From: Balneolaceae bacterium
GTDB lineage: Bacteria > Bacteroidota > Rhodothermia > Balneolales > Balneolaceae
Length of the DNA: 64,000 nt
Direction of reading: 5' to 3'
Assembly: GCA_017640665.1 (NCBI GenBank)
Contig: JAEPQE010000005.1
Coordinates: 62,001 to 126,000, forward strand
Positions 1 to 64,000 of the stretch are shown piece by piece (the stretch's first letter is position 1; each line of letters opens with the position of its first letter). Under the pieces are notes generated by a model. The model was not told the origin of the DNA and did not search any database. It saw only the letters and a program-made list of their open reading frames with translations. The position numbers were made by a program, and so were the translations under genes.

Positions 1-146
1 GCATAAGGAAAAGTAACGCCAGCAGCAAAAAAGAAAAAGCCTATGAGGCCTAAAAAAATACGCTCCTGCTTTATAACAGTATAAAAACTGTCTGGAATAA
101 GCCTCTCAGTAAGGCTTAGGTTTTTTTCAGAATTTGAATCACTCAT
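1..146 (-). CDS. Membrane protein, N-terminal fragment
   Basis: Reading leftwards from an ATG at 146, 48 residues are visible before the window ends. They comprise a polar N-terminus (MSDSNSEKNLSLTERL), a short amphipathic stretch, then a hydrophobic segment (FLGLIGFFFFAAGVTF) that should be the first membrane helix. The rest of the gene lies outside, so the family cannot be named. The 190 bases to the next gene are AT-rich and show no terminator, so it may be transcribed with the DUF2490 gene upstream on the same strand. Function unknown. Confidence 0.6.
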   Translation of the reverse strand, partial: MSDSNSEKNLSLTERLIPDSFYTVIKQERIFLGLIGFFFFAAGVTFPY

Positions 147-336
147 TTTGTTTGTTTGGTGTGCTTTTTGATCGCACGAAACTACCCACCTTATGTTACC
201 AAACTATTAACTCAGTATGTTATCAGCGTTAAGAAACTGATCAAAAATTACAAGTGAATTTTTTTAGTCTGAAAGGGGAAAACTTCCTGGTTTGCAGAAA
301 TAGAAACTGTAGGTATTCTGTACTTAATTAGTGAAA

Positions 337-1002
337 TTACAGACTCAGAGATGTAGAAAATAAGATAAGATGACTCAGTCCGTTTCCTTCAAAAAAATCT
401 GCAGCGCGATACTGAACAGCAAATTCTAGATCTGAATCATCATTTAAACCAAACCCATAGCCAACCAAAGCTCTATTCTCTCCACTGGTTTCGCCTTCGC
501 TTAACGATAACAGTATTTCATCGGAGATTTTAAAATAATTACCATCTTCTTTTTTATGCGGAAATTTAATACTTAACCGGTAGCGTGCCCTGTTTGCAAA
601 ACCTTGTGTTCTTATCCTCTGTTCAAGTCTGATACGGTGTGAGCCGCTTCTTCCAAAAACCGGGCTCTTTAAATCAAGTTGTTCTGTAATCCTGTTCTCA
701 TGCCTTGGATTATCCGTAAATGGTCCCGACTGCCGGTACAAATATCCCATCCCAAACTTGTTACCCTTTTTAAGTTTATATGCCCCAAATAAAGACGCCT
801 CCGCATGCCTTATGATATTTGCATTGTCGAGATTATCAAGGGAAGTAAAAATTTCAGTTTTTGCACTAAATGAAATCAAATCTGTATGATCCCATGAATA
901 AGTTAGCGCCGGAGCCCAGATATACTCTGCATTTTGTGATTTAATGTCGGAGGTTAGGAACACTACAAAAAAGAGTGTTCCCCAAATGAGAGTATTTTTC
1001 AT
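337..1002 (-). CDS. DUF2490-family exported protein
   Basis: Predicted secreted or outer-membrane protein of about 221 residues. I start it at the ATG at 1002 because that gives a typical signal peptide (MKNTLIWGTLFFVVFLTS...) ending near SQNAEY; the longer frame begins 45 bases upstream with unrelated residues. The mature part alternates short amphipathic strands (YIWAPALTYSW, LLSLSEGET, LEFAVQYRA) and ends in a hydrophobic strand (LILFSTSLSL), as in an outer-membrane beta-barrel. Residues such as RIRLEQRI and RARYRLSIKFP are typical of DUF2490, a Bacteroidota family of unknown role. Assignment is from memory of the family pattern, not a search. Confidence 0.7.
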   Translation of the reverse strand: MKNTLIWGTLFFVVFLTSDIKSQNAEYIWAPALTYSWDHTDLISFSAKTEIFTSLDNLDNANIIRHAEASLFGAYKLKKGNKFGMGYLYRQSGPFTDNPRHENRITEQLDLKSPVFGRSGSHRIRLEQRIRTQGFANRARYRLSIKFPHKKEDGNYFKISDEILLSLSEGETSGENRALVGYGFGLNDDSDLEFAVQYRAADFFEGNGLSHLILFSTSLSL

Positions 1003-1308
1003 TGGCTGAAAGCCTGATTCCCAGAATAGAAATAGTATACCAGACACTATCTCACTTCTGTGCTCAGGTTTATTAATTTTGTGATGGTGTTTAAAACCGA
1101 GTAAAAAATACTCTGTTTTTGCTGATCTTTACGGGCTAAAAAATCGGAGATTTTCCTGAATATTAAAAGGCTCTTTTTTTATTGTATCTAAATTGTTACT
1201 AAAAAATTATGCCAATGTTTGTTACCCTCTTAATCACATTTTCATGTGAGTTTAAAAATCTTCTCAACTCTGTTCCTTACTGCAAACTCAATCAATCTAT
1301 TTTTCGGT
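1003..1308. other. Divergent intergenic region, about 300 bp
   Basis: Separates two exported-protein genes that point away from each other, so both promoters should lie here. It is AT-rich. The only structure seen is a short hairpin, GAGTA-aaaaa-TACTC near 1099-1113, followed by a T-run, and a small AAAATC-gga-GATTTT dyad near 1140. A GTG-initiated extension of the right-hand gene (from 1246) is open but less likely than its ATG at 1309. No further gene seen. Confidence 0.4.
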
Positions 1309-2280
1309 ATGTCTACCAAATCTATTCTTCTTCTGATTTTTGTTTATTCTCTTTTTCAGATCAACTTCACAACTACTACCCCTAAAAATCAGACCATTAA
1401 TGCCGTACTTGGTGATGTAAGCTTTGTTGATGAATTTGGAAGGCTTCCAAACGATGGAGATTCCGAGACGCTCCGAATTACCACTCATCTTAAGTATGTA
1501 ACTTCTCTTCTTGAATCCGCTGATGTATCACATCTATCGACTTCGCAACTTAAAAATCGACAGCATCTTATTTCTCTTCTTAAGACTTATACAGAAGAGA
1601 ATCCTTTCCCAATAAATTATGATTATCTAAACGAACGGCGTCCGACTTTCATAGACAAGCATGGAAATATTTGTGCCGTCGGCTACCTTGTTCAACAAAC
1701 TGCCGGACAAGGAGCAGCAAAAGCAATCAATACAGAATTTAAGTACGAATACCTGATGGAAATGGAATCAGAATTACTGGATGGATGGCTCGCAGAAAGT
1801 GGCCTTACAAAAAAAGAAGCGGCAATGATTCAACCTGCTTATGGGCCTTCAGAAACTGTAGAAAATAATATAAGAACTGACTATTTAGTTTCTTCTATCG
1901 GATTAGCATTCCTTCAAGTTGCGGGCACTTCCTATTCGCTTTCGGATAAATACTCTGCAAAATCAGGTGTATACTTTTCCACTTTCTCTTCAGGTCTTGC
2001 ATCCACTAGCATAATATTAGGCCTATATAATTTAAACCGATACGAAAGTACCAAACAGAGTTGCTGCTTTTCAGAAACTACCGTAGTTAATGAGCACAAA
2101 CGTAATTTTTCTATTGCCAATATTGCATTTGGTTCAGCTTCCCTGGCTTTTAATGTTTACCGGGGACTAAAACTCAACAAGAAAAGGAAAGAGCAACGTT
2201 TTTCCTTCATACCTTCTGTAACTTATCAACCTGGCATAGAAGAACCGATACCCACCGCAAACCTTCATATCCGATTTTAA
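1309..2280 (+). CDS. Exported protein of unknown function
   Basis: About 323 residues from an ATG at 1309, chosen because a signal peptide follows at once (MSTKSILLLIFVYSLFQ); an in-frame GTG at 1246 would add 21 residues. The N-terminal two thirds contain the stretch RPTFIDKHGNICAVGYL, then SGLTKKEAAMIQPAY. I recognise this arrangement from secreted proteins of Bacteroidota and some myxobacteria, but know no function for it. The C-terminal part has two weakly hydrophobic segments (YLVSSIGLAFLQVAG and ANIAFGSASLAFNVY) and a basic tail, so it may be membrane-associated. No operon partner is evident; the next gene starts about 90 bases on. Confidence 0.7.
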   Translation: MSTKSILLLIFVYSLFQINFTTTTPKNQTINAVLGDVSFVDEFGRLPNDGDSETLRITTHLKYVTSLLESADVSHLSTSQLKNRQHLISLLKTYTEENPFPINYDYLNERRPTFIDKHGNICAVGYLVQQTAGQGAAKAINTEFKYEYLMEMESELLDGWLAESGLTKKEAAMIQPAYGPSETVENNIRTDYLVSSIGLAFLQVAGTSYSLSDKYSAKSGVYFSTFSSGLASTSIILGLYNLNRYESTKQSCCFSETTVVNEHKRNFSIANIAFGSASLAFNVYRGLKLNKKRKEQRFSFIPSVTYQPGIEEPIPTANLHIRF

Positions 2281-2371
2281 CAATATATTTCTTCATTTGA
2301 CCCCATCGAACTTGTTTCTGGAATCCAAAAAGTATAGTATTCCTTATCAAGTACTAACGGGGATTCTTTTA

Positions 2372-2776
2372 ATGAACATACAGAAGGAACTGGTTCTTAA
2401 ATCAGAATATGAAGAAGTTGAGAAAGTGGAACACCTGCTCAACGAGTTACAGGATGAAATTGGCTTTAATGATGAGTTCTATGCAAAGCTGATGCTCACC
2501 GTATCTGAAGCTGCTACTAATGGCATTGTACACGGCAACCAGCTTGATGCTTCCAAAAAAGTAGTCTTAACAGCTGAATCCGATGGCAAAAAGCTAATCT
2601 TCACATCCAAAGATGAAGGTCCCGGTTTTGAACCAGAAGAGGTCCCTGACCCCCTCGCTGAAGAAAACCTACTTAAACCCAGCGGACGTGGTGTATTCTT
2701 GATGAAAGAATATGCGGATGAGGTAGAGTACCAGGAAAACGGGACGAAGTTGGTGCTTCGATTTAAGCTTCCTTAG
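2372..2776 (+). CDS. RsbW-like anti-sigma ATPase (HATPase_c_2)
   Basis: A 134-residue single-domain GHKL ATPase of the serine-kinase/anti-sigma type (RsbW, SpoIIAB). These proteins hold a sigma factor or phosphorylate an anti-anti-sigma partner. The N box (EAATN, residues 46-50), G1 box (DEGPGF, 81-86) and G2 box (GRG, 105-107) are all present, and the length matches the family. I start at the ATG at 2372, since the upstream TTG at 2297 adds a non-homologous tail and a GGGGA motif sits about 10 bases before 2372. No STAS-domain partner or sigma gene lies next to it in this window, so its target is unknown. Confidence 0.88.
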   Translation: MNIQKELVLKSEYEEVEKVEHLLNELQDEIGFNDEFYAKLMLTVSEAATNGIVHGNQLDASKKVVLTAESDGKKLIFTSKDEGPGFEPEEVPDPLAEENLLKPSGRGVFLMKEYADEVEYQENGTKLVLRFKLP

Positions 2777-2854
2777 TAGGGTTAATAGTATTCATTAAAG
2801 CTGGTAAATTTTTTGTTAATAAAATTGATGAAAAATAATAGTCTTTAGTGTTTA

Positions 2855-3559
2855 TCAACCCATCAATGAATTAAAATAATCAGGCATCCCGGTTTTGAAT
2901 GTCATCCGCTCTTCATTTACAGGATGATTAAAAGACAATGAGGCGGCATGAAGTGAGAGGCGTTTAATTCCTTTATCTTTTCCCGCATACATTTTATCCC
3001 CTACTACCGGATGACCCGCTTCAGAAAAATGAACCCGAATCTGATTTTTTCTTCCTGTAAGTAGATTGATCTCCAGTAAGCTATATTTCTCCGATTCCTT
3101 TAGAACTTTGTATTCTGTTTTAGAAAGCTTTCCCTCGTCTGTATTTTGGGTGGAATATACACGGTGAATACTGTTCTCGGTTAAGTACGAACTAATGATA
3201 TCTTTCTTTTTGTCAAGTAGTCCGTGCACTACGGTGTAGTACGTTTTAACCGTTTCTTTCCAGTGCTTCTGAAGGTATCTCTTTGAATGCTCGGTTTTGG
3301 CGAAGATTAAGATTCCCGAGGTGTCTCTGTCCAGTCGGTGGACAATAAGCACACTATTCCCTGACTTCGGATTCCCCTTGCGAACATAGTTGTTCAACAA
3401 TGAAGTAACTGTATTTTCTCTTTCTTTAACATTACCAACAGTTAGCAGTCCATGTACTTTCTCTATGACGATAATATCATAGTCTTCGAATAGAATGGTA
3501 ATCCCTTTTGGGTGGAATCTCTTCGGAGATCCTTTGAAATTTTTTCGGTATTCACTCAT
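2855..3559 (-). CDS. RluA-family pseudouridine synthase
   Basis: Converts uridine to pseudouridine in structured RNA. The family signature HRLDRDTSG is at residues 74-82, with D77 as the catalytic aspartate. Later conserved blocks are LLTGRKNQIRVHF, which carries the RxHQIR-like RNA-binding element, and HPVVGDKMY near the C-terminus. At 234 residues it is a single-domain enzyme without an S4 RNA-binding domain, resembling RluA/RluE-size members more than RluC/RluD. The substrate position cannot be told from sequence. It is transcribed with the trxA strand but separated from it by a terminator hairpin. Confidence 0.9.
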   Translation of the reverse strand: MSEYRKNFKGSPKRFHPKGITILFEDYDIIVIEKVHGLLTVGNVKERENTVTSLLNNYVRKGNPKSGNSVLIVHRLDRDTSGILIFAKTEHSKRYLQKHWKETVKTYYTVVHGLLDKKKDIISSYLTENSIHRVYSTQNTDEGKLSKTEYKVLKESEKYSLLEINLLTGRKNQIRVHFSEAGHPVVGDKMYAGKDKGIKRLSLHAASLSFNHPVNEERMTFKTGMPDYFNSLMG

Positions 3560-3632
3560 TGCCCAGAGTAGGCAATTTTGAGATGGTAAAGCGGACTTGA
3601 TAAAAATTTATTTCAATTTACAGTCACCAAAA

Positions 3633-3660
3633 AAAGCCGATCCATTATTGAACCGGCTTT
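3633..3660 (-). terminator. Intrinsic terminator of trxA
   Basis: A perfect 7-bp stem, AAAGCCG paired with CGGCTTT, encloses a 14-base loop. Read on the minus strand it is followed by a run of seven T. It lies just after the trxA stop, in the right orientation for a Rho-independent terminator of that gene. Confidence 0.85.
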
Positions 3661-3686
3661 CTGATAATATCTAAGTAATACTCAAC

Positions 3687-4013
3687 TTAGTTAAGTTGAG
3701 CATCTAATTGCTTTGTAAGATGTGTTTTTGGAACAGCGCCAATAATCTGATCAACAACCTGACCGTCTTTGAAAATTAACAGAGCCGGAATACTTCTGAT
3801 TCCGTACTTCACAGATACTTCAGGATTGTTATCTACATTCACTTTCCCAATTTTTGCTTTTCCAGCATATTCACCAGCCATTTCTTCTACAACGGGACCG
3901 ATCATGCGGCAAGGTCCACACCATTCTGCCCAGAAATCAACCAATACTGGATGCTCAGATTTTAGTACTTCTTCTTCAAAATTGCTGTCAGTAAATTCTA
4001 CTGTGTTAGCCAT
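3687..4013 (-). CDS. trxA: Thioredoxin
   Basis: Small cytosolic dithiol oxidoreductase of 108 residues, the standard length. The redox active site WCGPC is at residues 31-35, preceded by LVDFWAE and followed by MIGPVVEEMA; the cis-proline loop (SIPALLIF) is also present. It reduces disulfides in ribonucleotide reductase, peroxiredoxins and other targets using thioredoxin reductase. It stands alone between dnaE and the pseudouridine synthase, with its own terminator at 3633-3660 and an upstream AT-rich region of about 250 bases likely to hold its promoter. Confidence 0.97.
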   Translation of the reverse strand: MANTVEFTDSNFEEEVLKSEHPVLVDFWAEWCGPCRMIGPVVEEMAGEYAGKAKIGKVNVDNNPEVSVKYGIRSIPALLIFKDGQVVDQIIGAVPKTHLTKQLDAQLN

Positions 4014-4239
4014 AACTGTTACCTTTATTTAATTAATACTTTCTTTAATTTCGATTTCTAATATCTGAATTAATCCCCCCTTTTACACATTGTTTATCGT
4101 TATTGGAGACATTGTGTTCGTTTATAAAGAATTGGCCACGAAAACACTAAAGCACCAATCTTTAATTTTCTGTGCTTTAATATTATTTCATGACGAATGA
4201 ATAGGAGTTCAGTTATTCCAAGTATTCCGTAAGATTCTG

Positions 4240-4257
4240 ATCCGTCAGCTGACGGAT
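4240..4257. repeat. Perfect 18-bp palindrome after dnaE
   Basis: The sequence ATCCGTCAGCTGACGGAT is its own reverse complement. It lies 14 bases past the dnaE stop codon on that gene's transcript. It may form part of a transcription end or be a dispersed repeat of the kind common elsewhere in this window. There is no T-run on the minus strand, so I do not call it a terminator. Confidence 0.6.
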
Positions 4258-4271
4258 AGGATGAACCTCGA

Positions 4272-7200
4272 TCAATTAGCCAGCACTAACTCCACTGATT
4301 CTTCACCCAGAACATCCTTCAAACCTTTTAATAGCTCATCATTTGGCTCTACCACAAAATTACGAATGTTCATTTTGATGGGCGCATTAGCTTCTTTGCT
4401 GTGCACTGCCATCTTAACCATAGTAGTTCCTTTGTTAAGCTCAAATAACGACTGCATTTGGTTGAGATCGTCATTGGTGAGGCCGTCCGTCACAATATCT
4501 AACTTTAATCTAAGCCGATCCTGAAACTTCTCGCGAAGATTTTCTACACGCTCCATATTCGTTACAATTAAGCTATTGCCACGCTCACGAATGCTATAAC
4601 GTCCTGTAAAATAAATTACGTTATCAACCTCAAGTAATGCAGAAAACTTATCGAACTCTTTACTGAATACACATACTTCCATCGAAGAGTACAAGTCTTC
4701 AACCATCAAAAAAGCAATGGGTCTGCCTTTCTTATCTACGATTTGACGCTTACCTGTAATAATCGCAATGAACCTTAATTCTGATTCATGTTTTAATTTC
4801 TGAATAGTTTCTTCCTTCAGATTCTGTTTGCCAAATAACTTTATGTCCTCCTTATATCGATTTAAAGGATGACCACTCAAATACAGACCTATTAACTCCC
4901 GTTCTTTATTCAGGCGTTCAATGGTACTCCATTTTGGGACTTCTTTTAACTTTGGCTCCTGAAGTATTCCACCACCAGCTCCTCCACCAAACAAATTCAC
5001 TTGATTCAGCCGTTGCTCTTCTTGTTTTCTGGAGGCAAAAGCTAAAATATCCTCTACTCCAAATAATAACTTTGCCCGGTTATCTTCTAAATCATCAAAG
5101 GCACCAGCCTGAATTAAACTTTCCAGTGTACGTCGGTTACAAACGCGAGGGTCTACCCGGGAAGCGAAATCAAATACCGTTTTAAATAATCCATTTTCTT
5201 CACGCTCCTCTACAATGTGAGCAATAGCAGAAGAACCAACACCTTTTATTGCAGACATCCCATATTGAACACGGCCATCTCTTGCAGTAAACTTTCCTCT
5301 GGCAGTATTGATATTTGGAGGGTCTAATGGAATATTCATTTTGTGACATTCCTCAATAAACGACGCTATTTTTTTGATGTCGTTCATATTGTGTGTCATC
5401 ACCGCAGCCATATATTCCGCAGGGTAATTTGCTTTGAAATACATGGTGTGATAAGCAACAACTGAGTATGCTGCAGAGTGGGACTTATTGAATCCATAAC
5501 CCGCAAACATGGCCATTTTATCGAACACTTCTTTGGCCGTCTTCTCTTCATAACCAAGCTCTTTGGCCTGCTTCACAAACTTTTCCTCTTCAGGCGGGAG
5601 GAGTTCGGGCTTTTTCTTTCCCATGATTCGCCGAAGTACGTCGGCTTCTCCCAGCGTATAACCACCCATTTGCTGTGCTACCTTCATGATCTGCTCCTGA
5701 TAGATCATGATTCCATAAGTTGGCTCTAACAGGGCTCTCAAATCTTCATGATCATACTCAACTTTCTCGCGACCATGCTTTCTTTCAATATAGTTCGGGA
5801 TGAACTGCATTGGTCCGGGACGATAGAGCGCATTCATTGCTATCAAATCATTGATGTCCGTAGGCTTCAGATTGTGAAGATGTTTACGCATCCCTTCACT
5901 CTCAAACTGAAACGTGCCTAGTGTTCCTCCCTTTTGATATAGCTTATACGTTACCGGATCATCTAAGGGAATATCATCCAGATTATATTCTTTCCCGTGA
6001 TTTTCTTTAACAAAACCAATAGCTGTTTTTAAGATGGAAAGCGTCTTCAATCCCAGAAAATCCATCTTCAACATTCCGGCGTATTCGATCACACTTCCAT
6101 CAAACTGAGTAACCGTAAGATCCGCGTCCTTGGCTGTGCTCACCGGAATAAACTCGGTCAAATCATCGGGGGCAATGATGATTCCTGCGGCATGAATCCC
6201 GGTATTACGTACTGAACCTTCCAGTACATGTGCCATTTTCAACGTTTCGGCTTCTAGTCCTTCACCCTCTTTAATCTCTCGTAATTCTTTTACTTCTGAA
6301 AAAGCGTCATCCAATGAAGTTCCGGGTCGTTCGGGAACCAGTTTAGCAATCCGGTCTGCTTGTGCTAAATCCAAGTCCAGCACACGTGCGACATCCCGAA
6401 CAGAAGATCGGGCCGCCATCGAACCAAAGGTAATGATATGCGCCACCTGATCTTTTCCGTATTTATCTACTACATATTCAATCACTTTCTGGCGACCATC
6501 GTCATCAAAATCGATATCAATATCCGGCATGGATACACGCTCAGGGTTCAAGAATCGCTCAAAAAGGAGATCATATTCTAAAGGATCTATATTAGTAATA
6601 CCTGTGCAGTATGCTACTACCGAACCAGCCGCTGATCCACGTCCGGGACCCACATACACTCCCATATCCCTTGCAGCCGCAATAAAATCCTGCACAATCA
6701 AAAAGTAGCCGGGAAAACCCATGCTTTTGATAATTCCCAGCTCGAGGTTGATTCGTTCTTTTACTTCATCGGTAAAATCAGGATATCGTGTTTTGGCTCC
6801 TTCCAGAGTCAGATGACGTAAATAATCATCTTCATCCTCAAACCCTTCCGGAATTTCAAATTTTGGAAGGATTACTTCTCTGGCCAGTTTGATTGGCTCA
6901 ATCTTATCTACAATTTCCTGGGTATTAGCAATGGCTTCCGGCATATCCGGAAAGAGCTCGACCATCGCCTCAGTGTCTTTGAAGTAGAATTCTTCGTTTG
7001 GAAATCCATATCTGAACTCGCGCCCTTTCCCAATCGGAGTTCCGACCAACGTACCGTCATCAATACAAATGAGAGCATCATGAGCTTTGGCATCTTCCTG
7101 CTCCAAGTAAAAAGCATTGTTACTGGCAACCAGCTTCACACCATATTTCTGAGAAAACTCTTTAAAGACCTCATTTACGCGCTGCTCTTCGTCCAGTCCG

Positions 7201-8480
7201 TGGTTGATGACTTCGAGATAGAAATCATCCCCGAAAACATCCACCCACCATTTGAGTTCTTCTTCCGCAAATTCCTCGCCTTTATTCAGAATTAAATCTC
7301 CCAGCAGGCCGCGAGTGTTTCCACTCATACAGATCAGGTTCTCACTGTATTGTTTGATAACTTCCTTATCAACACGTGGAAACTTGTAATAATAGCCTTC
7401 AGTAAATCCAACAGAACATAATTTCGCCAGGTTTTTATAGCCTTCCTGATTTTTAGCAAGCATTGGTATTTGATAACGCCGATCCCGGTTTTCTCGGGTA
7501 AATTTCTTTTGGAGGCGATCATCTACCACAAAAAACTCGCAGCCAACAATAGGTTTAATTCCCGCCGCTTCAGCCGCAGATACAAAAGCGAACGCACCAT
7601 ACATATTTCCTTTATCGGTGAGTGCAACAGCGGGCATACCCAGTTCTTTTGCCTTGGCAACAAGGTCTTTTACACCAGCTGTGGCTTGTAGAACAGAAAA
7701 TTTAGAATGGCAATGCAGATGCGTAAAAACCACATCTTCGTCAAGTGTTATCTCCGGTTCCGAGGGAGTTGAACCTTCCGTGGTACTCTGATCTGTGAGC
7801 TCCTCTTTTTTTTTCAACCGTGATGGGGACACCAGATCGATATAATGCTCCCGTACAATATAACTCTGAGAGGATTCATAGAGTTTAGCATCCAGCGGGA
7901 AGTTTACATTAATCACTCCCAACCGAACTAATTCCAGGAATGCCCGGGTCGTTGCTTCTACATCGGCGGCGGCATCGTGTGCATCTTCAAAACCGGTATC
8001 AAATATTTTATGATGGAGCTCGCCCAATGTAGGCCATTTAAATCCGCCCCGACCATTTGGGATTCCTACATATTCTGTACTTTCGTCTTTGGTATCAATC
8101 TTGGGCTTATCTATAATCGCTGAAGGAATCTTCTTGCGAAGAAACTCAGCACCCATCACACTTTCATCGAACGAAACATTGTGTCCAACCAGGAAATAGG
8201 CCCGGTCCATATCTTTCCGAAATTCCTTAAGCACAAATTCCAGATCATGCCCTTCTTTTTGGGCACGTTTGGTGGATATACCATGAATTTTCTCTGAGTT
8301 GAACGGGATCGTAAATCCTTCCGGTTTCACAATATAATTCCCGCTGCTCATCAGTTTTCCGGTATGATCATGCAGCTGCCAGGCTAACTGAACCAGACGG
8401 GGCCAGTTATCAAAATCGGTGATGGGTGCGGAATAATCGCGGGGAAGTCCTGTGGTTTCGGTATCAAAAATCAGATACAT
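4272..8480 (-). CDS. dnaE: DNA polymerase III alpha with fused exonuclease
   Basis: Replicative polymerase of 1402 residues, about 240 longer than E. coli DnaE because of an N-terminal DEDDh proofreading exonuclease. That domain (residues 1-195) has D6/E8 in DTETTG, D105 in HNVSFD, and H168/D173 in HDAAADVEAT. A linker rich in S, T and E (225-248) leads to the PHP domain (251-480). The polymerase core follows: GPGRGSAAGS at 611-620, the catalytic aspartates in PDIDIDF at 652-658, then KMDFLGL and the GYGFNKSHSAAY fingers element. The C-terminus holds an OB-fold (AFLMVEDLYSSMEV). Such fusions are known in Bacteroidota. Several PHP metal ligands are replaced here (see findings), so proofreading probably rests on the fused exonuclease. 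Divergent from umuDC. Confidence 0.96.
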   Translation of the reverse strand: MYLIFDTETTGLPRDYSAPITDFDNWPRLVQLAWQLHDHTGKLMSSGNYIVKPEGFTIPFNSEKIHGISTKRAQKEGHDLEFVLKEFRKDMDRAYFLVGHNVSFDESVMGAEFLRKKIPSAIIDKPKIDTKDESTEYVGIPNGRGGFKWPTLGELHHKIFDTGFEDAHDAAADVEATTRAFLELVRLGVINVNFPLDAKLYESSQSYIVREHYIDLVSPSRLKKKEELTDQSTTEGSTPSEPEITLDEDVVFTHLHCHSKFSVLQATAGVKDLVAKAKELGMPAVALTDKGNMYGAFAFVSAAEAAGIKPIVGCEFFVVDDRLQKKFTRENRDRRYQIPMLAKNQEGYKNLAKLCSVGFTEGYYYKFPRVDKEVIKQYSENLICMSGNTRGLLGDLILNKGEEFAEEELKWWVDVFGDDFYLEVINHGLDEEQRVNEVFKEFSQKYGVKLVASNNAFYLEQEDAKAHDALICIDDGTLVGTPIGKGREFRYGFPNEEFYFKDTEAMVELFPDMPEAIANTQEIVDKIEPIKLAREVILPKFEIPEGFEDEDDYLRHLTLEGAKTRYPDFTDEVKERINLELGIIKSMGFPGYFLIVQDFIAAARDMGVYVGPGRGSAAGSVVAYCTGITNIDPLEYDLLFERFLNPERVSMPDIDIDFDDDGRQKVIEYVVDKYGKDQVAHIITFGSMAARSSVRDVARVLDLDLAQADRIAKLVPERPGTSLDDAFSEVKELREIKEGEGLEAETLKMAHVLEGSVRNTGIHAAGIIIAPDDLTEFIPVSTAKDADLTVTQFDGSVIEYAGMLKMDFLGLKTLSILKTAIGFVKENHGKEYNLDDIPLDDPVTYKLYQKGGTLGTFQFESEGMRKHLHNLKPTDINDLIAMNALYRPGPMQFIPNYIERKHGREKVEYDHEDLRALLEPTYGIMIYQEQIMKVAQQMGGYTLGEADVLRRIMGKKKPELLPPEEEKFVKQAKELGYEEKTAKEVFDKMAMFAGYGFNKSHSAAYSVVAYHTMYFKANYPAEYMAAVMTHNMNDIKKIASFIEECHKMNIPLDPPNINTARGKFTARDGRVQYGMSAIKGVGSSAIAHIVEEREENGLFKTVFDFASRVDPRVCNRRTLESLIQAGAFDDLEDNRAKLLFGVEDILAFASRKQEEQRLNQVNLFGGGAGGGILQEPKLKEVPKWSTIERLNKERELIGLYLSGHPLNRYKEDIKLFGKQNLKEETIQKLKHESELRFIAIITGKRQIVDKKGRPIAFLMVEDLYSSMEVCVFSKEFDKFSALLEVDNVIYFTGRYSIRERGNSLIVTNMERVENLREKFQDRLRLKLDIVTDGLTNDDLNQMQSLFELNKGTTMVKMAVHSKEANAPIKMNIRNFVVEPNDELLKGLKDVLGEESVELVLAN

Positions 8481-8609
8481 AAAGAGCCTTTCGTACGTGC
8501 GTGATCTACTGAAATTCTATGTTGAATATAGGGTACAAAACACACCTTATCTCGGGAAGTTTTCCACAAGTTGTTAAGGGATTAATTTTTCGAATAACTA
8601 AAAAAGCGA

Positions 8610-8656
8610 TTTACATTCTCCATTAATACACATATAATGCACATATAATTATATGT
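8610..8656 (+). promoter_or_regulatory. umuDC promoter and palindromic operator
   Basis: A sigma70-type promoter is visible: TTTACA at 8610-8615, a 17-base spacer, then TATAAT at 8633-8638. CACATATAAT occurs twice, at 8629-8638 and 8640-8649, 11 bases apart. Immediately downstream, 8641-8656 is a perfect 16-bp palindrome, ACATATAATTATATGT, where the transcript should begin. That is the classic position for a repressor such as an SOS regulator. The binding protein is inferred, not seen. A good Shine-Dalgarno (AAGGAG, 8657-8662) sits 9 bases before the umuD start. Confidence 0.6.
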
Positions 8657-8671
8657 AAGGAGATTTGACTA

Positions 8672-9148
8672 ATGAAAGGATTGAAATCGTACGCAACGCA
8701 GGTACATGACGACGACTCAGAAATGCTTAAGCTGTCCCGGAAAATTGAAACCGGGTTTCCTTCTCCTGCGGGAGATCACCTCGAAAAGGCATTGAGTTTG
8801 GAAGAGCTGATCGTTCGCAGGCCCACTTCCACTTTTTATGTTCGGGCAGAGGGAAATGCTATGAAAGCCTCTGGTATTTATGATGGAGACATCCTCGTTG
8901 TAGATCGTTCTCTAACCGCAGGAAATGGCTCGATAATTATTGTTTCTTTGAATGAAGAAGTGATTATCCGTCGTCTTGTGAAGAAGGGAAATCGAATTTT
9001 TCTTGTTTCGGGAGATGTAAGATATGCTCCCATCCCTATTAATGAAGGTACCGAATGGATGGTTTGGGGAGTGGCTACGCACTTGATTCACAGGTTCAGG
9101 AATCGAAAAGGAGATATAGAACGAGAGGAGAAGGTGTATGAGATGTGA
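8672..9148 (+). CDS. umuD: UmuD-like protein, catalytic residues missing
   Basis: Peptidase S24 family partner of the polymerase encoded next. E. coli UmuD cuts itself at Cys24-Gly25 using Ser60 and Lys97, and UmuD' then activates UmuC. This 158-residue protein aligns to E. coli UmuD with no gaps at an offset of 3 through this region (shared GFPSPA, DGD and VVD blocks). The catalytic Ser position is Ala63 (EGNAM in place of SGDSM), the Lys position is Arg100 (IIRRL in place of VKKL), and the residue before the scissile Gly is Thr27. By sequence it cannot self-process. It also has a charged C-terminal tail of about 17 residues. The start at 8672 is fixed by the AAGGAG ribosome site. Operon with umuC, 29-base gap. 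Confidence 0.85.
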   Translation: MKGLKSYATQVHDDDSEMLKLSRKIETGFPSPAGDHLEKALSLEELIVRRPTSTFYVRAEGNAMKASGIYDGDILVVDRSLTAGNGSIIIVSLNEEVIIRRLVKKGNRIFLVSGDVRYAPIPINEGTEWMVWGVATHLIHRFRNRKGDIEREEKVYEM

Positions 9149-9177
9149 TTTCGTTATTCGTTAAGTAGAAAGATAAT

Positions 9178-10512
9178 ATGAACCTTTCATTCCTCCCATC
9201 TCATCCCCGGAACCTTGCCTATGCCATGGTCGACTGCAACAACTTTTACGCCTCGTGTGAGCGGGTATTTGATCCTTCCCTCAACAACAAGCCCATAGCC
9301 ATTCTTTCAAACAATGACGGCTGCGTAATCGCCCGGTCTCAGGAAGCTAAAGATGCCGATATCCCCATGGGAGCTCCGGAATTCAAATACCGGAAACAGT
9401 TCAAAGAAAAGGGGGTCGCTGTACGATCTTCGAACTATGCGTTGTATGGAGATATGTCGCATCGGGTAATGGAAAGCTTACGGTATCTCACTCACGATAT
9501 CGAGGTTTATAGTATTGATGAAGCCTTTGCAGAACTTTCAACCAATATCTATCCAAGTCTGGATGAATACGGTGAAGTAATCAGAAATACGATTGACCAA
9601 TGGACCGGACTGCCTGTATCGGTGGGTATCGCTCCCAGCAAAACACTGGCAAAAATTGCGAATCATATTGCTAAGAAAAACCCGGAATTTGATAATGTAC
9701 TCGATCTTACCAATCACCCCGAAATAGACTCTTTTCTGGAGCAAACTCCCACTCAGGATATCTGGGGAATCGGTCAGGGACTTACGATCCGACTCAACCG
9801 GTATGGTATCAACAATGCATTGGATCTAAAGAAAACCATCAACAATAAGAAATGGGTTCGGAAGCATCTGGCCGTTACCGGCTTACGAACGGTTCTTGAA
9901 CTGAATGGCTTTCCTTGTTCGGGATTAAGTGAGGGCCGTGATTCCCGGAAAGGTATTCTCACCTCCCGCATGTTTGGGAAACCCCTCTACCAGCTTTCGG
10001 ACGTACAGGAAGCCGTTGCTACTTTTGTAAGCCGGGCTGCGGAGAAGCTCCGGGCGCAAAAATCGGTGGCATCTAATATTCATATTAACCTGATTGGAGA
10101 TAAATACGACAACATCCGTGGAAAATATAAGTTTGGCGCTGGTTATCCGATGAAAGTCCCCACTGCGCATACCCCAACCATGATCAAAGTGGCAAAAGCA
10201 CTCACTGCTCATGCTTTTGAAGAAGGACGAAAGTATAAAAAAGCGGCAGTAATGCTTACCGGTATCGTTCCCAATAGCGAAGTTCAAATGGATCTCTTTG
10301 ATCCGGAACTTTATACCCAACGGCAGTTTCGGTTAATGGAGTGTATCGATAAAATTAATTCCCGATTTGGAAGAAATCATACCGCCTTTGCTGCAACCGG
10401 ACTCCACAAAAAAGGCGATCACCGTAATAAATGGCTGATGAACCAAAACTACCTGAGTAACCGCTATACCACCCGTTGGGATGAGTTGATGGTAGCGAAG
10501 ACGGAGTTTTAA
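9178..10512 (+). CDS. umuC: Y-family DNA polymerase V catalytic subunit
   Basis: Translesion polymerase of 444 residues. Catalytic acids are in MVDCNNFYASCE (D19) and YSIDEAF (D114, E115). The helix-hairpin-helix region follows at about 190-220 (DIWGIGQGLTIRLNRYG), then the little-finger domain. The C-terminus has a DUF4113-type segment (RFGRNHTAFAATG; HRNKWLMNQNYLSNRYTTRWDE, shown here in parts), typical of chromosomal UmuC. A likely beta-clamp-binding motif, QMDLFD, lies at about 362-367. It bypasses lesions in damaged DNA at the cost of errors and is normally SOS-induced. The polymerase looks intact although its UmuD partner lacks catalytic residues. Confidence 0.95.
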   Translation: MNLSFLPSHPRNLAYAMVDCNNFYASCERVFDPSLNNKPIAILSNNDGCVIARSQEAKDADIPMGAPEFKYRKQFKEKGVAVRSSNYALYGDMSHRVMESLRYLTHDIEVYSIDEAFAELSTNIYPSLDEYGEVIRNTIDQWTGLPVSVGIAPSKTLAKIANHIAKKNPEFDNVLDLTNHPEIDSFLEQTPTQDIWGIGQGLTIRLNRYGINNALDLKKTINNKKWVRKHLAVTGLRTVLELNGFPCSGLSEGRDSRKGILTSRMFGKPLYQLSDVQEAVATFVSRAAEKLRAQKSVASNIHINLIGDKYDNIRGKYKFGAGYPMKVPTAHTPTMIKVAKALTAHAFEEGRKYKKAAVMLTGIVPNSEVQMDLFDPELYTQRQFRLMECIDKINSRFGRNHTAFAATGLHKKGDHRNKWLMNQNYLSNRYTTRWDELMVAKTEF

Positions 10513-10524
10513 ATTTCCTGACTC

Positions 10525-10605
10525 TGTCATTTCGAGCAGAACGAGAAACCTAAAGAATTACATTAATAGAATTACATAGATTTCTCACATTCGTTCGAAA
10601 TGACA
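10525..10605. repeat. Dispersed inverted repeat, 81 bp
   Basis: Arms TGTCATTTCGA (10525-10535) and TCGAAATGACA (10595-10605) match perfectly. The inner parts (ACGAGAAA / TTTCTC) extend the pairing imperfectly. A second copy of similar length and sequence lies at 55121-55204. It is located just after umuC. Confidence 0.75.
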
Positions 10606-10663
10606 AAACCTTATGTTCTTTGCGAAGATTCCGAAGTTTACCTTAGTTTCAAATGTATTCGAC

Positions 10664-10706
10664 GAAGCAATCCCGTAGATTTGATTATGAAATCCGAGAT
10701 TGCTTC
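10664..10706. repeat. Inverted repeat with GAAGCAATC arms
   Basis: Arms GAAGCAATC (10664-10672) and GATTGCTTC (10698-10706) are perfect complements around a 25-base centre. The same arms recur inside the larger repeat at 62257-62381, so this is a dispersed element. It abuts the next gene's leader, and an upstream in-frame start (10700) falls inside it. Confidence 0.65.
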
Positions 10707-10753
10707 AGGCTTGCTGCGCTGAAGCCTTCGTAAAGACTCTTAAATATATATCA

Positions 10754-11680
10754 ATGTCACTACTACTCATCGCAAAAAACCGGGATATGAACCCATGGAA
10801 AGAGGCTCTTCTTAGGATAGATGCAAATCTGGATATTGAAGTATGGCCTCGGGTTGAGAATAAAGATCGGGTGACTTTCGCAGTGTGTTGGAATCACCCC
10901 AAAAAAGTTCTGGATGGATATCCAAACCTAAAAGCAGTGACTTCTTTGGGAGCAGGAGTTGATCATTTGTTAAAGGATGTCGCTATTCCGAAAAGCGTTA
11001 AACTGGCACGGGTTATGATTCCGTCTCTGAAAACGCAAATGGGTGAATATGTACTCAATGCTATTCAGAATTATCGCTTTTATACAGCACGGTATGTCGA
11101 TCAAAAAAGAGAAGCGTATTGGAGCAAACACAACCCGGTTCCAAAAGAAGACTGTACTGTTGGAATTATGGGATTGGGTGAAATTGGTTCTGCTGTGGCA
11201 GAATGGTTATTGGTTAACGGCTACGAAGTTAACGGTTGGTCAAGATCAAAAAAGAACATCGGGGGAGTTCAGTGTTTTGATGACAGTGGATTGGATGAAT
11301 TTCTTTCTCGGACAAATATTCTGGTTTGTCTGCTTCCTCTCACCAAAGAAACTTCAGGAATTCTGGAATTGGACGTTTTCAAAAAATTAAAACCGCCCGC
11401 ATTTTTGATCAACGTAGCAAGAGGAACTCATCTGGTTGAAGAGGATCTAATTTACGCACTGGATACAAAAGTACTTCAAGGTGCCTGTCTGGATGTGTTT
11501 GAAGAGGAACCGCTGCCTGCTAATCATCTTTTTTGGAACCGCCCTAATATTATGATTACTCCTCATACAGCTTCAATCACTGATCCTGAAGAAGCGGCTG
11601 AACTGATTGTAGAAAACTACAAACGCAGCCTTTCCGGAATAGAGTTATTGAATGAGGTGGATAGAGAACTGGGTTATTGA
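10754..11680 (+). CDS. D-2-hydroxyacid dehydrogenase, GhrA-like
   Basis: NAD(P)H-dependent reductase of the glyoxylate/hydroxypyruvate reductase A type, 308 residues. The nucleotide-binding loop GIMGLGEIG is at about 137-145. The catalytic set is recognisable: Arg in NVARGTH, Glu in DVFEEEPLP and His in TPHTAS. The N-terminus starts directly with the first strand (MSLLLIAKNRD), so I use the ATG at 10754; the open frame continues upstream into repeat DNA. It may reduce glyoxylate or hydroxypyruvate, but substrate is not resolvable. Alone in its transcription unit, convergent with crcB. Confidence 0.88.
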   Translation: MSLLLIAKNRDMNPWKEALLRIDANLDIEVWPRVENKDRVTFAVCWNHPKKVLDGYPNLKAVTSLGAGVDHLLKDVAIPKSVKLARVMIPSLKTQMGEYVLNAIQNYRFYTARYVDQKREAYWSKHNPVPKEDCTVGIMGLGEIGSAVAEWLLVNGYEVNGWSRSKKNIGGVQCFDDSGLDEFLSRTNILVCLLPLTKETSGILELDVFKKLKPPAFLINVARGTHLVEEDLIYALDTKVLQGACLDVFEEEPLPANHLFWNRPNIMITPHTASITDPEEAAELIVENYKRSLSGIELLNEVDRELGY

Positions 11681-11704
11681 ACTGGTGATACAATCAGATA
11701 TTTT

Positions 11705-11731
11705 GTCATTCCGGGCTTGACCCGGAATGAC
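11705..11731. repeat. Palindromic repeat GTCATTCCGGG-CTTGA
   Basis: GTCATTCCGGG, loop CTTGA, CCCGGAATGAC: a perfect 11-bp stem. It lies between two convergent genes. The ends (GTCAT/ATGAC) and CTTGA loop are shared with the repeats around the GIY-YIG gene at 17.7-18.1 kb, so I place it in that family. It could also act as a transcription barrier, though no T-run follows. Confidence 0.75.
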
Positions 11732-11743
11732 AACCACTTAGAT

Positions 11744-12136
11744 TTAGTTAAACAGCTTTACTAAGCTATACCCCACCCAAACAAAGAGAAGTCCCAGCAT
11801 TACCTGCCCGCCCATATTCAGCATCGCTGCCATAAATTCACCTTCCTTGCCAAGTAAAAAAGTATCGTTTGCAAAAGTTGAGAATGTGGTAAATCCTCCA
11901 AGAAGTCCAACAAAGACAAACAGACGAAGCTCTACATTCATCCAACCTTTTACTTCGAAAATTCCGGCTAGTAATCCTATCAACAGACAGCCGATTATAT
12001 TTACAGTGAATATTCCGAAAGGAAACTGATCAGTCTTTAGATGTTCATCAATAGAAATTGATAAGAGATAACGACTGGTAGCTCCTAAGAAACCTCCGGC
12101 TCCTACTGCAAAGAGATTGAGTAAACTAAATTGCAT
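11744..12136 (-). CDS. crcB: Fluoride ion channel CrcB/Fluc
   Basis: Small inner-membrane protein of 130 residues with four hydrophobic segments, the standard Fluc size. Conserved elements are the N-terminal GGFLGATSRY, the NIIG motif on helix 2 (TVNIIGCLLIG), and GGFTTFSTF, whose break and phenylalanines line the fluoride path. It exports fluoride passively as an antiparallel dimer. No fluoride riboswitch was recognised in the short gap upstream; it may be read from the ilvE side, 57 bases away on the same strand. Confidence 0.95.
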   Translation of the reverse strand: MQFSLLNLFAVGAGGFLGATSRYLLSISIDEHLKTDQFPFGIFTVNIIGCLLIGLLAGIFEVKGWMNVELRLFVFVGLLGGFTTFSTFANDTFLLGKEGEFMAAMLNMGGQVMLGLLFVWVGYSLVKLFN

Positions 12137-12193
12137 TTAACTGAAATGACACACCCCAATCCCCTCTCAAGAGAGGACTTGAGCATGTTTATT

Positions 12194-13282
12194 TTAAATT
12201 TCAACCGAATGAACCCAGCCATGGCGATCTTCTACTTTGCCATATTGAATGCCGGTTATCTCATCAAATAAACGTTGAGCGAAATCTCCGATCTTACCAC
12301 TTCCAATCTGAATGGTTTTCCCATTGTGTTCAATAGTACCTACCGGAGAAATTACAGCTGCGGTTCCTGAACCAAACACTTCTTTAAGTGATCCTTTTTC
12401 AGAGGCTTCAAAAACTTCATCAATAGAAATTTTGCGCTCTTCAACATTATAACCCCACTCATCAGCAAGTGCAGTAACAGAACGCCGTGTTACCCCTGCC
12501 AACACTGAGCCTGTGAGTTTTGGGGTCACCAACGTATCACCAATCAGGAAATGAATGTTCATCGTACCGACTTCTTCGATATATTTATTTTCGATAGCAT
12601 CTAACCAAAGAACCTGAGTATATCCATCCTGTTGTGCCTTTCGGGCAGGAAGGAAACTTGCTGCGTAATTACCCGCAGTTTTGGCTTCGCCAGTTCCACC
12701 TTTTACCGCCCGGACGTATCCATTTGGAGTAGTTAGTGATACCGGGTTGAATCCTTCTGCATAATACGCGCCAACCGGAGAGGTGATGATGTAATAACTA
12801 TAAACATCCGAAACGCGTGCTGCCAGATAATCATCACTCGCAAAAATTACCGGCCTGATATACATCGCGGTACCCGGTTTTTTAGGAATCCATTTTTTAT
12901 CAAGACGAATGAGTTCTTCTAATGCAGTAATGAACGTTTCATAATCGGTTTCGGGGATACACATTCTTCGGGCCGATTTATTGAATCGCTCAAAGTGAAC
13001 ATCAGGACGGAAAATATTTACCGTATTTTCATCCACATAAAAGGCTTTCATCCCTTCAAATACAGCCTGTCCATAGTGCATTACATTCAGCGCCGGGGTA
13101 ATCTCAATTTTACCGAAAGGCTTAATTGTTGGCTCACCCCAGGCTCCATTACGAAACTCCATTTCGAACATATGGTCTCCAAAGAGCTTACCAAATTGAA
13201 GGTTGTCAAAATCTACTTCACCGATTCTACTATACTCTGCTTCTTCTATTTTAAGGGCTGGTTTTGTCAATATCTCGTTCAT
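12194..13282 (-). CDS. ilvE: Branched-chain amino-acid aminotransferase
   Basis: PLP enzyme that interconverts leucine, isoleucine and valine with their 2-oxo acids, 362 residues. It is of the longer BCAT class. The PLP lysine is K201 in GGTGEAKTAGNYAAS, and the E(E/V)VGTMNIHF segment that contacts PLP and substrate follows. HYGQAVFEGMKAF near residue 70-80 and GSGTAAVISPVG near 308 are also hallmarks. It starts at an ATG at 13282. The ppc gene is 65 bases upstream on the same strand, so the two may share a transcript linking anaplerosis with amino-acid synthesis. Confidence 0.96.
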   Translation of the reverse strand: MNEILTKPALKIEEAEYSRIGEVDFDNLQFGKLFGDHMFEMEFRNGAWGEPTIKPFGKIEITPALNVMHYGQAVFEGMKAFYVDENTVNIFRPDVHFERFNKSARRMCIPETDYETFITALEELIRLDKKWIPKKPGTAMYIRPVIFASDDYLAARVSDVYSYYIITSPVGAYYAEGFNPVSLTTPNGYVRAVKGGTGEAKTAGNYAASFLPARKAQQDGYTQVLWLDAIENKYIEEVGTMNIHFLIGDTLVTPKLTGSVLAGVTRRSVTALADEWGYNVEERKISIDEVFEASEKGSLKEVFGSGTAAVISPVGTIEHNGKTIQIGSGKIGDFAQRLFDEITGIQYGKVEDRHGWVHSVEI

Positions 13283-13347
13283 AATTCTCTTTAAGTCTTT
13301 TATGTATCGGGAACTGGTGAATATAACCTATTTTCACTTCCCTTTCA

Positions 13348-16149
13348 TCATCCCGTGCTTTGCATTGCAGCGGCTATACCGTTGATATTTAGAAAAATCA
13401 ATTCGGTTAATTCAGCTTTCTCTTCATCCGTTTTCACTTCATCCCAACGTTTTAGTAATTCCGACTGAATTATGTTCAGCGGATAGGTAAATGGGTTTCT
13501 GAATAGAATAGAGTGTTGAATGACAGGATTATGATCCAAAATTCTCTCCAATTCTGCGATAGTTGTTATTCCATCTATCGCCAAATCAAGATCTTCTGTT
13601 ATTTTATTATGGAAATAATGATCCTTCGGATCATTATAAATCACCGATGTTGGTATATGGGTGCGGGCAATTTCACGCTGAGAGTTATTCATCACCGTGT
13701 AAAAGAATTTCCATTCTTTCTGCCAACGGGTAATAATTTCTTTCGCATCCGGATATTTCTCGAAAATAGTCGATAAACCTTTTCCAATGCCATACCAACC
13801 CGGCACATTATAACGAACCTGAGTCCACGCAAATACCCATGGGATTGCCCTTAGCCCACTAAAATCGAGTTTTCCTCCCGCGCCACGGGAAACAGGTCGC
13901 GATGCAATCGGCAGTTTCCCAATATGCTCAATGGGGGTAATCCCGGAATACCAATCCCAGAACTTTTCATCATCAATTAAATCCCGGTAAGCAGTCATGG
14001 TAGTTGAAGCCAACTCCTGCATCATATCCCATTCATAATTGGAATCACTCAGATAGCCCGGCTTATCTTTCTGGGCCATCGTTACCTGAACCATGGCGTT
14101 TACAAGTTGCTCCAAGTGCCTATGCGCGATAGAGGTCAGTGAATACCTGAACGAAATTACTTCTCCCTGTTCAGTGAACCGGATTCGCCCATTATTGGCA
14201 ACAGGTGGCATCGCAACAATCGCTTTATTTGATTGTCCACCACCACGCCCAACAGTACCGCCTGTTCCATGGAATAAACGAAAATCAATTTCATATTTAC
14301 GGCAGACCATTCCAAGATCATACTGAGCTTTATTGAGTGCCCAGTTAGCCATCCAATAACCTCCGTCTTTGTTACTATCAGAGTAACCGAGCATGATTTC
14401 CTGGAAGTTGCCACGTGCCTCGATCTGTTTAGCAAACATTTCATGTTCAAACATTTCTGCCATTACTTCACTGCTTGCTCCTAAATCTTCAATCGTCTCA
14501 AATAACGGGACTACATCCAGTGAGGTTTCTACTTTTCCATCAATATAACTCCAGAGTCCCAGCTCTTTAGCTATGATCAACACTTCAAGCATATCGCTTA
14601 CTCCGTGTGTCATACTGATGATATAACTTCCAAATGAATTTGGATCCAGGGCAATCATGTCTCTGATTTCTTCAAATACAGTCATCACTTTGCTGGCCAC
14701 TGCCGAGCGTTCACTCTTAAACGGACTTAATGGTCTTGGATTCCGGAGCTCTTTCACCAGAACATTGATTTTCTCTTCTTCTGATAATTTGCTGTAGCTA
14801 TCTATCACATTCCCTTTGCTAAGCAATTCTTCTACTGTTTCTTCATGGAGCCGGCTGTGCTGGCGGATATCCAGTGAAGTAAGATGAAAGCCAAAGGTCT
14901 TCGCGCAAATAAGTAAATCCTGAAGGCGGCCTTGTTCACTTAATCCCACTAAATTATTCTCAATCAGGCTATTTCGGATAAGCTCCAGGTCATACACAAA
15001 GTTAGCTGAAGTATATTTCGAAGCTATTTTAAGAACTGCATCTTTATCTTTAGAAGTCGCATCCATTTGCTCCTGAATGTACTGCATCATGTGTGTCAGT
15101 TTACGGCGATAGGGCTCTCGCTGGTATCTGCGTTCATACAGATCACTCAGTGGATTTGCAGTCTCTTCATCCCGAAGAGAAAGCCTCAGGTCGTCCGAAA
15201 TTTTGGTCTCTTTGTAGGAAACACTTAAATACCTGCGTAGATGATCCAGTTTTTTCAAGTAGGTTGCCAACGCTGTTTTGCGCTGCTCAATCATCGTTTT
15301 CCATGTCACGGAGGATGTCACATTTGGATTTCCATCACGGTCACTTCCAATCCAAGATCGATATTTCAGTACAATCGGGATATCACCGGATTCTCCGTAG
15401 TAGGTTTCCAGCGCGAGCCGAATATCACGATATAAACTTGGCACTACATCCCAGATTGTATGAGTGAAAAAGAAGAGTCCGTTTTCCACTTCATCTTCCA
15501 CCGACATCCGTTCTGCGCGGACTTCATCAGTCATCAGGAGTAGCTTCATTTGATTGAAAATTTCTCTTTTAAGATGCCTTTTCTCATCTTCGGTATGTGA
15601 ATTACTGCCCACATCAGCAATCATTGTACTTATTTCATGCTGCTTGGTAAGCACACTTCTTCGACGGGCTTCGGTTGGGTGAGCCGTAATGGTAGGCTGA
15701 ATATCCATCGTCTCAAAAACCCCGATCGCCTGCTCCAGATTGTATCCGGCTTCTTTCATTTTGTGAACAGCTTCCAGAATGCTCTCATTACGGGGTTTCT
15801 CCGGTGTTTCCTCAAACTCCCGTTTTCTGTTGATCCGGCTGATCTCGTGCTGTTCAAGGGAATTCACCAGATGAAAAAATGTAGTGTAGATGCGCAAGTA
15901 CTCTTTGATATCTTTTCCCGGCATATCCTCAACCAGCTTTCTGAGCCGTTTAAGCATTTCCTGATTTCCTCCGTCAAGCGCTTCTTTACTGTTGAGTGGA
16001 AACTCACCCAAGATTTTGATGAATTCTTCTCCGGATCGTTCTGCGCTTAGCTGTTCCAGAATTTGTGTGAGTGTGGTAATATGATTTGCCAGATTCTCAC
16101 TGATATTACTCTTTTCAGTGAGTTCCTTTACAGTCGATTCCCAATGCAT
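13348..16149 (-). CDS. ppc: Phosphoenolpyruvate carboxylase
   Basis: Carboxylates PEP with bicarbonate to oxaloacetate, replenishing the TCA cycle; 933 residues, full length. Signature sites are TAHPTEARRRSVL (catalytic His), GSDRDGNPNVTSSVT, the glycine loop FHGTGGTVGRGGG, and the catalytic loop region following it. The C-terminus is INGIAAAMQSTG, matching the usual ...QNTG end with Asn replaced by Ser. The start is the ATG at 16149 (MHWESTVKEL). A 460-base region lies upstream and contains a 9-bp inverted repeat that could be regulatory. Probably followed by ilvE in one transcript. Confidence 0.97.
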   Translation of the reverse strand: MHWESTVKELTEKSNISENLANHITTLTQILEQLSAERSGEEFIKILGEFPLNSKEALDGGNQEMLKRLRKLVEDMPGKDIKEYLRIYTTFFHLVNSLEQHEISRINRKREFEETPEKPRNESILEAVHKMKEAGYNLEQAIGVFETMDIQPTITAHPTEARRRSVLTKQHEISTMIADVGSNSHTEDEKRHLKREIFNQMKLLLMTDEVRAERMSVEDEVENGLFFFTHTIWDVVPSLYRDIRLALETYYGESGDIPIVLKYRSWIGSDRDGNPNVTSSVTWKTMIEQRKTALATYLKKLDHLRRYLSVSYKETKISDDLRLSLRDEETANPLSDLYERRYQREPYRRKLTHMMQYIQEQMDATSKDKDAVLKIASKYTSANFVYDLELIRNSLIENNLVGLSEQGRLQDLLICAKTFGFHLTSLDIRQHSRLHEETVEELLSKGNVIDSYSKLSEEEKINVLVKELRNPRPLSPFKSERSAVASKVMTVFEEIRDMIALDPNSFGSYIISMTHGVSDMLEVLIIAKELGLWSYIDGKVETSLDVVPLFETIEDLGASSEVMAEMFEHEMFAKQIEARGNFQEIMLGYSDSNKDGGYWMANWALNKAQYDLGMVCRKYEIDFRLFHGTGGTVGRGGGQSNKAIVAMPPVANNGRIRFTEQGEVISFRYSLTSIAHRHLEQLVNAMVQVTMAQKDKPGYLSDSNYEWDMMQELASTTMTAYRDLIDDEKFWDWYSGITPIEHIGKLPIASRPVSRGAGGKLDFSGLRAIPWVFAWTQVRYNVPGWYGIGKGLSTIFEKYPDAKEIITRWQKEWKFFYTVMNNSQREIARTHIPTSVIYNDPKDHYFHNKITEDLDLAIDGITTIAELERILDHNPVIQHSILFRNPFTYPLNIIQSELLKRWDEVKTDEEKAELTELIFLNINGIAAAMQSTG

Positions 16150-16609
16150 CTGCTACTTCTTTTCTAATTTAGTCTTTTTACGAGTGTGTGAACCCCAAAT
16201 GTAACCAATAATTCTTCCTTTTTTAATTATTGGTGGGTTAAGTTTTCTATGCATTAAATACAGACATCCTCCGTCATTTGATCTATTCGATCAAATGCCA
16301 CCTCCTTCGAAGGAGGAATAATACAAACCGACCTCTGAAATATTGGCGAAATGAGTGTATCTGAGGCATTAATATTGATCAATGCTTCCCAAACAAATCC
16401 GTAAAAAAATGGGCAATCCCAGTTATCAGAGGTGGTAAGAATCGTGATCGTTTGTTATAACAACGTCTCGTAAAATGAAATCTGCATTTTTTATGGCGAT
16501 TTTGGATACTTTTGATCGTTCAAGAGTATCAGGAACTACTTGCCAATGTACTTATTTGTGCAGATCCTTCGGAAGTATCCTCAGGATGACTTTAATTAAC
16601 TAGTAAACC
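16150..16609. repeat. Gene-free region with several palindromes
   Basis: A 460-base gap between divergent ppc and tag with no convincing gene. Three structures are clear. CCAATAATT (16205-16213) and AATTATTGG (16225-16233) form a 9-bp stem in the ppc leader. At 16273-16316, CATTTGATC-tattc-GATCAAATG is followed by the palindrome CCTCCTTCGAAGGAGG. At 16563-16590, GATCCTTCGG...CTCAGGATGAC is a degenerate member of the GTCATCCTGAG repeat family. Promoters for both flanking genes must lie here too. Confidence 0.65.
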
Positions 16610-17197
16610 ATGAAGAATAAAACACGCTGTGCCTGGGCCGAAGACCAGTTCGAAGAATACATCACCTACCACGATGAAGAATGGGGCGTGCCTGTTCACG
16701 ACGACCGCAAACACTTTGAGTTCCTGATTCTGGAAGGAGCACAAGCAGGACTTAGCTGGGCTACCGTATTAAAAAAGAGAGAAGGCTACCGACAATCCTT
16801 TGCCAACTTCGATCCTGAAATAGTAGCCACCTTTGATGAAGATAAAGTTCAGGAACTGCTTCAGTTTAAAGGGATCATCCGGAATAAACTGAAAGTGAGG
16901 GGAGCGGTAACTAATGCTCAGAAGTTTCTGGAAGTACAGAAAGAATTCGGAAGCTTTGATGCCTACATCTGGAGTTTTGTAGGTGGAAAACCCATTGTGA
17001 ATTCCTGGAAAAGTATGAGCGAAGTCCCGGCTACTTCTCCCGAATCAGATGCCCTCAGTAAGGACCTGAAGAATCGAGGATTCAAATTTGTAGGAAGCAC
17101 CATCATGTATGCCCACATGCAAGCCTGTGGACTGGTCAATGATCACACCGTGGATTGTTTTCGATACAAGGAAGTGCAGGGATTTTATCAGGACTAA
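16610..17197 (+). CDS. tag: DNA-3-methyladenine glycosylase I
   Basis: Base-excision repair enzyme that removes 3-methyladenine from alkylated DNA, 195 residues as expected. The TAG zinc site is complete: C7 in TRCAWA, H21 in TYHDEEWG, and H179/C183 in NDHTVDCF. Other family blocks are HFEFLILEGAQAGLSW, with the base-recognition Glu/Trp region, and the FKFVGSTIMYAHMQACG segment. Monocistronic by spacing. Cytosolic. Confidence 0.96.
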   Translation: MKNKTRCAWAEDQFEEYITYHDEEWGVPVHDDRKHFEFLILEGAQAGLSWATVLKKREGYRQSFANFDPEIVATFDEDKVQELLQFKGIIRNKLKVRGAVTNAQKFLEVQKEFGSFDAYIWSFVGGKPIVNSWKSMSEVPATSPESDALSKDLKNRGFKFVGSTIMYAHMQACGLVNDHTVDCFRYKEVQGFYQD

Positions 17198-17284
17198 TAT
17201 TTCTCTAAAGAAACTGATTTATATTGCTTTAAATAAAATAATTACAGATTCTTGTTTGGATAATATTATGTTAGGTGTATACTA

Positions 17285-17626
17285 ATGAAGAAATTGACAA
17301 ACCTTTTTTCATCCTCTTTCTTCAGAGTAATCATTTGCTTTCTAGTATATGTACTTTCATGGTTTCCTTGGATTCCATTCTTACAGTATATCAACGTCTT
17401 TGATGATAAAGGTCCTCTTGTGATCATTGTTGCCCCAGGCGCTCTACCAATAGCTTTAATTATAATTACAATTTTTGATCTACTTTTAAAAAGAATCAAA
17501 TTTCTTCGAAACAGAACTGATATTTTATTCGGAATTAATCTTATAATTAGTTCATTATTATTCTTCCCATGTTTAGTACTAGGTTTTGGCGCTATGGGTC
17601 TATTTTGCACTATATTCAATTGTTAA
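17285..17626 (+). CDS. Small membrane protein, unknown
   Basis: A 113-residue open frame beginning ATG AAG AAA, with three strongly hydrophobic segments: residues 12-32 (FFRVIICFLVYVLSWFPWI), 44-65 (LVIIVAPGALPIALIII) and 82-108. A short basic loop (LLLKRIKFLRNR) separates the last two, so the protein should sit in the inner membrane. No family is recognised. A frame also exists on the opposite strand, but its composition is poor. The gene sits beside the GIY-YIG repeat element, suggesting accessory DNA. Confidence 0.55.
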   Translation: MKKLTNLFSSSFFRVIICFLVYVLSWFPWIPFLQYINVFDDKGPLVIIVAPGALPIALIIITIFDLLLKRIKFLRNRTDILFGINLIISSLLFFPCLVLGFGAMGLFCTIFNC

Positions 17627-17678
17627 ATGCACCTAACAAGTGTTTCAAACGAGACGCGTGATTCTGCTTCTTTTCTTC

Positions 17679-18089
17679 GTCATCCTGAGCTTGACTCAGG
17701 ATCTTACGAATAGACTCTAAAAGTGACTCCGGAAATTATCCTCTTAACGTCTTATACCAATCTTCCAGCTTAGGATTTTGATTCTTTACCAACTCCCATT
17801 TCCATTGCTTTCTCCAGTTCTTCAACTGTTTTTCTCTGGCTATTGCATCACTTATTGAATCGTATTCTTCTGCATATACCAGAACCGTTAGTTTATACTT
17901 AGATGTGAACTTCGAACCTTTACCTTCTTTATGATTCCATACCCTTAGGGAGATATTATTGGTTACTCCGATATAGAGTGTAGTTCTTTGGAAGTTGGTG
18001 AGGAAGTATACGTAGCCTTTGTTCATGTTCAGTAAGATCCTTTAGAGTACCAATCCTTACAAAAGATCCTGAATCAAGTTCAGGATGAC
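17679..18089. mobile_element. GIY-YIG gene framed by inverted dispersed repeats
   Basis: A unit of about 411 bp. Its left end (17679-17722) starts GTCATCCTGAGCTTGACTCA and its right end (18034-18089), read on the minus strand, starts GTCATCCTGAACTTGATTCA. The first 27 bases differ at only two positions, each forms an 8-bp hairpin with a CTTGA loop, and both are followed by an ACTCTAAA block. Between them lies only the GIY-YIG gene: its start codon is 7 bases inside the right repeat and its stop 13 bases from the left one. Related repeats occur elsewhere in the window. Interpretation as a mobile or repeat-propagating element is inference. Confidence 0.5.
17736..18026 (-). CDS. GIY-YIG domain nuclease
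   Basis: A 96-residue single-domain protein of the GIY-YIG/UPF0213-like family, small nucleases related to the UvrC N-terminal and homing endonuclease domains. The two signature strands are YVYFLTN (residues 5-11) and LYIGVTN (17-23). The catalytic Arg is in ISLRVWNHK, the Glu in AIAREKQLKNW and the Asn near WELVKNQNP. There is no DNA-binding extension, so specificity would depend on the domain itself or a partner. It is enclosed by inverted copies of a dispersed palindrome (17679-18089). Function of these stand-alone proteins is poorly defined. Confidence 0.92.
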   Translation of the reverse strand: MNKGYVYFLTNFQRTTLYIGVTNNISLRVWNHKEGKGSKFTSKYKLTVLVYAEEYDSISDAIAREKQLKNWRKQWKWELVKNQNPKLEDWYKTLRG

Positions 18090-18250
18090 CGTGTGAGTTG
18101 GTTTTGATTGATGGGCTTGAGATTCGGGAAAGAGACCTAATTAAAAGCTGCTCAATTTATTACGGGCTTGTGGGCAATAAAATTATTCAGTTACTTCAAC
18201 AAAAACGAGAACCTGCGCCGCTTAAACGCCGGGTCGTTATATATACTAAA

Positions 18251-18712
18251 ATGAAATACCTATTAATTATTTCGCTTTTTGTTTTAGGGAATTGTGCTTC
18301 TACTCCCCGTCCTTTAGTTGAACCAACTTCTTACCCAACGCCCGATTTTAATGGAATTGTTGATTCATATATCACAATGGACCTTAAAGCGCAGGCTCCT
18401 GACCCAAATATTATTTTAGTTAATATGAATGATCCTCGCTTTACGGGACCAAAATTTATTTCTCCACTATTACAGCAAAAAGAAGTAAAAAGAGTTTTAT
18501 CTGGGTTTACTTGTCCGGTTCGTGGAAAGGTTGCTGTTGCAGTAATTCTAGATATAGATGGCACTGTAAAATCACCTCAACTTAGAAGAGGTATTAATAA
18601 ACTCTGTGATGCAAAAGCAATTGAAGCAGTTAGCAGTGCTTTTGTTTACCCCGCGAAGTATGATGGAGAGCCGATCGCTATGGTTTTAACCCTTCCTATA
18701 ACATTTAAATAA
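18251..18712 (+). CDS. Lipoprotein with TonB C-terminal domain
   Basis: About 153 residues from the ATG at 18251, where a lipoprotein signal peptide starts (MKYLLIISLFVLGNCAS; lipobox LGNC). The open frame upstream is not used because it runs through repeat DNA. The C-terminal 80 residues look like a TonB_C/energy-transducer fold: GKVAVAVILDIDGTVKSPQL followed by AIEAVSSAFVYPAKYDGEPI. Here there is no transmembrane anchor or proline-rich linker, so it is not a canonical TonB. Such proteins are common in this lineage and their roles are mostly unknown. Probably anchored to the periplasmic face of a membrane. Confidence 0.75.
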   Translation: MKYLLIISLFVLGNCASTPRPLVEPTSYPTPDFNGIVDSYITMDLKAQAPDPNIILVNMNDPRFTGPKFISPLLQQKEVKRVLSGFTCPVRGKVAVAVILDIDGTVKSPQLRRGINKLCDAKAIEAVSSAFVYPAKYDGEPIAMVLTLPITFK

Positions 18713-19080
18713 TGCACGCGTGTGTATAAGAAGCGTTTTCCCCCTCGTTGCTCAGCTCTTCTGCGTGATGCGTTCCCGTAATTCCTATTTCTAACAAGAA
18801 CGAATCTCAACCAAGTCATTCCTGCGAAGGCAGGAATCCAGATACTCTAAAAAGCTCCAGATCCCCGCATTCGCGGAGATGACGGTTATAGAAAGTAGAA
18901 TCTTCAACCTCATCCCCATCCCTTCTCCTTCGCAAGGAGAAGGTAGCTCATTGATCTGATTCCATACTATACAGAAAATTCTCCTCCTTGTGAAGAGGGA
19001 GATAAAGGAGATCGAAGTACAGAACGGAATTAAGTACATTCTTACATCTTCAACCTTAACTTAATATTTACCAACCATTC
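18713..19080. repeat. Repeat-rich gap, BIME-like doublet
   Basis: A 368-base gap with no gene. A compound repeat occupies 18815-18883: it begins GTCATTCCTGC-gaag-GCAGGAAT, has a spacer ACTCTAAAAAG, and ends in a second inverted hairpin CCGC-attc-GCGG plus GATGAC, so it begins GTCAT and ends ATGAC. The ACTCTAAA spacer is the same as in the GIY-YIG flanks. At 18921-18943, CCTTCTCCTT-cgc-AAGGAGAAGG is another perfect hairpin. An 82-codon open frame here is only translated repeat. Confidence 0.65.
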
Positions 19081-19590
19081 ATGTCCTTCGACAAACAACC
19101 CACATTAGCAGGAAAACTTCTCACCCTTCGTCCGGTTCAGGAAGAAGATTTTGATGCATTGTTTAAGGCTGCTTCCGACCCAAAGATCTGGGAGCAACAC
19201 CCGGCCTGGGATCGATATAAAGAACCGGTTTTCCGAAAGTTTTTTGAAGAGGCTTTAGAATCAGGCGGAGCACTTCTGGCTATCGATAATTCAACAGGGA
19301 CAGTAATTGGGTCATCGCGTTATTATGGCTTTGATTCGGATCGTAGTGAGATCGAAATCGGTTGGAGTTTTCTGGCTAAAGAATATTGGGGCGGCAGGTA
19401 CAACAAAGAGATGAAACACCTGATGCTTGAGCATGCTTTTCAGTTTGTAGACAAGGTACTGCTTCTGATTGGACCAGATAATATCCGATCCCGAAAAGCC
19501 GCTGAGAAAATTGGAGCGGTAGAAGCTGGAACCCGGAAGAATGCGTACGGAATGGAGAGCTTGGTTTATGAGATCGAAAAAGGGACTTGA
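19081..19590 (+). CDS. GNAT-family N-acetyltransferase
   Basis: A 169-residue acetyltransferase of the RimJ/RimL-like subgroup (Acetyltransf_3). It opens with LLTLRPVQEEDFDALFKAASDP, has the central beta strands (TVIGSSRYYGFDSDRSEIEIGWSFLA, in parts) and the acetyl-CoA-binding turn around YWGGRYNKEMKHLMLEHAF, then the NIRSRKAAEKIGA helix that defines the family. Substrate unknown. It stands alone between two repeat-filled gaps. Confidence 0.88.
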   Translation: MSFDKQPTLAGKLLTLRPVQEEDFDALFKAASDPKIWEQHPAWDRYKEPVFRKFFEEALESGGALLAIDNSTGTVIGSSRYYGFDSDRSEIEIGWSFLAKEYWGGRYNKEMKHLMLEHAFQFVDKVLLLIGPDNIRSRKAAEKIGAVEAGTRKNAYGMESLVYEIEKGT

Positions 19591-19913
19591 TTAAAAGTCA
19601 TTCCTGCCTGTCCGCCGTAGGTACATTTTTGGAAAGCGGGCGAAGGCAGGAATCCAGATACCCAAAAAAGCACCAAATCCCCGACCCTTCTCTTAGCTCT
19701 TTGATTTGATCATTCTATACAGAACGTCCTCCTGCTTGCTAAGGAGGAGACAGAGGTCGGGATAAGGATTATTATTCAGAAGTTGTTATCCCGGACTTGA
19801 TCCTCAATTTGTAAAGAGTGATACTTTGCTAAATTTTTAAACAGAAACAATACTACATTCCTCATGGATGCTGAATTGAATTCAGCATGACAACTTATAT
19901 TAAATCTTATTGT
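19591..19913. repeat. Repeat-rich gap before the permease
   Basis: A 323-base gene-free gap. At 19597-19655 a repeat starts GTCATTCCTGCC and ends GGCAGGAATCCAGATAC, with an inner CCGCC/GCGGG pairing. At 19784-19803, GTTATCCCGGACTTGATCC is a truncated relative of the CTTGA-loop palindrome. At 19866-19891, GGATGCTGAA-ttgaa-TTCAGCATGAC is a full one with an 8-bp stem. An ATG at 19887 inside this last repeat is in frame with the next gene but is unlikely to be its start. Confidence 0.65.
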
Positions 19914-21212
19914 ATGGTTTCAGATCAGGCTCAAAACACCCAACAAGAACAACTTCCAAGAAAGCTCGGAACCTGGGCACTCTGGCTCCTAGTCGTTAAT
20001 GGCTTAATAGGCGCCGGGATATTCGGTCTGCCGAGTGGGGCATCCGAACTTGCCGGTGAATACAGCGTTTGGGTGTATGCGTTATGTGCCTTGCTTATTC
20101 TGCCTGTAATACTCTGTTTTGCTGAGTTAGGCAGCTATTTCCGGGGAACGGGTGGCCCCGTTCGCTATGGTACAGAAGCTTTTGGCCCTTTCGTGGGCTT
20201 TCAAAGTGGATGGTTGTATTATTTTGCCCGGATGATCTCCTTTTCCGCAAACTCCGTGTTGTTGGTTGAAAGCATCGGGTATTTTTATGCCCCAGCCGGA
20301 GAAGGTATCGGGCGACTTATTTGTCTTGCGTTAATTTGTGGTGCCCTCACAATCATCAATGTACTGGGATCGGTAGAATCGATTCGATCTCTAGCTGTAT
20401 TTACCTTCGTTAAGTTTTCGGTGTTGATCCTCCTGATTTTCGGCGGTCTGATATTACTTGGAGGCGAAGTACTCCCAACCTTTGATTCCCCTACTCCATC
20501 CGGAACCGATTTAGGAGCAGCAGTTTTATTAATGATTTATGCTTTTGTTGGATTCGAAGGGGGTGTTGTTCCAGCTGGTGAAGCAAAAAACCCTAATAAA
20601 GATATGCCAAGAGCTTTAATATTTGCACTGGTTTCCATTGTTGTTTTGTATATGTTGATTCAGCTTGTAGCCGAAGCCGCTGTACCTGATTTAGCTTCAT
20701 CTGAATCTCCACTACTGGATGCCTCCGCTGCTTTATTTGGTGAAGTTGGGGCAATCATATTGATGGTAGGTGTAGCTACATCAGTAACAGGAAACCTGGT
20801 GAGTAATATGTTCTCTACTCCACGGCTCACCTACGCCCTTTCTCTGGATAAATCACTACCGGGTTGGTTTGGGAAGGTGCATCCTAAATTTCTGACTCCT
20901 GCCAATTCGGTAATCTTCTTCGGGGTTTGCACTTTCGTAGGAGCAGCTCTCGGTTCATTTACAGCACTCGCAGCTATGACGGTGCTTGCCCGGGTGTTCT
21001 TCTATATTATTACCTGTGCAGCGATCCCAAAATTACGTCCTCGTTTTAAAGCAGATAACACCTTTACCCTAAAAGGCGGATATGTAATTCCGGTTCTTGG
21101 AATTATTGCCTGTCTCTGGTTGATGTTCCAGGTAAGCCTCACCAACATCTGGATGACGGCCGCATTCATAGCCGTGGGTACAGGATTATATTGGGCAGCG
21201 AGGAGAAGCTGA
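19914..21212 (+). CDS. APC-superfamily amino-acid permease
   Basis: Inner-membrane secondary transporter of about 432 residues with roughly 12 hydrophobic segments. The first helix carries the substrate-binding GAGIFGLPSG unwinding motif, as in the APC family (amino-acid/polyamine/organocation). The segment SANSVLLVES and FVGFEGGVVPAGEAKNPNKDMPRAL are the other family hallmarks. Substrate is not resolvable; a cytosolic N-terminus with Gln-rich residues precedes helix 1. The ATG at 19914 is used since the one 27 bases upstream lies in a repeat. Confidence 0.9.
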   Translation: MVSDQAQNTQQEQLPRKLGTWALWLLVVNGLIGAGIFGLPSGASELAGEYSVWVYALCALLILPVILCFAELGSYFRGTGGPVRYGTEAFGPFVGFQSGWLYYFARMISFSANSVLLVESIGYFYAPAGEGIGRLICLALICGALTIINVLGSVESIRSLAVFTFVKFSVLILLIFGGLILLGGEVLPTFDSPTPSGTDLGAAVLLMIYAFVGFEGGVVPAGEAKNPNKDMPRALIFALVSIVVLYMLIQLVAEAAVPDLASSESPLLDASAALFGEVGAIILMVGVATSVTGNLVSNMFSTPRLTYALSLDKSLPGWFGKVHPKFLTPANSVIFFGVCTFVGAALGSFTALAAMTVLARVFFYIITCAAIPKLRPRFKADNTFTLKGGYVIPVLGIIACLWLMFQVSLTNIWMTAAFIAVGTGLYWAARRS

Positions 21213-21232
21213 AGTAGAGTTTGACCTTGAAT

Positions 21233-21254
21233 TGTCTCCCCTCGGGGGGAGACA
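21233..21254. repeat. Hairpin TGTCTCCCC-tcgg-GGGGAGACA
   Basis: A perfect 9-bp stem with a 4-base loop, 20 bases past the permease stop. It is part of a longer CT/AG-rich stretch reaching to about 21360 (with another TCTCTCCC element) that resembles decayed dispersed repeat. No T-run follows, so a terminator role is uncertain. Confidence 0.55.
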
Positions 21255-21466
21255 GAAATCATGCTTGCAGGATTTCAGAGGGAGGACCGTAATGGAACCT
21301 CAGATTGATCCATTTCCATCCTCTCCCTGAACCAAAACAAGTTTTGACTCTGTCTCTCTTTTGGGTGTAATGTTTCACAATTCTGGTAACAGATTAGCGA
21401 TTGAGGTTAGTTCTTCAAAACAATGGTTTTCATTACTACCACGAAGATCGCAAGACTAACTAAACC

Positions 21467-22222
21467 CTAAAACAAATTATTCCAGAGGATAAAGCCGCTC
21501 ATTCCAATAAGAAATACCCCAAACCCTTTTTTGAGCATTTTTTGTGGAACAACTTTGCTTAGCCTTCCTCCGAGGAGGCTGCCCGCGATTCCAATCACAG
21601 TAAAGATGAGTAATAACTCCCAGTCTATATTTAGCTTTTCTGCCCGGAGAACATCCAGGTATTTATAAAATCCCAGGAAACTCTTTGCCGCAATAATGGC
21701 CAGACTGGTTCCAATCGCAATGCGCATTTTCAGCCCTCCAAAAAGAACTAATGCGGGGATAATCAGAAAACCTCCTCCAACACCAACCAGTCCTGTTACC
21801 ACGCCGACGATTAATCCTTCTGCAATAAGTACGTACCTGGGAGCGGAATATCCCTTCTCCTTTTTTAAGCGAGGATTATCCTTCACCATCAGGAAAGCAG
21901 CCAGGAGCATTACAATCCCAAAAATGATAAGTTGGGTATTCCCTGAAATAAACTCTGAAATAGATGCTCCACCATAGGTACCAATCATTCCCGGCACGCC
22001 AAACCATAACACGCTCTTCCAGTCTATTTCCTTTCTGTAAGCATAAGGAATTGCTCCAAACAAGCTTATAGATGCTACAATACCGAGGGATTCTGCAATT
22101 GCTACTTTCTCGGGTTGATCAACAAGATAAATAAGTACCGGCACCGTAAGAATTGATCCACCAGAACCTAACAACCCAAGTGATATCCCAATTAGTAATG
22201 CTCCGAGCCATGCCCAAAACAT
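21467..22222 (-). CDS. TauE/SafE-type sulfite or thiosulfate exporter
   Basis: A 251-residue inner-membrane protein with about eight helices in two pseudo-repeats. Each repeat begins with a glycine-rich helix: LLIGISLGLLGSGGSILTVP near residue 10 and VVTGLVGVGGGFLIIPALV near 145. This is the TauE/SafE (COG0730) pattern; members export sulfite, sulfoacetate or related anions. Its ATG overlaps the stop of the upstream MBL-rhodanese gene by one base (TAATG), so it is translationally coupled. Context suggests it removes sulfite or thiosulfate produced by that enzyme; that is inference. Confidence 0.9.
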   Translation of the reverse strand: MFWAWLGALLIGISLGLLGSGGSILTVPVLIYLVDQPEKVAIAESLGIVASISLFGAIPYAYRKEIDWKSVLWFGVPGMIGTYGGASISEFISGNTQLIIFGIVMLLAAFLMVKDNPRLKKEKGYSAPRYVLIAEGLIVGVVTGLVGVGGGFLIIPALVLFGGLKMRIAIGTSLAIIAAKSFLGFYKYLDVLRAEKLNIDWELLLIFTVIGIAGSLLGGRLSKVVPQKMLKKGFGVFLIGMSGFILWNNLF

Positions 22223-23640
22223 TACTTAACTCCGGCTAAAAGATTATTTTTCTCAAGCCATGGTTCAACGGCATCATCTATATACTGAACCTCATACCCT
22301 TTCGACTCTAATAAAGCGCTGGCGAACGAAGCACGATTTCCTGATTTACAATGTACCAGTACTGGTTTGTCTTTAGGGACTTCATCAATCCTATCAAGCA
22401 ATCGTGTATGTGAAATATTTATCGCCTCAGGATGGTGTCCCTGATCGAACTCCGATTTCTTTCGAACATCAAGCAGGTTGTAATCGTCTGTAGACATCAG
22501 ATCGTCTACCGATTCAAAGTTTATGGTGGTCGTTGAAACCAGATTCACTCCGTTTTCAATGAGTTCAGCCGGAGTAGTGAAGCCAACAATGTTATCCAGC
22601 CCGATACGAATTAAATCCACAACCGCTTCTTCTATTTTTTCTTCTTCTATGATCAGGTAAATATCCTGCTCTTCGGTTATATACGAACCTGCAATCGTAT
22701 TAAACTGCTTGTTGATGGTTGCAAGTAATGAACCCTCTAAATGTCCCATCATAAATTCGGTCCGGGTGCGAGTATCAATAAGTACAGCATTATCACCCTG
22801 CGCTTTTGCTGCGATATCCGTAATGCTCATTTTCGAAGGGGAAGGGAATTCACCAAGCACTTTAGGGCCCAGTTTGTTATCTCGTTTCATCCGGGCAAAA
22901 TATAATGGAGGTTCGGGCTGACCGTCGAGGATATAGTCCACAAAATCCTGTTCTGAAATCGCAGAACGAATCGAAGTATTAAATTTTTGCTCATATCCAA
23001 CCGTTGACTTAGGAACAGCACCCAATGCCTTTCCACAGGCACTTCCCGCTCCATGTCCCGGCCAAAGCTGTAAATACTCCGGCATCTGTTTGAATTTCTC
23101 CAGCGACTGGTAAAGAACTTTCGCTGAACCTTCCATTGCTCCTACTTGTCCGGCTGCAGTTTCCAGAAGATCCGGTCGACCCACATCACCAACGAACACA
23201 AAATCGCCTGAAAGAATACCCATCGGCTGATCGGTAGCGGCGCCATCAGTTACCAGATAGCTTACATGCTCGGGAGTGTGCCCCGGGCTATAAACGGTAG
23301 TGAATTTGATATTACCGATGTTAAACTCATCACCATCCTTAAGAAGCTGGTAGTTGTAATCGCTTCCTTTTAACCATTCATATTTCCAATCCTTATCACC
23401 TTCGTCTGAGGCATATACCTTAACCCCTCGCTCTGCGAATTCTCTCAGTCCGGAAAGGTAATCTGCATGGATGTGTGTTTCAGCGGCAGCAATAATTTTC
23501 AGATTATGTTTGGCTGCTAATTCTTCGTAACGATCGATGTCTCGCATCGGGTCCACCACAATAGCTTCCCCACTTCGCTGACACCCAATTAAATACGCGT
23601 ATTGCGCTAATTTTTCTTCAAATATTTGTTCAAAAAACAT
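22222..23640 (-). CDS. MBL-fold protein with two rhodanese domains
   Basis: A 472-residue fusion. Residues 1-250 form a metallo-beta-lactamase domain of the persulfide dioxygenase/glyoxalase-II type, with metal ligands in ETHIHADYLSG (H56, H58, D60), SPGHTPEH, GDFVFVGDVGRPD and WPGHGAGSACG. Two rhodanese domains follow. The first (about 265-355) has no active-site cysteine; the second has it at C431 in VHCKSGNRAS. Known relatives oxidise glutathione or coenzyme-A persulfide, with the rhodanese transferring sulfane sulfur. A strong AAAGGAG ribosome site precedes its ATG. Operon: yeeE-like pair, this gene, tauE. Confidence 0.9.
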   Translation of the reverse strand: MFFEQIFEEKLAQYAYLIGCQRSGEAIVVDPMRDIDRYEELAAKHNLKIIAAAETHIHADYLSGLREFAERGVKVYASDEGDKDWKYEWLKGSDYNYQLLKDGDEFNIGNIKFTTVYSPGHTPEHVSYLVTDGAATDQPMGILSGDFVFVGDVGRPDLLETAAGQVGAMEGSAKVLYQSLEKFKQMPEYLQLWPGHGAGSACGKALGAVPKSTVGYEQKFNTSIRSAISEQDFVDYILDGQPEPPLYFARMKRDNKLGPKVLGEFPSPSKMSITDIAAKAQGDNAVLIDTRTRTEFMMGHLEGSLLATINKQFNTIAGSYITEEQDIYLIIEEEKIEEAVVDLIRIGLDNIVGFTTPAELIENGVNLVSTTTINFESVDDLMSTDDYNLLDVRKKSEFDQGHHPEAINISHTRLLDRIDEVPKDKPVLVHCKSGNRASFASALLESKGYEVQYIDDAVEPWLEKNNLLAGVK

Positions 23641-23678
23641 GTGATCACTCCTTTGATTCTCTAAAGTTACTAAAATTC

Positions 23679-24086
23679 TTAATGTGGAAGTTTACTTTGT
23701 AACACTCCGTAGGTACCCGCCCCAACAACTGCAGCAATCAATGGCACGATAAATATCAGGTAACCACTACCGATTAAAGCGTAAAGTGGTCCCGGACAAG
23801 CTCCTACAAGTGCCCAGCCTAGTCCAAACAATGAACCACCAATAATGTAGCGCCGGGTTAAGGTATTATCTTTTGGTTTGATATTGATTTCATTCCCCGA
23901 AGTGTCTTTCAGGTTGAATCGCTTGATTAACATCGTTCCAATTAACCCTACTAAAATGGCTGAGCCAATTACGCCATACATGTGAATGGAATCGAATAAA
24001 AACATCTCCTGGATTCGAAACCACGATACCACTTCTGATTTAATCAGAATAAAACCGAATGCTATACCTGCAATTATAAATCTCAT
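23679..24086 (-). CDS. YeeE/YedE (DUF6691) half-transporter
   Basis: A 135-residue membrane protein with about four helices. The conserved motif GLGWALVGACPGPLYALIG carries the cysteine of the YeeE family, which takes up thiosulfate. It is half the length of E. coli TsuA (YeeE); the other half is encoded by the gene 10 bases upstream. A clear AAGGAG ribosome site precedes the ATG at 24086. Likely imports thiosulfate or another sulfane-sulfur compound together with its partner. Confidence 0.88.
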   Translation of the reverse strand: MRFIIAGIAFGFILIKSEVVSWFRIQEMFLFDSIHMYGVIGSAILVGLIGTMLIKRFNLKDTSGNEINIKPKDNTLTRRYIIGGSLFGLGWALVGACPGPLYALIGSGYLIFIVPLIAAVVGAGTYGVLQSKLPH

Positions 24087-24096
24087 TATTCTCTCC

Positions 24097-24663
24097 TTAG
24101 TTTAAAATAGTGGGTAGTAATAAGTAGGTGGAAATGATCCCCCCTACAAAAAAACCAATTACTGCAATCAATGAGGCCTTTTGCAAGGTTGCCATCCCTG
24201 TAATGGCATGACCTGAGGTGCATCCTCCGGCATAACGTGTGCCGAACCCAATCAGAAATCCTCCTACCACCAGGATCAAAACTCCCGGTATGCTTGCCAG
24301 ATTTGACCATGTGAAAATTTCAACAGGAACAAATCCACTCAAATTGGTAAGTCCCATCCCCTGGAGAGTAGCTACCGTATCTGCTGAGAGATCAATAACA
24401 TAATTTTCGGGAATGAATAAAGCTGCAAGTACACCTCCCAATACAATCCCTAAAGAAAGTTGAAGGTGCCATTTACCATCTTCCCACCAATTGTAGTTGA
24501 AATATGGAAATTTTTTGGGCATCACCGATGCGCATATATGTTGAAAGCTCGATGAAATCCCGAACGTTTTGTTGCCCACTATCAATAACAGAGGTACTGT
24601 TAGCCCAATTAGAGGACCAGCTATATACCAGGGCATTGGTTTTAATAATAATTCGTAGATCAT
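24097..24663 (-). CDS. YeeE/YedE-family half-transporter
   Basis: A 188-residue membrane protein and the larger half of a split YeeE/TsuA-type permease. The signature GFGTRYAGGCTSGHAITGM holds the conserved cysteine in the transport path. Helices occur at about 13-30, 66-88, 120-145 and 163-184. First gene of the sulfur operon; the promoter lies in the 91-base gap shared with the divergent GntR gene, which contains a 24-bp palindrome. Confidence 0.9.
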   Translation of the reverse strand: MIYELLLKPMPWYIAGPLIGLTVPLLLIVGNKTFGISSSFQHICASVMPKKFPYFNYNWWEDGKWHLQLSLGIVLGGVLAALFIPENYVIDLSADTVATLQGMGLTNLSGFVPVEIFTWSNLASIPGVLILVVGGFLIGFGTRYAGGCTSGHAITGMATLQKASLIAVIGFFVGGIISTYLLLPTILN

Positions 24664-24712
24664 TTTTTAATTTTTGTTTTGTCTGTTGATCAATGGTAAG
24701 AGTTTTAGTAAA

Positions 24713-24736
24713 CTTGTTACAACATGTCATAACAAG
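24713..24736. promoter_or_regulatory. 24-bp palindromic operator candidate
   Basis: Arms CTTGTTA (24713-24719) and TAACAAG (24730-24736) and a central ACATGT (24722-24727) are all symmetric about the same point; only two base pairs (CA/CA) break symmetry. It lies between the divergent GntR gene and the sulfur operon, close to both starts, so the regulator probably binds here and controls both genes. This is inference from position. Confidence 0.6.
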
Positions 24737-24754
24737 ATGTATTGAGTTCACATT

Positions 24755-25543
24755 ATGATCGATCACTCCGTTCCAAGACACCAACAAATAGCGGATCATC
24801 TTCGCAAAGAAATTACAGATAAAGTATTTGAACCTGGTGACAAACTCCCTTCTGAAAAAAGACTCTGCGAATACTTCGATGTAAGCCGAATTACGGTTCG
24901 TCAGGCGCTAAAATCTCTGGAAAACGAAGGAATGATTTTCAAAAAACAGGGGCTTGGAGCATTTGTGAGTGATGTCAACAACGTACAACAACTTGTGCAG
25001 CTCACCGACTTCTCCGAAGATATGCGCCGGGCCGGGTATTCAAGTTCTTCCAAACTTATTCGCTTTAAACGGGTCGATCCCGAGCCAGAAGTCAACCCAA
25101 TTCTTGAACTTCCGCCTTCAAGCCCTTTAATAAGAATTGATCGTGTGCGAATAGGAAATGGAATTCCTGTGGCTTTTGACATCACCTGGTTGCCGGGCAG
25201 CTATGGACAATTATTGCTGGATGAGGATTTGACAAATAAAACTATTTACGAAATTCTTGAAGACACCTATTCTATTCCCATTTCAGCGGGCAGATATAAA
25301 TTTACTGCAACAAAAGCAGATGCATACATTGCCAAACATTTGAAGGTTGATGAAGGCAGCCCGATTTTTGAAATTGATCGGTGTTCCAGAACAACCGCCG
25401 GTAAAAAAGTCTATTATCAAAAAAGATATAACAACCCGAAATACATCTCGTATGAAATTGAGTTGTTCAGGAGCGATGATAGTAAAGAGTCTTGCAAACA
25501 AGGCCTACCGCTCAAAGAATTTGTGCCGAAATTTAACTTTTAG
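24755..25543 (+). CDS. GntR/HutC-family transcriptional regulator
   Basis: DNA-binding repressor of 262 residues. The N-terminal winged helix-turn-helix is typical: HQQIADHLRKEI, FEPGDKLPSEKRLCEYF, SRITVRQALKSLENEGMI (residues 9-60). Residues from about 80 form a UTRA ligand-binding domain (DEGSPIFEIDRCS; YYQKRYNNPKYISYEIELF in parts). The effector is unknown; sugar phosphates or amino-acid derivatives are typical for HutC-type proteins. The gene is divergent from the sulfur operon, with a palindrome between them. Control of sulfane-sulfur genes by a GntR protein would be unusual, since ArsR-type BigR/SqrR are the known ones. Confidence 0.9.
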   Translation: MIDHSVPRHQQIADHLRKEITDKVFEPGDKLPSEKRLCEYFDVSRITVRQALKSLENEGMIFKKQGLGAFVSDVNNVQQLVQLTDFSEDMRRAGYSSSSKLIRFKRVDPEPEVNPILELPPSSPLIRIDRVRIGNGIPVAFDITWLPGSYGQLLLDEDLTNKTIYEILEDTYSIPISAGRYKFTATKADAYIAKHLKVDEGSPIFEIDRCSRTTAGKKVYYQKRYNNPKYISYEIELFRSDDSKESCKQGLPLKEFVPKFNF

Positions 25544-25606
25544 TTACTTTTGTGCGATTTCTAAAATATGCATATTCAATATCTTAACAATAATCTAAAT
25601 ACATCC

Positions 25607-27115
25607 ATGAGAGTATACACCAAGTTATTTTACTCACTTTGTCTACTTATTCTTCTCGGGCTAAGTTCAGAAAATCTTATAGCTCAAAATCTTGAGAATT
25701 TTGAAGAAAAAGTTACTGAGTTCACCCTCGACAATGGCCTTCACTTCATTATTATAGAACGCCATGACGCCCCTGTAGTCAGTTTTTATACACAGGTTAA
25801 TGTTGGTGGTATTGACGAACCTATGGGAAATACCGGGATAGCTCATATTTTCGAACATCTGGCTTTTAAAGGGGATCATTATGTAGGAACCACTGATTGG
25901 GTAGCCGAAAAAAAAGTAATTGATCAAATGGATGAGGTTTATAAGACCTGGCTATATGAGTCTTATAAACCAAATCCTGATACCGGATTGATGGCAGAGA
26001 AATGGGAAGAATTCCAGGCGCTTCAGGAAGAAGCTAAAACCTATGTAGTAAATAATGAGTTCTCACAGGTTGTTCAACGCAATGGCGGAACAGGAATGAA
26101 CGCCAGTACCCGATGGGACTTTACCGACTACTTTTACAGTCTTCCTTCCAATAAGGTAGAACTCTGGTTTAGTCTTGAAGCAGGGCGATTTATGCAACCT
26201 ACTTACCGAGAGTTCTATATTGAGAAGGAAGTTGTACGTGAGGAACGCAGAATGAGAACGGATTCAAATCCTTTCGGAAGACTGGTGGAAGAGTTTTTGG
26301 CAACCGCTTATGCTGCTCACCCTTATGGCCGACCTATAGTAGGTTGGAATTCTGACATCACAGCTTCTACTATTGAAGACGCTCATGAGTTTTATGAAAC
26401 CTATTATGTGCCGTCTAATATCACCTTTGGTATTGCCGGGGATGTTGATCCCGAACAAATGAAGAAATTTGCAGAAGAGTACTTTGGCGATATGAGAGGA
26501 AAAGGTAAGGTGGCTCCCCCTGTTACTACCATTGAGCCCGAGCAGCGTGGTGAACGAAGAGTGGTTATTGAAGGAAATTCCCAGCCATTAATGATGTTTG
26601 GATATCATACAGTATCCGCTACTCACCCTGATTATGAGCCTCTCATTTTATTAGGCAGAATTCTTAGTTCTGGAAGAACCTCTATACTTTACAAAGAGTT
26701 TATTGAAGAACAGCAAACCGCTCTTCAAATTCAGAATTTTGAAGGTATACCGGGTACAAGATATCCCGGGTTATTTCTTTCATTGGTTGTGCCAAATACC
26801 GGTGTTGACCTGGACAGTCTTGAGCAATCGATCTACGACGAATTTGATGAGGTAAAAGAAGGGGCTATAACCCAGGAACAACTAGATAGGGTTCGAACAA
26901 ATTTAAGAGCTGGTATAATCAGGTCTTTGGCTAATAATACAGGGTTGGCCTCTTACTTTGTAAATACTCATGTAGAGCAAGGCAGTTGGAAAGATGTATT
27001 CAATCAGCTTGATCGATATGAAGCCGTTACTCTTGAAGATTTGCAGCGAGTAGCCAGTACATACCTCACAAAGAAAAACAGAACTGTTGGCCTTACCGTC
27101 AAAATTGATTCCTAA
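25607..27115 (+). CDS. M16 zinc peptidase, active subunit
   Basis: Exported metallopeptidase of 502 residues. The ATG at 25607 gives a signal peptide (MRVYTKLFYSLCLLILLGLS) and cuts off an unsupported upstream extension. The inverted zinc motif HIFEH is at residues 80-84, and the third zinc ligand Glu is in the EKEVVREERRM segment. The M16 C-terminal inactive half follows in the same chain (about 300-500). It should act in the periplasm, degrading peptides, as a complex with the partner encoded 25 bases downstream. Confidence 0.92.
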   Translation: MRVYTKLFYSLCLLILLGLSSENLIAQNLENFEEKVTEFTLDNGLHFIIIERHDAPVVSFYTQVNVGGIDEPMGNTGIAHIFEHLAFKGDHYVGTTDWVAEKKVIDQMDEVYKTWLYESYKPNPDTGLMAEKWEEFQALQEEAKTYVVNNEFSQVVQRNGGTGMNASTRWDFTDYFYSLPSNKVELWFSLEAGRFMQPTYREFYIEKEVVREERRMRTDSNPFGRLVEEFLATAYAAHPYGRPIVGWNSDITASTIEDAHEFYETYYVPSNITFGIAGDVDPEQMKKFAEEYFGDMRGKGKVAPPVTTIEPEQRGERRVVIEGNSQPLMMFGYHTVSATHPDYEPLILLGRILSSGRTSILYKEFIEEQQTALQIQNFEGIPGTRYPGLFLSLVVPNTGVDLDSLEQSIYDEFDEVKEGAITQEQLDRVRTNLRAGIIRSLANNTGLASYFVNTHVEQGSWKDVFNQLDRYEAVTLEDLQRVASTYLTKKNRTVGLTVKIDS

Positions 27116-27140
27116 TCTCCCATCTCCAATGATCACTATT

Positions 27141-29210
27141 ATGAAACGCACTGTATTATTTTTATTTATGATGTTGCTATCAGTTTCTGTGATGGCACAA
27201 AAAAAGTATGACGAAATTACCTATCCGGAACTCAACGAGTTTGAAAAAGCTAATGTTGAAGAGTTTACTTTAGACAATGGGATCACTTTTTATCTGGTGG
27301 AAGATAAAGAACTCCCATTGATCAGAGTAAGTGTAACGGTGAGAACGGGCAGCTTACTTGAGCCAAGTAGCAAAACCGGGTTGGCGAGCCTTACCGGACA
27401 AGTAATGAGAGAAGGTGGATCCGTCAATTACCCTGCCGATGAACTCAATCTGCTTTTAGAGAATAATGCTGCTTTTATGAGTACTTTTATTGGATTTGGT
27501 TCAGGCGGAGCAAGTATGAACTTATTGAAAGAAGATTTTGATGAGCTCCTGCCTGTATTTGTAGATTTAATCCAAAACCCGGCTTTCCCCGAAGACAAAA
27601 TTGACTTGGCAAAAACTCAGGCAAAGTCGAATATCTCAAGAAGAAACGACGGTCAACAGGGGATTGCTGTTCGTGAATTCCGCAAGCTCATATACGGAAA
27701 GGACATCCCTTACACTACTCAGGCTGAATACGCTACTATAGATGCTATCACCAAAGAGGATATGATTGATTTTCACAAACAGGCATTTGTTGGAAATAAT
27801 ATGATGATTGGGGTAATTGGGGACTTTGATACCAGAGACATGAAACGAAAACTCGAAGAAGATTTCGGAAGTCTAAATGCCGGAAGTGAAACAACTCTTC
27901 TTTACCCAGATATAGATTATGACTTCCCTTCTACCGTTAATTTGATAGATAAACCTGATGTGAATCAAAGTTTTGTGTTTGCTGGTCATATTGGAGGCTT
28001 ACGCGAAAATCCTGATTACGCAGCATTACAACTTATGAATGAGGTTTTAAGTGGTAGCGGAATTGGTTCCGGACGTTTATTTCAAACGGTAAGATCTGAT
28101 CTTGGTTTAGCTTATTCAGTATTCGGGGAGTATTCCAGTAATATTAACTATCCAGGATTCTTTTATGTAGGAGTTATGACTCAAAGCTCTACCACTGCTG
28201 AAGCTATTGATGCGATGCTGGCTGAACTAAGAAAGCTGCAAAATGAATCTGTCCCTGAAGAGGAGCTAAATGAAGCCAAAGACCGATTTCTTAATTCTTT
28301 GGTTTTCAGATACGACAGTAAAAATAAAATTCTAAGCGAACGAATTAATAACGAGTATAACGGTCTTCCACAGGATTACTTTGATCAATATGTAGAGCAA
28401 TTAAAACAAGTTACTTCGGAAGACATAAAACATGTAGCCAACGAATACATCAAACCCGATAAGGTTCAGATTCTGGTTGTTGGTAATGCGGAAGAAATTG
28501 GTGATCAGCTCAACAAATACGGGGTAGTAAACAACGTGGATATCTCTATTCCCCTTCCGGCTTCTGATGAAGAAGAGGTTTCAGGGGATGCTGCCGAAGG
28601 TAAAGCGTTACTTGAAAAAATGGCGAAGTCTATAAACCCCGATGGAAAACAAGTTGGCAATGTAGTTGTACAATCAACCGTAACTCAAGTCACTCCGATG
28701 GGTGCTATTGATATCAAAAACTCAGCTACATTTAATTACAAAGAAGTAAGTATGGTTGCTAATCTTGAAACTCCCCAAGGAAATGTGACCATGGAAGTTA
28801 AAAACGGGTCTGGTGTGATGAAAGCAATGGGTCAGGAGCAACCACTGCCTCCTCCAATGGCTAGTGCTATGACTGATGATATTAGATATCACTACCTCAG
28901 TGCTTCATCAAAACATGAGAATTTGGAAGCAGAATACCTTGGCATGGAAGAAGTTGATGGCAAAGATTACGCAGCTTTAAGGATCATTGCAGAGAACCCG
29001 ATAACCTTCTTGGTAGATCCGGAGACCGGCCTTCCTCATTTTTCACGGAAAGCTCAACTCAATATGCAAACAGGAACTTTTGTTACATTGGTGGTTAGTT
29101 ACTCCGACTGGAGAAATGTAGATGGTGTGATGTATGCTTTTTCAACTGAAACAGTTAATGATGGAGAAAAAGCTTCTGCCACTATATTTGAGGAAGTGTC
29201 GATTAACTAG
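27141..29210 (+). CDS. M16 peptidase homologue, inactive subunit
   Basis: Exported protein of 689 residues from the ATG at 27141 (signal MKRTVLFLFMMLLSVSVMAQ). It has the M16 fold (VRTGSLLEPSSKTGLASL ... YGKDIPYTTQAEY) but where the zinc HxxEH should be it reads LTGQVMREG, so it cannot bind zinc. Such proteins pair with an active M16B subunit to form the chamber. A C-terminal domain of about 210 residues (from NPDGKQVGNVVVQ) is extra: it is beta-rich and resembles outer-membrane-lipoprotein sorting folds such as LolA, but I cannot name it. A strong terminator follows. Confidence 0.9.
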   Translation: MKRTVLFLFMMLLSVSVMAQKKYDEITYPELNEFEKANVEEFTLDNGITFYLVEDKELPLIRVSVTVRTGSLLEPSSKTGLASLTGQVMREGGSVNYPADELNLLLENNAAFMSTFIGFGSGGASMNLLKEDFDELLPVFVDLIQNPAFPEDKIDLAKTQAKSNISRRNDGQQGIAVREFRKLIYGKDIPYTTQAEYATIDAITKEDMIDFHKQAFVGNNMMIGVIGDFDTRDMKRKLEEDFGSLNAGSETTLLYPDIDYDFPSTVNLIDKPDVNQSFVFAGHIGGLRENPDYAALQLMNEVLSGSGIGSGRLFQTVRSDLGLAYSVFGEYSSNINYPGFFYVGVMTQSSTTAEAIDAMLAELRKLQNESVPEEELNEAKDRFLNSLVFRYDSKNKILSERINNEYNGLPQDYFDQYVEQLKQVTSEDIKHVANEYIKPDKVQILVVGNAEEIGDQLNKYGVVNNVDISIPLPASDEEEVSGDAAEGKALLEKMAKSINPDGKQVGNVVVQSTVTQVTPMGAIDIKNSATFNYKEVSMVANLETPQGNVTMEVKNGSGVMKAMGQEQPLPPPMASAMTDDIRYHYLSASSKHENLEAEYLGMEEVDGKDYAALRIIAENPITFLVDPETGLPHFSRKAQLNMQTGTFVTLVVSYSDWRNVDGVMYAFSTETVNDGEKASATIFEEVSIN

Positions 29211-29230
29211 AAAATAACCTGCTTATTTTA

Positions 29231-29264
29231 AAACCCGGTATAATTCATCTACCGGGTTTTTTTA
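29231..29264 (+). terminator. Intrinsic terminator of the M16 pair
   Basis: AAACCCGGTA (29231-29240) pairs with TACCGGGTTT (29250-29259) in a perfect 10-bp stem with a 9-base loop, followed by a T-run. It lies 20 bases past the second M16 gene. Confidence 0.93.
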
Positions 29265-29318
29265 TACCTACAAATTGAGGAAATTGTTCTGTAAATAAAA
29301 TCAAAAAGATAGAAGAAC

Positions 29319-29852
29319 ATGGAAAACTGGGAAAATGAATACCCTGAAAGCACGGAGTATGCGCACTTCTATTCTACCTATGTGGAGCTGGTAGAGAAGG
29401 CGAATATTATCACCACGTTAAATAATCTGATGCATGAAGTGTATACGCTCATGAACTCTGTCTCTGGTGATAAAGCCTATTTCCGGTACGCTCCGGAAAA
29501 ATGGACACTTAAAGAAGTGTTGGGGCACATGATCGAAACCGAGCGATTATTTTCTTACCGGGCTTTTGCCATAAGTCGTGGAGATAAAAAGCCTTTACCT
29601 GGTATGGATCAAAATGAGTACATGGAGGGTAACAATTATAACAACCGAACTTTGGCTAATCTCTCAAATGAGTATCTCGCAGTTCGGGTGTCTACAATCC
29701 ACTTACTCGGTAGTATGACTAAAGAAATGATCGCTCAGCAGGGAAATGCAAGTGGAACCGATGTAACTGTTCGGGCACTGGCCTTTATCATAGCCGGACA
29801 TGATATCCATCACCTAAATATTATTAAAGAGAAATATCTGGCTGAAGATTAA
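29319..29852 (+). CDS. DinB-family protein
   Basis: A 177-residue four-helix protein of the DinB/YfiT superfamily, which often uses a His triad to bind a metal and act as thiol-dependent transferase. Candidate ligands are the histidines in LGHMIETE (about residue 69) and AGHDIHHLNII (about 160-165). The N-terminal NLMHEVYTLMNSVSG and APEKWTLKEVLGH segments are typical. The substrate is unknown (bacillithiol or similar thiols in characterised members). It stands alone. Confidence 0.82.
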   Translation: MENWENEYPESTEYAHFYSTYVELVEKANIITTLNNLMHEVYTLMNSVSGDKAYFRYAPEKWTLKEVLGHMIETERLFSYRAFAISRGDKKPLPGMDQNEYMEGNNYNNRTLANLSNEYLAVRVSTIHLLGSMTKEMIAQQGNASGTDVTVRALAFIIAGHDIHHLNIIKEKYLAED

Positions 29853-29930
29853 TTTCTCAAAAAAGGCTGTTCCTTTTGTTTTATTAATTTTGAGCTACAT
29901 TAAAGAATCCATATTCACTAAAGAAAAGCT

Positions 29931-30383
29931 ATGTCTGATTCTGAAGAACAAAAAATCGTTCATATACACTTGCCTAAAGAAGAGTCTTTTAAAACCACTC
30001 TAACCGCAGGAGAACACGAGCTTATTGCGGATGAACCCCTTCATGTTGAAGGTGGGCAAAATCTGGGGCCAGATCCTTATGATTTACTTCTTATGGCACT
30101 TGGTTCGTGTACAGTAATGACAGTAAAAATGTATGCTCAGCGAAAGGGGTGGGAAGTTGGAGAAATGTATATGGAGCTTAAACATAATAAGAGCCATGTC
30201 GAAGATTGCAAGACCTGCGACAAACCCTCATCAAAAATTGACCTGATCGAAAAAGAGCTCATAATAAAAGGTGACCTAACGGATGAACAACAGGAAAAGC
30301 TCCTCGAAATTTCAAAAAAGTGCCCGGTACACCGAAGCTTATTAACCGAAGTTAGAATAGAAAGTACAATCAGTATTCAATAA
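29931..30383 (+). CDS. OsmC/Ohr-family peroxidase-like protein
   Basis: A 150-residue cytosolic protein. The two redox cysteines of the OsmC superfamily are seen in MALGSCTVMTVKMYA (about residue 60) and KKCPVHRSL (about 131). An additional pair (EDCKTCDKPSS) in the middle is not standard for OsmC and could form a metal or disulfide site. Members reduce organic hydroperoxides. The strong similarity to the general OsmC pattern does not distinguish OsmC from YhfA-type members. Confidence 0.9.
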   Translation: MSDSEEQKIVHIHLPKEESFKTTLTAGEHELIADEPLHVEGGQNLGPDPYDLLLMALGSCTVMTVKMYAQRKGWEVGEMYMELKHNKSHVEDCKTCDKPSSKIDLIEKELIIKGDLTDEQQEKLLEISKKCPVHRSLLTEVRIESTISIQ

Positions 30384-30426
30384 TTTACTTTCTATCTCGT
30401 TTTGAGCGCGAACCAATTGACGAAAT

Positions 30427-30762
30427 ATGCTTTACAGAATTGTTTTACTATTTAGTGTCTTATTTCTGGGATGTAATGATCTTTTCCAAAACGAACAATC
30501 GGATCGCATTTGGATGTTTGTAGCTTCTGCAGAACAACAATGTATTACCCCCGAATATTCATCCCTGGAGGTTGCTTTAAAACAACTTACTGATAACAAT
30601 ATCTCTGTTTTAAACTCGCGGGAATTAAACTACGTGGTTTGCGAAGCCTGCACATGCCCAACAGGGATTCAATATAATGCTCTTATTAAAGCCGAAGATC
30701 AGCAAAAAGCCATCGAACTTGGCTGGCAACGTGTTGATGAAGGAGATGATACCCCTGAATAA
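30427..30762 (+). CDS. Small lipoprotein with cysteine cluster
   Basis: About 111 residues. A lipoprotein signal (MLYRIVLLFSVLFLGC) ends with lipobox LGC. The mature part has QQCITPEY and VVCEACTCPTG, i.e. four cysteines besides the lipidated one, arranged CxxCxC. This suggests disulfides or metal binding in the periplasm. No family recognised. It follows the OsmC gene by 43 bases on the same strand, so the two may be co-transcribed. Confidence 0.7.
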   Translation: MLYRIVLLFSVLFLGCNDLFQNEQSDRIWMFVASAEQQCITPEYSSLEVALKQLTDNNISVLNSRELNYVVCEACTCPTGIQYNALIKAEDQQKAIELGWQRVDEGDDTPE

Positions 30763-30829
30763 ATATTTCTGTTTTAACTAACTACCTCTCACAATTCCTT
30801 TCACCATTTTCTATATTCTTTAAAATTAA

Positions 30830-32191
30830 ATGGTGACCATGACTAAAAAAGAAATTATACAGCTCATTAAAGAGCTTGGGGTTAAGAATGTTAAGTTTGG
30901 GATTACCGATATAGACGGAATACTGAGAGGAAAGATTATTAGTACAGAAAAATTTTTAAAGTCACTGAATGAGGGAATAGGTTTTTGCAATGTGATTTTC
31001 GGCTGGGATATGAACGATGCTTGCTACGACAATACCCGGGTTAGTGGATGGCAAACCGGATACCCCGATTCTTTCGCCTCAATCGATCCACATACATACC
31101 GTAAAATCCCCTGGGAGAATGAGAAGCCTTTTTTTCTTGGTGATTTTTCCGGCTCAGATGATATGAAAGAGGTTTGTCCCAGAACACTTCTTAAAAAAGT
31201 AAGAAGTGAAGCGACTGAAATGGGCTTCGTACCTAAATTTTCCTCAGAATTTGAGTGGTTCAATTTTGATGAAACCATGCATTCACTGAAAGAGAAAGAG
31301 TACACCGATCCAACCCCGTTAACCCCCGGTATGTTTGGCTATTCAGTACTCCGCGCTTCTCAAAACAGTGAATACATCAATGATTTGTTTGACCTTTTGG
31401 ATGGTTTTGGAATTCCTCTGGAAGGTTTTCATACCGAAACCGGGGATGGTGTATATGAAGCTGCAATCACCTATGATGAAATTTTAGAATCTGCAGATCG
31501 CGCCGCTCTTTTTAAGACCGCGGTAAAAGAAATCGCTTCTCAATATGATTTAACAGCTAGTTTTATGGCGAAGTGGAATCCTGAATTACCGGGATGCAGT
31601 GCCCATATTCATCAAAGTTTGTGGAATAAAAAAGGAGTGAACCTCTTTTTTGATAAGTCTAATGACGCAAACATGAGCCCACTGATGGAACATTATATCG
31701 CAGGACTATTGCATTGCCTCCCTCATATTCTGCCTATGTATGCCCCAACCGTTAATAGTTATAAACGTTATGTAGAAGGTTCCTGGGCTGCAACTTCTGT
31801 GAGCTGGGGAATTGAGAATCGAACAACAGCGCTCAGGGTTATAAATCATGGAAAACATTCGATAAGAATTGAGAACCGGGTTCCCGGAGCTGATGTGAAC
31901 CCTTATCTGAGTATGGCTGCAAGTTTAGCTTCCGGATTGTATGGTATTAAGCATAAACTAACACTGGATATCTCCCCTACCAAAGGGAATGAATACGAAA
32001 ATAAAAATTCCCAACCACTGCCAGAAGATCTCCACAAAGCTACTGAGGCTATGAAAAAATCTGATGTAGCTCACGATTTATTCGGAGATACTTTTGTTGA
32101 TCATTTCATCAAAACCAGAGAATGGGAATGGCGACAGTATAAACCTGAACAAAAGAATTGGGAATTAAAGCGCTACTTTGAAATCATCTAA
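30830..32191 (+). CDS. Glutamine-synthetase-like ligase
   Basis: A 453-residue GlnA-fold enzyme. The active-site pieces are present: SSEFEWFNF (metal Glu pair), HTETGDGVYEAA, GCSAHIHQSL (metal His), NSYKRYVEGSW and GIENRTTALRV (nucleotide/phosphate Arg), and RIENRVPGADVNPYL. It is closer to gamma-glutamyl-amine (PuuA/GlnT-like) ligases than to housekeeping GS, as its NGMHVH block reads CSAHIH and it lacks the usual adenylylation-loop tyrosine region. The substrate is unknown. An APH-type kinase and a HAD phosphatase lie downstream on the same strand. Two ATG codons (30830, 30839) are possible starts. Confidence 0.85.
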   Translation: MVTMTKKEIIQLIKELGVKNVKFGITDIDGILRGKIISTEKFLKSLNEGIGFCNVIFGWDMNDACYDNTRVSGWQTGYPDSFASIDPHTYRKIPWENEKPFFLGDFSGSDDMKEVCPRTLLKKVRSEATEMGFVPKFSSEFEWFNFDETMHSLKEKEYTDPTPLTPGMFGYSVLRASQNSEYINDLFDLLDGFGIPLEGFHTETGDGVYEAAITYDEILESADRAALFKTAVKEIASQYDLTASFMAKWNPELPGCSAHIHQSLWNKKGVNLFFDKSNDANMSPLMEHYIAGLLHCLPHILPMYAPTVNSYKRYVEGSWAATSVSWGIENRTTALRVINHGKHSIRIENRVPGADVNPYLSMAASLASGLYGIKHKLTLDISPTKGNEYENKNSQPLPEDLHKATEAMKKSDVAHDLFGDTFVDHFIKTREWEWRQYKPEQKNWELKRYFEII

Positions 32192-32293
32192 AAAATGATA
32201 CTGCAAGGAGTCAGTGAATTATATTTCTGATAAAGTTAATTTTGGCGAAACAATCTCATTAAATAAATACAAACTTTTGGCTATGAAAATGCT

Positions 32294-32317
32294 GCATTGT
32301 TCGTCTAAACGAACTGC
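32294..32317. other. Hairpin in kinase leader
   Basis: GTTCGT-ctaa-ACGAAC, extended outwards by GCA/TGC with a 2-base bulge. It lies in the 180-base gap between the GS-like gene and the kinase and may affect expression of the latter. A 19-codon frame (MKMLHCSSKRTASDSLNTL) overlaps it but is not convincing as a gene. Confidence 0.35.
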
Positions 32318-32370
32318 CTCTGATTCACTTAATACTTTGTAAAGACTCATTCAATCTTAATTAAGGAAAT

Positions 32371-33414
32371 ATGTCTTTTATAGACTTTAATTACATTGTA
32401 CATGAAGCGTGGATGGCCTACGACAGTTCCCGTGAAATCATTCGTATTGAAGACATTAGTGCGAAAGTTTCTACGAATCATGTGTACCGTATTACATTAA
32501 AAGACCACAACTTCATAGTTGCAAAGCTCTCTTATTTTGGAAAGTTCGAGCATTTTGTGGAAGACCATACCATCATAAACGCGCTTTCCAACAACTTACC
32601 TTCTCCATTCGAAAATTTTCTGGCTCGCTCTTTAATGAAAGGAAACGAGCTGTTTGTGCATCGTCATCAAAGTGAGGCGATTGATGCCTGGGTAGTGTTT
32701 TATCGTCCTATTAAAATCAAGAACAAGCTACCAAGACGACTTAGCGAACATCAAATCAAACAGATAGGACGTGAAGCCGCTAAATTCCATAAAGCGTGCC
32801 ATACCGTACGGGGAACCCTCCCTCCTTCTGCAAAAAGCATGCTGGTAGATGTTGATGGGCTACTAAATGATTTGAATACCGAAGAAGGGGCATTTCATTT
32901 TCATCAATACAGTGATTTGATCAAAAAGCAATGCGAAACCTTCAAAGAAAATTATGGGAAGCTGGATGCAGACTCGTTTGATACAATTCCAGTGTTTGTA
33001 GACTGGAATATTGGAAATTTCTCCGTCAATGATAACTTCCGTTTTTTCTCACGATGGGATTACGACTGGTTCCGTATGAGCTCCCGCATCATGGATTTCT
33101 ATTTCTTCAGTCGTGTTGTTTCTGATGTTGGCGACAGAACTATCTTTACTTACAACATCGATATTTTGATGGAAGAACGGTTTATCCTCTTTTTGAAAAG
33201 CTACCATGAGGTATTTCCACTTACAGAGAAGGAAATCCTGCTTCTTAGAGAAACCTACCGGTTCTTTCTGCTTACTTATGTAGTAAAATATGGACGTTAT
33301 TTTTTCCACGAAGTATTTGCTACAAAACTCCAAAAGGAAACTTTCGATATCCATCTTCCTGCTATAGACAAAAAATTTGATCCCAAACCTTTACTAAAAG
33401 CCCTCAACCTTTAA
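32371..33414 (+). CDS. APH-like small-molecule kinase
   Basis: A 347-residue protein of the aminoglycoside/choline phosphotransferase (APH) fold. The Brenner-type catalytic motif, usually HGDxxxxN, reads VDWNIGN, keeping the catalytic Asp and the Asn four residues on; the metal-binding DFG-equivalent is RWDYDW. N-terminal HNFIVAKL supplies the ATP-binding Lys. It should phosphorylate a small molecule, not a protein. Its stop is two bases before the next start, so it is coupled to the HAD hydrolase; a kinase-phosphatase pair is suggested. Confidence 0.8.
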   Translation: MSFIDFNYIVHEAWMAYDSSREIIRIEDISAKVSTNHVYRITLKDHNFIVAKLSYFGKFEHFVEDHTIINALSNNLPSPFENFLARSLMKGNELFVHRHQSEAIDAWVVFYRPIKIKNKLPRRLSEHQIKQIGREAAKFHKACHTVRGTLPPSAKSMLVDVDGLLNDLNTEEGAFHFHQYSDLIKKQCETFKENYGKLDADSFDTIPVFVDWNIGNFSVNDNFRFFSRWDYDWFRMSSRIMDFYFFSRVVSDVGDRTIFTYNIDILMEERFILFLKSYHEVFPLTEKEILLLRETYRFFLLTYVVKYGRYFFHEVFATKLQKETFDIHLPAIDKKFDPKPLLKALNL

Positions 33415-33416
33415 TT

Positions 33417-34265
33417 ATGAGTTACCCTTCTTTTTTCGACATTGCCAAAGATTTTAAAGTGATTATGCTCGATTCTTATGGAGTTGTTAAAAATCACCGG
33501 GGTCTAATTTCCGGAATAGACAAAACTATTGATTGGATAAAGGGGGAAGGCAAAACTTTTCGCTTGCTCACTAACGATGCCTCGCGAAGTCAGCATCAGC
33601 AAATGGAAAGCCTGGCTTCACTTGGGCTTCCAGGGATAGAACTCCATGAAATTGTCACCTCCGGAATGATGGCTAAACAGTTTCTGCAACAAAAAATCAC
33701 AGACGGTCGAATTGCCTACCTGGGCACAGAAAATTCTGCGGAGTATATTCTTCAGTCCGGCTTGCAGCACGTGGCGGTAAGTGATGTTGACCTGGAAAAT
33801 ATTGATGATATCTCCGCTTTTGTTTTCCTGGATGATGAAGGGTTCGACTGGAATACCGATATAAATAAAACAGTAAATTTGCTCCGAAAGAAAACGATGC
33901 CGGTGATTCTGGCTAACTCTGACAAGTTTTATCCCGTAGCTAAAAATGATGTGGCTGTGGCTACCGGAGGGATAGCCAAATTAGTAGAAAGCATGCTCCG
34001 TAAAAAATTTATCCACTTCGGAAAGCCCGACTCCCAAATGTTTATGTATGCTTATGAAAGGCTCGTAGATGAGCTTGGAGAAATAGATAAAAGTGACATT
34101 CTGATGGTTGGTGATACTTTGGAAACGGATATTTTGGGAGGAAATAAATTCGGTGTAAAAACAATGCTGGTACTTTCAGGAAATACCCGCGAAGACCGTG
34201 TAGAATCGAATATTAGTTCTTCAGGAATTATTCCCGATTACATTTGTGAATCGGTGGTGGAGTAA
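33417..34265 (+). CDS. HAD-IIA hydrolase with altered DxD motif
   Basis: A 282-residue phosphatase of the NagD-like HAD subclass IIA. Motif I reads VIMLDSYGVV: the nucleophile Asp is kept but the second Asp (acid/base) is replaced by Tyr, as in HAD-IIA proteins with a DxW motif (TIGR01459-like). Motif II is LLTNDASRS, motif III contains a Lys in HFGKPDSQMF, and motif IV is ILMVGDTLETDILGG. The cap domain lies between residues 80 and 190. Coupled to the kinase upstream. Confidence 0.86.
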   Translation: MSYPSFFDIAKDFKVIMLDSYGVVKNHRGLISGIDKTIDWIKGEGKTFRLLTNDASRSQHQQMESLASLGLPGIELHEIVTSGMMAKQFLQQKITDGRIAYLGTENSAEYILQSGLQHVAVSDVDLENIDDISAFVFLDDEGFDWNTDINKTVNLLRKKTMPVILANSDKFYPVAKNDVAVATGGIAKLVESMLRKKFIHFGKPDSQMFMYAYERLVDELGEIDKSDILMVGDTLETDILGGNKFGVKTMLVLSGNTREDRVESNISSSGIIPDYICESVVE

Positions 34266-34266
34266 A

Positions 34267-35235
34267 ATGTATTTAAAAAAGATTTTCTATATAACCTGCA
34301 TTATAATTCTGGCAACATGTTCATCCTCAAAAAAAACCAGTAAGCGGAATTTTTCAGGTGAAATAGTTTATAAAACTATTATTAAACCCAAAACTGAAGC
34401 TCTTAATGTTGACAGCCTGATGCAGTCTTTGCAAGGTGATGAGACCCGATATATAATAAATGATAGCTTATACAAGTCTTCATATTATTCGGATGGAGAG
34501 TTTACTTACTCATTTACTTACGATTCAAAAACGAAACGAATGTATGATTACAGAACTGGAATGCAGTATGTAACATACAGAGACTCTCGTGCACCAAATG
34601 AGACAGAGCTAGATATAAAAATCAATAGAGATTCTGTAATTTCAATCTTGGGGTATAAAGCTTATCAGACTATTAACAATACTTATGATTATAGTACAAC
34701 CACTTATTATTCTGATGCGATAAGAATTAAGTATTCAGCATTTGAAGACCATAATGTAGGCCATTGGTACGAACGGCTACAACTAACTAATGGGGCTATT
34801 TCTTTAAAGAGTATCACTTATAAAGAAACGCACTTAGAAATTCTAGAAGCTGTAGAAGTTAAACACCGGGAACTCAAACCGGAGGAGTTCGAACTTCCGG
34901 AAGGATTACCTGTAATTGCTTCTTATTCTGTTCTGGACGAACAAGTAGAGTTAATTAGCCCAACACCTAATCAGATAAGGTGCTATCAATCAAAAATCGC
35001 GGCAGCTCCCGATATCTATGAAAATGAAGACCGCGAATTTACTTCCTATGTAGCTTTTCTTGTAACGAAACAAGGAAAAGCTAAATTCGCCTACGCCGCG
35101 GAAGTTGATGATTATGGATTGTCAAAAATCGCGGTTGATATCATTGAGACTTGTAACCTGAACTTCAGGCCAGGAAAGAAAAACGGTGTAATAATCGAAA
35201 GCGAATCTTTCCTTCCTGTTTATTTTCAAATCTGA
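34267..35235 (+). CDS. Lipoprotein with TonB-C-like end
   Basis: About 322 residues, starting at the ATG at 34267, one base after the HAD stop; upstream in-frame starts overlap that gene. Lipobox LATC at about residues 15-18 (MYLKKIFYITCIIILATCSSS). A repeated-strand domain (about 30-220) resembles GLPGLI-type Bacteroidota proteins (SYYSDGEFTYSFTYDSKTKR, in parts). The C-terminal 90 residues match a TonB_C fold (FLVTKQGKAKFAYAAEV ... ETCNLNFRPGKKNG). Function unknown. Probably the last gene of the GS-kinase-HAD group. Confidence 0.7.
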   Translation: MYLKKIFYITCIIILATCSSSKKTSKRNFSGEIVYKTIIKPKTEALNVDSLMQSLQGDETRYIINDSLYKSSYYSDGEFTYSFTYDSKTKRMYDYRTGMQYVTYRDSRAPNETELDIKINRDSVISILGYKAYQTINNTYDYSTTTYYSDAIRIKYSAFEDHNVGHWYERLQLTNGAISLKSITYKETHLEILEAVEVKHRELKPEEFELPEGLPVIASYSVLDEQVELISPTPNQIRCYQSKIAAAPDIYENEDREFTSYVAFLVTKQGKAKFAYAAEVDDYGLSKIAVDIIETCNLNFRPGKKNGVIIESESFLPVYFQI

Positions 35236-35237
35236 TG

Positions 35238-36530
35238 TTATTTACTCAACCTATACAGTAACAATGCTGCTCGTTTTGACTGTCTTGGTAACTGATTGAT
35301 GTAGCCCAGTTCGTTTACGGTATGGCCATCAGTTCCACTCATTCCTAATGCGTCGATTGCCATATCCACATGGGTTGCAGTAAAAGAAACATCTGCAGCG
35401 CCTGCCCGGAGTGGGTTAACCGCAACTACTTTACCAAAACCTAAATCCTGACTTACCTGACTATAGATTTCCAGCAATTTGTAGTTTCCATCGGTTGGAG
35501 CCATCGGTGGATATCCTTCATCAAACTCTATGACAGCAGATGTACCGGGAAGATTTCTGCTTACAATTTCTCTCATTTTATCCTTTACGCGTTCTTCTTG
35601 TTCTGGTGAAAGCGCTCTTAAATCACCTGCTACGATAGCGGTTTCTGCAACCACATTAGTTTTGCCAAATGCCGAACCGCTGTTGGCTCCTTTATCTTGA
35701 TTTACGGTAGTTCCGCCAATAATCCTTCCAGGGTTGAAGGTCAGAAACTCTTCATCTCTAAGCTCTTCGTAGAATGCTAAAAGTATTCTGGACGCTTCGA
35801 ATACAGCTCCAACCCCAATATCTTCCCGAAAAATCTGTGAGGAGTGTGCCGGGGTTCCGGTCACATTCAGCTCCCATCCGATAGATCCTCGACGTGAGAC
35901 GTTTGCTGTTTTAGGACTTCCATCTCCGTTTTCAAAGCCTAATGAAATATCTGCCCATTTGGCAGCGTCAATAAGTGCCTTTTTGGATAAATCGAGAGGA
36001 CGTCCACTAAGTTCTTCATCTCCCGTTATCACAATTTTTATGTTCATATCGTCCAGTGCACCAGCTTCTTTAAGAGCACGCAGGGCCTGAAGCATGATCA
36101 CATTTCCACCTTTCATATCCGCGATTCCAGGACCCTTTGCAGTGGTATCGTTCACCATTTCGAATTTCTGAAAAGGACTATCGGGTTCGAAAACGGTATC
36201 TAAATGTCCGATCAACATAATCTTCGGTGCATCTTCACTTCCAAGGTGCTCTGCAACTAAATGACCAGCTCGATTCCATTCAGCTCCATCCTCAAACCAG
36301 GTTTTAAAACCAAGTGCTTCGAAATGAGGGATCAGATGTTCAGCTGTTGCCTTCACCCCATCAAAATTCATGGTTCCGCTATTTATATTGATACTCTCAA
36401 TCAGAAGCTCGAGTGCTTCATCATTGGTCTGATCGATATGATTAATCATGAGCTGCTCTATTTCAGAAACTTGGGCAGCGGAATTAACTGCTATTACAGT
36501 TAAAAAAAGTATAGTTAGTAGATTTCTCAT
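35238..36530 (-). CDS. Exported M20-family metallopeptidase
   Basis: A 430-residue zinc peptidase of the M20 (ArgE/CPG2) clan with an N-terminal signal peptide ([20 protein letters not shown]). Zinc ligands and catalytic residues are visible: [33 protein letters not shown] and [11 protein letters not shown]. The dimerisation domain is around residues 215-330 (TGTPAHSS). It resembles glutamate carboxypeptidase CPG2. The first four bases overlap the gcvP stop (ATGA), so both are probably co-translated, an odd pairing of an exported peptidase with a cytosolic enzyme. Confidence 0.92.
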
Positions 36531-39421
36531 TCTTCAACCTCCTCAATTTCGTATGCATCAATAGGGATGCATGAACATATTAAATTTCTATCTCCGTAAG
36601 CGTCGTCCACTCTGGAGACGCTTGGCCAGAATTTATTATATCGAAGTTCTTCGATCGGAAACACTCCTTTTTCTCTGGAATAGCTTCTGTTCCAGTCTTC
36701 TCCTATCACCACTCTCATGGTGTGTGGTGCATGCTTCAACACATTGCTTTCCTTATCTGCTGAACCATCTTCTATTTCCCGGATTTCGTTTCGAATGCCA
36801 ATCATAGCTTCACAAAAACGATCCAGTTCTTCTTTACTTTCACTTTCGGTCGGCTCAATCATTAATGTGCCCGCTACCGGAAAACTCATTGTTGGAGCAT
36901 GAAAGCCATAATCCATTAGTCGTTTAGCTACATCCACGGCTTCAATTCCCGCTGATTGCTTGAATGGCCGAAGATCGATGATAAACTCATGTGCAGACCG
37001 CCCGGTTTTTCCGGTATATAAAATCGGATAGTGTTCTTCCAATCTGTCTTTGATGTAATTCGCATTCAGGATAGCAAGCCGGGTAGCATCCGTTAATCCC
37101 TCTACTCCCATCATTCTGATGTACGCATAGGAAATGGTGAGAATACTCGCGCTTCCATAAGGTGCAGCCGAAATTGCAGAGATTCCTTGTTCCCCACCTG
37201 TTTCAACAACAGAATGTCCTGATAAAAACGGGGTCAAATGTTTTGCTACTCCAATCGGTCCCATTCCGGGTCCTCCACCTCCGTGGGGGATACAAAACGT
37301 TTTGTGCAGGTTCAGGTGACATACATCCGCGCCAATTTCTCCCGGACTGGTTAAACCAACCTGGGCATTCATGTTAGCCCCATCCATATAGACCTGACCA
37401 CCGTGTTTGTGAATCACTTCACAAAATTCTTTCACTTTGTGCTCAAACACCCCATGCGTAGAAGGATAGGTGATCATTAAAGCAGCTAAGCGATCGCTGT
37501 ACTTTTCTGCCTTTTCAATTAAGTCTTCGGTAGAAATGTTTCCAAACTTATCGGTTGCAACTACTACTACATCCATTCCGGCCATTACCGCACTAGCCGG
37601 ATTCGTTCCGTGTGCCGAAGCGGGAATCAAAGCTACGTTTCTGTGATGATCCCCCCTGCTTTGATGATAAGCCCTGATGGTCATTAAGCCTGCATACTCG
37701 CCTTGTGCACCAGAATTTGGCTGTAAAGAAATGGAATCAAAACCAGTGATTTCGCACAACCATGCATTCAAATCATCAAAAAGCTGAGTGTATCCCTCTG
37801 TCTGATCTTTTGGCGCGAAGGGATGAATCTGTCCAAATTCAGGCCAGGTCACCGGAATCATTTCAGCAGTAGCATTTAATTTCATTGTACAAGAGCCCAG
37901 AGAAATCATGGAGTGAACCAGAGAAAGATCTTTGTTCTCCAGCTGTTTCATATAACGAAGCATCTCATGCTCGGTTTGATACAATTGGAACACAGGATGA
38001 TCCATATAGTCGGAATTTCGGGTTAGCGATTCCGGTAAGTTTAATTCAACTTCTTCTGCATGAGCAGCGACATCAAAATTAGAAGTTCTTCCTTCTGCTT
38101 CCGCAAAAATAGAAAGTACCAGTCTTACATCATCCAGCTCTTTAGCTTCATCAAAGGCTATACCAATTCTGCCATCTCCAGAGTAACGAAAGTTCACTTC
38201 TTTAGACTCGGCTATCTTGCGAACTTTCTTCTCATTTGCTTTAACCGTAATGGTATCAAAGAACGTTTTAGTCTCTACTTCAAGGCCCAAAGCTTCTAAA
38301 CCGGATTTGGTAAGTTTAGCTAACCCATGAATTTTAGAAGCGATATTCTTTAATCCTTCAGGACCATGATACACACCATACATTCCAGCCATTACAGCGA
38401 GCAGCACCTGCGCTGTACAGATGTTTGATGTAGCTTTTTCACGGCGAATATGTTGTTCCCTGGTTTGGAGTGCCATTCGGTACGCGGGCTTGCCTTCAGC
38501 GTCCTGCGTTACCCCGATAATTCGGCCAGGAATTTGTCTTTTAAAACCTTCTTTGGTAGCAAAATACGCAGCGTGTGGCCCCCCATATCCCATTGGAACT
38601 CCAAAACGTTGCGTTGTTCCTACAACTACATCAGCTCCCATTTCTCCGGGAGGAGTTAATAATGTGAGGCTCAATAAATCTGCCGCAACAACAGCATGTA
38701 CCTGATGTTCCTTTGCAGCTGCAATCACGCTCGAATAATCTTCTACAGAGCCATCCGTTGCCGGATACTGAAGGAGCATTCCATATAATTCCGGATTGGT
38801 TACATCCAATTCTTTGTGATTCCCAACAACAATCTCTACCCCTATTGGCTCTGCTCTTGTTTGGAGTACATCAATCGTTTGGGGATGACATAATTCACTT
38901 ACAAAAAACTGATTTGCCCCCTTCCGTTTTGCTCCTTTTCGTTGTCCAAGCAACATACTCATTGCTTCTGCTGCCGCAGTTCCTTCATCAAGTAAAGAAG
39001 CATTAGCAATCTCCATCCCGGTTAAATCACTAACCATAGTCTGAAAATTGATGAGCGCCTCTAATCGTCCCTGAGCAATTTCTGCCTGATAAGGAGTATA
39101 TGCTGTATACCAGGCAGGATTTTCCAGGATATTTCGTTTTATCACATTCGGAACATGAGTGTCGTAGTAGCCCATCCCGATAAACGACTTGTAGATTTTA
39201 TTCTTTGACGCCAGTGCTTTGAATTCCTCTAAAAAATCGACTTCACTAAGTGCTTCAGGAAGATTTAGAGGTCCTGACAGGCGAATTCCATCAGGAATAG
39301 TTTCATCGATAAGCTGATCAAGGCTGTCTGCCTTAATCGTATTCAACATGTGTTTTGTAGCCTGTGAATCTGATCCGTTATGACGTGATGCAAAGAGTTC
39401 TTTCTTAAAGTCGATACTCAT
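36527..39421 (-). CDS. gcvP: Glycine dehydrogenase (decarboxylating), P-protein
   Basis: PLP-dependent component of the glycine cleavage system, 964 residues, i.e. the fused alpha-beta form as in E. coli. Two homologous halves: the first has [20 protein letters not shown], the second the PLP lysine in [20 protein letters not shown]. It decarboxylates glycine and loads aminomethyl on the H-protein. The other gcv genes are not in the window and no glycine riboswitch was recognised in the 270 bases upstream. Confidence 0.97.
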
Positions 39422-39689
39422 TAGGAAATAGTCCTATATTTAGATTGCTAAGGTAGTTAAAGTCACCGTTATGTGTTCTGAACAAATGTTGACTTAGGAA
39501 GTTCCAAGACGGTTTCCAAAAGTACGGAAAATCAGATTTAAATAAGCGTAAAAACTACATGCGAAAATATTATTTCTCCTTTTTTTTTGATTTATTCTTT
39601 TCTGCTTATCGTAAGCTAGTTGTATTCACTCAAATAATGTGAATAGCACCTTAAAAGCTTTATGCAATATTAATTATTCAAATAATTCT

Positions 39690-41693
39690 ATGGATACTCT
39701 CAAAAAGAACGGGATCACCACACTTCTTTTCATGCTTTCTTTTTTGATGCTTACGGGCGTCACAAATGCACAAGAAAAGAGCATTGTTTTCGAAATGGAT
39801 CAACTTTCTCTACAAATTGATGAAGAAACAGAAATTACCGCCAAAGTTGTTGACTCAGATGGAAATGTATTACCTGATACGGTAATGTTTTTTTCCGGGA
39901 ATAGACGATCATTAATTGTAAGCCAATTGGGAAGAGTTAAAGCCATTAAGCCCGGTTCTTACTCAATCATTGCAATCACACTTGGTGAAAATCGGGTACG
40001 AAAAGTTCTGCCTGTTATGGTTGAGTTTCCACCAGTTACATCGGTACAGTTTACAACCAAACCTGAGAATGTGTATGCCGGAACCTCTTTCCCACTTCAC
40101 TTTGAAGTGAAAGATGCAGCAGGTGCCATCAGAGAAAATGTGGATGTAATGGTTAGTAGTTCTGATAAAGATGTGATTTCAATTAATCAATTCAATGATT
40201 TAAGAGCTTCAAAAAAGGGTACTGTAACTTTAACTGCGAAAGCTGAAGATATTACTGTAGAATGGAAGATAAATGTTAAAGAAAACCCTACGGCTTCTGT
40301 TTCATTATCCTATAATTATGAGGACAAAGCCATTCGTACAGGTGATGTAATTCGCTTCGAGGCATCCGCTTTAGATCGAAGAGATCGCGAAGTGCCAGAT
40401 GCCCCCATAAATTATACTTTTATTTCGTCCCCTGATGATAATCTAGGTCAGGGAGCTTCTGCTCAAATGGAACAGGACGGACGATTTGTAGCCAATCACC
40501 CGGGCAAATACACCGTAATGGCTCGTTCAGGAAATATGGTAGCAGAAACTTCTTTCCGGGTGGATAAACGCAATGTTCAACGTCCGATTGAAGTGGTTGG
40601 GAAAGGAATTGTACCCGATGTTAAAACCTCGGATCTATGGGTTTGGGAAGGTGTTGACGGTCGCGATTATGCAGTTACCGGAACCTGGGGAGCTCGTGGA
40701 GAGGCCTTCTTTTGGGATGTAACTGATCCAACAAATATCCACACGATTGATACAGTACAAGTAGATGCACGAACTGTAAATGACGTTAAGGTTTCTGAAG
40801 ACGGCACTATTGCAGTAATCACACGTGAAGGAGCTTCAGATCGTAAAAATGGAATTATTATTCTTGATGTGACTGATCCCTCCAACGTAGAAATTCTATC
40901 AGAGTATAATGAAGACCTTACCGGCGGTGTACATAATGCTTTTATCTACGAAAACCATGTGTATGCGGTAAACAACGGCCGTAAGTACGACATCATTAAT
41001 ATTGAAGACCCAAGAAATCCAAGAACTGTTAGCCAGTTTGAGTTAGACACTCCGGGTCACGCCATCCATGATGTATGGATTCAAGATGGAATCGCCTACT
41101 CCTCAAACTGGGGTGATGGAGTAATCGCTGTTGATATTGGAAGTAACACTTCTGCTGATATGCCAGGTGCTGGTGGTTCACCGGAAAATCCGGTTCCACT
41201 AGGCAGTTATACCTATCCAAGCGGATGGAATCATGCCGCCTTTCCATTTAAAAGTAAGTCAACCGGTGATTTCTATATCGCTGCAGGTGATGAAGCTTTC
41301 CCTTATGGGTTAGACAGGCAAGGACCAAACCGTGCTGCCGGGTGGGTTCATTTTGTTAAATTTGATGGCTGGGATAATCCAAAAGAAGTAGCTCGCTATC
41401 AGGTTCCAGAAGCCGGATCCCACAATTACTGGATTGAAGATGATATCATGTACGCCGCTTTTTATAATGGTGGTCTGCGCATTGTCGATATATCCGGAGA
41501 ATTAATGGGAGACCTATACCAGCAAGGTCGTGAGATAGGAATGTTCCTTCCTACCGATAAAGATGCAGCAATCCCAAATGCGCCATTTACCTGGGGTCCA
41601 ATGCCCTATAAAGGCCTGATTTATCTCTCAGACTGGAACTCAGGAATTTGGGCAGTAAGAGTCGGAGAGGATCCAACCGCAGGAACAAACTAA
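39690..41693 (+). CDS. Exported LVIVD-repeat propeller with Ig-like domains
   Basis: A 667-residue secreted protein. The ATG at 39690 starts a signal peptide (TLLFMLSFLMLTGVTNAQ); an upstream GTG start is not used. Residues 25-300 contain three Ig-like (BIG2-type) domains: LSLQIDEETEITAKVVDSDG, VQFTTKPENVYAGTSFPL and IRTGDVIRFEASALDRRDR. The rest is a beta-propeller of LVIVD repeats, recognisable as GGLRIVDISG, GIIILDVTDPSNV and FFWDVTDPTNIHT. The role is unknown; propellers of this type are usually surface-bound. Followed by a second propeller gene 15 bases on. Confidence 0.85.
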   Translation: MDTLKKNGITTLLFMLSFLMLTGVTNAQEKSIVFEMDQLSLQIDEETEITAKVVDSDGNVLPDTVMFFSGNRRSLIVSQLGRVKAIKPGSYSIIAITLGENRVRKVLPVMVEFPPVTSVQFTTKPENVYAGTSFPLHFEVKDAAGAIRENVDVMVSSSDKDVISINQFNDLRASKKGTVTLTAKAEDITVEWKINVKENPTASVSLSYNYEDKAIRTGDVIRFEASALDRRDREVPDAPINYTFISSPDDNLGQGASAQMEQDGRFVANHPGKYTVMARSGNMVAETSFRVDKRNVQRPIEVVGKGIVPDVKTSDLWVWEGVDGRDYAVTGTWGARGEAFFWDVTDPTNIHTIDTVQVDARTVNDVKVSEDGTIAVITREGASDRKNGIIILDVTDPSNVEILSEYNEDLTGGVHNAFIYENHVYAVNNGRKYDIINIEDPRNPRTVSQFELDTPGHAIHDVWIQDGIAYSSNWGDGVIAVDIGSNTSADMPGAGGSPENPVPLGSYTYPSGWNHAAFPFKSKSTGDFYIAAGDEAFPYGLDRQGPNRAAGWVHFVKFDGWDNPKEVARYQVPEAGSHNYWIEDDIMYAAFYNGGLRIVDISGELMGDLYQQGREIGMFLPTDKDAAIPNAPFTWGPMPYKGLIYLSDWNSGIWAVRVGEDPTAGTN

Positions 41694-41708
41694 ATTGAAA
41701 AAGCTTCT

Positions 41709-42824
41709 ATGAAAAAAGCATCTAGTATATTTCTTATCAGTTTTGCCCTTTTATGTAATATGAATGGGTTCACTCAGGAGTATTACTTATATGTAGCCGC
41801 CGAATCAGAAGACCAGGTTCATCTGGTTCATTTCGATGCTGAAACCGGCAAGGGCAAAATTGCCAAAACTATTGATGTAGGGCGATATCCTACAGAAATT
41901 GACGGCCCTCACGGTATCTCTGTTTCTCCTGATGGTGAGTATTGGTACGTGTCTATTGCCCACGGGAACCCCTATGGGATGCTCGCCAAATATAAAACCG
42001 GAACTGATGAACTCGTAGCAACAACTGACCTTGGGATGTTTCCCGCGACAATGGAAATCTCTGAGCAAACAGGATTGCTTTATGTGGTGAATTTTAACCT
42101 TCATGGAGAAATGAAACCAAGTACGGTTTCTGTTGTAGAGCCAGAAAGTATGTTTCGACTTACTGATATTGAAACCGGGATTATGCCTCACGGCTCAAGA
42201 ATCAGCCCATCGGGCAAACACCAATATCATGTATCTATGATGACCGATGAGTTGATTGAGGTGAATACAACTTCCATGGAAGTTTCCCGCCGACTCAAAC
42301 TTTCTGAATCGGAGTCAATGGGTGGAATGGATCATTCCAGTATGGATCACTCTGCAATGAATCATGGAGATATGAAGCATAAGCCTGTTGAAAAACCTAC
42401 CTGGGCAGATCCTCACCCTACAAAACCTTTCGTGTATGTAGCCGGAAACGGATCTGATGAATTGATCGAAATCAATACAGAGACATGGGAAATAACCCGT
42501 AGGTTTGAAACCGGTAAAGCTCCATATAACCTTGAAGTAAGCCCAGATGGAAAACTTGTTGTTGTAAGCTATAAAGGGGAGGGCTCAACCGGTGTTTGGG
42601 ATATTGAATCTGGCAAAGAACTTGCGAAAATTGCAAATACCCGCAGAGTAAGTCATGGTGTCACTATCTCTCCCGATAGCAAATATGCTTTTATCTCGGT
42701 TGAAGGAATTGGTGGAGAGCCAGGTTCAGTGGATATAATTAATCTGGAAACAAATACCTTGGTTGATCACGTAGAAACCGGCAAGCAAGCTGGTGGAATC
42801 TACTTCTGGAAACAAGTGAATTAA
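41709..42824 (+). CDS. YncE-like propeller with Met/His-rich insert
   Basis: A 371-residue exported protein, signal peptide MKKASSIFLISFALLCNMNG. Strand repeats such as YLYVAAESEDQVHLVHFD, GISVSPDGEYWYVSIA and GVTISPDSKYAFISVEG mark a seven-bladed YncE/NHL-type propeller. Residues 204-225 form an insert with alternating Met, His, Asp (MGGMDHSSMDHSAMNH...), the composition of copper- or silver-binding regions in periplasmic proteins such as CopA/SilE. The gene is co-directional with the propeller gene before it (15-base gap) and ends 4 bases inside the opposite-strand gene. A metal role is inferred from the insert. Confidence 0.85.
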   Translation: MKKASSIFLISFALLCNMNGFTQEYYLYVAAESEDQVHLVHFDAETGKGKIAKTIDVGRYPTEIDGPHGISVSPDGEYWYVSIAHGNPYGMLAKYKTGTDELVATTDLGMFPATMEISEQTGLLYVVNFNLHGEMKPSTVSVVEPESMFRLTDIETGIMPHGSRISPSGKHQYHVSMMTDELIEVNTTSMEVSRRLKLSESESMGGMDHSSMDHSAMNHGDMKHKPVEKPTWADPHPTKPFVYVAGNGSDELIEINTETWEITRRFETGKAPYNLEVSPDGKLVVVSYKGEGSTGVWDIESGKELAKIANTRRVSHGVTISPDSKYAFISVEGIGGEPGSVDIINLETNTLVDHVETGKQAGGIYFWKQVN

Positions 42825-43549
42825 GAGCGGTCTTTAAGGAAGATGGAGTGGCTTACATTCTCGCCACTCGCTTCCATATCTAAAATAATTTCTTTAGATA
42901 GCGATTCTATTTCATACCCCAGTTTATCTGCGATTCCAATGATCAATGGTTCGAGCTTTCCTTTATCGGTATTAAACTTTACGTAAGCTCCACCTATTCT
43001 GAGATCAATTTTTCGGATAGATCGATTTAGCATATCAGCACATCGAATCACCTCTGATGCAGTATAGGTTTCTTTACCAGAGATCTTTGGAACTTTGTAC
43101 TTCTTTTTAGAAATACTCATCGTTTTGATCTCACCTGATTTCATATCTGGCTGCAACCATTCAAACTGGTGATCCAACTCTTTAATGTAGTAAGCAAGAT
43201 ATCGCGAGTTTTTACTCTCAAGTACAAATCCAAGGTCTTCTACCCAGATATCCTTCACGTGATCAATATTAATATCAAACCAAATACTATCATCCTGAAG
43301 CTCAAAAATCGCTGACTGATTCTCTTTTTTATAGTCTTTAAGCTTCAGTTCATACGATTTTTCGAATTCCGAAATTGATATTTTCGAGTCGTTTGGAAGC
43401 TCAATCTTTAGCGTAACTTCATCCTGTTTTGTAGAAATGAAATCAGGTGCGCTGTTTTCCACCTCACATTTTATACCCTGTAACCTCAATAATATTCTTG
43501 CCTTCCCATCCTTTATAGGAATTTCAAAAGCCGCCTTTTCCTTAATCAT
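42821..43549 (-). CDS. Conserved-looking protein of unknown function
   Basis: A 242-residue soluble protein with no signal peptide or membrane segment. It is rich in charged residues and strand-like segments: ARILLRLQGIKCEVE, EVTLKIELPND, SIWFDINIDHVKDIWV. A central part reads FEWLQPDMKSGEIKTM and the C-terminus KIDLRIGGAYVKFN...LEPLIIGIADKLGY. No family recognised. It overlaps the propeller gene's end by four bases in convergent orientation and is divergent from the ZIP transporter. Confidence 0.65.
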   Translation of the reverse strand: MIKEKAAFEIPIKDGKARILLRLQGIKCEVENSAPDFISTKQDEVTLKIELPNDSKISISEFEKSYELKLKDYKKENQSAIFELQDDSIWFDINIDHVKDIWVEDLGFVLESKNSRYLAYYIKELDHQFEWLQPDMKSGEIKTMSISKKKYKVPKISGKETYTASEVIRCADMLNRSIRKIDLRIGGAYVKFNTDKGKLEPLIIGIADKLGYEIESLSKEIILDMEASGENVSHSIFLKDRS

Positions 43550-43625
43550 AAACCTAAATATTTTGCTTTATAATATTGATTTTATCGTTTATCTAACATG
43601 AGAAAAGGTTAATATTGAGATACAG

Positions 43626-43649
43626 GTTTAGCCAAGACTAAACTTTTTT
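43626..43649 (+). promoter_or_regulatory. GTTTAG-CTAAAC dyad before the ZIP gene
   Basis: GTTTAG (43626-43631) and CTAAAC (43638-43643) are an exact inverted repeat with a 6-base centre, followed at once by six T. The dyad resembles operators of DtxR/MntR-type metal regulators (TTTAG...CTAAA); equally it could be an attenuator hairpin, as the T-run follows. It lies in the 136-base shared upstream region of the ZIP gene. Confidence 0.45.
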
Positions 43650-43685
43650 CTTGTTTAATCAAATCGTATTTTAAAAAGAAAAAAA

Positions 43686-44513
43686 ATGATACTTCCCGAT
43701 TGGTTTTATGCTCTTAATCCTATTATGCAAGCTCTTTTAGGGGGGCTTTTTACCTGGGGATTAACCGCACTTGGCGCAGGCCTGGTTTTCTTAACTAAGA
43801 AAGTGAATTATACGCTCTTAGATAGTATGATGGGTTTTGCAGCCGGAGTTATGATAGCTGCAAGCGTATGGTCATTAATCATTCCATCTATTGATATGGC
43901 TGAAGCTCAGGGGGTGCTTTCCTGGATGCCTGCAGTTATTGGATTTCTTTCAGGTGGCATCTTTCTTCGTATATGTGATCAATATCTGCCCCACCTTCAC
44001 CTGGGTTTACCTAAAAGTGAGGCAGAAGGAATTCCCACCAGCTGGAGACGTTCTACTTTACTGGTTCTTGCCATAACCTTGCATAATATTCCTGAAGGAC
44101 TTGCTGTTGGCGTTCTGTTTGGAGCTGCAGCTACGGGCGTAGACCCCACAGGAACAGCCACGGTAGCAGCTGCAATTGCGCTTGCTCTTGGAATTGGAAT
44201 CCAGAATTTCCCCGAAGGAATGGCCGTTTCAATGCCGCTTCGAAGAGAAGGAGTTCCTGTTGGTAAAAGTTTTTGGTACGGCCAACTCTCTGGAGTTGTT
44301 GAACCCGTTTCAGCTGTGATTGGCGCGGCAGCTGTTATTTTCGTACAGCCTATTCTTCCTTACGCACTCGCTTTTGCTGCAGGTGCTATGATCTATGTGG
44401 TTATTGAGGAACTCATTCCTGAAAGTCAACAACATGGTAATACCGATATTGCAACCTTAGGGACAATGGTTGGTTTCTGTGTAATGATGGTTTTAGACGT
44501 GGCTCTGGGATAA
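43686..44513 (+). CDS. ZIP-family metal transporter
   Basis: An inner-membrane metal importer of 275 residues with about eight helices, the length of bacterial ZupT/GufA-like ZIPs. The binuclear metal site is visible: [13 protein letters not shown] on helix 4 and [11 protein letters not shown] on helix 5. A histidine-rich part of the loop (LPHLHLG) and a helix-6 Glu ([10 protein letters not shown]) are also typical. It carries zinc, and possibly Fe or Mn. Sits between a metal-binding-type propeller gene and the arsenic genes. Candidate operator at 43626-43649. Confidence 0.92.
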
Positions 44514-44520
44514 ACCAAAG

Positions 44521-44984
44521 AACAAGCTTAGTGACCAAATCCTTAGCATAGTCTTTGATTTGGTCTCCTACATCCCTGAATTGTCCAAGGATCTCATTTT
44601 CATTTCCCTCCGCTTTAGCAGGATCCTAAAAAATACGCTACATCTTTTTCTCATTTGAGGGGAAAGCAGACACCTTTCTTTGGCGTGATCCCAAACAGTT
44701 ATGACCAGGTCAAAACCCTCATTCATGTACTCATCAATATGGTTTGATGAGTGCGAATAAATTTCCACCTCAATCTCTCCCATCACCTTAATGGCCAATA
44801 GATTAACGCAATGGATTTCTATATCGGCACTTTTAACATCGACCGATTTTCCTCCGAAATATCGACCCCAACCTTCCATCATTTGGCTCCTGCAACTATT
44901 CTCTGTACAGAGCACCAAAATATTTTTCCTTAAAACAATCCGATTAAATCTTGTTTTCGTATTTATCAATGATACTTCTAACAC
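44521..44984 (-). pseudogene. arsC: Arsenate reductase ArsC, frameshifted
   Basis: A low-molecular-weight-phosphatase-type arsenate reductase broken by a frameshift. The first part reads ILVLCTENSCRSQMMEGWGRYFGG with the CX5R loop (C-TENSC-R), and continues to AKERCLLSP. After SVFF near 44627 the frame is lost and the native frame ends at 44568 in unrelated residues. A different frame continues with the conserved tail, DPAKAEGNENEILGQFRD followed by VGDQIKDYAKD, to about 44521. One missing base would restore continuity. In addition, one redox Cys of the C-x6-C pair is Trp (TVWDHAKERC). Probably not functional, or a sequencing error in a run of T. Confidence 0.82.
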
Positions 44985-44996
44985 TATTAAAGAACC

Positions 44997-45389
44997 ATGA
45001 AATCTCTATCATCTGCATTAGTATTAAGCAATAACTTTATCGTTTCTTCAACTTTATCAAGAATGCTTAAGAAGCTTGGAATAAAAAAGGTTTTTGAAAT
45101 TGATACTGATTTCAAAGCACTATCAAATATTCTAAGTTCTAAACCTGAATTTATTTTTCTTGATCAAAAAAATCCTGACTATACATCTATAGAAACTGTA
45201 CTTCAACTTAACACCTTTTCTAATGCACAAATTGCTGTACTTACTTCAAGTGAATATTTCGATGATTGGCAACAACAAATGGATGTGTATCCCGACATAT
45301 CTATTCTTAAAAAACCGTTATCAGGTAAAGAAGTAGAAGAATTTATCACTAAAAAATATACAGCATTTTTCTATGGAGAAGCCGTCTGA
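44997..45389 (+). CDS. Degenerate response-regulator receiver domain
   Basis: A 130-residue single REC-like domain without output domain. The phospho-acceptor Asp is kept in FIFLDQKNP, the conserved Thr/Ser in AVLTSSEY and Lys in SILKKPL. The acidic pair at the end of strand 1 is missing: the sequence is ALVLSNNFIVSS where DD is expected, so Mg-dependent phosphorylation is doubtful. Divergent from arsC with only 12 bases between. No kinase is near. Likely an orphan. Confidence 0.7.
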   Translation: MKSLSSALVLSNNFIVSSTLSRMLKKLGIKKVFEIDTDFKALSNILSSKPEFIFLDQKNPDYTSIETVLQLNTFSNAQIAVLTSSEYFDDWQQQMDVYPDISILKKPLSGKEVEEFITKKYTAFFYGEAV

Positions 45390-45498
45390 TGCTAACAAGA
45401 ATTTTGCAACTTATTACTGAATTTCGCAAAACCTGTTTACCTCAAAAAACCATTCCCATTTTTGACTTTAAGACAGGGTTATTCTAAGCGCTTAACTA

Positions 45499-45936
45499 TT
45501 AACAGCATGCAAGCTCCATATTTCTTCTCGGTTTACACTCAGTAGGTTTTACAAAAAGATGAACCTCTAGATCTTCCCCAACCTGATTCAAAGATTCAAT
45601 TGAGTATTTAGCGGTTTGAGTAATACTGTCTCCATATTCAAAATAAACTTCGCTTTCAAGATCAAAACGCTGTTTAGAACCCACTTTATTTAGAATGTTA
45701 ACAGCCTTCCTGCCAGGCCATTCAGCTTGTTTAGCAGATCGCTCGTTTAACCATAGCTGTATTACCGTTTCATTAAATGAATGGCTGTTTGAGCCACAAT
45801 CCATAGAATTAATGGTTATGCTTTTTATTTCTGTAAAGTGAAGATCGCCTTGAACTTCTCGTCCATCAGGTAAGATAAATCTTAACTTTTTAGTCAGGTT
45901 CTTATCAAGTTCTTCAAATAGATATTTAGTTTTCAT
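45499..45936 (-). CDS. DUF6428-family protein
   Basis: A 145-residue protein. I recognise the SITINSMDCGSNSHSFNETVIQLW segment (in parts) as the DUF6428 pattern, a family found with arsR and arsC in Bacteroidota arsenic cassettes. The C-terminus is ELACC, with vicinal cysteines that could bind arsenite or antimonite. It lies 37 bases past arsR on the same strand and is probably co-transcribed. Function not established. Confidence 0.78.
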   Translation of the reverse strand: MKTKYLFEELDKNLTKKLRFILPDGREVQGDLHFTEIKSITINSMDCGSNSHSFNETVIQLWLNERSAKQAEWPGRKAVNILNKVGSKQRFDLESEVYFEYGDSITQTAKYSIESLNQVGEDLEVHLFVKPTECKPRRNMELACC

Positions 45937-45973
45937 TTTATCGGTTTTTTACGATTAATAAATTCAAAAAAAA

Positions 45974-46300
45974 TCAACAACAGCTTTTACTGTCAGGTTT
46001 GTTGATGAATACACTTAATTGATCGGTAAGTGACTGCCAGCCAAGCTCATCAATACAATAACATACACTTACCCCCTCAACCTCACCTTTAATCAGTCCC
46101 GCGGCTTTAAGCTCTTTAAGATGCTGTGAAACTGTTGACTGAGAAAGCGGTATTTCATTAACTATATCACCACAAACACAGCTATTTTTTTTAGCAAGAT
46201 GCTGAAGGATAGCGATCCGGGCCGGATGTGCTAATGCTTTTGCCGTAGCAGCCAGTCGGTTTTGTACTTCAGTAAATGCGGATGATTTTGATTTTCCCAT
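45974..46300 (-). CDS. arsR: ArsR-family metalloregulator
   Basis: A 108-residue winged-helix repressor of the ArsR/SmtB family. The recognition helix is [18 protein letters not shown]. The metal site on helix 3 reads NSCVCGDIV, the CxC of As(III)-sensing ArsR, and the C-terminus carries a further vicinal pair (SKSCC). It should repress the genes that follow until arsenite or antimonite binds. A palindromic operator candidate begins directly upstream of its start (46301-46316). Confidence 0.93.
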
Positions 46301-46316
46301 ATCATAATATTACGAT
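46301..46316. promoter_or_regulatory. ArsR operator candidate
   Basis: ATCATAATATTACGAT is a 16-bp palindrome with one mismatched pair, of the AT-rich type bound by ArsR/SmtB proteins. It abuts the arsR start codon, so it would overlap the ribosome site or the transcription start. A matching half-site (TTACGATTAAT) occurs in the arsR-DUF6428 gap near 45949-45959. Confidence 0.55.
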
Positions 46317-46339
46317 TAATTGAGCCGAATAAAAATACT

Positions 46340-46780
46340 TCATAAAATTTTTTTCATAAGTACTGCTGATGCAGGGCATAGTTCAGCAAATTCAATGCTT
46401 TGTTTTATATTTTCAGGAGCCTCAGAACGATCTTTTTTTGTGAATCCCTTTTTTCTGAAAAAAGATTCTGCGGTTTCCGTTAGCAGATACATCGTTTTTA
46501 TACCTTGCGATTTTGATTGAACCAAAACCGCATTTATTAATTCACTTCCAATCCCCTTTCCCTTGAGCTCTGCTTTTACTGCCACCGATCTCAGTAACCC
46601 GAATTCGTTAAACCTCTCTACTCCGGCACAAGCTAGTACTTCTGTCCCTTCTTTAATAAGACTAAAGCTAATCTCTGAGGTATCAATGTCTTCTACCGGA
46701 AGATGATATGACTTCAATAACTCTTTTATCGATCCAAGATCAGCTTTATTAAAACTTACAATGTTATGCTTGTTGTTCAT
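46340..46780 (-). CDS. ArsN2-like GNAT acetyltransferase
   Basis: A 146-residue acetyltransferase. The ATG at 46780 is used, which overlaps the PH-domain gene by 17 bases. The acetyl-CoA turn AELKGKGIGSELI, the LLRSVAV strand, the TMYLLTETAESFFRKKGF segment and the ending AELCPASAVLMKK match the arsenic-resistance acetyltransferase ArsN2 pattern. ArsN2 proteins are found in ars clusters; related enzymes acetylate aminoarsenicals or similar. Here it is 40 bases from arsR on the same strand, with a likely promoter between. Confidence 0.78.
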   Translation of the reverse strand: MNNKHNIVSFNKADLGSIKELLKSYHLPVEDIDTSEISFSLIKEGTEVLACAGVERFNEFGLLRSVAVKAELKGKGIGSELINAVLVQSKSQGIKTMYLLTETAESFFRKKGFTKKDRSEAPENIKQSIEFAELCPASAVLMKKIL

Positions 46781-48200
46781 AAGTATCTCCAGTTGACCAT
46801 ACAAGAATATCCTCTGCATCTTTTTGATCTAAATCCATCACAGAAAATGCTTTCCCCCCTGCACCAGATGCAACCGTAATATGTGCTGTGGTAAGGTCTC
46901 CAAATTTCTGAAATGGATTAGCGGTAAGCTCGGAAACCTGGGCTCTGTTTTTCTTAAAAAAAGCAGTTGTTTTTGCTAATACCCGATACTGAAGCGTCAT
47001 CATTTTTTGGTTGAAACTAAGCTTTGCATCATTAAAACGGAGCCATCCAAGAAATGTAGCCGGGATGAGAAACCCAAAGAAAATCCATCCAAAATCCCAG
47101 AACCACCAGGTAATTAACACGGTTAATATGAGGATATAATTTGGTCTCCTCAGGTATCTCAAAAAAGCACGTTCTGGTGGAGTTACCGTTTTCTCGGGTT
47201 GCTCTACCTCTTCGATAAACTCGCTCAGAAACTTATTCAGCTTTGATTTTTTGATAAATGGGAGCAGTACAATGGATCGTTCATTACTTTTTTGTTCAAA
47301 GCCGGCACTTTCAACAAAGAGCATGCCATATCCGAATGGTTCTCTGAAGATTCCTTCAACAAACCGAAGAGCCTGAATACGATTGAAAGGAACTGTGATA
47401 TGTTTCCTTTCCAGTAAACCGCTTGTAATGTGAAGCTCTTTTTCTTTCTTCTCAACCTTGAAATCAGAGTATTGAAAAACAACACCAATAAATGAGAATA
47501 AATAGGAAATGATAAAAATCAGGATAAAAACTCCTACAAAAAGGGAGGTATTACCGAGTCCGGGTACTTTATCAAGAATGTAGTACATATTTTCTTCGGT
47601 AATAAACTGATCCAACTGACCTGAAATAGCACCCAGAATTGAAGCTATCAATCCAAAATTTCCTGAAGTAAGCGCAGCCAGCAATAAATCTCTTCCGGAG
47701 AGCCTCCATTCAAGAACATCTGATTCTGAAACCTCTTCAATCTCTACCGATTCTTCTTCCGCTTTTTTAGCTTCTCCGCGGAGTAACGACCTGAGTTCCA
47801 GAGCTTCATCCCGGGTTATTGCACTAATTGTGGCACTGCTGGTACCGCTCCCGGCCGACTTAACTTCTACTTTCACCAAGCCAAAAATACGTTGAAGTAT
47901 TCCTTCTGTTATGTCAATTACCTGTATCCGGTCTTTTGTCAAATAGAGGTTCTTCCTGACAAATATTCCTTTTTTGATTTGAAGCTCGTCACCGTCAACC
48001 CGATAAGTAAATCGTAACCAGCCAACAATGCCTAATATAAGGGTTGAAATCACACCAAATGCAAAAAAATACCAGAAAAAATTATCCGTATTCCGGGTTC
48101 CTACTACTAAAAATATCGCAATAGGAACCAGGTTTTGGCGAACCACCGTAAGAAATTGTGTAACTGCTGCAACAGGATGTTGTCTTCTGAACTCAGACAT
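46764..48200 (-). CDS. YdbT-like membrane protein with PH domains
   Basis: A 478-residue inner-membrane protein with repeated bacterial pleckstrin (bPH2) domains. Six hydrophobic segments are seen, in pairs (near 20-60, 165-240 and 350-390), each followed by a bPH2 unit: TYRVDGDELQIKKGIFVRKN (about 68) and SDFKVEKKEKELHITSGL (about 240), plus a third. It resembles YdbT. Function unknown; with its neighbour YdbS-like protein it makes a conserved pair. Confidence 0.85.
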   Translation of the reverse strand: MSEFRRQHPVAAVTQFLTVVRQNLVPIAIFLVVGTRNTDNFFWYFFAFGVISTLILGIVGWLRFTYRVDGDELQIKKGIFVRKNLYLTKDRIQVIDITEGILQRIFGLVKVEVKSAGSGTSSATISAITRDEALELRSLLRGEAKKAEEESVEIEEVSESDVLEWRLSGRDLLLAALTSGNFGLIASILGAISGQLDQFITEENMYYILDKVPGLGNTSLFVGVFILIFIISYLFSFIGVVFQYSDFKVEKKEKELHITSGLLERKHITVPFNRIQALRFVEGIFREPFGYGMLFVESAGFEQKSNERSIVLLPFIKKSKLNKFLSEFIEEVEQPEKTVTPPERAFLRYLRRPNYILILTVLITWWFWDFGWIFFGFLIPATFLGWLRFNDAKLSFNQKMMTLQYRVLAKTTAFFKKNRAQVSELTANPFQKFGDLTTAHITVASGAGGKAFSVMDLDQKDAEDILVWSTGDTYEQQA

Positions 48201-48672
48201 CTTCCTTAGCTTTTCGTACCAGTTCTGAAATCATACCTCTGAGCTGAGCAGCTGTTTCATCATCCAGAGCAGGAATTTCATGTGTTGTTGCTGCCGTAGA
48301 AATACTGATAGAGGATAAACCGAACTTTCTGTAAACGGGACCTTGTTTTGTATCTACGTGCTGGATACGATTAACGGGAACAATCGTGCGCTTCAGAATA
48401 ACAATACCACGATATAAATCTACCCCCTTTTCATTTACGTCGTACCTCCAACGGTTCCACCGAATTTTTGGAAACACAAAAATGAGCAGCAGATGTAATA
48501 TAAAAGCTGAAGGTCCCGCTACTATAGGAATGATTACAGAGATATCACCATACATAGCTGGGATATATAATAAGCCCGGAATTACGTAAATAAGCAGACC
48601 AATTAACGTATTGGAAATCCTCCAGGCTTTAATTGCGTTTTCATTAATCCTTGTTTGCGGAAGCTCAGTCAT
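48193..48672 (-). CDS. YdbS-like membrane protein with PH domain
   Basis: A 159-residue protein. The ATG at 48672 is preferred over an upstream GTG. Two helices (about 18-50 and 52-70) precede one bPH2 domain (RYDVNEKGVDLYRGIVILKR and VPVNRIQHVDTKQGPV). It resembles YdbS and overlaps both its neighbours: 8 bases with the MFS gene before and 8 with the YdbT-like gene after. So the three are one transcript. Function unknown. Confidence 0.87.
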   Translation of the reverse strand: MTELPQTRINENAIKAWRISNTLIGLLIYVIPGLLYIPAMYGDISVIIPIVAGPSAFILHLLLIFVFPKIRWNRWRYDVNEKGVDLYRGIVILKRTIVPVNRIQHVDTKQGPVYRKFGLSSISISTAATTHEIPALDDETAAQLRGMISELVRKAKEDV

Positions 48673-49966
48673 GATCACTTGATTTAATCTCTTCTAACGG
48701 AGGAGCCTGATGTTCTTTTACTGTAAACATAAGAACAAATCCGATCAGCAACATCAAAAGAATGGCGGTCATCCCAATGCGTTGGCTTCCAAACTGAACA
48801 GTTAAAAATCCAACTAAGAATGGCCCTATGAATGATGTTACTTTCCCGGAAAGCGCCAGTAATCCAAACATTTGGTTAGTAAGGTCCGGAGGTGAAATTC
48901 TTGCCATGAATGATCGAGACGCTGCCTGAATCGGGCCTACAAAAATCCCAAGAATCAACCCCCAGATAATGAACCAGAATATACTTTTTACTACAATCAA
49001 TGCTACTAATGGAATAACAAGACCTAAAATAGACGCATTTATGGTGAACTTACTACCCGATATATCATCAAGCCAGGCAAAACCAAAAGCGCCGAGTCCT
49101 GCGGTCACATTTAATCCTATTCCGAACAATAAAATGTCTTGTTCGTCCATATCAAAAGTTCCGGCTGCGTACACTCCTCCCATAGCAAAAATTGTTACGA
49201 TTGCATCATTATAAAACATGCGGGCTATAAGAAAACGAACAATGTTCTTAAACTCCCTTAGCTGTTTTATGGATACTTTTAACTGACTAAAGCCATCTTT
49301 TACCGCAACACTGATTTTTTTATTTGTTGAAGGAGTATCCGGTGTCTTAAAAAAAAGTGGCAGACTAAATAAGCTATACCAAATAGCAGTAAGTAAAAAG
49401 GTAGCACGCACAGGTTCAGATTGCTCAGGATCAAGCCCTAACCAGGCACCATTGGTTTGAATGAATGCATATAAGGCAACGAGTAAACAAGCGAGTCCAC
49501 CCGCATAGCCAAGTCCCCAGCCCCAACCACTCCATCTTCCCAGTTTATGAGCTGGCACGAGGTCGGGTAACATTGCGCTATAAAAAATAAAAGCGAATTC
49601 GGCTCCAATTGTTGCCAGAAATCCCATGGAAAGTGCAAGCCATAATGAGGAAGGATCAGGTTTTGCAAACCATAAAATTCCACAGCCAATCACACACATT
49701 ACAGTAAAAAAAGCAATCCAGGGTTTTCGTTTACCCGCCTGATCGGCAATCGCTCCAAAAATAGGCGCCCCGATAGCTATCACAATGCCTGCAATACTAA
49801 TCATATTGCCCCACTGGGCTGTACCTATTTCTACGTTCTCCGCAATGGTTTTTGTGAAATACGCCGCAAAAATAAAGGTCTGAATGATTACGAAATACGA
49901 ACTATTTGCCCAATCGTATAGCGCCCACGAGAAAAGCCCTTTTGAGGATTCTTTATTATTTGTCAT
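48665..49966 (-). CDS. MFS transporter, UMF1/Atg22-like
   Basis: Inner-membrane transporter of 433 residues with 12 helices. The N-terminus reads FSWALYDWANSSYFVIIQTF, the hallmark of the UMF1 (Atg22-like) group, and GAIADQAGKRKPW is the MFS loop-2/3 motif. Substrate unknown; Atg22 in yeast exports amino acids from the vacuole. It is the first gene of an overlapping trio with the two PH-domain proteins. Confidence 0.88.
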   Translation of the reverse strand: MTNNKESSKGLFSWALYDWANSSYFVIIQTFIFAAYFTKTIAENVEIGTAQWGNMISIAGIVIAIGAPIFGAIADQAGKRKPWIAFFTVMCVIGCGILWFAKPDPSSLWLALSMGFLATIGAEFAFIFYSAMLPDLVPAHKLGRWSGWGWGLGYAGGLACLLVALYAFIQTNGAWLGLDPEQSEPVRATFLLTAIWYSLFSLPLFFKTPDTPSTNKKISVAVKDGFSQLKVSIKQLREFKNIVRFLIARMFYNDAIVTIFAMGGVYAAGTFDMDEQDILLFGIGLNVTAGLGAFGFAWLDDISGSKFTINASILGLVIPLVALIVVKSIFWFIIWGLILGIFVGPIQAASRSFMARISPPDLTNQMFGLLALSGKVTSFIGPFLVGFLTVQFGSQRIGMTAILLMLLIGFVLMFTVKEHQAPPLEEIKSSDHD

Positions 49967-50031
49967 TTAGTTTCGTGCATGAAAAAGTACACGAATATCG
50001 GGCGGGGTGGGCAAAGTTGAAAGGAGTTTTT

Positions 50032-50727
50032 TTACCCCACAAACTTATAACCAAAACCATGCACGGTGAGGATGTATCTTGGATAGCGGCTGTCTTCCTC
50101 AAGTTTTTGCCGAAGCCAGGCAATATGCACATCTACCGTTCGGGTTGATGGAAGCGCATCATAGCCCCAAACCTCATTAAGCAGCTGATCGCGGGTTAGA
50201 ATACCGCCTTCATTTTCTACTAAAAACCGAAGCAACTGAAATTCTTTTGCAGATAACGTGACTTCATCCCCGGCTTTAGTAACCAACATCTTTTTGAAAT
50301 TTAGCTGAACATCCCCAAAAGAATACTCTCCTATATCTGATTTCTCCTGTGCTCGTTTCTTCTTCCTAAGCTGAACTTCTACTCTCGCCAACAGCTCCAT
50401 CATCTCGAACGGTTTTTGCATGTAATCATCAGCCCCAAGCTTTAAGCCCAGTACTTTATCGATTACCTGCCCCTTTGCTGTGAGCATCAGAATAGGGGTT
50501 TCAATCCCGTTTTGTCTCAGATCTCTGCAAATATCCAAACCTCCCTTTTCGGGAAGCATTAAATCGAGAATTATCAAATCATAGTTACCGGTAGAAGCTT
50601 CTTTATACCCCTTAGCACCGTCTTCTGCTACCTCCACTATATACCGCTCCTCTTCCAGGCGGTCGCGAATGGTCATTACCAAACCGGCTTCATCCTCTAC
50701 TAATAAAATGCTGGGCTTATCCGACAT
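50032..50727 (-). CDS. OmpR/PhoB-family response regulator
   Basis: A 231-residue transcription factor. The receiver domain (1-120) begins PSILLVEDEAGLV with the acidic pair, the phospho-acceptor Asp in YDLIILDLMLPEKGG, and Lys in DDYMQKPFEMMELLAR. A Trans_reg_C winged helix follows (LSAKEFQLLRFL ... SRTVDVHIAWLRQKLE: the text reads STRTVDVHIAWL, ending YILTVHGFGYKF). The start at 50727 overlaps the kinase stop. It is encoded downstream of its sensor. Probable target: TTAAC repeats at 52683-52731. Confidence 0.95.
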   Translation of the reverse strand: MSDKPSILLVEDEAGLVMTIRDRLEEERYIVEVAEDGAKGYKEASTGNYDLIILDLMLPEKGGLDICRDLRQNGIETPILMLTAKGQVIDKVLGLKLGADDYMQKPFEMMELLARVEVQLRKKKRAQEKSDIGEYSFGDVQLNFKKMLVTKAGDEVTLSAKEFQLLRFLVENEGGILTRDQLLNEVWGYDALPSTRTVDVHIAWLRQKLEEDSRYPRYILTVHGFGYKFVG

Positions 50728-52645
50728 CCAATCCCTCCACCGGAAGAATAATACTGAACAGTGAGCCTTCCCCTTCTTTACTTTTAAGGGTGATTTCCCC
50801 TTTATGAGCTTCCACAACCTTTTGCACTAAACTCAATCCTATTCCATTTCCCTTAACCTGGTCGTTCACGGGTTTCTCTCCCCTGAAAAAGGGTTTAAAT
50901 ATTTCTGATTGCTCCTTCTCTGGAATCCCAATCCCAAAATCCTGCACCTGAATTCTAAGCGCTTTACTCCCTTTTAAAAATTCATCGTTTACTTTCATGA
51001 AGATTTTCTTACTGGTCCCGCTAAACTTTATTGCGTTACTCATCAGGTTAGAAATACATAAAAATAGTGCATCAGGATCAGCGTAAATAGATTGCTGACT
51101 GGTATTAACGGAGTACTCCAAGTGCATCTCTTTTTCTTCGAGCAGGTGTCTGCTTTCTTCTTTGATGGAAGTAAAAAGTTCATCCAGATTTACCTGAGTA
51201 AAATGATAAATTCTTTTTCCTGTTTGAATGCCTGAAAACTCCATAATCTGGTCTACCATATCACTTAACCGGCGGCCTTCTTTTAGCATCAGGCTGGCAT
51301 ATTCTTTCTTCCGCTCTTCCGATTGAACCACTCCTTCGGTAAGGTTTTCTGCTGCAGACCGAATCACCGTGATTGGAGTTCGGAGTTCATGAGAAACCCC
51401 CGCTACGAATAACATTTGTTGCTCAGCTAAATCACGGGAGCGTTGAGAGAAGACCACAATCAACACCACACTTATTCCCAGAATAAAAAGAATTCCGAAG
51501 CTGATACCAAGATTTCGATTTCGGGTTTTATTTACGAATTCGTCCAAAGAACCCTCTCTGAAACTGAGCCAAAGCTGCCAGGGCGAGCTTGCCATAGATC
51601 CCTGCAGGTTTGAGGTAATGGTAGTATCTCTGGATTGTACACTCCATGAATTTGAGTCACGGGTTTTTACGCTGGATATACTCTTAGATAAAAAATGAGA
51701 CTGTATTTCATGCCCATCTCTTTGGACTGTATCAAAAGCTGATTCCTCAATAAAATTAAGCTTCCTTAGCCCGGTTTTTAAGCTTTCTGAAATGTTAGGA
51801 AACCTTACCCCCTCCGCAAAATTTGGTTCAGTCTGAAAAACAAGGATATTGCTGACACTAAATTTATCTAATGAACTTGTGAAATCCGGCGCTGGAATTT
51901 CATCTGAATCTCCTGAAGTGAAGTACACGGTTGAAGCCCCCTCATCTTTAATAAGACTAAGCGTGTACTGGTCGTCATAAGAATCTGAAAAATAGGTTCG
52001 AGCGATATCTGGAATTACATTCTCTTTTATTACGTCATCATCCAGCTTCAGGAGTACCACATCATCCAGCTGATCAACACTTAATTGTACTTCCACTTTT
52101 TGACCAAACTCTCTATTCGATACCTGAATCATATCCAGAAATTGAACCGGCACCGACATAAACGAAGGATCACCCAACTCAGGGTGAATTCGTAGCGAGA
52201 CTCTTTTGGATGCTGCACTTCCGTTATTTCTATCTATCCAGTTCTTTATTGAATTCGGGGGTGAGATTGGATTCAGGAGCGCGGGATCGGATGAGAATAA
52301 AAAAACCTCAGTTGGTTCTGTATCGGAAGTTTTAACTACAAATACCGAATCTAACAACTCAGGATAACTGCTATTTCCTATCCATGTAAGTAAGGCCTTA
52401 TTCAGCGCCGGTTTTAAGTCTTCATTAGGATCAGAAACCTGAACCCGGAATGTTTGTCCCAACTCAGCAAATACTTCATTAAAGTCGGCAACAAAGTTCT
52501 CTGACGCTGCCGAGAGATTTTCCTCCAGTCTTTCTTTCTCAGCATCGCTTACGCTTCCCAACCAATGGTATTGCAGAACCGCCAGAGAAACCAACGCAAC
52601 CACCATCACTCCCAGAAAACTGTATGTATACATAGTGTTCTTCAC
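50717..52645 (-). CDS. Sensor histidine kinase
   Basis: A membrane kinase of 642 residues. It starts with GTG at 52645, supported by an AAAGGAGGT ribosome site 11 bases upstream. Helix 1 at about 6-26, then a large periplasmic domain (30-375), helix 2 at about 380-402, and a short linker to the HisKA motif FVAGVSHELRTPITVIRSAA, with phosphorylated His in SHELRTP. HATPase_c follows: NLMSNAIKFSG (N), VQDFGIGIPEKEQ (G1), GNGIGLSLVQKVVEAHKG (G2). Periplasmic ligand unknown. It overlaps its response regulator by 11 bases. Confidence 0.95.
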   Translation of the reverse strand: MKNTMYTYSFLGVMVVALVSLAVLQYHWLGSVSDAEKERLEENLSAASENFVADFNEVFAELGQTFRVQVSDPNEDLKPALNKALLTWIGNSSYPELLDSVFVVKTSDTEPTEVFLFSSDPALLNPISPPNSIKNWIDRNNGSAASKRVSLRIHPELGDPSFMSVPVQFLDMIQVSNREFGQKVEVQLSVDQLDDVVLLKLDDDVIKENVIPDIARTYFSDSYDDQYTLSLIKDEGASTVYFTSGDSDEIPAPDFTSSLDKFSVSNILVFQTEPNFAEGVRFPNISESLKTGLRKLNFIEESAFDTVQRDGHEIQSHFLSKSISSVKTRDSNSWSVQSRDTTITSNLQGSMASSPWQLWLSFREGSLDEFVNKTRNRNLGISFGILFILGISVVLIVVFSQRSRDLAEQQMLFVAGVSHELRTPITVIRSAAENLTEGVVQSEERKKEYASLMLKEGRRLSDMVDQIMEFSGIQTGKRIYHFTQVNLDELFTSIKEESRHLLEEKEMHLEYSVNTSQQSIYADPDALFLCISNLMSNAIKFSGTSKKIFMKVNDEFLKGSKALRIQVQDFGIGIPEKEQSEIFKPFFRGEKPVNDQVKGNGIGLSLVQKVVEAHKGEITLKSKEGEGSLFSIILPVEGLDVG

Positions 52646-52682
52646 GTTCTAAAATTACCTCCTTTTGAGACCATAAAAAAAG

Positions 52683-52731
52683 TTTTAACCCTGATTTAAC
52701 ATCCTTAACAAAGTTTTTGCGAGTGCTTAAC
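52683..52731. promoter_or_regulatory. TTAAC direct repeats, response-regulator box
   Basis: TTAAC occurs four times in a 126-base divergent gap: 52685-52689, 52696-52700, 52705-52709 and 52727-52731, with spacings 11, 9 and 22. Direct repeats in about 11-bp phase are the usual site of OmpR/PhoB-type regulators, which bind in tandem on one face. The gap lies between the sensor kinase gene and the PDZ gene. Autoregulation plus control of the PDZ-NEW3-ABC genes is inferred. Confidence 0.5.
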
Positions 52732-52771
52732 AACTCCTAAGCTCAGCTTTCGAATATTGGCCCCGAATTAA

Positions 52772-53521
52772 ATGAACAACCAAATTCGAGACATGAAATC
52801 GCTAAAACTATCTGTATTAATTTTACCCTTATTCTTCTTTTTCCCCTCCCTTTCTGAAGCTCAACAAATGCAGCGGATGGAGTTCGATGCCAGTACCAGC
52901 ATGATGTTGCAGGAATTTCAAGCCATGTTAGTTTTCGAGAACGATGAAATCGCTGTTCGGATGCGTATGGGTGGCGGAGAAGCTGAAGAAGGGGTTGATC
53001 GTCTGGAACAAGGCGATGTAATCCTGATGATGAACGGCAAACGCGCTACCGATATTGAAACTCTCCGGTCGATTTATGAAAGCGTGGAAGCAGATCAGGA
53101 AATAAAAATTGGTGTTCGCAGAGGTAATGAGCGCTTTATACTGAATGCAATAAAAGGTGATGTGCCCGAAGGTGGTCCCCGGATGATGATGACTTTTGAT
53201 ACGGATGACGGACCTCCCCCTGCGATTGTCCCTGAATTGGGAGCTATGCTGGCCGACCGTGACGGTAGTGTGGTGCTTGAAAGGGTAATCCCTCCAATTC
53301 AGCCGGAAGAACTAAAAGCTTTTGAGATAGAAGGTTACACAATCAAAGAATTAAATGGAGATAAGCCTGAAAATGCCGATCAGGTGCGTCAAACTTTGGA
53401 AGCATTGGAAGTTGGTGCAGAAATCTCGATCACCTTAGAAAAGGATGGTGATGAGAAAAACATTGTGTTCACAAAACAAGAACCACGTGGTGCTTTCAGC
53501 ATCTCAACGGATAACAACTGA
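52772..53521 (+). CDS. Exported PDZ-domain protein
   Basis: A secreted/periplasmic protein of 249 residues (or 242 from the ATG at 52793). The signal peptide is SVLILPLFFFFPSLSEAQ. A PDZ domain follows: GVDRLEQGDVILMMNGKRAT and SVEADQEIKIGVRRGNE (about 75-120), and a second PDZ-like unit at about 190-235 (YTIKELNGDKPENADQVRQT). No protease domain is attached. It lies divergent from the two-component system and 3 bases ahead of a NEW3-type gene, so it starts a five-gene transport cluster. Confidence 0.85.
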   Translation: MNNQIRDMKSLKLSVLILPLFFFFPSLSEAQQMQRMEFDASTSMMLQEFQAMLVFENDEIAVRMRMGGGEAEEGVDRLEQGDVILMMNGKRATDIETLRSIYESVEADQEIKIGVRRGNERFILNAIKGDVPEGGPRMMMTFDTDDGPPPAIVPELGAMLADRDGSVVLERVIPPIQPEELKAFEIEGYTIKELNGDKPENADQVRQTLEALEVGAEISITLEKDGDEKNIVFTKQEPRGAFSISTDNN

Positions 53522-53524
53522 TTT

Positions 53525-55024
53525 ATGAAACGGCTATCCCCTTTATTTTTCATTTTTCTGTTTTCCGCCCTTATGATCTCTGAGTCAGCTCTGGCTCAGA
53601 GCCCATTTCCAAATGCAAGAGATGATAGTTACCCTTTATTGGGCTTGAAAAGAGCCAAAAGCTCTTATGATCGTGCTCAGAGTGAACTATCCCGAAAAGA
53701 AGAGCTGTACAAAAAGAAACTAATCTCTCCCGAAGAGTATGAAACGGCTGTAAATTCGTTTGAAGATGCTGAAGTAAACTATCAGCAATCGTTGCTGGTG
53801 CTTCTCTTTGAGCAGCAGTTTGTGAGCATAAAGCGTGCGGTGAAATCGCAGGACGAGAATTCCAAGAAACGAATTCGTGTAACCCTTGAGAATACTTCCA
53901 GCGCTAATGCAGAATTCGCTCAAATTGTAAATATGGAGGATGAACTTTTCCGGTCTCTTCAACCAGATGTAATCCATAACATCTATGTATCGCTAAGTAA
54001 CGACGATGGCGCAATCATAAGCTCTCCTTATGAGATAAAACTTGAGGAACTACGGAGTGGTGCTCCTGAAACGGTTGAATTTGAAATGCTTCAGGATCTG
54101 GACGAAGTCACCGTCAATATCATTTACGGAAACGGATCATCCCGAAATCCTAAAGTTTTTCTGGAAAAAGACGCTTCAGCTAACCGTGTATTAATTCAAT
54201 CTGAACGATTTTCCCAAGAAATTGAACTCGGCAATAATGCCACTTTTGGGTTAGGATTGGAGCTTTTTAGTGGATTAAATGACACCTACAAGCTTGAAGT
54301 TTTGAACCTCCCTTCATCTGTTACCCGTTACTTTTCTGAGCAGGGAGCTTCCGGGCGAATCAGCCAGATCAAATTCACAGAAAGCAAGAATAACATCTCA
54401 GCAAATCTGGATATCGCACTTCCTGACCGTCCTACGGATGATGTACCAATGGATGAACCCATCAGTTTCTATGTGGTAGCCTTGCCTGTTAATCAGCTTG
54501 CAGAAGTAAATCCCCGTTTGAATGAGAATTGGACTGAGGCGGAAATTGAAGCACTGAATGCAGGATACGTCCGACTTGAGATGATTCCCCGGGGAGTAGG
54601 TCGTTTAGTGATTAAAGCTCCTCAATTATATAATGAAGCTGATAGCGAAGGTGCTGTCGAATTTACTTTTCGTGTGGTAAACGAAGGCTCTCGCAGACTA
54701 GATAATATTGAATTTGAGCTGGATGCTCCCTTTGAATGGGAAAAACGCATTGAACCTGCCATCATCTCTGAACTCGATATTCGCGAAGAACAAACTGTAA
54801 GGCTTTTCCTCACTCCTCCAGCCGACGTTAGTGTGGGCCGATACGAAACCCGTATGCGTTCAACTTCGCTTTCTGATAGCCAACCGGTAAACGCTGAGGA
54901 CAAAACCTTTACTGTGCAAATTGCAGCCCAAGCCAATGTACTTGGTACAACGCTGATCCTTTTCCTGATTATAGGATTGGTAGGCGGGCTCGTCTTCTTC
55001 GGAATTAAACTTTCGAGGAAGTAA
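53525..55024 (+). CDS. Membrane-anchored NEW3-type protein
   Basis: A 499-residue exported protein. Signal peptide at 1-24 (FFIFLFSALMISESALAQ). Residues 40-95 form a coiled-coil-like helical pair (SYDRAQSELSRKEELYKKKL, SPEEYETAVNSFEDAEVNY), similar to HlyD-type helical hairpins. The middle and C-terminal parts contain a NEW3/CARDB-type domain (VEFTFRVVNEGSRRLDNIEF, about 375-465). A single C-terminal helix (TTLILFLIIGLVGGLVFFGI) anchors it facing the periplasm. It sits between the PDZ gene and an ABC transporter, as similar proteins do in other genomes. Function unknown. Confidence 0.75.
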   Translation: MKRLSPLFFIFLFSALMISESALAQSPFPNARDDSYPLLGLKRAKSSYDRAQSELSRKEELYKKKLISPEEYETAVNSFEDAEVNYQQSLLVLLFEQQFVSIKRAVKSQDENSKKRIRVTLENTSSANAEFAQIVNMEDELFRSLQPDVIHNIYVSLSNDDGAIISSPYEIKLEELRSGAPETVEFEMLQDLDEVTVNIIYGNGSSRNPKVFLEKDASANRVLIQSERFSQEIELGNNATFGLGLELFSGLNDTYKLEVLNLPSSVTRYFSEQGASGRISQIKFTESKNNISANLDIALPDRPTDDVPMDEPISFYVVALPVNQLAEVNPRLNENWTEAEIEALNAGYVRLEMIPRGVGRLVIKAPQLYNEADSEGAVEFTFRVVNEGSRRLDNIEFELDAPFEWEKRIEPAIISELDIREEQTVRLFLTPPADVSVGRYETRMRSTSLSDSQPVNAEDKTFTVQIAAQANVLGTTLILFLIIGLVGGLVFFGIKLSRK

Positions 55025-55120
55025 AGTAGTGATGTTCCGACAATTAAATACTAAAAGTAAAATCACAGTTTCTAAAAATAACCTTCAATTAGGGATTAAG
55101 AATTTTGAATAAACACTGTT

Positions 55121-55204
55121 TGTCATATCGAGCGAAGCGAGATATCTAAAATGATCGTAAACATTTATAGCCCTTTAGACTTCTCATATTCATTCGAAGT
55201 GACA
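55121..55204. repeat. Dispersed inverted repeat, 84 bp
   Basis: Second copy of the 10525-10605 repeat. It starts TGTCATATCGAGCGAAGCGA and ends TTCGAAGTGACA. The arms pair imperfectly, and its length is nearly the same as the other copy. It is in the 222-base gap before the ABC ATPase gene. Confidence 0.7.
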
Positions 55205-55246
55205 AAAAATCGAAATTCATAATCCTGCATTCAAAATTTCATAATC

Positions 55247-56032
55247 ATGAATAACGAAACCATTAAACAAGCCCCTTTGCTGGAAGCAAGAAACCTCACC
55301 AAGGTGTATGAAGATGGCGTAAAAGCACTCGATAATCTTCAGTTAAGAGTACACCCAGGCGAAATTTTTGCCATGCTCGGTGGGAACGGCGCTGGAAAAA
55401 CCACAACCATTAATCTGTTTCTGGATTTCATACAACCCACAAGTGGTCATGCTTTTATTAATGGAATCGATGCTAATGCCGACCCTCTTGAAGCCAAGAA
55501 AAATGTGGCGTTTGTCTCCGAAAACGTGCAGCTCTATCCCAACTTTACCGCTATGCAGAATGTAGATTTCTTTGTTCGACTGGGAGGACGACATCAATAC
55601 AAGAGAAGTGATTATGAAGCCGCGTTGGTCCGTGTAGGTTTACAACGGGAAGCCTTTGATAAGAAGTTGAAAGACTTCTCGAAAGGGATGCGCCAAAAGT
55701 GTGGCATTGCAATCGCTATCCTTAAAGACGCCCCTGCTATTCTCCTTGATGAGCCTACATCCGGGCTTGACCCAAAAGCCGGGAAAGAATTCACCCGACT
55801 TGTCGGTGATTTACGTGATGAAGGTAAGGCTATTCTTATGAGTACCCACGACATCTTTCGTGCTAAAGAAATCTCTGATCATGTAGGCATTTTGAATGGA
55901 GGAGTACTGGTAGCCCAAAAAACTAATGCCGAGTTGAAAGGAGTGAATCTGGAACAGCTCTATGTAGAATACATGGCTGGATATATGGAAGAAACTCTGG
56001 AAACCGGACCTCTTACCAACAACCTCACTTAA
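55247..56032 (+). CDS. ABC transporter ATP-binding protein
   Basis: A 261-residue ATPase. Walker A GGNGAGKTTTINLFL (about 44-58), signature FSKGMRQKCGIAIAIL (about 144), Walker B AILLDEPTSGLDPKAG (about 164), H-loop MSTHD. It belongs to the CcmA/drug-lantibiotic-type ABC-2 exporters. It drives the two permease subunits encoded after it. The substrate is unknown. An inverted repeat fills the 60-base gap to the permease gene. Confidence 0.95.
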   Translation: MNNETIKQAPLLEARNLTKVYEDGVKALDNLQLRVHPGEIFAMLGGNGAGKTTTINLFLDFIQPTSGHAFINGIDANADPLEAKKNVAFVSENVQLYPNFTAMQNVDFFVRLGGRHQYKRSDYEAALVRVGLQREAFDKKLKDFSKGMRQKCGIAIAILKDAPAILLDEPTSGLDPKAGKEFTRLVGDLRDEGKAILMSTHDIFRAKEISDHVGILNGGVLVAQKTNAELKGVNLEQLYVEYMAGYMEETLETGPLTNNLT

Positions 56033-56041
56033 AATGTTAAT

Positions 56042-56091
56042 CGTTATTCGTTATTCGATCCCGATTAACGAATAACAAATCACGAATAACG
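56042..56091. repeat. Nested inverted repeat in ABC operon
   Basis: Arms CGTTATTCGT (56042-56051) and ACGAATAACG (56082-56091) are exact complements; inside, CGTTATTCG (56049-56057) pairs with CGAATAAC at 56069. TTAATCG/CGATTAA adds an alternative pairing. Essentially the whole gap between ATPase and permease genes is palindromic and it ends exactly at the permease ATG, so an mRNA hairpin would cover the ribosome site. Confidence 0.65.
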
Positions 56092-57504
56092 ATGTTCAAA
56101 CTCATATTTCTCAAAGAACTTAAAGAGATCATCCAAAGCAGTCGTTTTACAATAAGCTTTGCGGTATGCTCGGTGCTCATCATACTCTCCTTTTTTATGG
56201 GGGCACAAAATTATCTTTCCAGCAAAGCTCAGTACGAAGCTGCAGTTCAGGAAAACCGTAATCAAATTGCTGCCAATACAGAATGGATGATGGTAGATCA
56301 TACTATTACGCTTCCTCCACAACCTTTGATGGCTCTTGTAAATGGTATTTCTAACGACATCGGAAGAAATATTGAAATGAGTGGCCGGGGAGAACTCCGT
56401 GCAGATAACACCCGGTTTAACGACGAGCCAATTTTTGCAATTTTCAGATTTATGGATTTGGAATTCATTTTCGGAATTGTGCTATCATTGTTTGCTATCA
56501 TCTTTGCCTACGATGCCATCAATGGAGAAAAAGTAAGCGGAACGCTTAAATTGTGTTTTGCAAATTCTGTCTCACGTGCGGCTTTTATTGGAGGTAAACT
56601 GGCAGGTTCTTTCGTTGGATTAAGTACAGCTTTATTAATTCCGATGTTGATTGGCTGTGCGCTTTTACCTCTATTAGGCATTCAATTATCTGCTGATGAG
56701 TGGACGCGGCTGGGATTAATCATTTTCTCGGGCTTAGCTTACTTTGGCTTATTCCTCGCGCTCGCAATAAGTGTTTCAGCCATCACTTCGCGGCCTTCTA
56801 ATTCTTTTTTGATTGGTCTTGTAGTATGGATTTTCGCAGTACTGATTGTACCACGTTCTTCTGTTCTTATTTCGGGGAGGTTGGTTGAAGTACCTAATGT
56901 GGATGAAATTACCGCCCAAAAAAACAGGTATAGAATTCAACTGTTTGAGGAAGATCGTCCCAAAATGGAAAACTTCAGTGTACCTGAAGGGACTGAACCT
57001 TCTGAAGTAATGACAGCTTTCAGTTCTTTTATGGGTGAGCTTTCATCAGCTCGCCAGGAAAAAATTGATGCTTTTACCGAACGAATAAATGAAGAATTCG
57101 AAAACAAAAGGCGGCGGCAGGAAGAAGTAGCTCTTGGGCTTTCCAGGATATCTCCTACTTCTGTGTTCACTTTAGCATCAACTGAATTGGCAGGGACTTC
57201 GCTGCAACTCCAAAACCGATTCATGGATTCAGCAAATGAGTACCAAAATGTATATGGAAACTTCATGACAGAGAAAACCGGTCAGAATCAGGGCGGTGGA
57301 TTCAGAATGATTATGGTGACTGATGAAGATCAGGAAGAGCCCGAAAATCTGGATCCGGATGAAATGCCTCAATTTGAATATGCAAAAGCCACTGTTGAAG
57401 AAGCGACTGCTAATAGCATTCTGGATATGGGACTTCTCATACTCTTCAATATCATCTTCTTTGGAGGAGCCTTCGCCGCTTTTCTGAGGTATGATTTAAG
57501 GTAA
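56092..57504 (+). CDS. ABC-2 type permease, subunit 1
   Basis: A 470-residue inner-membrane permease. First helix FAVCSVLIILSFFMG at about 22, five more between 125 and 260 and a last one at about 445-465. A long hydrophilic domain (about 30-125) follows helix 1 and another (about 270-440) precedes the last, features of the ABC2_membrane/DUF3526 type. It is a paralogue of the following gene: both start with L(K/Q)ELK and share FAIFRF(M/I)D, FAYDAINGE and the ending FGG.F.AFLRYD. They should form a heterodimer with the ATPase. Confidence 0.88.
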   Translation: MFKLIFLKELKEIIQSSRFTISFAVCSVLIILSFFMGAQNYLSSKAQYEAAVQENRNQIAANTEWMMVDHTITLPPQPLMALVNGISNDIGRNIEMSGRGELRADNTRFNDEPIFAIFRFMDLEFIFGIVLSLFAIIFAYDAINGEKVSGTLKLCFANSVSRAAFIGGKLAGSFVGLSTALLIPMLIGCALLPLLGIQLSADEWTRLGLIIFSGLAYFGLFLALAISVSAITSRPSNSFLIGLVVWIFAVLIVPRSSVLISGRLVEVPNVDEITAQKNRYRIQLFEEDRPKMENFSVPEGTEPSEVMTAFSSFMGELSSARQEKIDAFTERINEEFENKRRRQEEVALGLSRISPTSVFTLASTELAGTSLQLQNRFMDSANEYQNVYGNFMTEKTGQNQGGGFRMIMVTDEDQEEPENLDPDEMPQFEYAKATVEEATANSILDMGLLILFNIIFFGGAFAAFLRYDLR

Positions 57505-57553
57505 AAACCGTTACTCATAACTCGTAATTCTTCATTCTTAAATCAATATCGCC

Positions 57554-59020
57554 ATGCTATCCATACTTGTACAAAAGGAGCTCAAAAACATTTTACTGAG
57601 TCCCAAATTCTTCGCCACTTTTCTAGTGTGTTCCATCCTGATTCTTATCAGTGTATTTATCGGTATTAATGAATACAAGAACTCAGTTGTTCAGTTCGAA
57701 ACCAACCAACTCATTGCCCAGCAGGATGTTGAGCAAGCCAGTAGCTGGATGCAGGTTAGAAACATCGCTCACCGCAAGCCTACTCCGATGCAAATCTTTG
57801 TTTCCGGTTTACACTTCGATGTAGGTCGACTATCCGGCATTTCTACTTTCAATGATGTAAAACTGGTTCGCAGCCCTTATTCCGATGAGACTTTGTTTGC
57901 TATCTTTCGCTTTATAGATTTTGCTTTTATTGTTCAGGTTGTGCTTTCCCTATTCGCCATTCTATTCACCTATGATGCTATCAATGGAGAAAGGGAAAAC
58001 GGCACTCTAAAGTTAGCTTTCTCCAATCCGGTTTCAAGAGTTCAATACTTATTTGCAAAATTTACCGGAACCTGGCTCGGATTAATTGTACCTCTTTTAA
58101 TCCCCATTTTAATCGGACTACTGCTTCTTATACTTTCCGGTGTTCCCGTAACTTCGTCCGACTGGATAAGTATTGGCAGTCTGATTGCGCTTTCACTTCT
58201 ATACATTACTTTTTTTATTGGCATAGGTCTTTTCATATCCGCAATTACACGAAAATCCTCTCTCTCCTTCCTGCTGCTATTAGTGATCTGGATTAGTGGA
58301 GTTTTGATCCTTCCAAGGATGGGAGTTATGGCAGCAGGTCAGCTGGTTTCCATCGAATCAGTGGCACAACTGGAAGCTAAACAAGAAGCCTTTGAGAGAG
58401 CTAGGTGGGAAGATTATTCCGCAGAAATTTCTGAAACATGGCAAGCCCGAAACCAGGAAATGGAGGGTATGGACGAAGATGAACGACGGGCTTACCGGGA
58501 TGAAAAAGAATGGGAGTGGCTGGAAGTTGACGATGCTGCCCGAAAGCGGGTACAGTCAGACATCATCGAGAATAATCGAATGCTTATGGAAGAGTCTCAG
58601 AACAAAAAGAAGGTTCAGGAACAACTCGCTTTTAATTTAGCGCGCATTTCTCCGGTGTCATCATTCCGGCTGGCAGCTATGAATCTGGCTGGAACAGACA
58701 TTGATCTTAAACGTCGTTATGAAGAAAGTATGCGCCGATATAAAGATGATTTCACCGAATTTACTCAGAAAAAGCAGGCTGAAAGCGGTAACTCAGGAGG
58801 ATTCCGGATTGAGGTAGATTCTAATGAGGGAGTTAAACTCGATTTTGGGAGAAATGATCAAACGCTCGACACAAGTGAAATGCCTCAATATTCAGCGCCG
58901 ATTGTGCAGGCTGGTACAACTCTTGGTAATAGCATCCTCGATTTTGGATTACTCATTGTGTTCATCATCGCCACGTTCGGAGGAAGTTTCCTGGCTTTTT
59001 TAAGATATGATATGAGATAA
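57554..59020 (+). CDS. ABC-2 type permease, subunit 2
   Basis: A 488-residue permease and tandem paralogue of the previous gene (shared LFAIFRFIDFAFI, FTYDAINGERENGTLKL, and C-terminal FGGSFLAFLRYDMR). The central part (about 270-440) is rich in charged, coiled-coil-prone residues (EEDERRAYRDEKEWEWLE-like; the text reads MDEDERRAYRDEKEWEWLE) and differs most from the paralogue. Two related but distinct subunits suggest an asymmetric transporter. Last gene of the cluster, followed by a terminator. Confidence 0.88.
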   Translation: MLSILVQKELKNILLSPKFFATFLVCSILILISVFIGINEYKNSVVQFETNQLIAQQDVEQASSWMQVRNIAHRKPTPMQIFVSGLHFDVGRLSGISTFNDVKLVRSPYSDETLFAIFRFIDFAFIVQVVLSLFAILFTYDAINGERENGTLKLAFSNPVSRVQYLFAKFTGTWLGLIVPLLIPILIGLLLLILSGVPVTSSDWISIGSLIALSLLYITFFIGIGLFISAITRKSSLSFLLLLVIWISGVLILPRMGVMAAGQLVSIESVAQLEAKQEAFERARWEDYSAEISETWQARNQEMEGMDEDERRAYRDEKEWEWLEVDDAARKRVQSDIIENNRMLMEESQNKKKVQEQLAFNLARISPVSSFRLAAMNLAGTDIDLKRRYEESMRRYKDDFTEFTQKKQAESGNSGGFRIEVDSNEGVKLDFGRNDQTLDTSEMPQYSAPIVQAGTTLGNSILDFGLLIVFIIATFGGSFLAFLRYDMR

Positions 59021-59030
59021 TAAGATTGGT

Positions 59031-59062
59031 AAGAGATAGGTATTGAGTTACCTATCTCTTTT
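59031..59062 (+). terminator. Intrinsic terminator of the ABC cluster
   Basis: AAGAGATAGGT (59031-59041) pairs with ACCTATCTCTT (59050-59060) in a perfect 11-bp stem with an 8-base loop, followed by TT. It lies 10 bases past the second permease and between convergent genes. Confidence 0.85.
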
Positions 59063-59077
59063 AAAACTACAATCGTT

Positions 59078-60349
59078 TCAGATTTTAAACCGGTCGAATA
59101 CCGCCTTGTTCAATTCTTCCCTGTGATCAGGATGAGCAATTCCAACCAGCTTTTTAGCTCTTTGATGAAGGTTTTTGCCATACAAATTAGCGATCCCGTA
59201 TTCTGTAACTACGTAATGTACATGTGCCCTTGTGGTTACTACGCCTGCCCCTTGCTTCAGAAATGGAACAATCCGACTGATCCCCTTTTTTGTAGTTGAT
59301 GGAAGCGCAATAATCGGCTTGCCTCCCGGAGAAAGTGAAGCTCCTCGAATAAAATCCATTTGACCACCCACTCCGGAATAATGATAGGTTCCGATAGAAT
59401 CTGCACATATTTGCCCCGTTAAATCCACTTCAATTGCACTGTTAATAGCTGTCACTTTAGGGTTTTGGCGGATCACAGCAGTATCATTAACGTACGCGAT
59501 GTCCAGCATAGCTACCATCGGGTTATCGTCTATGAAATCATATACCCTTTTAGAGCCCATTACAAAACCACTTACAACTTTGTCTTTATATTTTACCTTT
59601 TGTGAACCGTTAATTACACCTTTCTCAACCAAATCAATTACACCATCTGCAAACATTTCTGTATGAATTCCGAGATTTTTATGATTTGAAAGGCTCTTTA
59701 GTACCGCATTTGGAATTGCACCGATTCCCATTTGTAAAGTCGCGCCGTCCTCAACTAATTCTGTGCAATAAGCCCCGATTTTCATTTCTGTTTCATCCGG
59801 ATCAAGAATGATTTGTACCGGCAACGGATCATCAACCTCAACTACTGCGTCGATCTTATCGATATGAATGAATCCATCCCCATGAGTTCGTGGCATATTC
59901 GGGTTTATCTGAGCGATAATTTTCTTCGCTTTTTGGGATGCCGGGAAACTTCCAACTAAAGAAACACCTAGTGAACAATAGCCATGCTTATCAGGCAGGG
60001 ATACGTTCAATAACGCTACATCAATGGGTAGAATATCTTTTCGGATGAGCCCCGGAACTTCGCTAAGGAAAATGGGAATATAGTCTCCTCTCCCATTATT
60101 TATAGCATTACGGACATTGGGTCCAGCAAAGAACGCGTTCACTCTAAAACTCTTGGAATATTCTTCTTTAGAATAAGGTGCTTCATCTTCGGTATGAATG
60201 TGAACGATCTCCACATCCCTGAGTTCATGTGCTCGTTCCACCATTGCTTTTATCAAAGTAATAGGAACTGCATTAACTCCATGAATAAGAACCCGGTCGC
60301 CAGATTCTATCAGTTTTACTGCTTCTGTAGCCGTTTTATACATTGTCAT
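59078..60349 (-). CDS. Acetyl-CoA hydrolase/transferase family protein
   Basis: A 423-residue CoA-transferase of the acetyl-CoA hydrolase/4-hydroxybutyrate CoA-transferase group. The start is the ATG at 60349, which follows a GGAG ribosome site by 6 bases; a TTG upstream is less likely. Key parts: CSLGVSLVG, QMGIGAIPNAVL, GIHTEMFADGVIDL with the CoA-binding Glu, GVGGQMDFIRGA and the C-terminal YGIANLYGK. It moves CoA between acetate and another acid. Convergent with the ABC permease. Confidence 0.92.
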   Translation of the reverse strand: MTMYKTATEAVKLIESGDRVLIHGVNAVPITLIKAMVERAHELRDVEIVHIHTEDEAPYSKEEYSKSFRVNAFFAGPNVRNAINNGRGDYIPIFLSEVPGLIRKDILPIDVALLNVSLPDKHGYCSLGVSLVGSFPASQKAKKIIAQINPNMPRTHGDGFIHIDKIDAVVEVDDPLPVQIILDPDETEMKIGAYCTELVEDGATLQMGIGAIPNAVLKSLSNHKNLGIHTEMFADGVIDLVEKGVINGSQKVKYKDKVVSGFVMGSKRVYDFIDDNPMVAMLDIAYVNDTAVIRQNPKVTAINSAIEVDLTGQICADSIGTYHYSGVGGQMDFIRGASLSPGGKPIIALPSTTKKGISRIVPFLKQGAGVVTTRAHVHYVVTEYGIANLYGKNLHQRAKKLVGIAHPDHREELNKAVFDRFKI

Positions 60350-60405
60350 TTTCTTCTCCAAATTGGTTTAGAAGAAGCTTAGCCATTGTATATGAAGTTG
60401 ATATA

Positions 60406-60440
60406 AATAAAAAAAGGCTGCCCGTTCCCGGGTAGCCTTT
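60406..60440 (-). terminator. Intrinsic terminator of the lipoprotein gene
   Basis: AAAGGCTGCCCG and CGGGTAGCCTTT pair over 12 positions with one G-U, around a TTCC loop (60413-60440). On the minus strand seven or more T follow. It ends the 60474-62159 gene. Confidence 0.88.
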
Positions 60441-60473
60441 GATCAACGTTTATGATTAGTCTGGCAAGTAAGG

Positions 60474-62159
60474 TTAATTTGATAAAGCTACATTCCAAAC
60501 TTCATCATAGCCAAACTCTGCTTGTTTTGAGGTCAATTCTTCTATCGACTGTTTTATGAGTTTAATTATCACATCTTTCTGTCCGATTCTGTTAAGTGCA
60601 TTTAAATCGGAAAACTCTGACTCACTAAATGGAACACCGGGCCCCTGAATACTTCCCTGTACCCATGTATTCGTTGTTCCATCAAAAGCCTGGGTTTGTC
60701 CTACAACTCTGTAGCTTACATTCGGAAGTAATACAATGGTATTACCTTCACCGCCAGCTACCTGGTAATTAATTACTACGTCCATAAAAGCATCCATGTT
60801 CATATCTCTGAGCAATCTGGGTAGTGTTCCGCCATCTGCTACCATCGCTGTAGTTGCTTCGCTCATTATTTCACCTAACGAATTTGGTATCAGGCGTTTT
60901 GTATCGCGTAAATTCTTGGCGATGTATTCCTGAGTGTTTTCATCTTCTGGGGTGAAGAACTCGTCATAGATTGGATTAGAAGTAATTTGATTTACATTAA
61001 CCAGTGAAGCGTTATAATCATGCTCGAGCATAGTTGTCAGATCTGAATAGATGCTTTCCAAAAACTGGTTCCAGTATTCATCATCCAATTCCGGGAACTG
61101 GAAAGTAGTAGTGGTGGTAGTTATCTCTCTGTACCCGGTTGCATAGTTATCTCGCTCGCTCGTCTCTACTTCCTGCTTATATAACGTCCCGGATACACTT
61201 AGTGATGATATTCCAATTCGTTTGATATTGGTATTTAATGGACGGGCATACCATGCATTGCTCGATGTTGCTGTATATTTGAATTCCCCGGACGCTTCCT
61301 CCGAGTCTCCATTTACCCGAATATAACTCCTCCCTTCCGTATCTCCGGTTACTGTTACCGGCACGGTATCATATACGGTATTTACTTTCTTGAAGTAGGC
61401 GAATGGTTCTGCATCATTACTACGGTCTTGTTCAATTAATGTAACCTGAAGGTGATTGTCTCCTTTCACCCAGTTGGTTACATCCTTACCGGTTGGACCA
61501 CCGCCGTTTATATGCTTATGTTTAAAAGCATCAGCCGGCACGGTTACCTTACCTTTTGCCAAAGTAGATTGAAAGTAAGCGAAGCCCTTTGCTCCCACTG
61601 CACTGGTAATCAATGCTATTTGTACTCTTTTACCTTCTGCTGCAGGTTCGTAATCCAATTCCAGTTCCAGAGGATCATTCAGACTTATTTCTGCACCTTC
61701 AGCTTTCCCATTTATACTTTTGATTCTTACCTGAGGCGGAGCCTGGAGTGTAAATTCCGTAGCCAGACCATCTGCATTTTCTACACGAACGGTTTTATCT
61801 GAGCGGTCGTCACCATCAAACAAAGCCATATATACTCCTCCTCCATAACTCCCGGCTTCTACCCCATCAATTGTTACGGTTCCATCCAAAGCAATTACCC
61901 CAATTCCTCCTTCAGGTTTAACGAATTGTACACCTACCGCATTTTGACCGGCTTCCCAGTCTTCTGTACCTAACATAGAAATGCCAACATCGGTTGGATA
62001 AAGATTGAGGTCGTACTTCCCAATTGCGGCTATCTTTGAAAAATCCTTCTCTTTTTTTGTCATTAGTTTTAATGCCACTTTACCCATTTGCTGCTGAATG
62101 GTTGAACATGACATTAATAGAAATGATACCCCGAAAAAGCCAATCAATAATTTCTTCAT
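60474..62159 (-). CDS. Large lipoprotein of unknown function
   Basis: A 561-residue protein with a lipoprotein signal (MKKLLIGFFGVSFLLMSC). It is acidic and mostly beta-strand in appearance: GGIGVIALDGTVTIDGVEAG (about 85), VRIKSINGKAEGAEISL (about 145), YIRVNGDSEEASGEFKYTA (about 290). An alpha/beta part follows (about 320-555) with a Thr-rich run ITTTTTTF. No family recognised. It could be a surface lipoprotein. Its terminator is at 60406-60440. Confidence 0.7.
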   Translation of the reverse strand: MKKLLIGFFGVSFLLMSCSTIQQQMGKVALKLMTKKEKDFSKIAAIGKYDLNLYPTDVGISMLGTEDWEAGQNAVGVQFVKPEGGIGVIALDGTVTIDGVEAGSYGGGVYMALFDGDDRSDKTVRVENADGLATEFTLQAPPQVRIKSINGKAEGAEISLNDPLELELDYEPAAEGKRVQIALITSAVGAKGFAYFQSTLAKGKVTVPADAFKHKHINGGGPTGKDVTNWVKGDNHLQVTLIEQDRSNDAEPFAYFKKVNTVYDTVPVTVTGDTEGRSYIRVNGDSEEASGEFKYTATSSNAWYARPLNTNIKRIGISSLSVSGTLYKQEVETSERDNYATGYREITTTTTTFQFPELDDEYWNQFLESIYSDLTTMLEHDYNASLVNVNQITSNPIYDEFFTPEDENTQEYIAKNLRDTKRLIPNSLGEIMSEATTAMVADGGTLPRLLRDMNMDAFMDVVINYQVAGGEGNTIVLLPNVSYRVVGQTQAFDGTTNTWVQGSIQGPGVPFSESEFSDLNALNRIGQKDVIIKLIKQSIEELTSKQAEFGYDEVWNVALSN

Positions 62160-62256
62160 AATTACCCTGTGTTTTTAATTATGATTTAATTTCAGAGTAA
62201 TTCGCAGGGTATTCTATCACCCAAACGGGGTATTTTGAGAAAGCCAAATTTAGAGG

Positions 62257-62381
62257 CATTGCGAGGAGACTTCTAAAATCTTCTACCTCCGTTTTCAGTC
62301 GACGAAGCAATCTCAGTATTTAAACATTGCACTTAGTTAAGGAGATTGCTTCGTCATTCGCTTTGCTCGTTCCTCGCAATG
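62257..62381. repeat. Nested dispersed inverted repeat, 125 bp
   Basis: Outer arms CATTGCGAGGA (62257-62267) and TCCTCGCAATG (62371-62381); inner arms GACGAAGCAATCTC (62301-62314) and GAGATTGCTTCGTC (62342-62355), 14 bp perfect. The inner arms share the GAAGCAATC core of the repeat at 10664-10706. It lies between two genes on the same strand. Confidence 0.75.
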
Positions 62382-62389
62382 ACCGGAAA

Positions 62390-62422
62390 TAAAAAAAGCG
62401 TGCCTGAAAGAGGCACGCTTTT
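62390..62422 (-). terminator. Intrinsic terminator of the amidohydrolase gene
   Basis: AAAAGCGTGCCT (62394-62405) and AGGCACGCTTTT (62411-62422) form a perfect 12-bp stem with a GAAAG loop, followed on the minus strand by T. Strong terminator 21 bases past the stop. Confidence 0.93.
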
Positions 62423-62443
62423 GAATTAGGTTTGATATTCTGA

Positions 62444-64000
62444 TTAATCATCAACTCCAGGCAATGACGCTTTGTCGGGCACGCTTTGCTCCCAGATTTT
62501 CATATCAAATACCTTCTTACGAGGGTAAACCTCATCCAGTGTATTCGCTTCATATAAACGGCCATTAAACATTACATGCGAAACGGTGTTTGTATTTCTG
62601 AGATCGCTGAGTGGATTTTCATCCATAATGACCAAGTCTGCAAGTTTACCAACTTCTATAGAACCAACATCGCCATCTAAGCCGATTGCTTCAGCACCAA
62701 TCAGTGTAGCAACTTTGAGTGCTTCATGATTGGTTAATCCTCCTGCAGCCACAGCCCAAAGCTCCCAATGATATCCAAGTCCTTGCAACTGACCGTGACT
62801 TCCTACACCGATTATTCCGCCTGCATCTACAATCTGCTTCGCCTTCTCTGCATGTTTTGGGAACACTTGCTCATCATCAATAGCAAAGAATCCACGGCGC
62901 CGAGTGCTCGAAGCCATAACATCGTGAGGTGTAAAATAGGAGAGTTTGGCATCGTTATACACATCTTCACGGGTATAGAAGTAGTCTTCTGCAAAAGGAC
63001 CTCCGTATGCTACAAGCATAGTTTGTGATACCGCCATTTTTGCATCCGCCACCGTTTTCACCCAATCGTTGTAAATCGGGTAAATAGGGAGATTGTGTTC
63101 ATGTCCAGGGTAGCCATCAAGTAATTGAGTGAGATTCATCTTGATATTCAGGCTTCCTTCGGTAGTAGGCATCAATTTTTGTTCTTTAGATGCCATGATA
63201 ATCCACTGGCGGTGCTGTCGATTTCCAACCCGATACATCTTAATGGTCTTGGTATCGAAATACTCGCTGTATTGCCGAAGCACTTCCTGTGTATGTTCAT
63301 AGCTTTTGAGTTTGTACCCCCAAAATCCAACTCCCGGACCGGTAGAATATACTCTTGGTCCAAGTGCCATTCCTGCAGTTACCATGTCGCTGTAACTTAA
63401 TACATCAGTTGTTCCTGTTTGGGGATCACGGGTTGTAGTGACTCCATACGCAAGATTTGCTGCATAACTCCAGGGTTGTGACTTATGAATTCCACGAGTT
63501 ACACGGAGATGAGCGTGAGTATCAACAAAACCGGGGGTAATCGTTTTTCCTGAGAGATTAATTACTTCTGCACCGGACGGGACATTCAGAGTTCCCGTCC
63601 GCCCCACAGCAGAGATGCGATTATTTTCGATCAGAATATCGCCCCGCTCAATGATTTCATCTCCGTTCATGGTGATTATTCTTGCTCCCTGAAGTAAAGC
63701 CGTTCCCTCGGGAATATCGCGCTGATAAGTCACCTCAATACGATGCTCTTCTGCCTGATATTCAGACGGGCCTTTCTCTTCTTCCTCTTTGGAGTCTTCG
63801 TCTTTTTCTTCATCATCGGAATCTTCATCAGCATCTTCCTTCGCTTTCTTTGCTTCTTCCTCTGCTTTCTTTGCCGCCTTTACACTATCAGCAAATGCTT
63901 CGGCATCACCTAAACTATACACAAAATGACCTTTACCGAGCGACCAATGCACTTTATCAGAATCGCCTGACCAGTGAGGGAATTCGCCACCAATTACCGT
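62444..64000 (-). CDS. Amidohydrolase with propeller domain, 5' truncated
   Basis: At least 518 residues are visible; the frame continues past the window's end, so the upstream part is missing. The beginning of what is seen (GGEFPHWSGDSDKVHWSLGK) looks like the last blade of a TolB/WD40-like propeller. An unusual Lys/Glu/Asp-rich stretch of about 45 residues follows (63765-63900). Then comes an amidohydrolase: GFVDTHAHLRV (HxH metal site), a middle part with PGHEHNLPIYP, and GVGSHGQLQGLGYHWEL, then ADLVIMDENPLSDLRN. This is the fused propeller-amidohydrolase type common in Bacteroidota, likely exported. Substrate unknown. Confidence 0.87.
   Translation of the reverse strand, partial: TVIGGEFPHWSGDSDKVHWSLGKGHFVYSLGDAEAFADSVKAAKKAEEEAKKAKEDADEDSDDEEKDEDSKEEEEKGPSEYQAEEHRIEVTYQRDIPEGTALLQGARIITMNGDEIIERGDILIENNRISAVGRTGTLNVPSGAEVINLSGKTITPGFVDTHAHLRVTRGIHKSQPWSYAANLAYGVTTTRDPQTGTTDVLSYSDMVTAGMALGPRVYSTGPGVGFWGYKLKSYEHTQEVLRQYSEYFDTKTIKMYRVGNRQHRQWIIMASKEQKLMPTTEGSLNIKMNLTQLLDGYPGHEHNLPIYPIYNDWVKTVADAKMAVSQTMLVAYGGPFAEDYFYTREDVYNDAKLSYFTPHDVMASSTRRRGFFAIDDEQVFPKHAEKAKQIVDAGGIIGVGSHGQLQGLGYHWELWAVAAGGLTNHEALKVATLIGAEAIGLDGDVGSIEVGKLADLVIMDENPLSDLRNTNTVSHVMFNGRLYEANTLDEVYPRKKVFDMKIWEQSVPDKASLPGVDD

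Follow-up and report, generated by a model that had tools for sequence, protein, structure and literature searches.

Between two inverted copies of a palindrome that recurs elsewhere in its genome, a stretch of bacterial DNA of 64,000 nucleotides (hereafter, the window) carries a single small gene encoding a GIY-YIG nuclease. This raises the question of whether gene and palindrome form one mobile element, or whether their association has another origin. A first-pass annotation of the window had compared the arrangement with REP palindromes flanking RAYT transposase genes, and had put forward a candidate element in which a GIY-YIG enzyme substitutes for the transposase.

The palindrome fits the superfamily of CGTC-tagged REPs, which includes the neisserial dRS3 and the rickettsial RPE-4 and RPE-6 repeats and is recognised by a CGTC, TGTC or CCTC tag, a stem of 8-9 bp starting with AT, a loop of 4-5 nt and an unpaired tail that is mostly CCA; the survey of these repeats stated their apparent lack of a dedicated transposase (Di Nocera 2013, PMC3733652). 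In the open-access papers searched, preprints excluded, no earlier report linking GIY-YIG genes to REPs was found.

The locus and its palindromes

The two inverted arms (17679-17705 and 18063-18089, 27 nt each) are 93% complementary, agreeing at 25 of 27 positions as first described, and the 25-mer core of the arm has exactly two matches in the window at up to three mismatches, with zero expected in shuffled sequence. Each arm forms a perfect 8-bp stem around the loop CTTGA that had been noted (ATCCTGAG-CTTGA-CTCAGGAT and ATCCTGAA-CTTGA-TTCAGGAT) and carries at its outer end a (C/G)GTC tag, CGTC on the left and GGTC on the right, the latter being a variant absent from the published list of CGTC-REP tags. 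The sole gene between them is the GIY-YIG ORF (Pfam PF01541, E=7e-15), whose start codon is 36 bases and whose stop codon 30 bases away from the arms, instead of the 7 and 13 bases first given. The coordinates of all features are collected in Table 1.

Table 1. Features of the REP-nuclease-REP locus and related palindromes in the window.
Feature	Position	Strand	Remarks
Left CGTC-tagged REP, class A (CGTC, 8-bp stem, loop CTTGA)	17678..17705	+	3' side of nuclease gene
GIY-YIG nuclease, 96 aa, UPF0213/COG2827-like, Slx1-like fold	17736..18026	-	
Leader: GTAAGG (18055-18060) and CTTAC (18032-18036)	18027..18062	-	Minus-strand reading
Right CGTC-type REP, class A, tag GGTC	18063..18090	-	Inverted copy 5' of gene
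Entire REP-nuclease-REP unit, about 413 bp	17678..18090	.	Edges deduced from related copies in unrelated surroundings
Outer attC-like block common to second copy on contig C3	17634..18239	+	93% identical over 609 bp
Solo class B REP	16566..16590	-	Type as repeats around paralogue L007
Solo tagged palindrome GTCATTCCGGGCTTGACCCGGAATGAC	11705..11731	.	Class A loop, different stem
Solo class E REP (GTCATTCCTGCGAAGGCAGGAAT)	18815..18837	+	
Solo tagged palindrome GTCATGCTGAATTCAATTCAGCAT	19868..19891	-	

The palindrome is dispersed, as had been claimed: in the genome of 3.8 Mb its class, referred to as A, is present in 17 strict copies, against 0 for the same pattern read backward, and BLAST recovers about 30 places. 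Within the window, tagged hairpins number 8, versus 2 in the reversed sequence. The related hairpins first listed at five other positions are real in four cases (Table 1), with differing stems, while the fifth, at 19784, is not an intact hairpin. No class-E nuclease was found in the window's genome. A block ACTCTAAA had also been taken as a common spacer or part of the repeat; this is rejected, since its 5 matches in the window are at chance level (2.8 expected), with one alone (18844) at another hairpin, and since it is missing from related copies of the element at other places.

The unit fills the middle of an outer block resembling an integron attC. No integron integrase for this block was found above the curated cut-off, so its attC identity is taken as a candidate resemblance only. 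Arms of this kind (TAACAAGYGTTTCAAGCGG ... CCGCTTAAACGCCGGGTCGTTA) surround the unit in the window and at G000:C3:578059-578665, and they are found again as a cluster on contig C1 (G000:C1:1016852-1020000), resembling a cassette array in which no integron integrase can be recognised. The window copy and its 98% identical paralogue share this block, which exceeds the REP unit, and thus their duplication was probably not brought about by the unit itself. A search of Rfam gave no match to a known structured RNA.

Flanking repeats in homologues from many phyla

Homologues were collected by scanning contigs with a three-row alignment and were picked by protein similarity alone, giving 80 from many phyla; gapped inverted repeats were then scored in the 300 bp on each side, with a threshold of at least 14. 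Flanking inverted repeats were found in 54% of the 76 scorable homologues versus 3.7% of 748 other ORFs of the same loci, random intervals giving the same picture as the ORF control, and in 61% of 41 loci from the window's bacterial family versus 1.6% of 313 ORFs. Tags facing inward on both sides occur in 34/64 family members (53%) and 4/307 ORFs (1.3%; p=5e-26), and in 41/76 distant homologues and 24/727 ORFs (p=5e-31); an earlier, narrower tag motif had given 42% vs 0.7%.

Thus, to the question of whether genes of this kind are always flanked, the answer is that about half of the homologues are, while some have no repeats, such as paralogue L005 or E. coli yhbQ, a cellular relative with neither flanking inverted repeats nor CGTC-type tags. 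Genes lacking the repeats go part of the way towards another of the findings that had been named at the outset as speaking against the element. None of five REP classes (A-E) was found near 18/64 family members and 14/76 distant ones. Another copy of the flanking repeat was present in only 5/24 of the 20-kb loci of distant species, and therefore these loci do not establish dispersal of the repeat there.

A later, separate sample comprised 13 GIY-YIG loci from a plasmid collection that includes megaplasmids and mislabelled chromosomes. Inverted repeats were found at 10/13 of these loci and both tags at 8/13, the named records including Azospirillum lipoferum (gene between sufB and sufC), Sphingobium, Shinella and Rhizobium. 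The locus of Neisseria gonorrhoeae has dRS3-like sequence, and in Sinorhizobium meliloti and Novosphingobium the inverted repeats are not accompanied by both tags. Several of the species with this arrangement are known hosts of CGTC-REPs (Sinorhizobium, Azospirillum, Neisseria and Sphingobium). On a Planktothrix plasmid (L288), the GIY-YIG gene is flanked by MmeI-type restriction and DISARM genes.

These frequencies bear on the possibility that the gene encodes a cellular repair nuclease of the Cho/YhbQ type, with REPs gathering in the gaps around it or serving as terminators or mRNA stabilisers. Small COG2827 nucleases of Caulobacter, one of them with an SOS box, have indeed been proposed as a backup of UvrC (PMC1839093), and the untagged E. 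coli yhbQ carries the annotation of a DNA damage response nuclease. However, ordinary ORFs of the same loci are seldom flanked in this way, and the correspondence between nuclease clades and palindrome classes inside genomes, the unrelated locations of near-identical copies whose edges fall at the REP, and the presence of up to 14 family members per genome, broken relics among them, all of which are described below, also speak against a repair enzyme, which we consider unlikely.

Correspondence between nuclease clades and palindrome classes

Eight related nuclease genes are present in the window's genome (3.80 Mb), and their flanking inverted repeats differ: L001 and L002 are flanked by class A (GTCATCCTGARCTTGAYTCAGGATC), L003 and L004 by class C (TGTCACCCTGAGCGC), L006 by class D (GTCATTGCGAGGAG) and L007 by class B (GTCATCCTGAGGAYACYTCCGAAGGATC), while no recognisable inverted repeats were found in the flanks of L005 and L008. 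Classes A-E were assigned by regular expressions drawn up once the flanks had been seen. For L179 the label was corrected manually, since GAGCTTG also matches the class C expression, and the window locus, tied between A and C, was kept as A.

On a protein tree of 142 sequences and 97 columns, in which many forks are unresolved, the 44 labelled genes of the family require 6 changes of class. Free shuffling of the labels gave a mean of 18.0 changes (minimum 15), and shuffling within genomes, which removes the effect of taxonomy, a mean of 12.1 (minimum 8), with a value as low as 6 in 0/1000 shuffles. The class-A clade (20/20) is strongly supported. For class D, the strict pattern has too few copies in the genomes for a clade test. 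As judged from tree and flanks, then, nuclease clades match palindrome classes, even among the paralogues of one genome.

Repeat numbers and mobility

Of 92 genomes of the family, 13 have a clade-A nuclease, and in each of these the strict REP-A copies number 7-38; the other 79 have no close clade-A nuclease, and among them 51 lack REP-A and 14 have at least 7 copies. In three genera, genomes with the clade-A gene exceed the others in REP-A copies in 30/30 comparisons (permutation p=1.5e-4). Many REP-A without a detected clade-A nuclease are found in G067 (76), G045 (53), G016 (19) and G018 (17), some of the exceptional assemblies being incomplete and others not. Repeats in genomes devoid of any GIY-YIG copy had been named at the outset as an argument against the element, and such a case is found in part, at least one of the 14 genomes, G045 (81% complete), having no detectable relative at all. 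For RAYTs too, orphan REPs and enzymes without REPs have been reported (PMC3733652).

Unrelated sites in a single genome (L200, L201, L203 and L204), and in its relatives as well, carry class-A units whose DNA is 93-96% identical. The sequence they share has recurrent ends, at +63/64 on the upstream and +55 on the downstream side of the gene, that coincide with the (C/G)GTC tag; other shared edges are located beyond these, at an outer inverted repeat (TTGTAGATGTYAGGTAATTC). From the comparison of these related copies, we infer that the unit moves with defined ends. Genomes carry up to 14 family members, and broken relics are situated between inverted REP-A copies, as at G003:C1:720975-721262. 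A MITE-like family with ends TTGTAGATGTYAGGTAATTCNNTGACA (L201:5887-6410) is found at many places in G001, G002, G004 and G007, its orthologous sites holding REP-A-nuclease-REP-A, a REP-C pair or other contents.

One intergenic site (L230, L202, L194, L148, L229 and L225) carries CGTC-type REPs of varying kinds across genera; it lies on the 3' side of a gene whose sequence we read, in place of an annotated name, as the end of polA. At the polA-side site the unit is present in G001, G002, G004 and G008, REP sequence with other contents in G007, a gene-less REP pair in G039, and in G005 the site is uninterrupted (AAATAAGGATGAAGTCATTTAG). This distribution suggests loss of the element in G005. 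Empty sites had been called for in the first-pass annotation, and one orthologous site without the element is thus available; its junction, however, also fits a deletion between AGGA repeats, so that it does not prove insertion, and no target-site duplication was seen at this empty site, which may be a deletion scar. The polA-side site alone is clean, other groups of orthologous sites having different repeats, larger insertions or contig ends.

The variable contents of this site (full unit, gene-less REP pair or nothing, by genome) would also be expected from a homing-like process, in which the nuclease cuts solo-REP sites and repair from a full element yields REP-gene-REP, no new REPs being made. 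Homing enzymes are known within the GIY-YIG nuclease superfamily, and the window protein has a fold near that of Slx1. Nevertheless, homing leaves unexplained that REP numbers track the nuclease clade, and edges at the tag between unrelated flanks suggest that sequence was inserted, not that a shared stretch was converted. We consider such a process unlikely.

HUH transposases as a benchmark

The same flank test was applied to 40 loci of HUH transposases (Y1_Tnp) from genomes of the window's bacterial family. Inverted repeats scoring at least 14 were found in 67.5% of them, and the test thus recovers the known RAYT-type pattern, with sequences unlike the nuclease repeats. Examples among L241-L280 are GTCCCGTAGGGAC and GCGAAGACCTGAAGGACTTCGC; several further families of the REP/RAYT type apparently exist in this bacterial family.

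This benchmark concerns another possibility, namely that REP-nuclease-REP is a MITE-like passenger that depends for its movement on an HUH/RAYT or other transposase acting in trans. Y1_Tnp genes are present in 63/92 family genomes, and some copies of the unit lie inside the larger outer inverted repeat mentioned above, which is also seen with other contents. The 40 Y1_Tnp loci, however, have their own, different repeats, with inward tags on both sides in 0/40 and any CGTC class nearby in 1/40; moreover, numbers of REP-A and of HUH transposases are uncorrelated (rho 0.02), REP-A is present in G009 (18 copies) and G020 (14 copies), both free of Y1_Tnp, and the strong selection on the nuclease would be odd for such cargo. 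Passenger status therefore appears improbable, and HUH/RAYT enzymes as mobilisers of these REPs are unsupported by the 40-locus test and by the lack of correlation.

The nuclease, its hairpin and its leader

Y7, Y18, R28, H32, E65 and N84 of the window nuclease occupy conserved positions of the family; across 38 sequences Y7, R28, E65 and N84 are invariant and Y18 is nearly so, so that the catalytic Tyr, Tyr, Arg, Glu and Asn of the UPF0213/COG2827 GIY-YIG domain are all present. The structures nearest to the predicted model (pLDDT 91.5) are those of UPF0213 (1zg2) and of the nuclease domain of Slx1 (6sei, TMq 0.62, rmsd 2.1). Branched DNA is the substrate of Slx1.

Between related or mobile copies, dN/dS has a median of 0.12 and is below 1 in 18/18 pairs, a pattern indicating that the protein is under selection. 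Pairing of the hairpin was assessed on class-A repeats extracted by tag and loop alone, pairing not being demanded: perfect 7-bp stems are found in 86/140 repeats, with 12 stem types, and mean pairing is 5.39 of 7 vs 3.92 with the arms shuffled (maximum 4.16). Judging by these values, hairpin pairing is likewise under selection.

A GTAAGG...CTTAC leader directly before the start codon occurs in paralogues of several clades and is specific to the window's bacterial family, GTAAGG being found upstream in 42/64 family loci vs 14/1054 control ORFs, and in 1/80 distant homologues. This leader is perhaps a regulatory hairpin.

Relationship to known systems

The closest known system is REP/RAYT. As in the REPtron (a RAYT with GTAG-REPs), a small one-gene unit lies between inverted copies of its own tagged, dispersed palindrome, the enzyme lineage is paired with a palindrome class, and orphan REPs occur. 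The window enzyme is, however, a PF01541 GIY-YIG protein and not an HUH Y1 transposase, the tags are CGTC/GGTC and not GTAG, near-identical multi-copy units are found here, and the Y1_Tnp genes of the same genomes have unrelated repeats. Since enzyme and tag differ, the unit is not regarded as a REPtron member, although the architecture is the same.

With the CGTC-REP superfamily, the window palindrome has in common the tag, an AT-starting stem (8 bp), a loop (5 nt) within the described range and dispersed copies, and the species are in part the same (Sinorhizobium, Azospirillum, Neisseria). It differs in its tail, CTT instead of CCA, which was not treated as defining because the source says just that most tails fit CCA, and in that a GIY-YIG nuclease lies between the repeats, whereas the 2013 paper found no dedicated transposase.

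The UPF0213/COG2827 proteins (E. coli YhbQ, B. halodurans BH0048, 1zg2) and Slx1 share with the window nuclease the domain, the catalytic positions and the fold, but E. coli YhbQ lacks flanking tags of the CGTC type, and Slx1 has an additional zinc-finger domain and a partner, Slx4 (PMC7017083). GIY-YIG homing endonucleases of the I-TevI type resemble the window unit in nuclease superfamily and in being mobile single genes; unlike them, the unit has no intron, intein or separate DNA-binding domain, and is bounded by hairpin repeats that also occur solo.

Proposed mechanism and significance

Comparison of sequences reveals the pairing of nuclease and palindrome, its spread across phyla, the match of clades and classes, copies at unrelated sites, and selection on both protein and hairpin. 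Taking these together, the locus is probably a small mobile element with CGTC-tagged REP ends, whose only gene would encode an Slx1/UPF0213-like GIY-YIG nuclease dedicated to that palindrome. The candidate proposed in the first-pass annotation has thus gained support from the enrichment of flanking repeats, the clade and class correspondence, the unrelated sites with edges at the tag, the element-free site and the HUH benchmark, and the most likely reading is a REP/RAYT-like element with an Slx1-like nuclease in place of the HUH transposase.

In the mechanism proposed here, the nuclease would recognise its own REP once this has folded into a hairpin or cruciform, and would nick it at the junction between tag and stem. 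Host repair or replication would then give rise to copies at new sites, either of a solo REP or of the gene enclosed by two REPs, and the dispersed solo REPs would be non-autonomous products, as is thought for RAYT REPs. Since GIY-YIG enzymes, unlike HUH enzymes, are not known to hold DNA covalently, rejoining would probably take place through host ligation, microhomology or gene conversion.

As the missing partner in the spread of CGTC REPs, which are among the largest bacterial repeat classes, this GIY-YIG family is a strong candidate. There is a real chance that the unit constitutes a separate transposon type. More tentatively, and with somewhat less than even confidence, small GIY-YIG nucleases might be the dedicated mobilisers of the whole CGTC-REP superfamily, and represent a transposon type without DDE, HUH, tyrosine or serine recombinase or reverse transcriptase chemistry, in which hairpins are spread by nicking and host repair.

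CGTC-tagged REPs are widespread in the intergenic regions of alphaproteobacteria, Neisseria (dRS3), Rickettsia (RPE), Bacteroidota and others, and a class-matched GIY-YIG nuclease between such REPs makes the question of their missing transposase directly testable. The element proposed here would give a function to the common UPF0213/COG2827 proteins, usually annotated as 'GIY-YIG nuclease' or, misleadingly, as 'excinuclease ABC subunit C'. It would also demonstrate that an unrelated enzyme can underlie, and has underlain, the origin of a REP/RAYT lifestyle.
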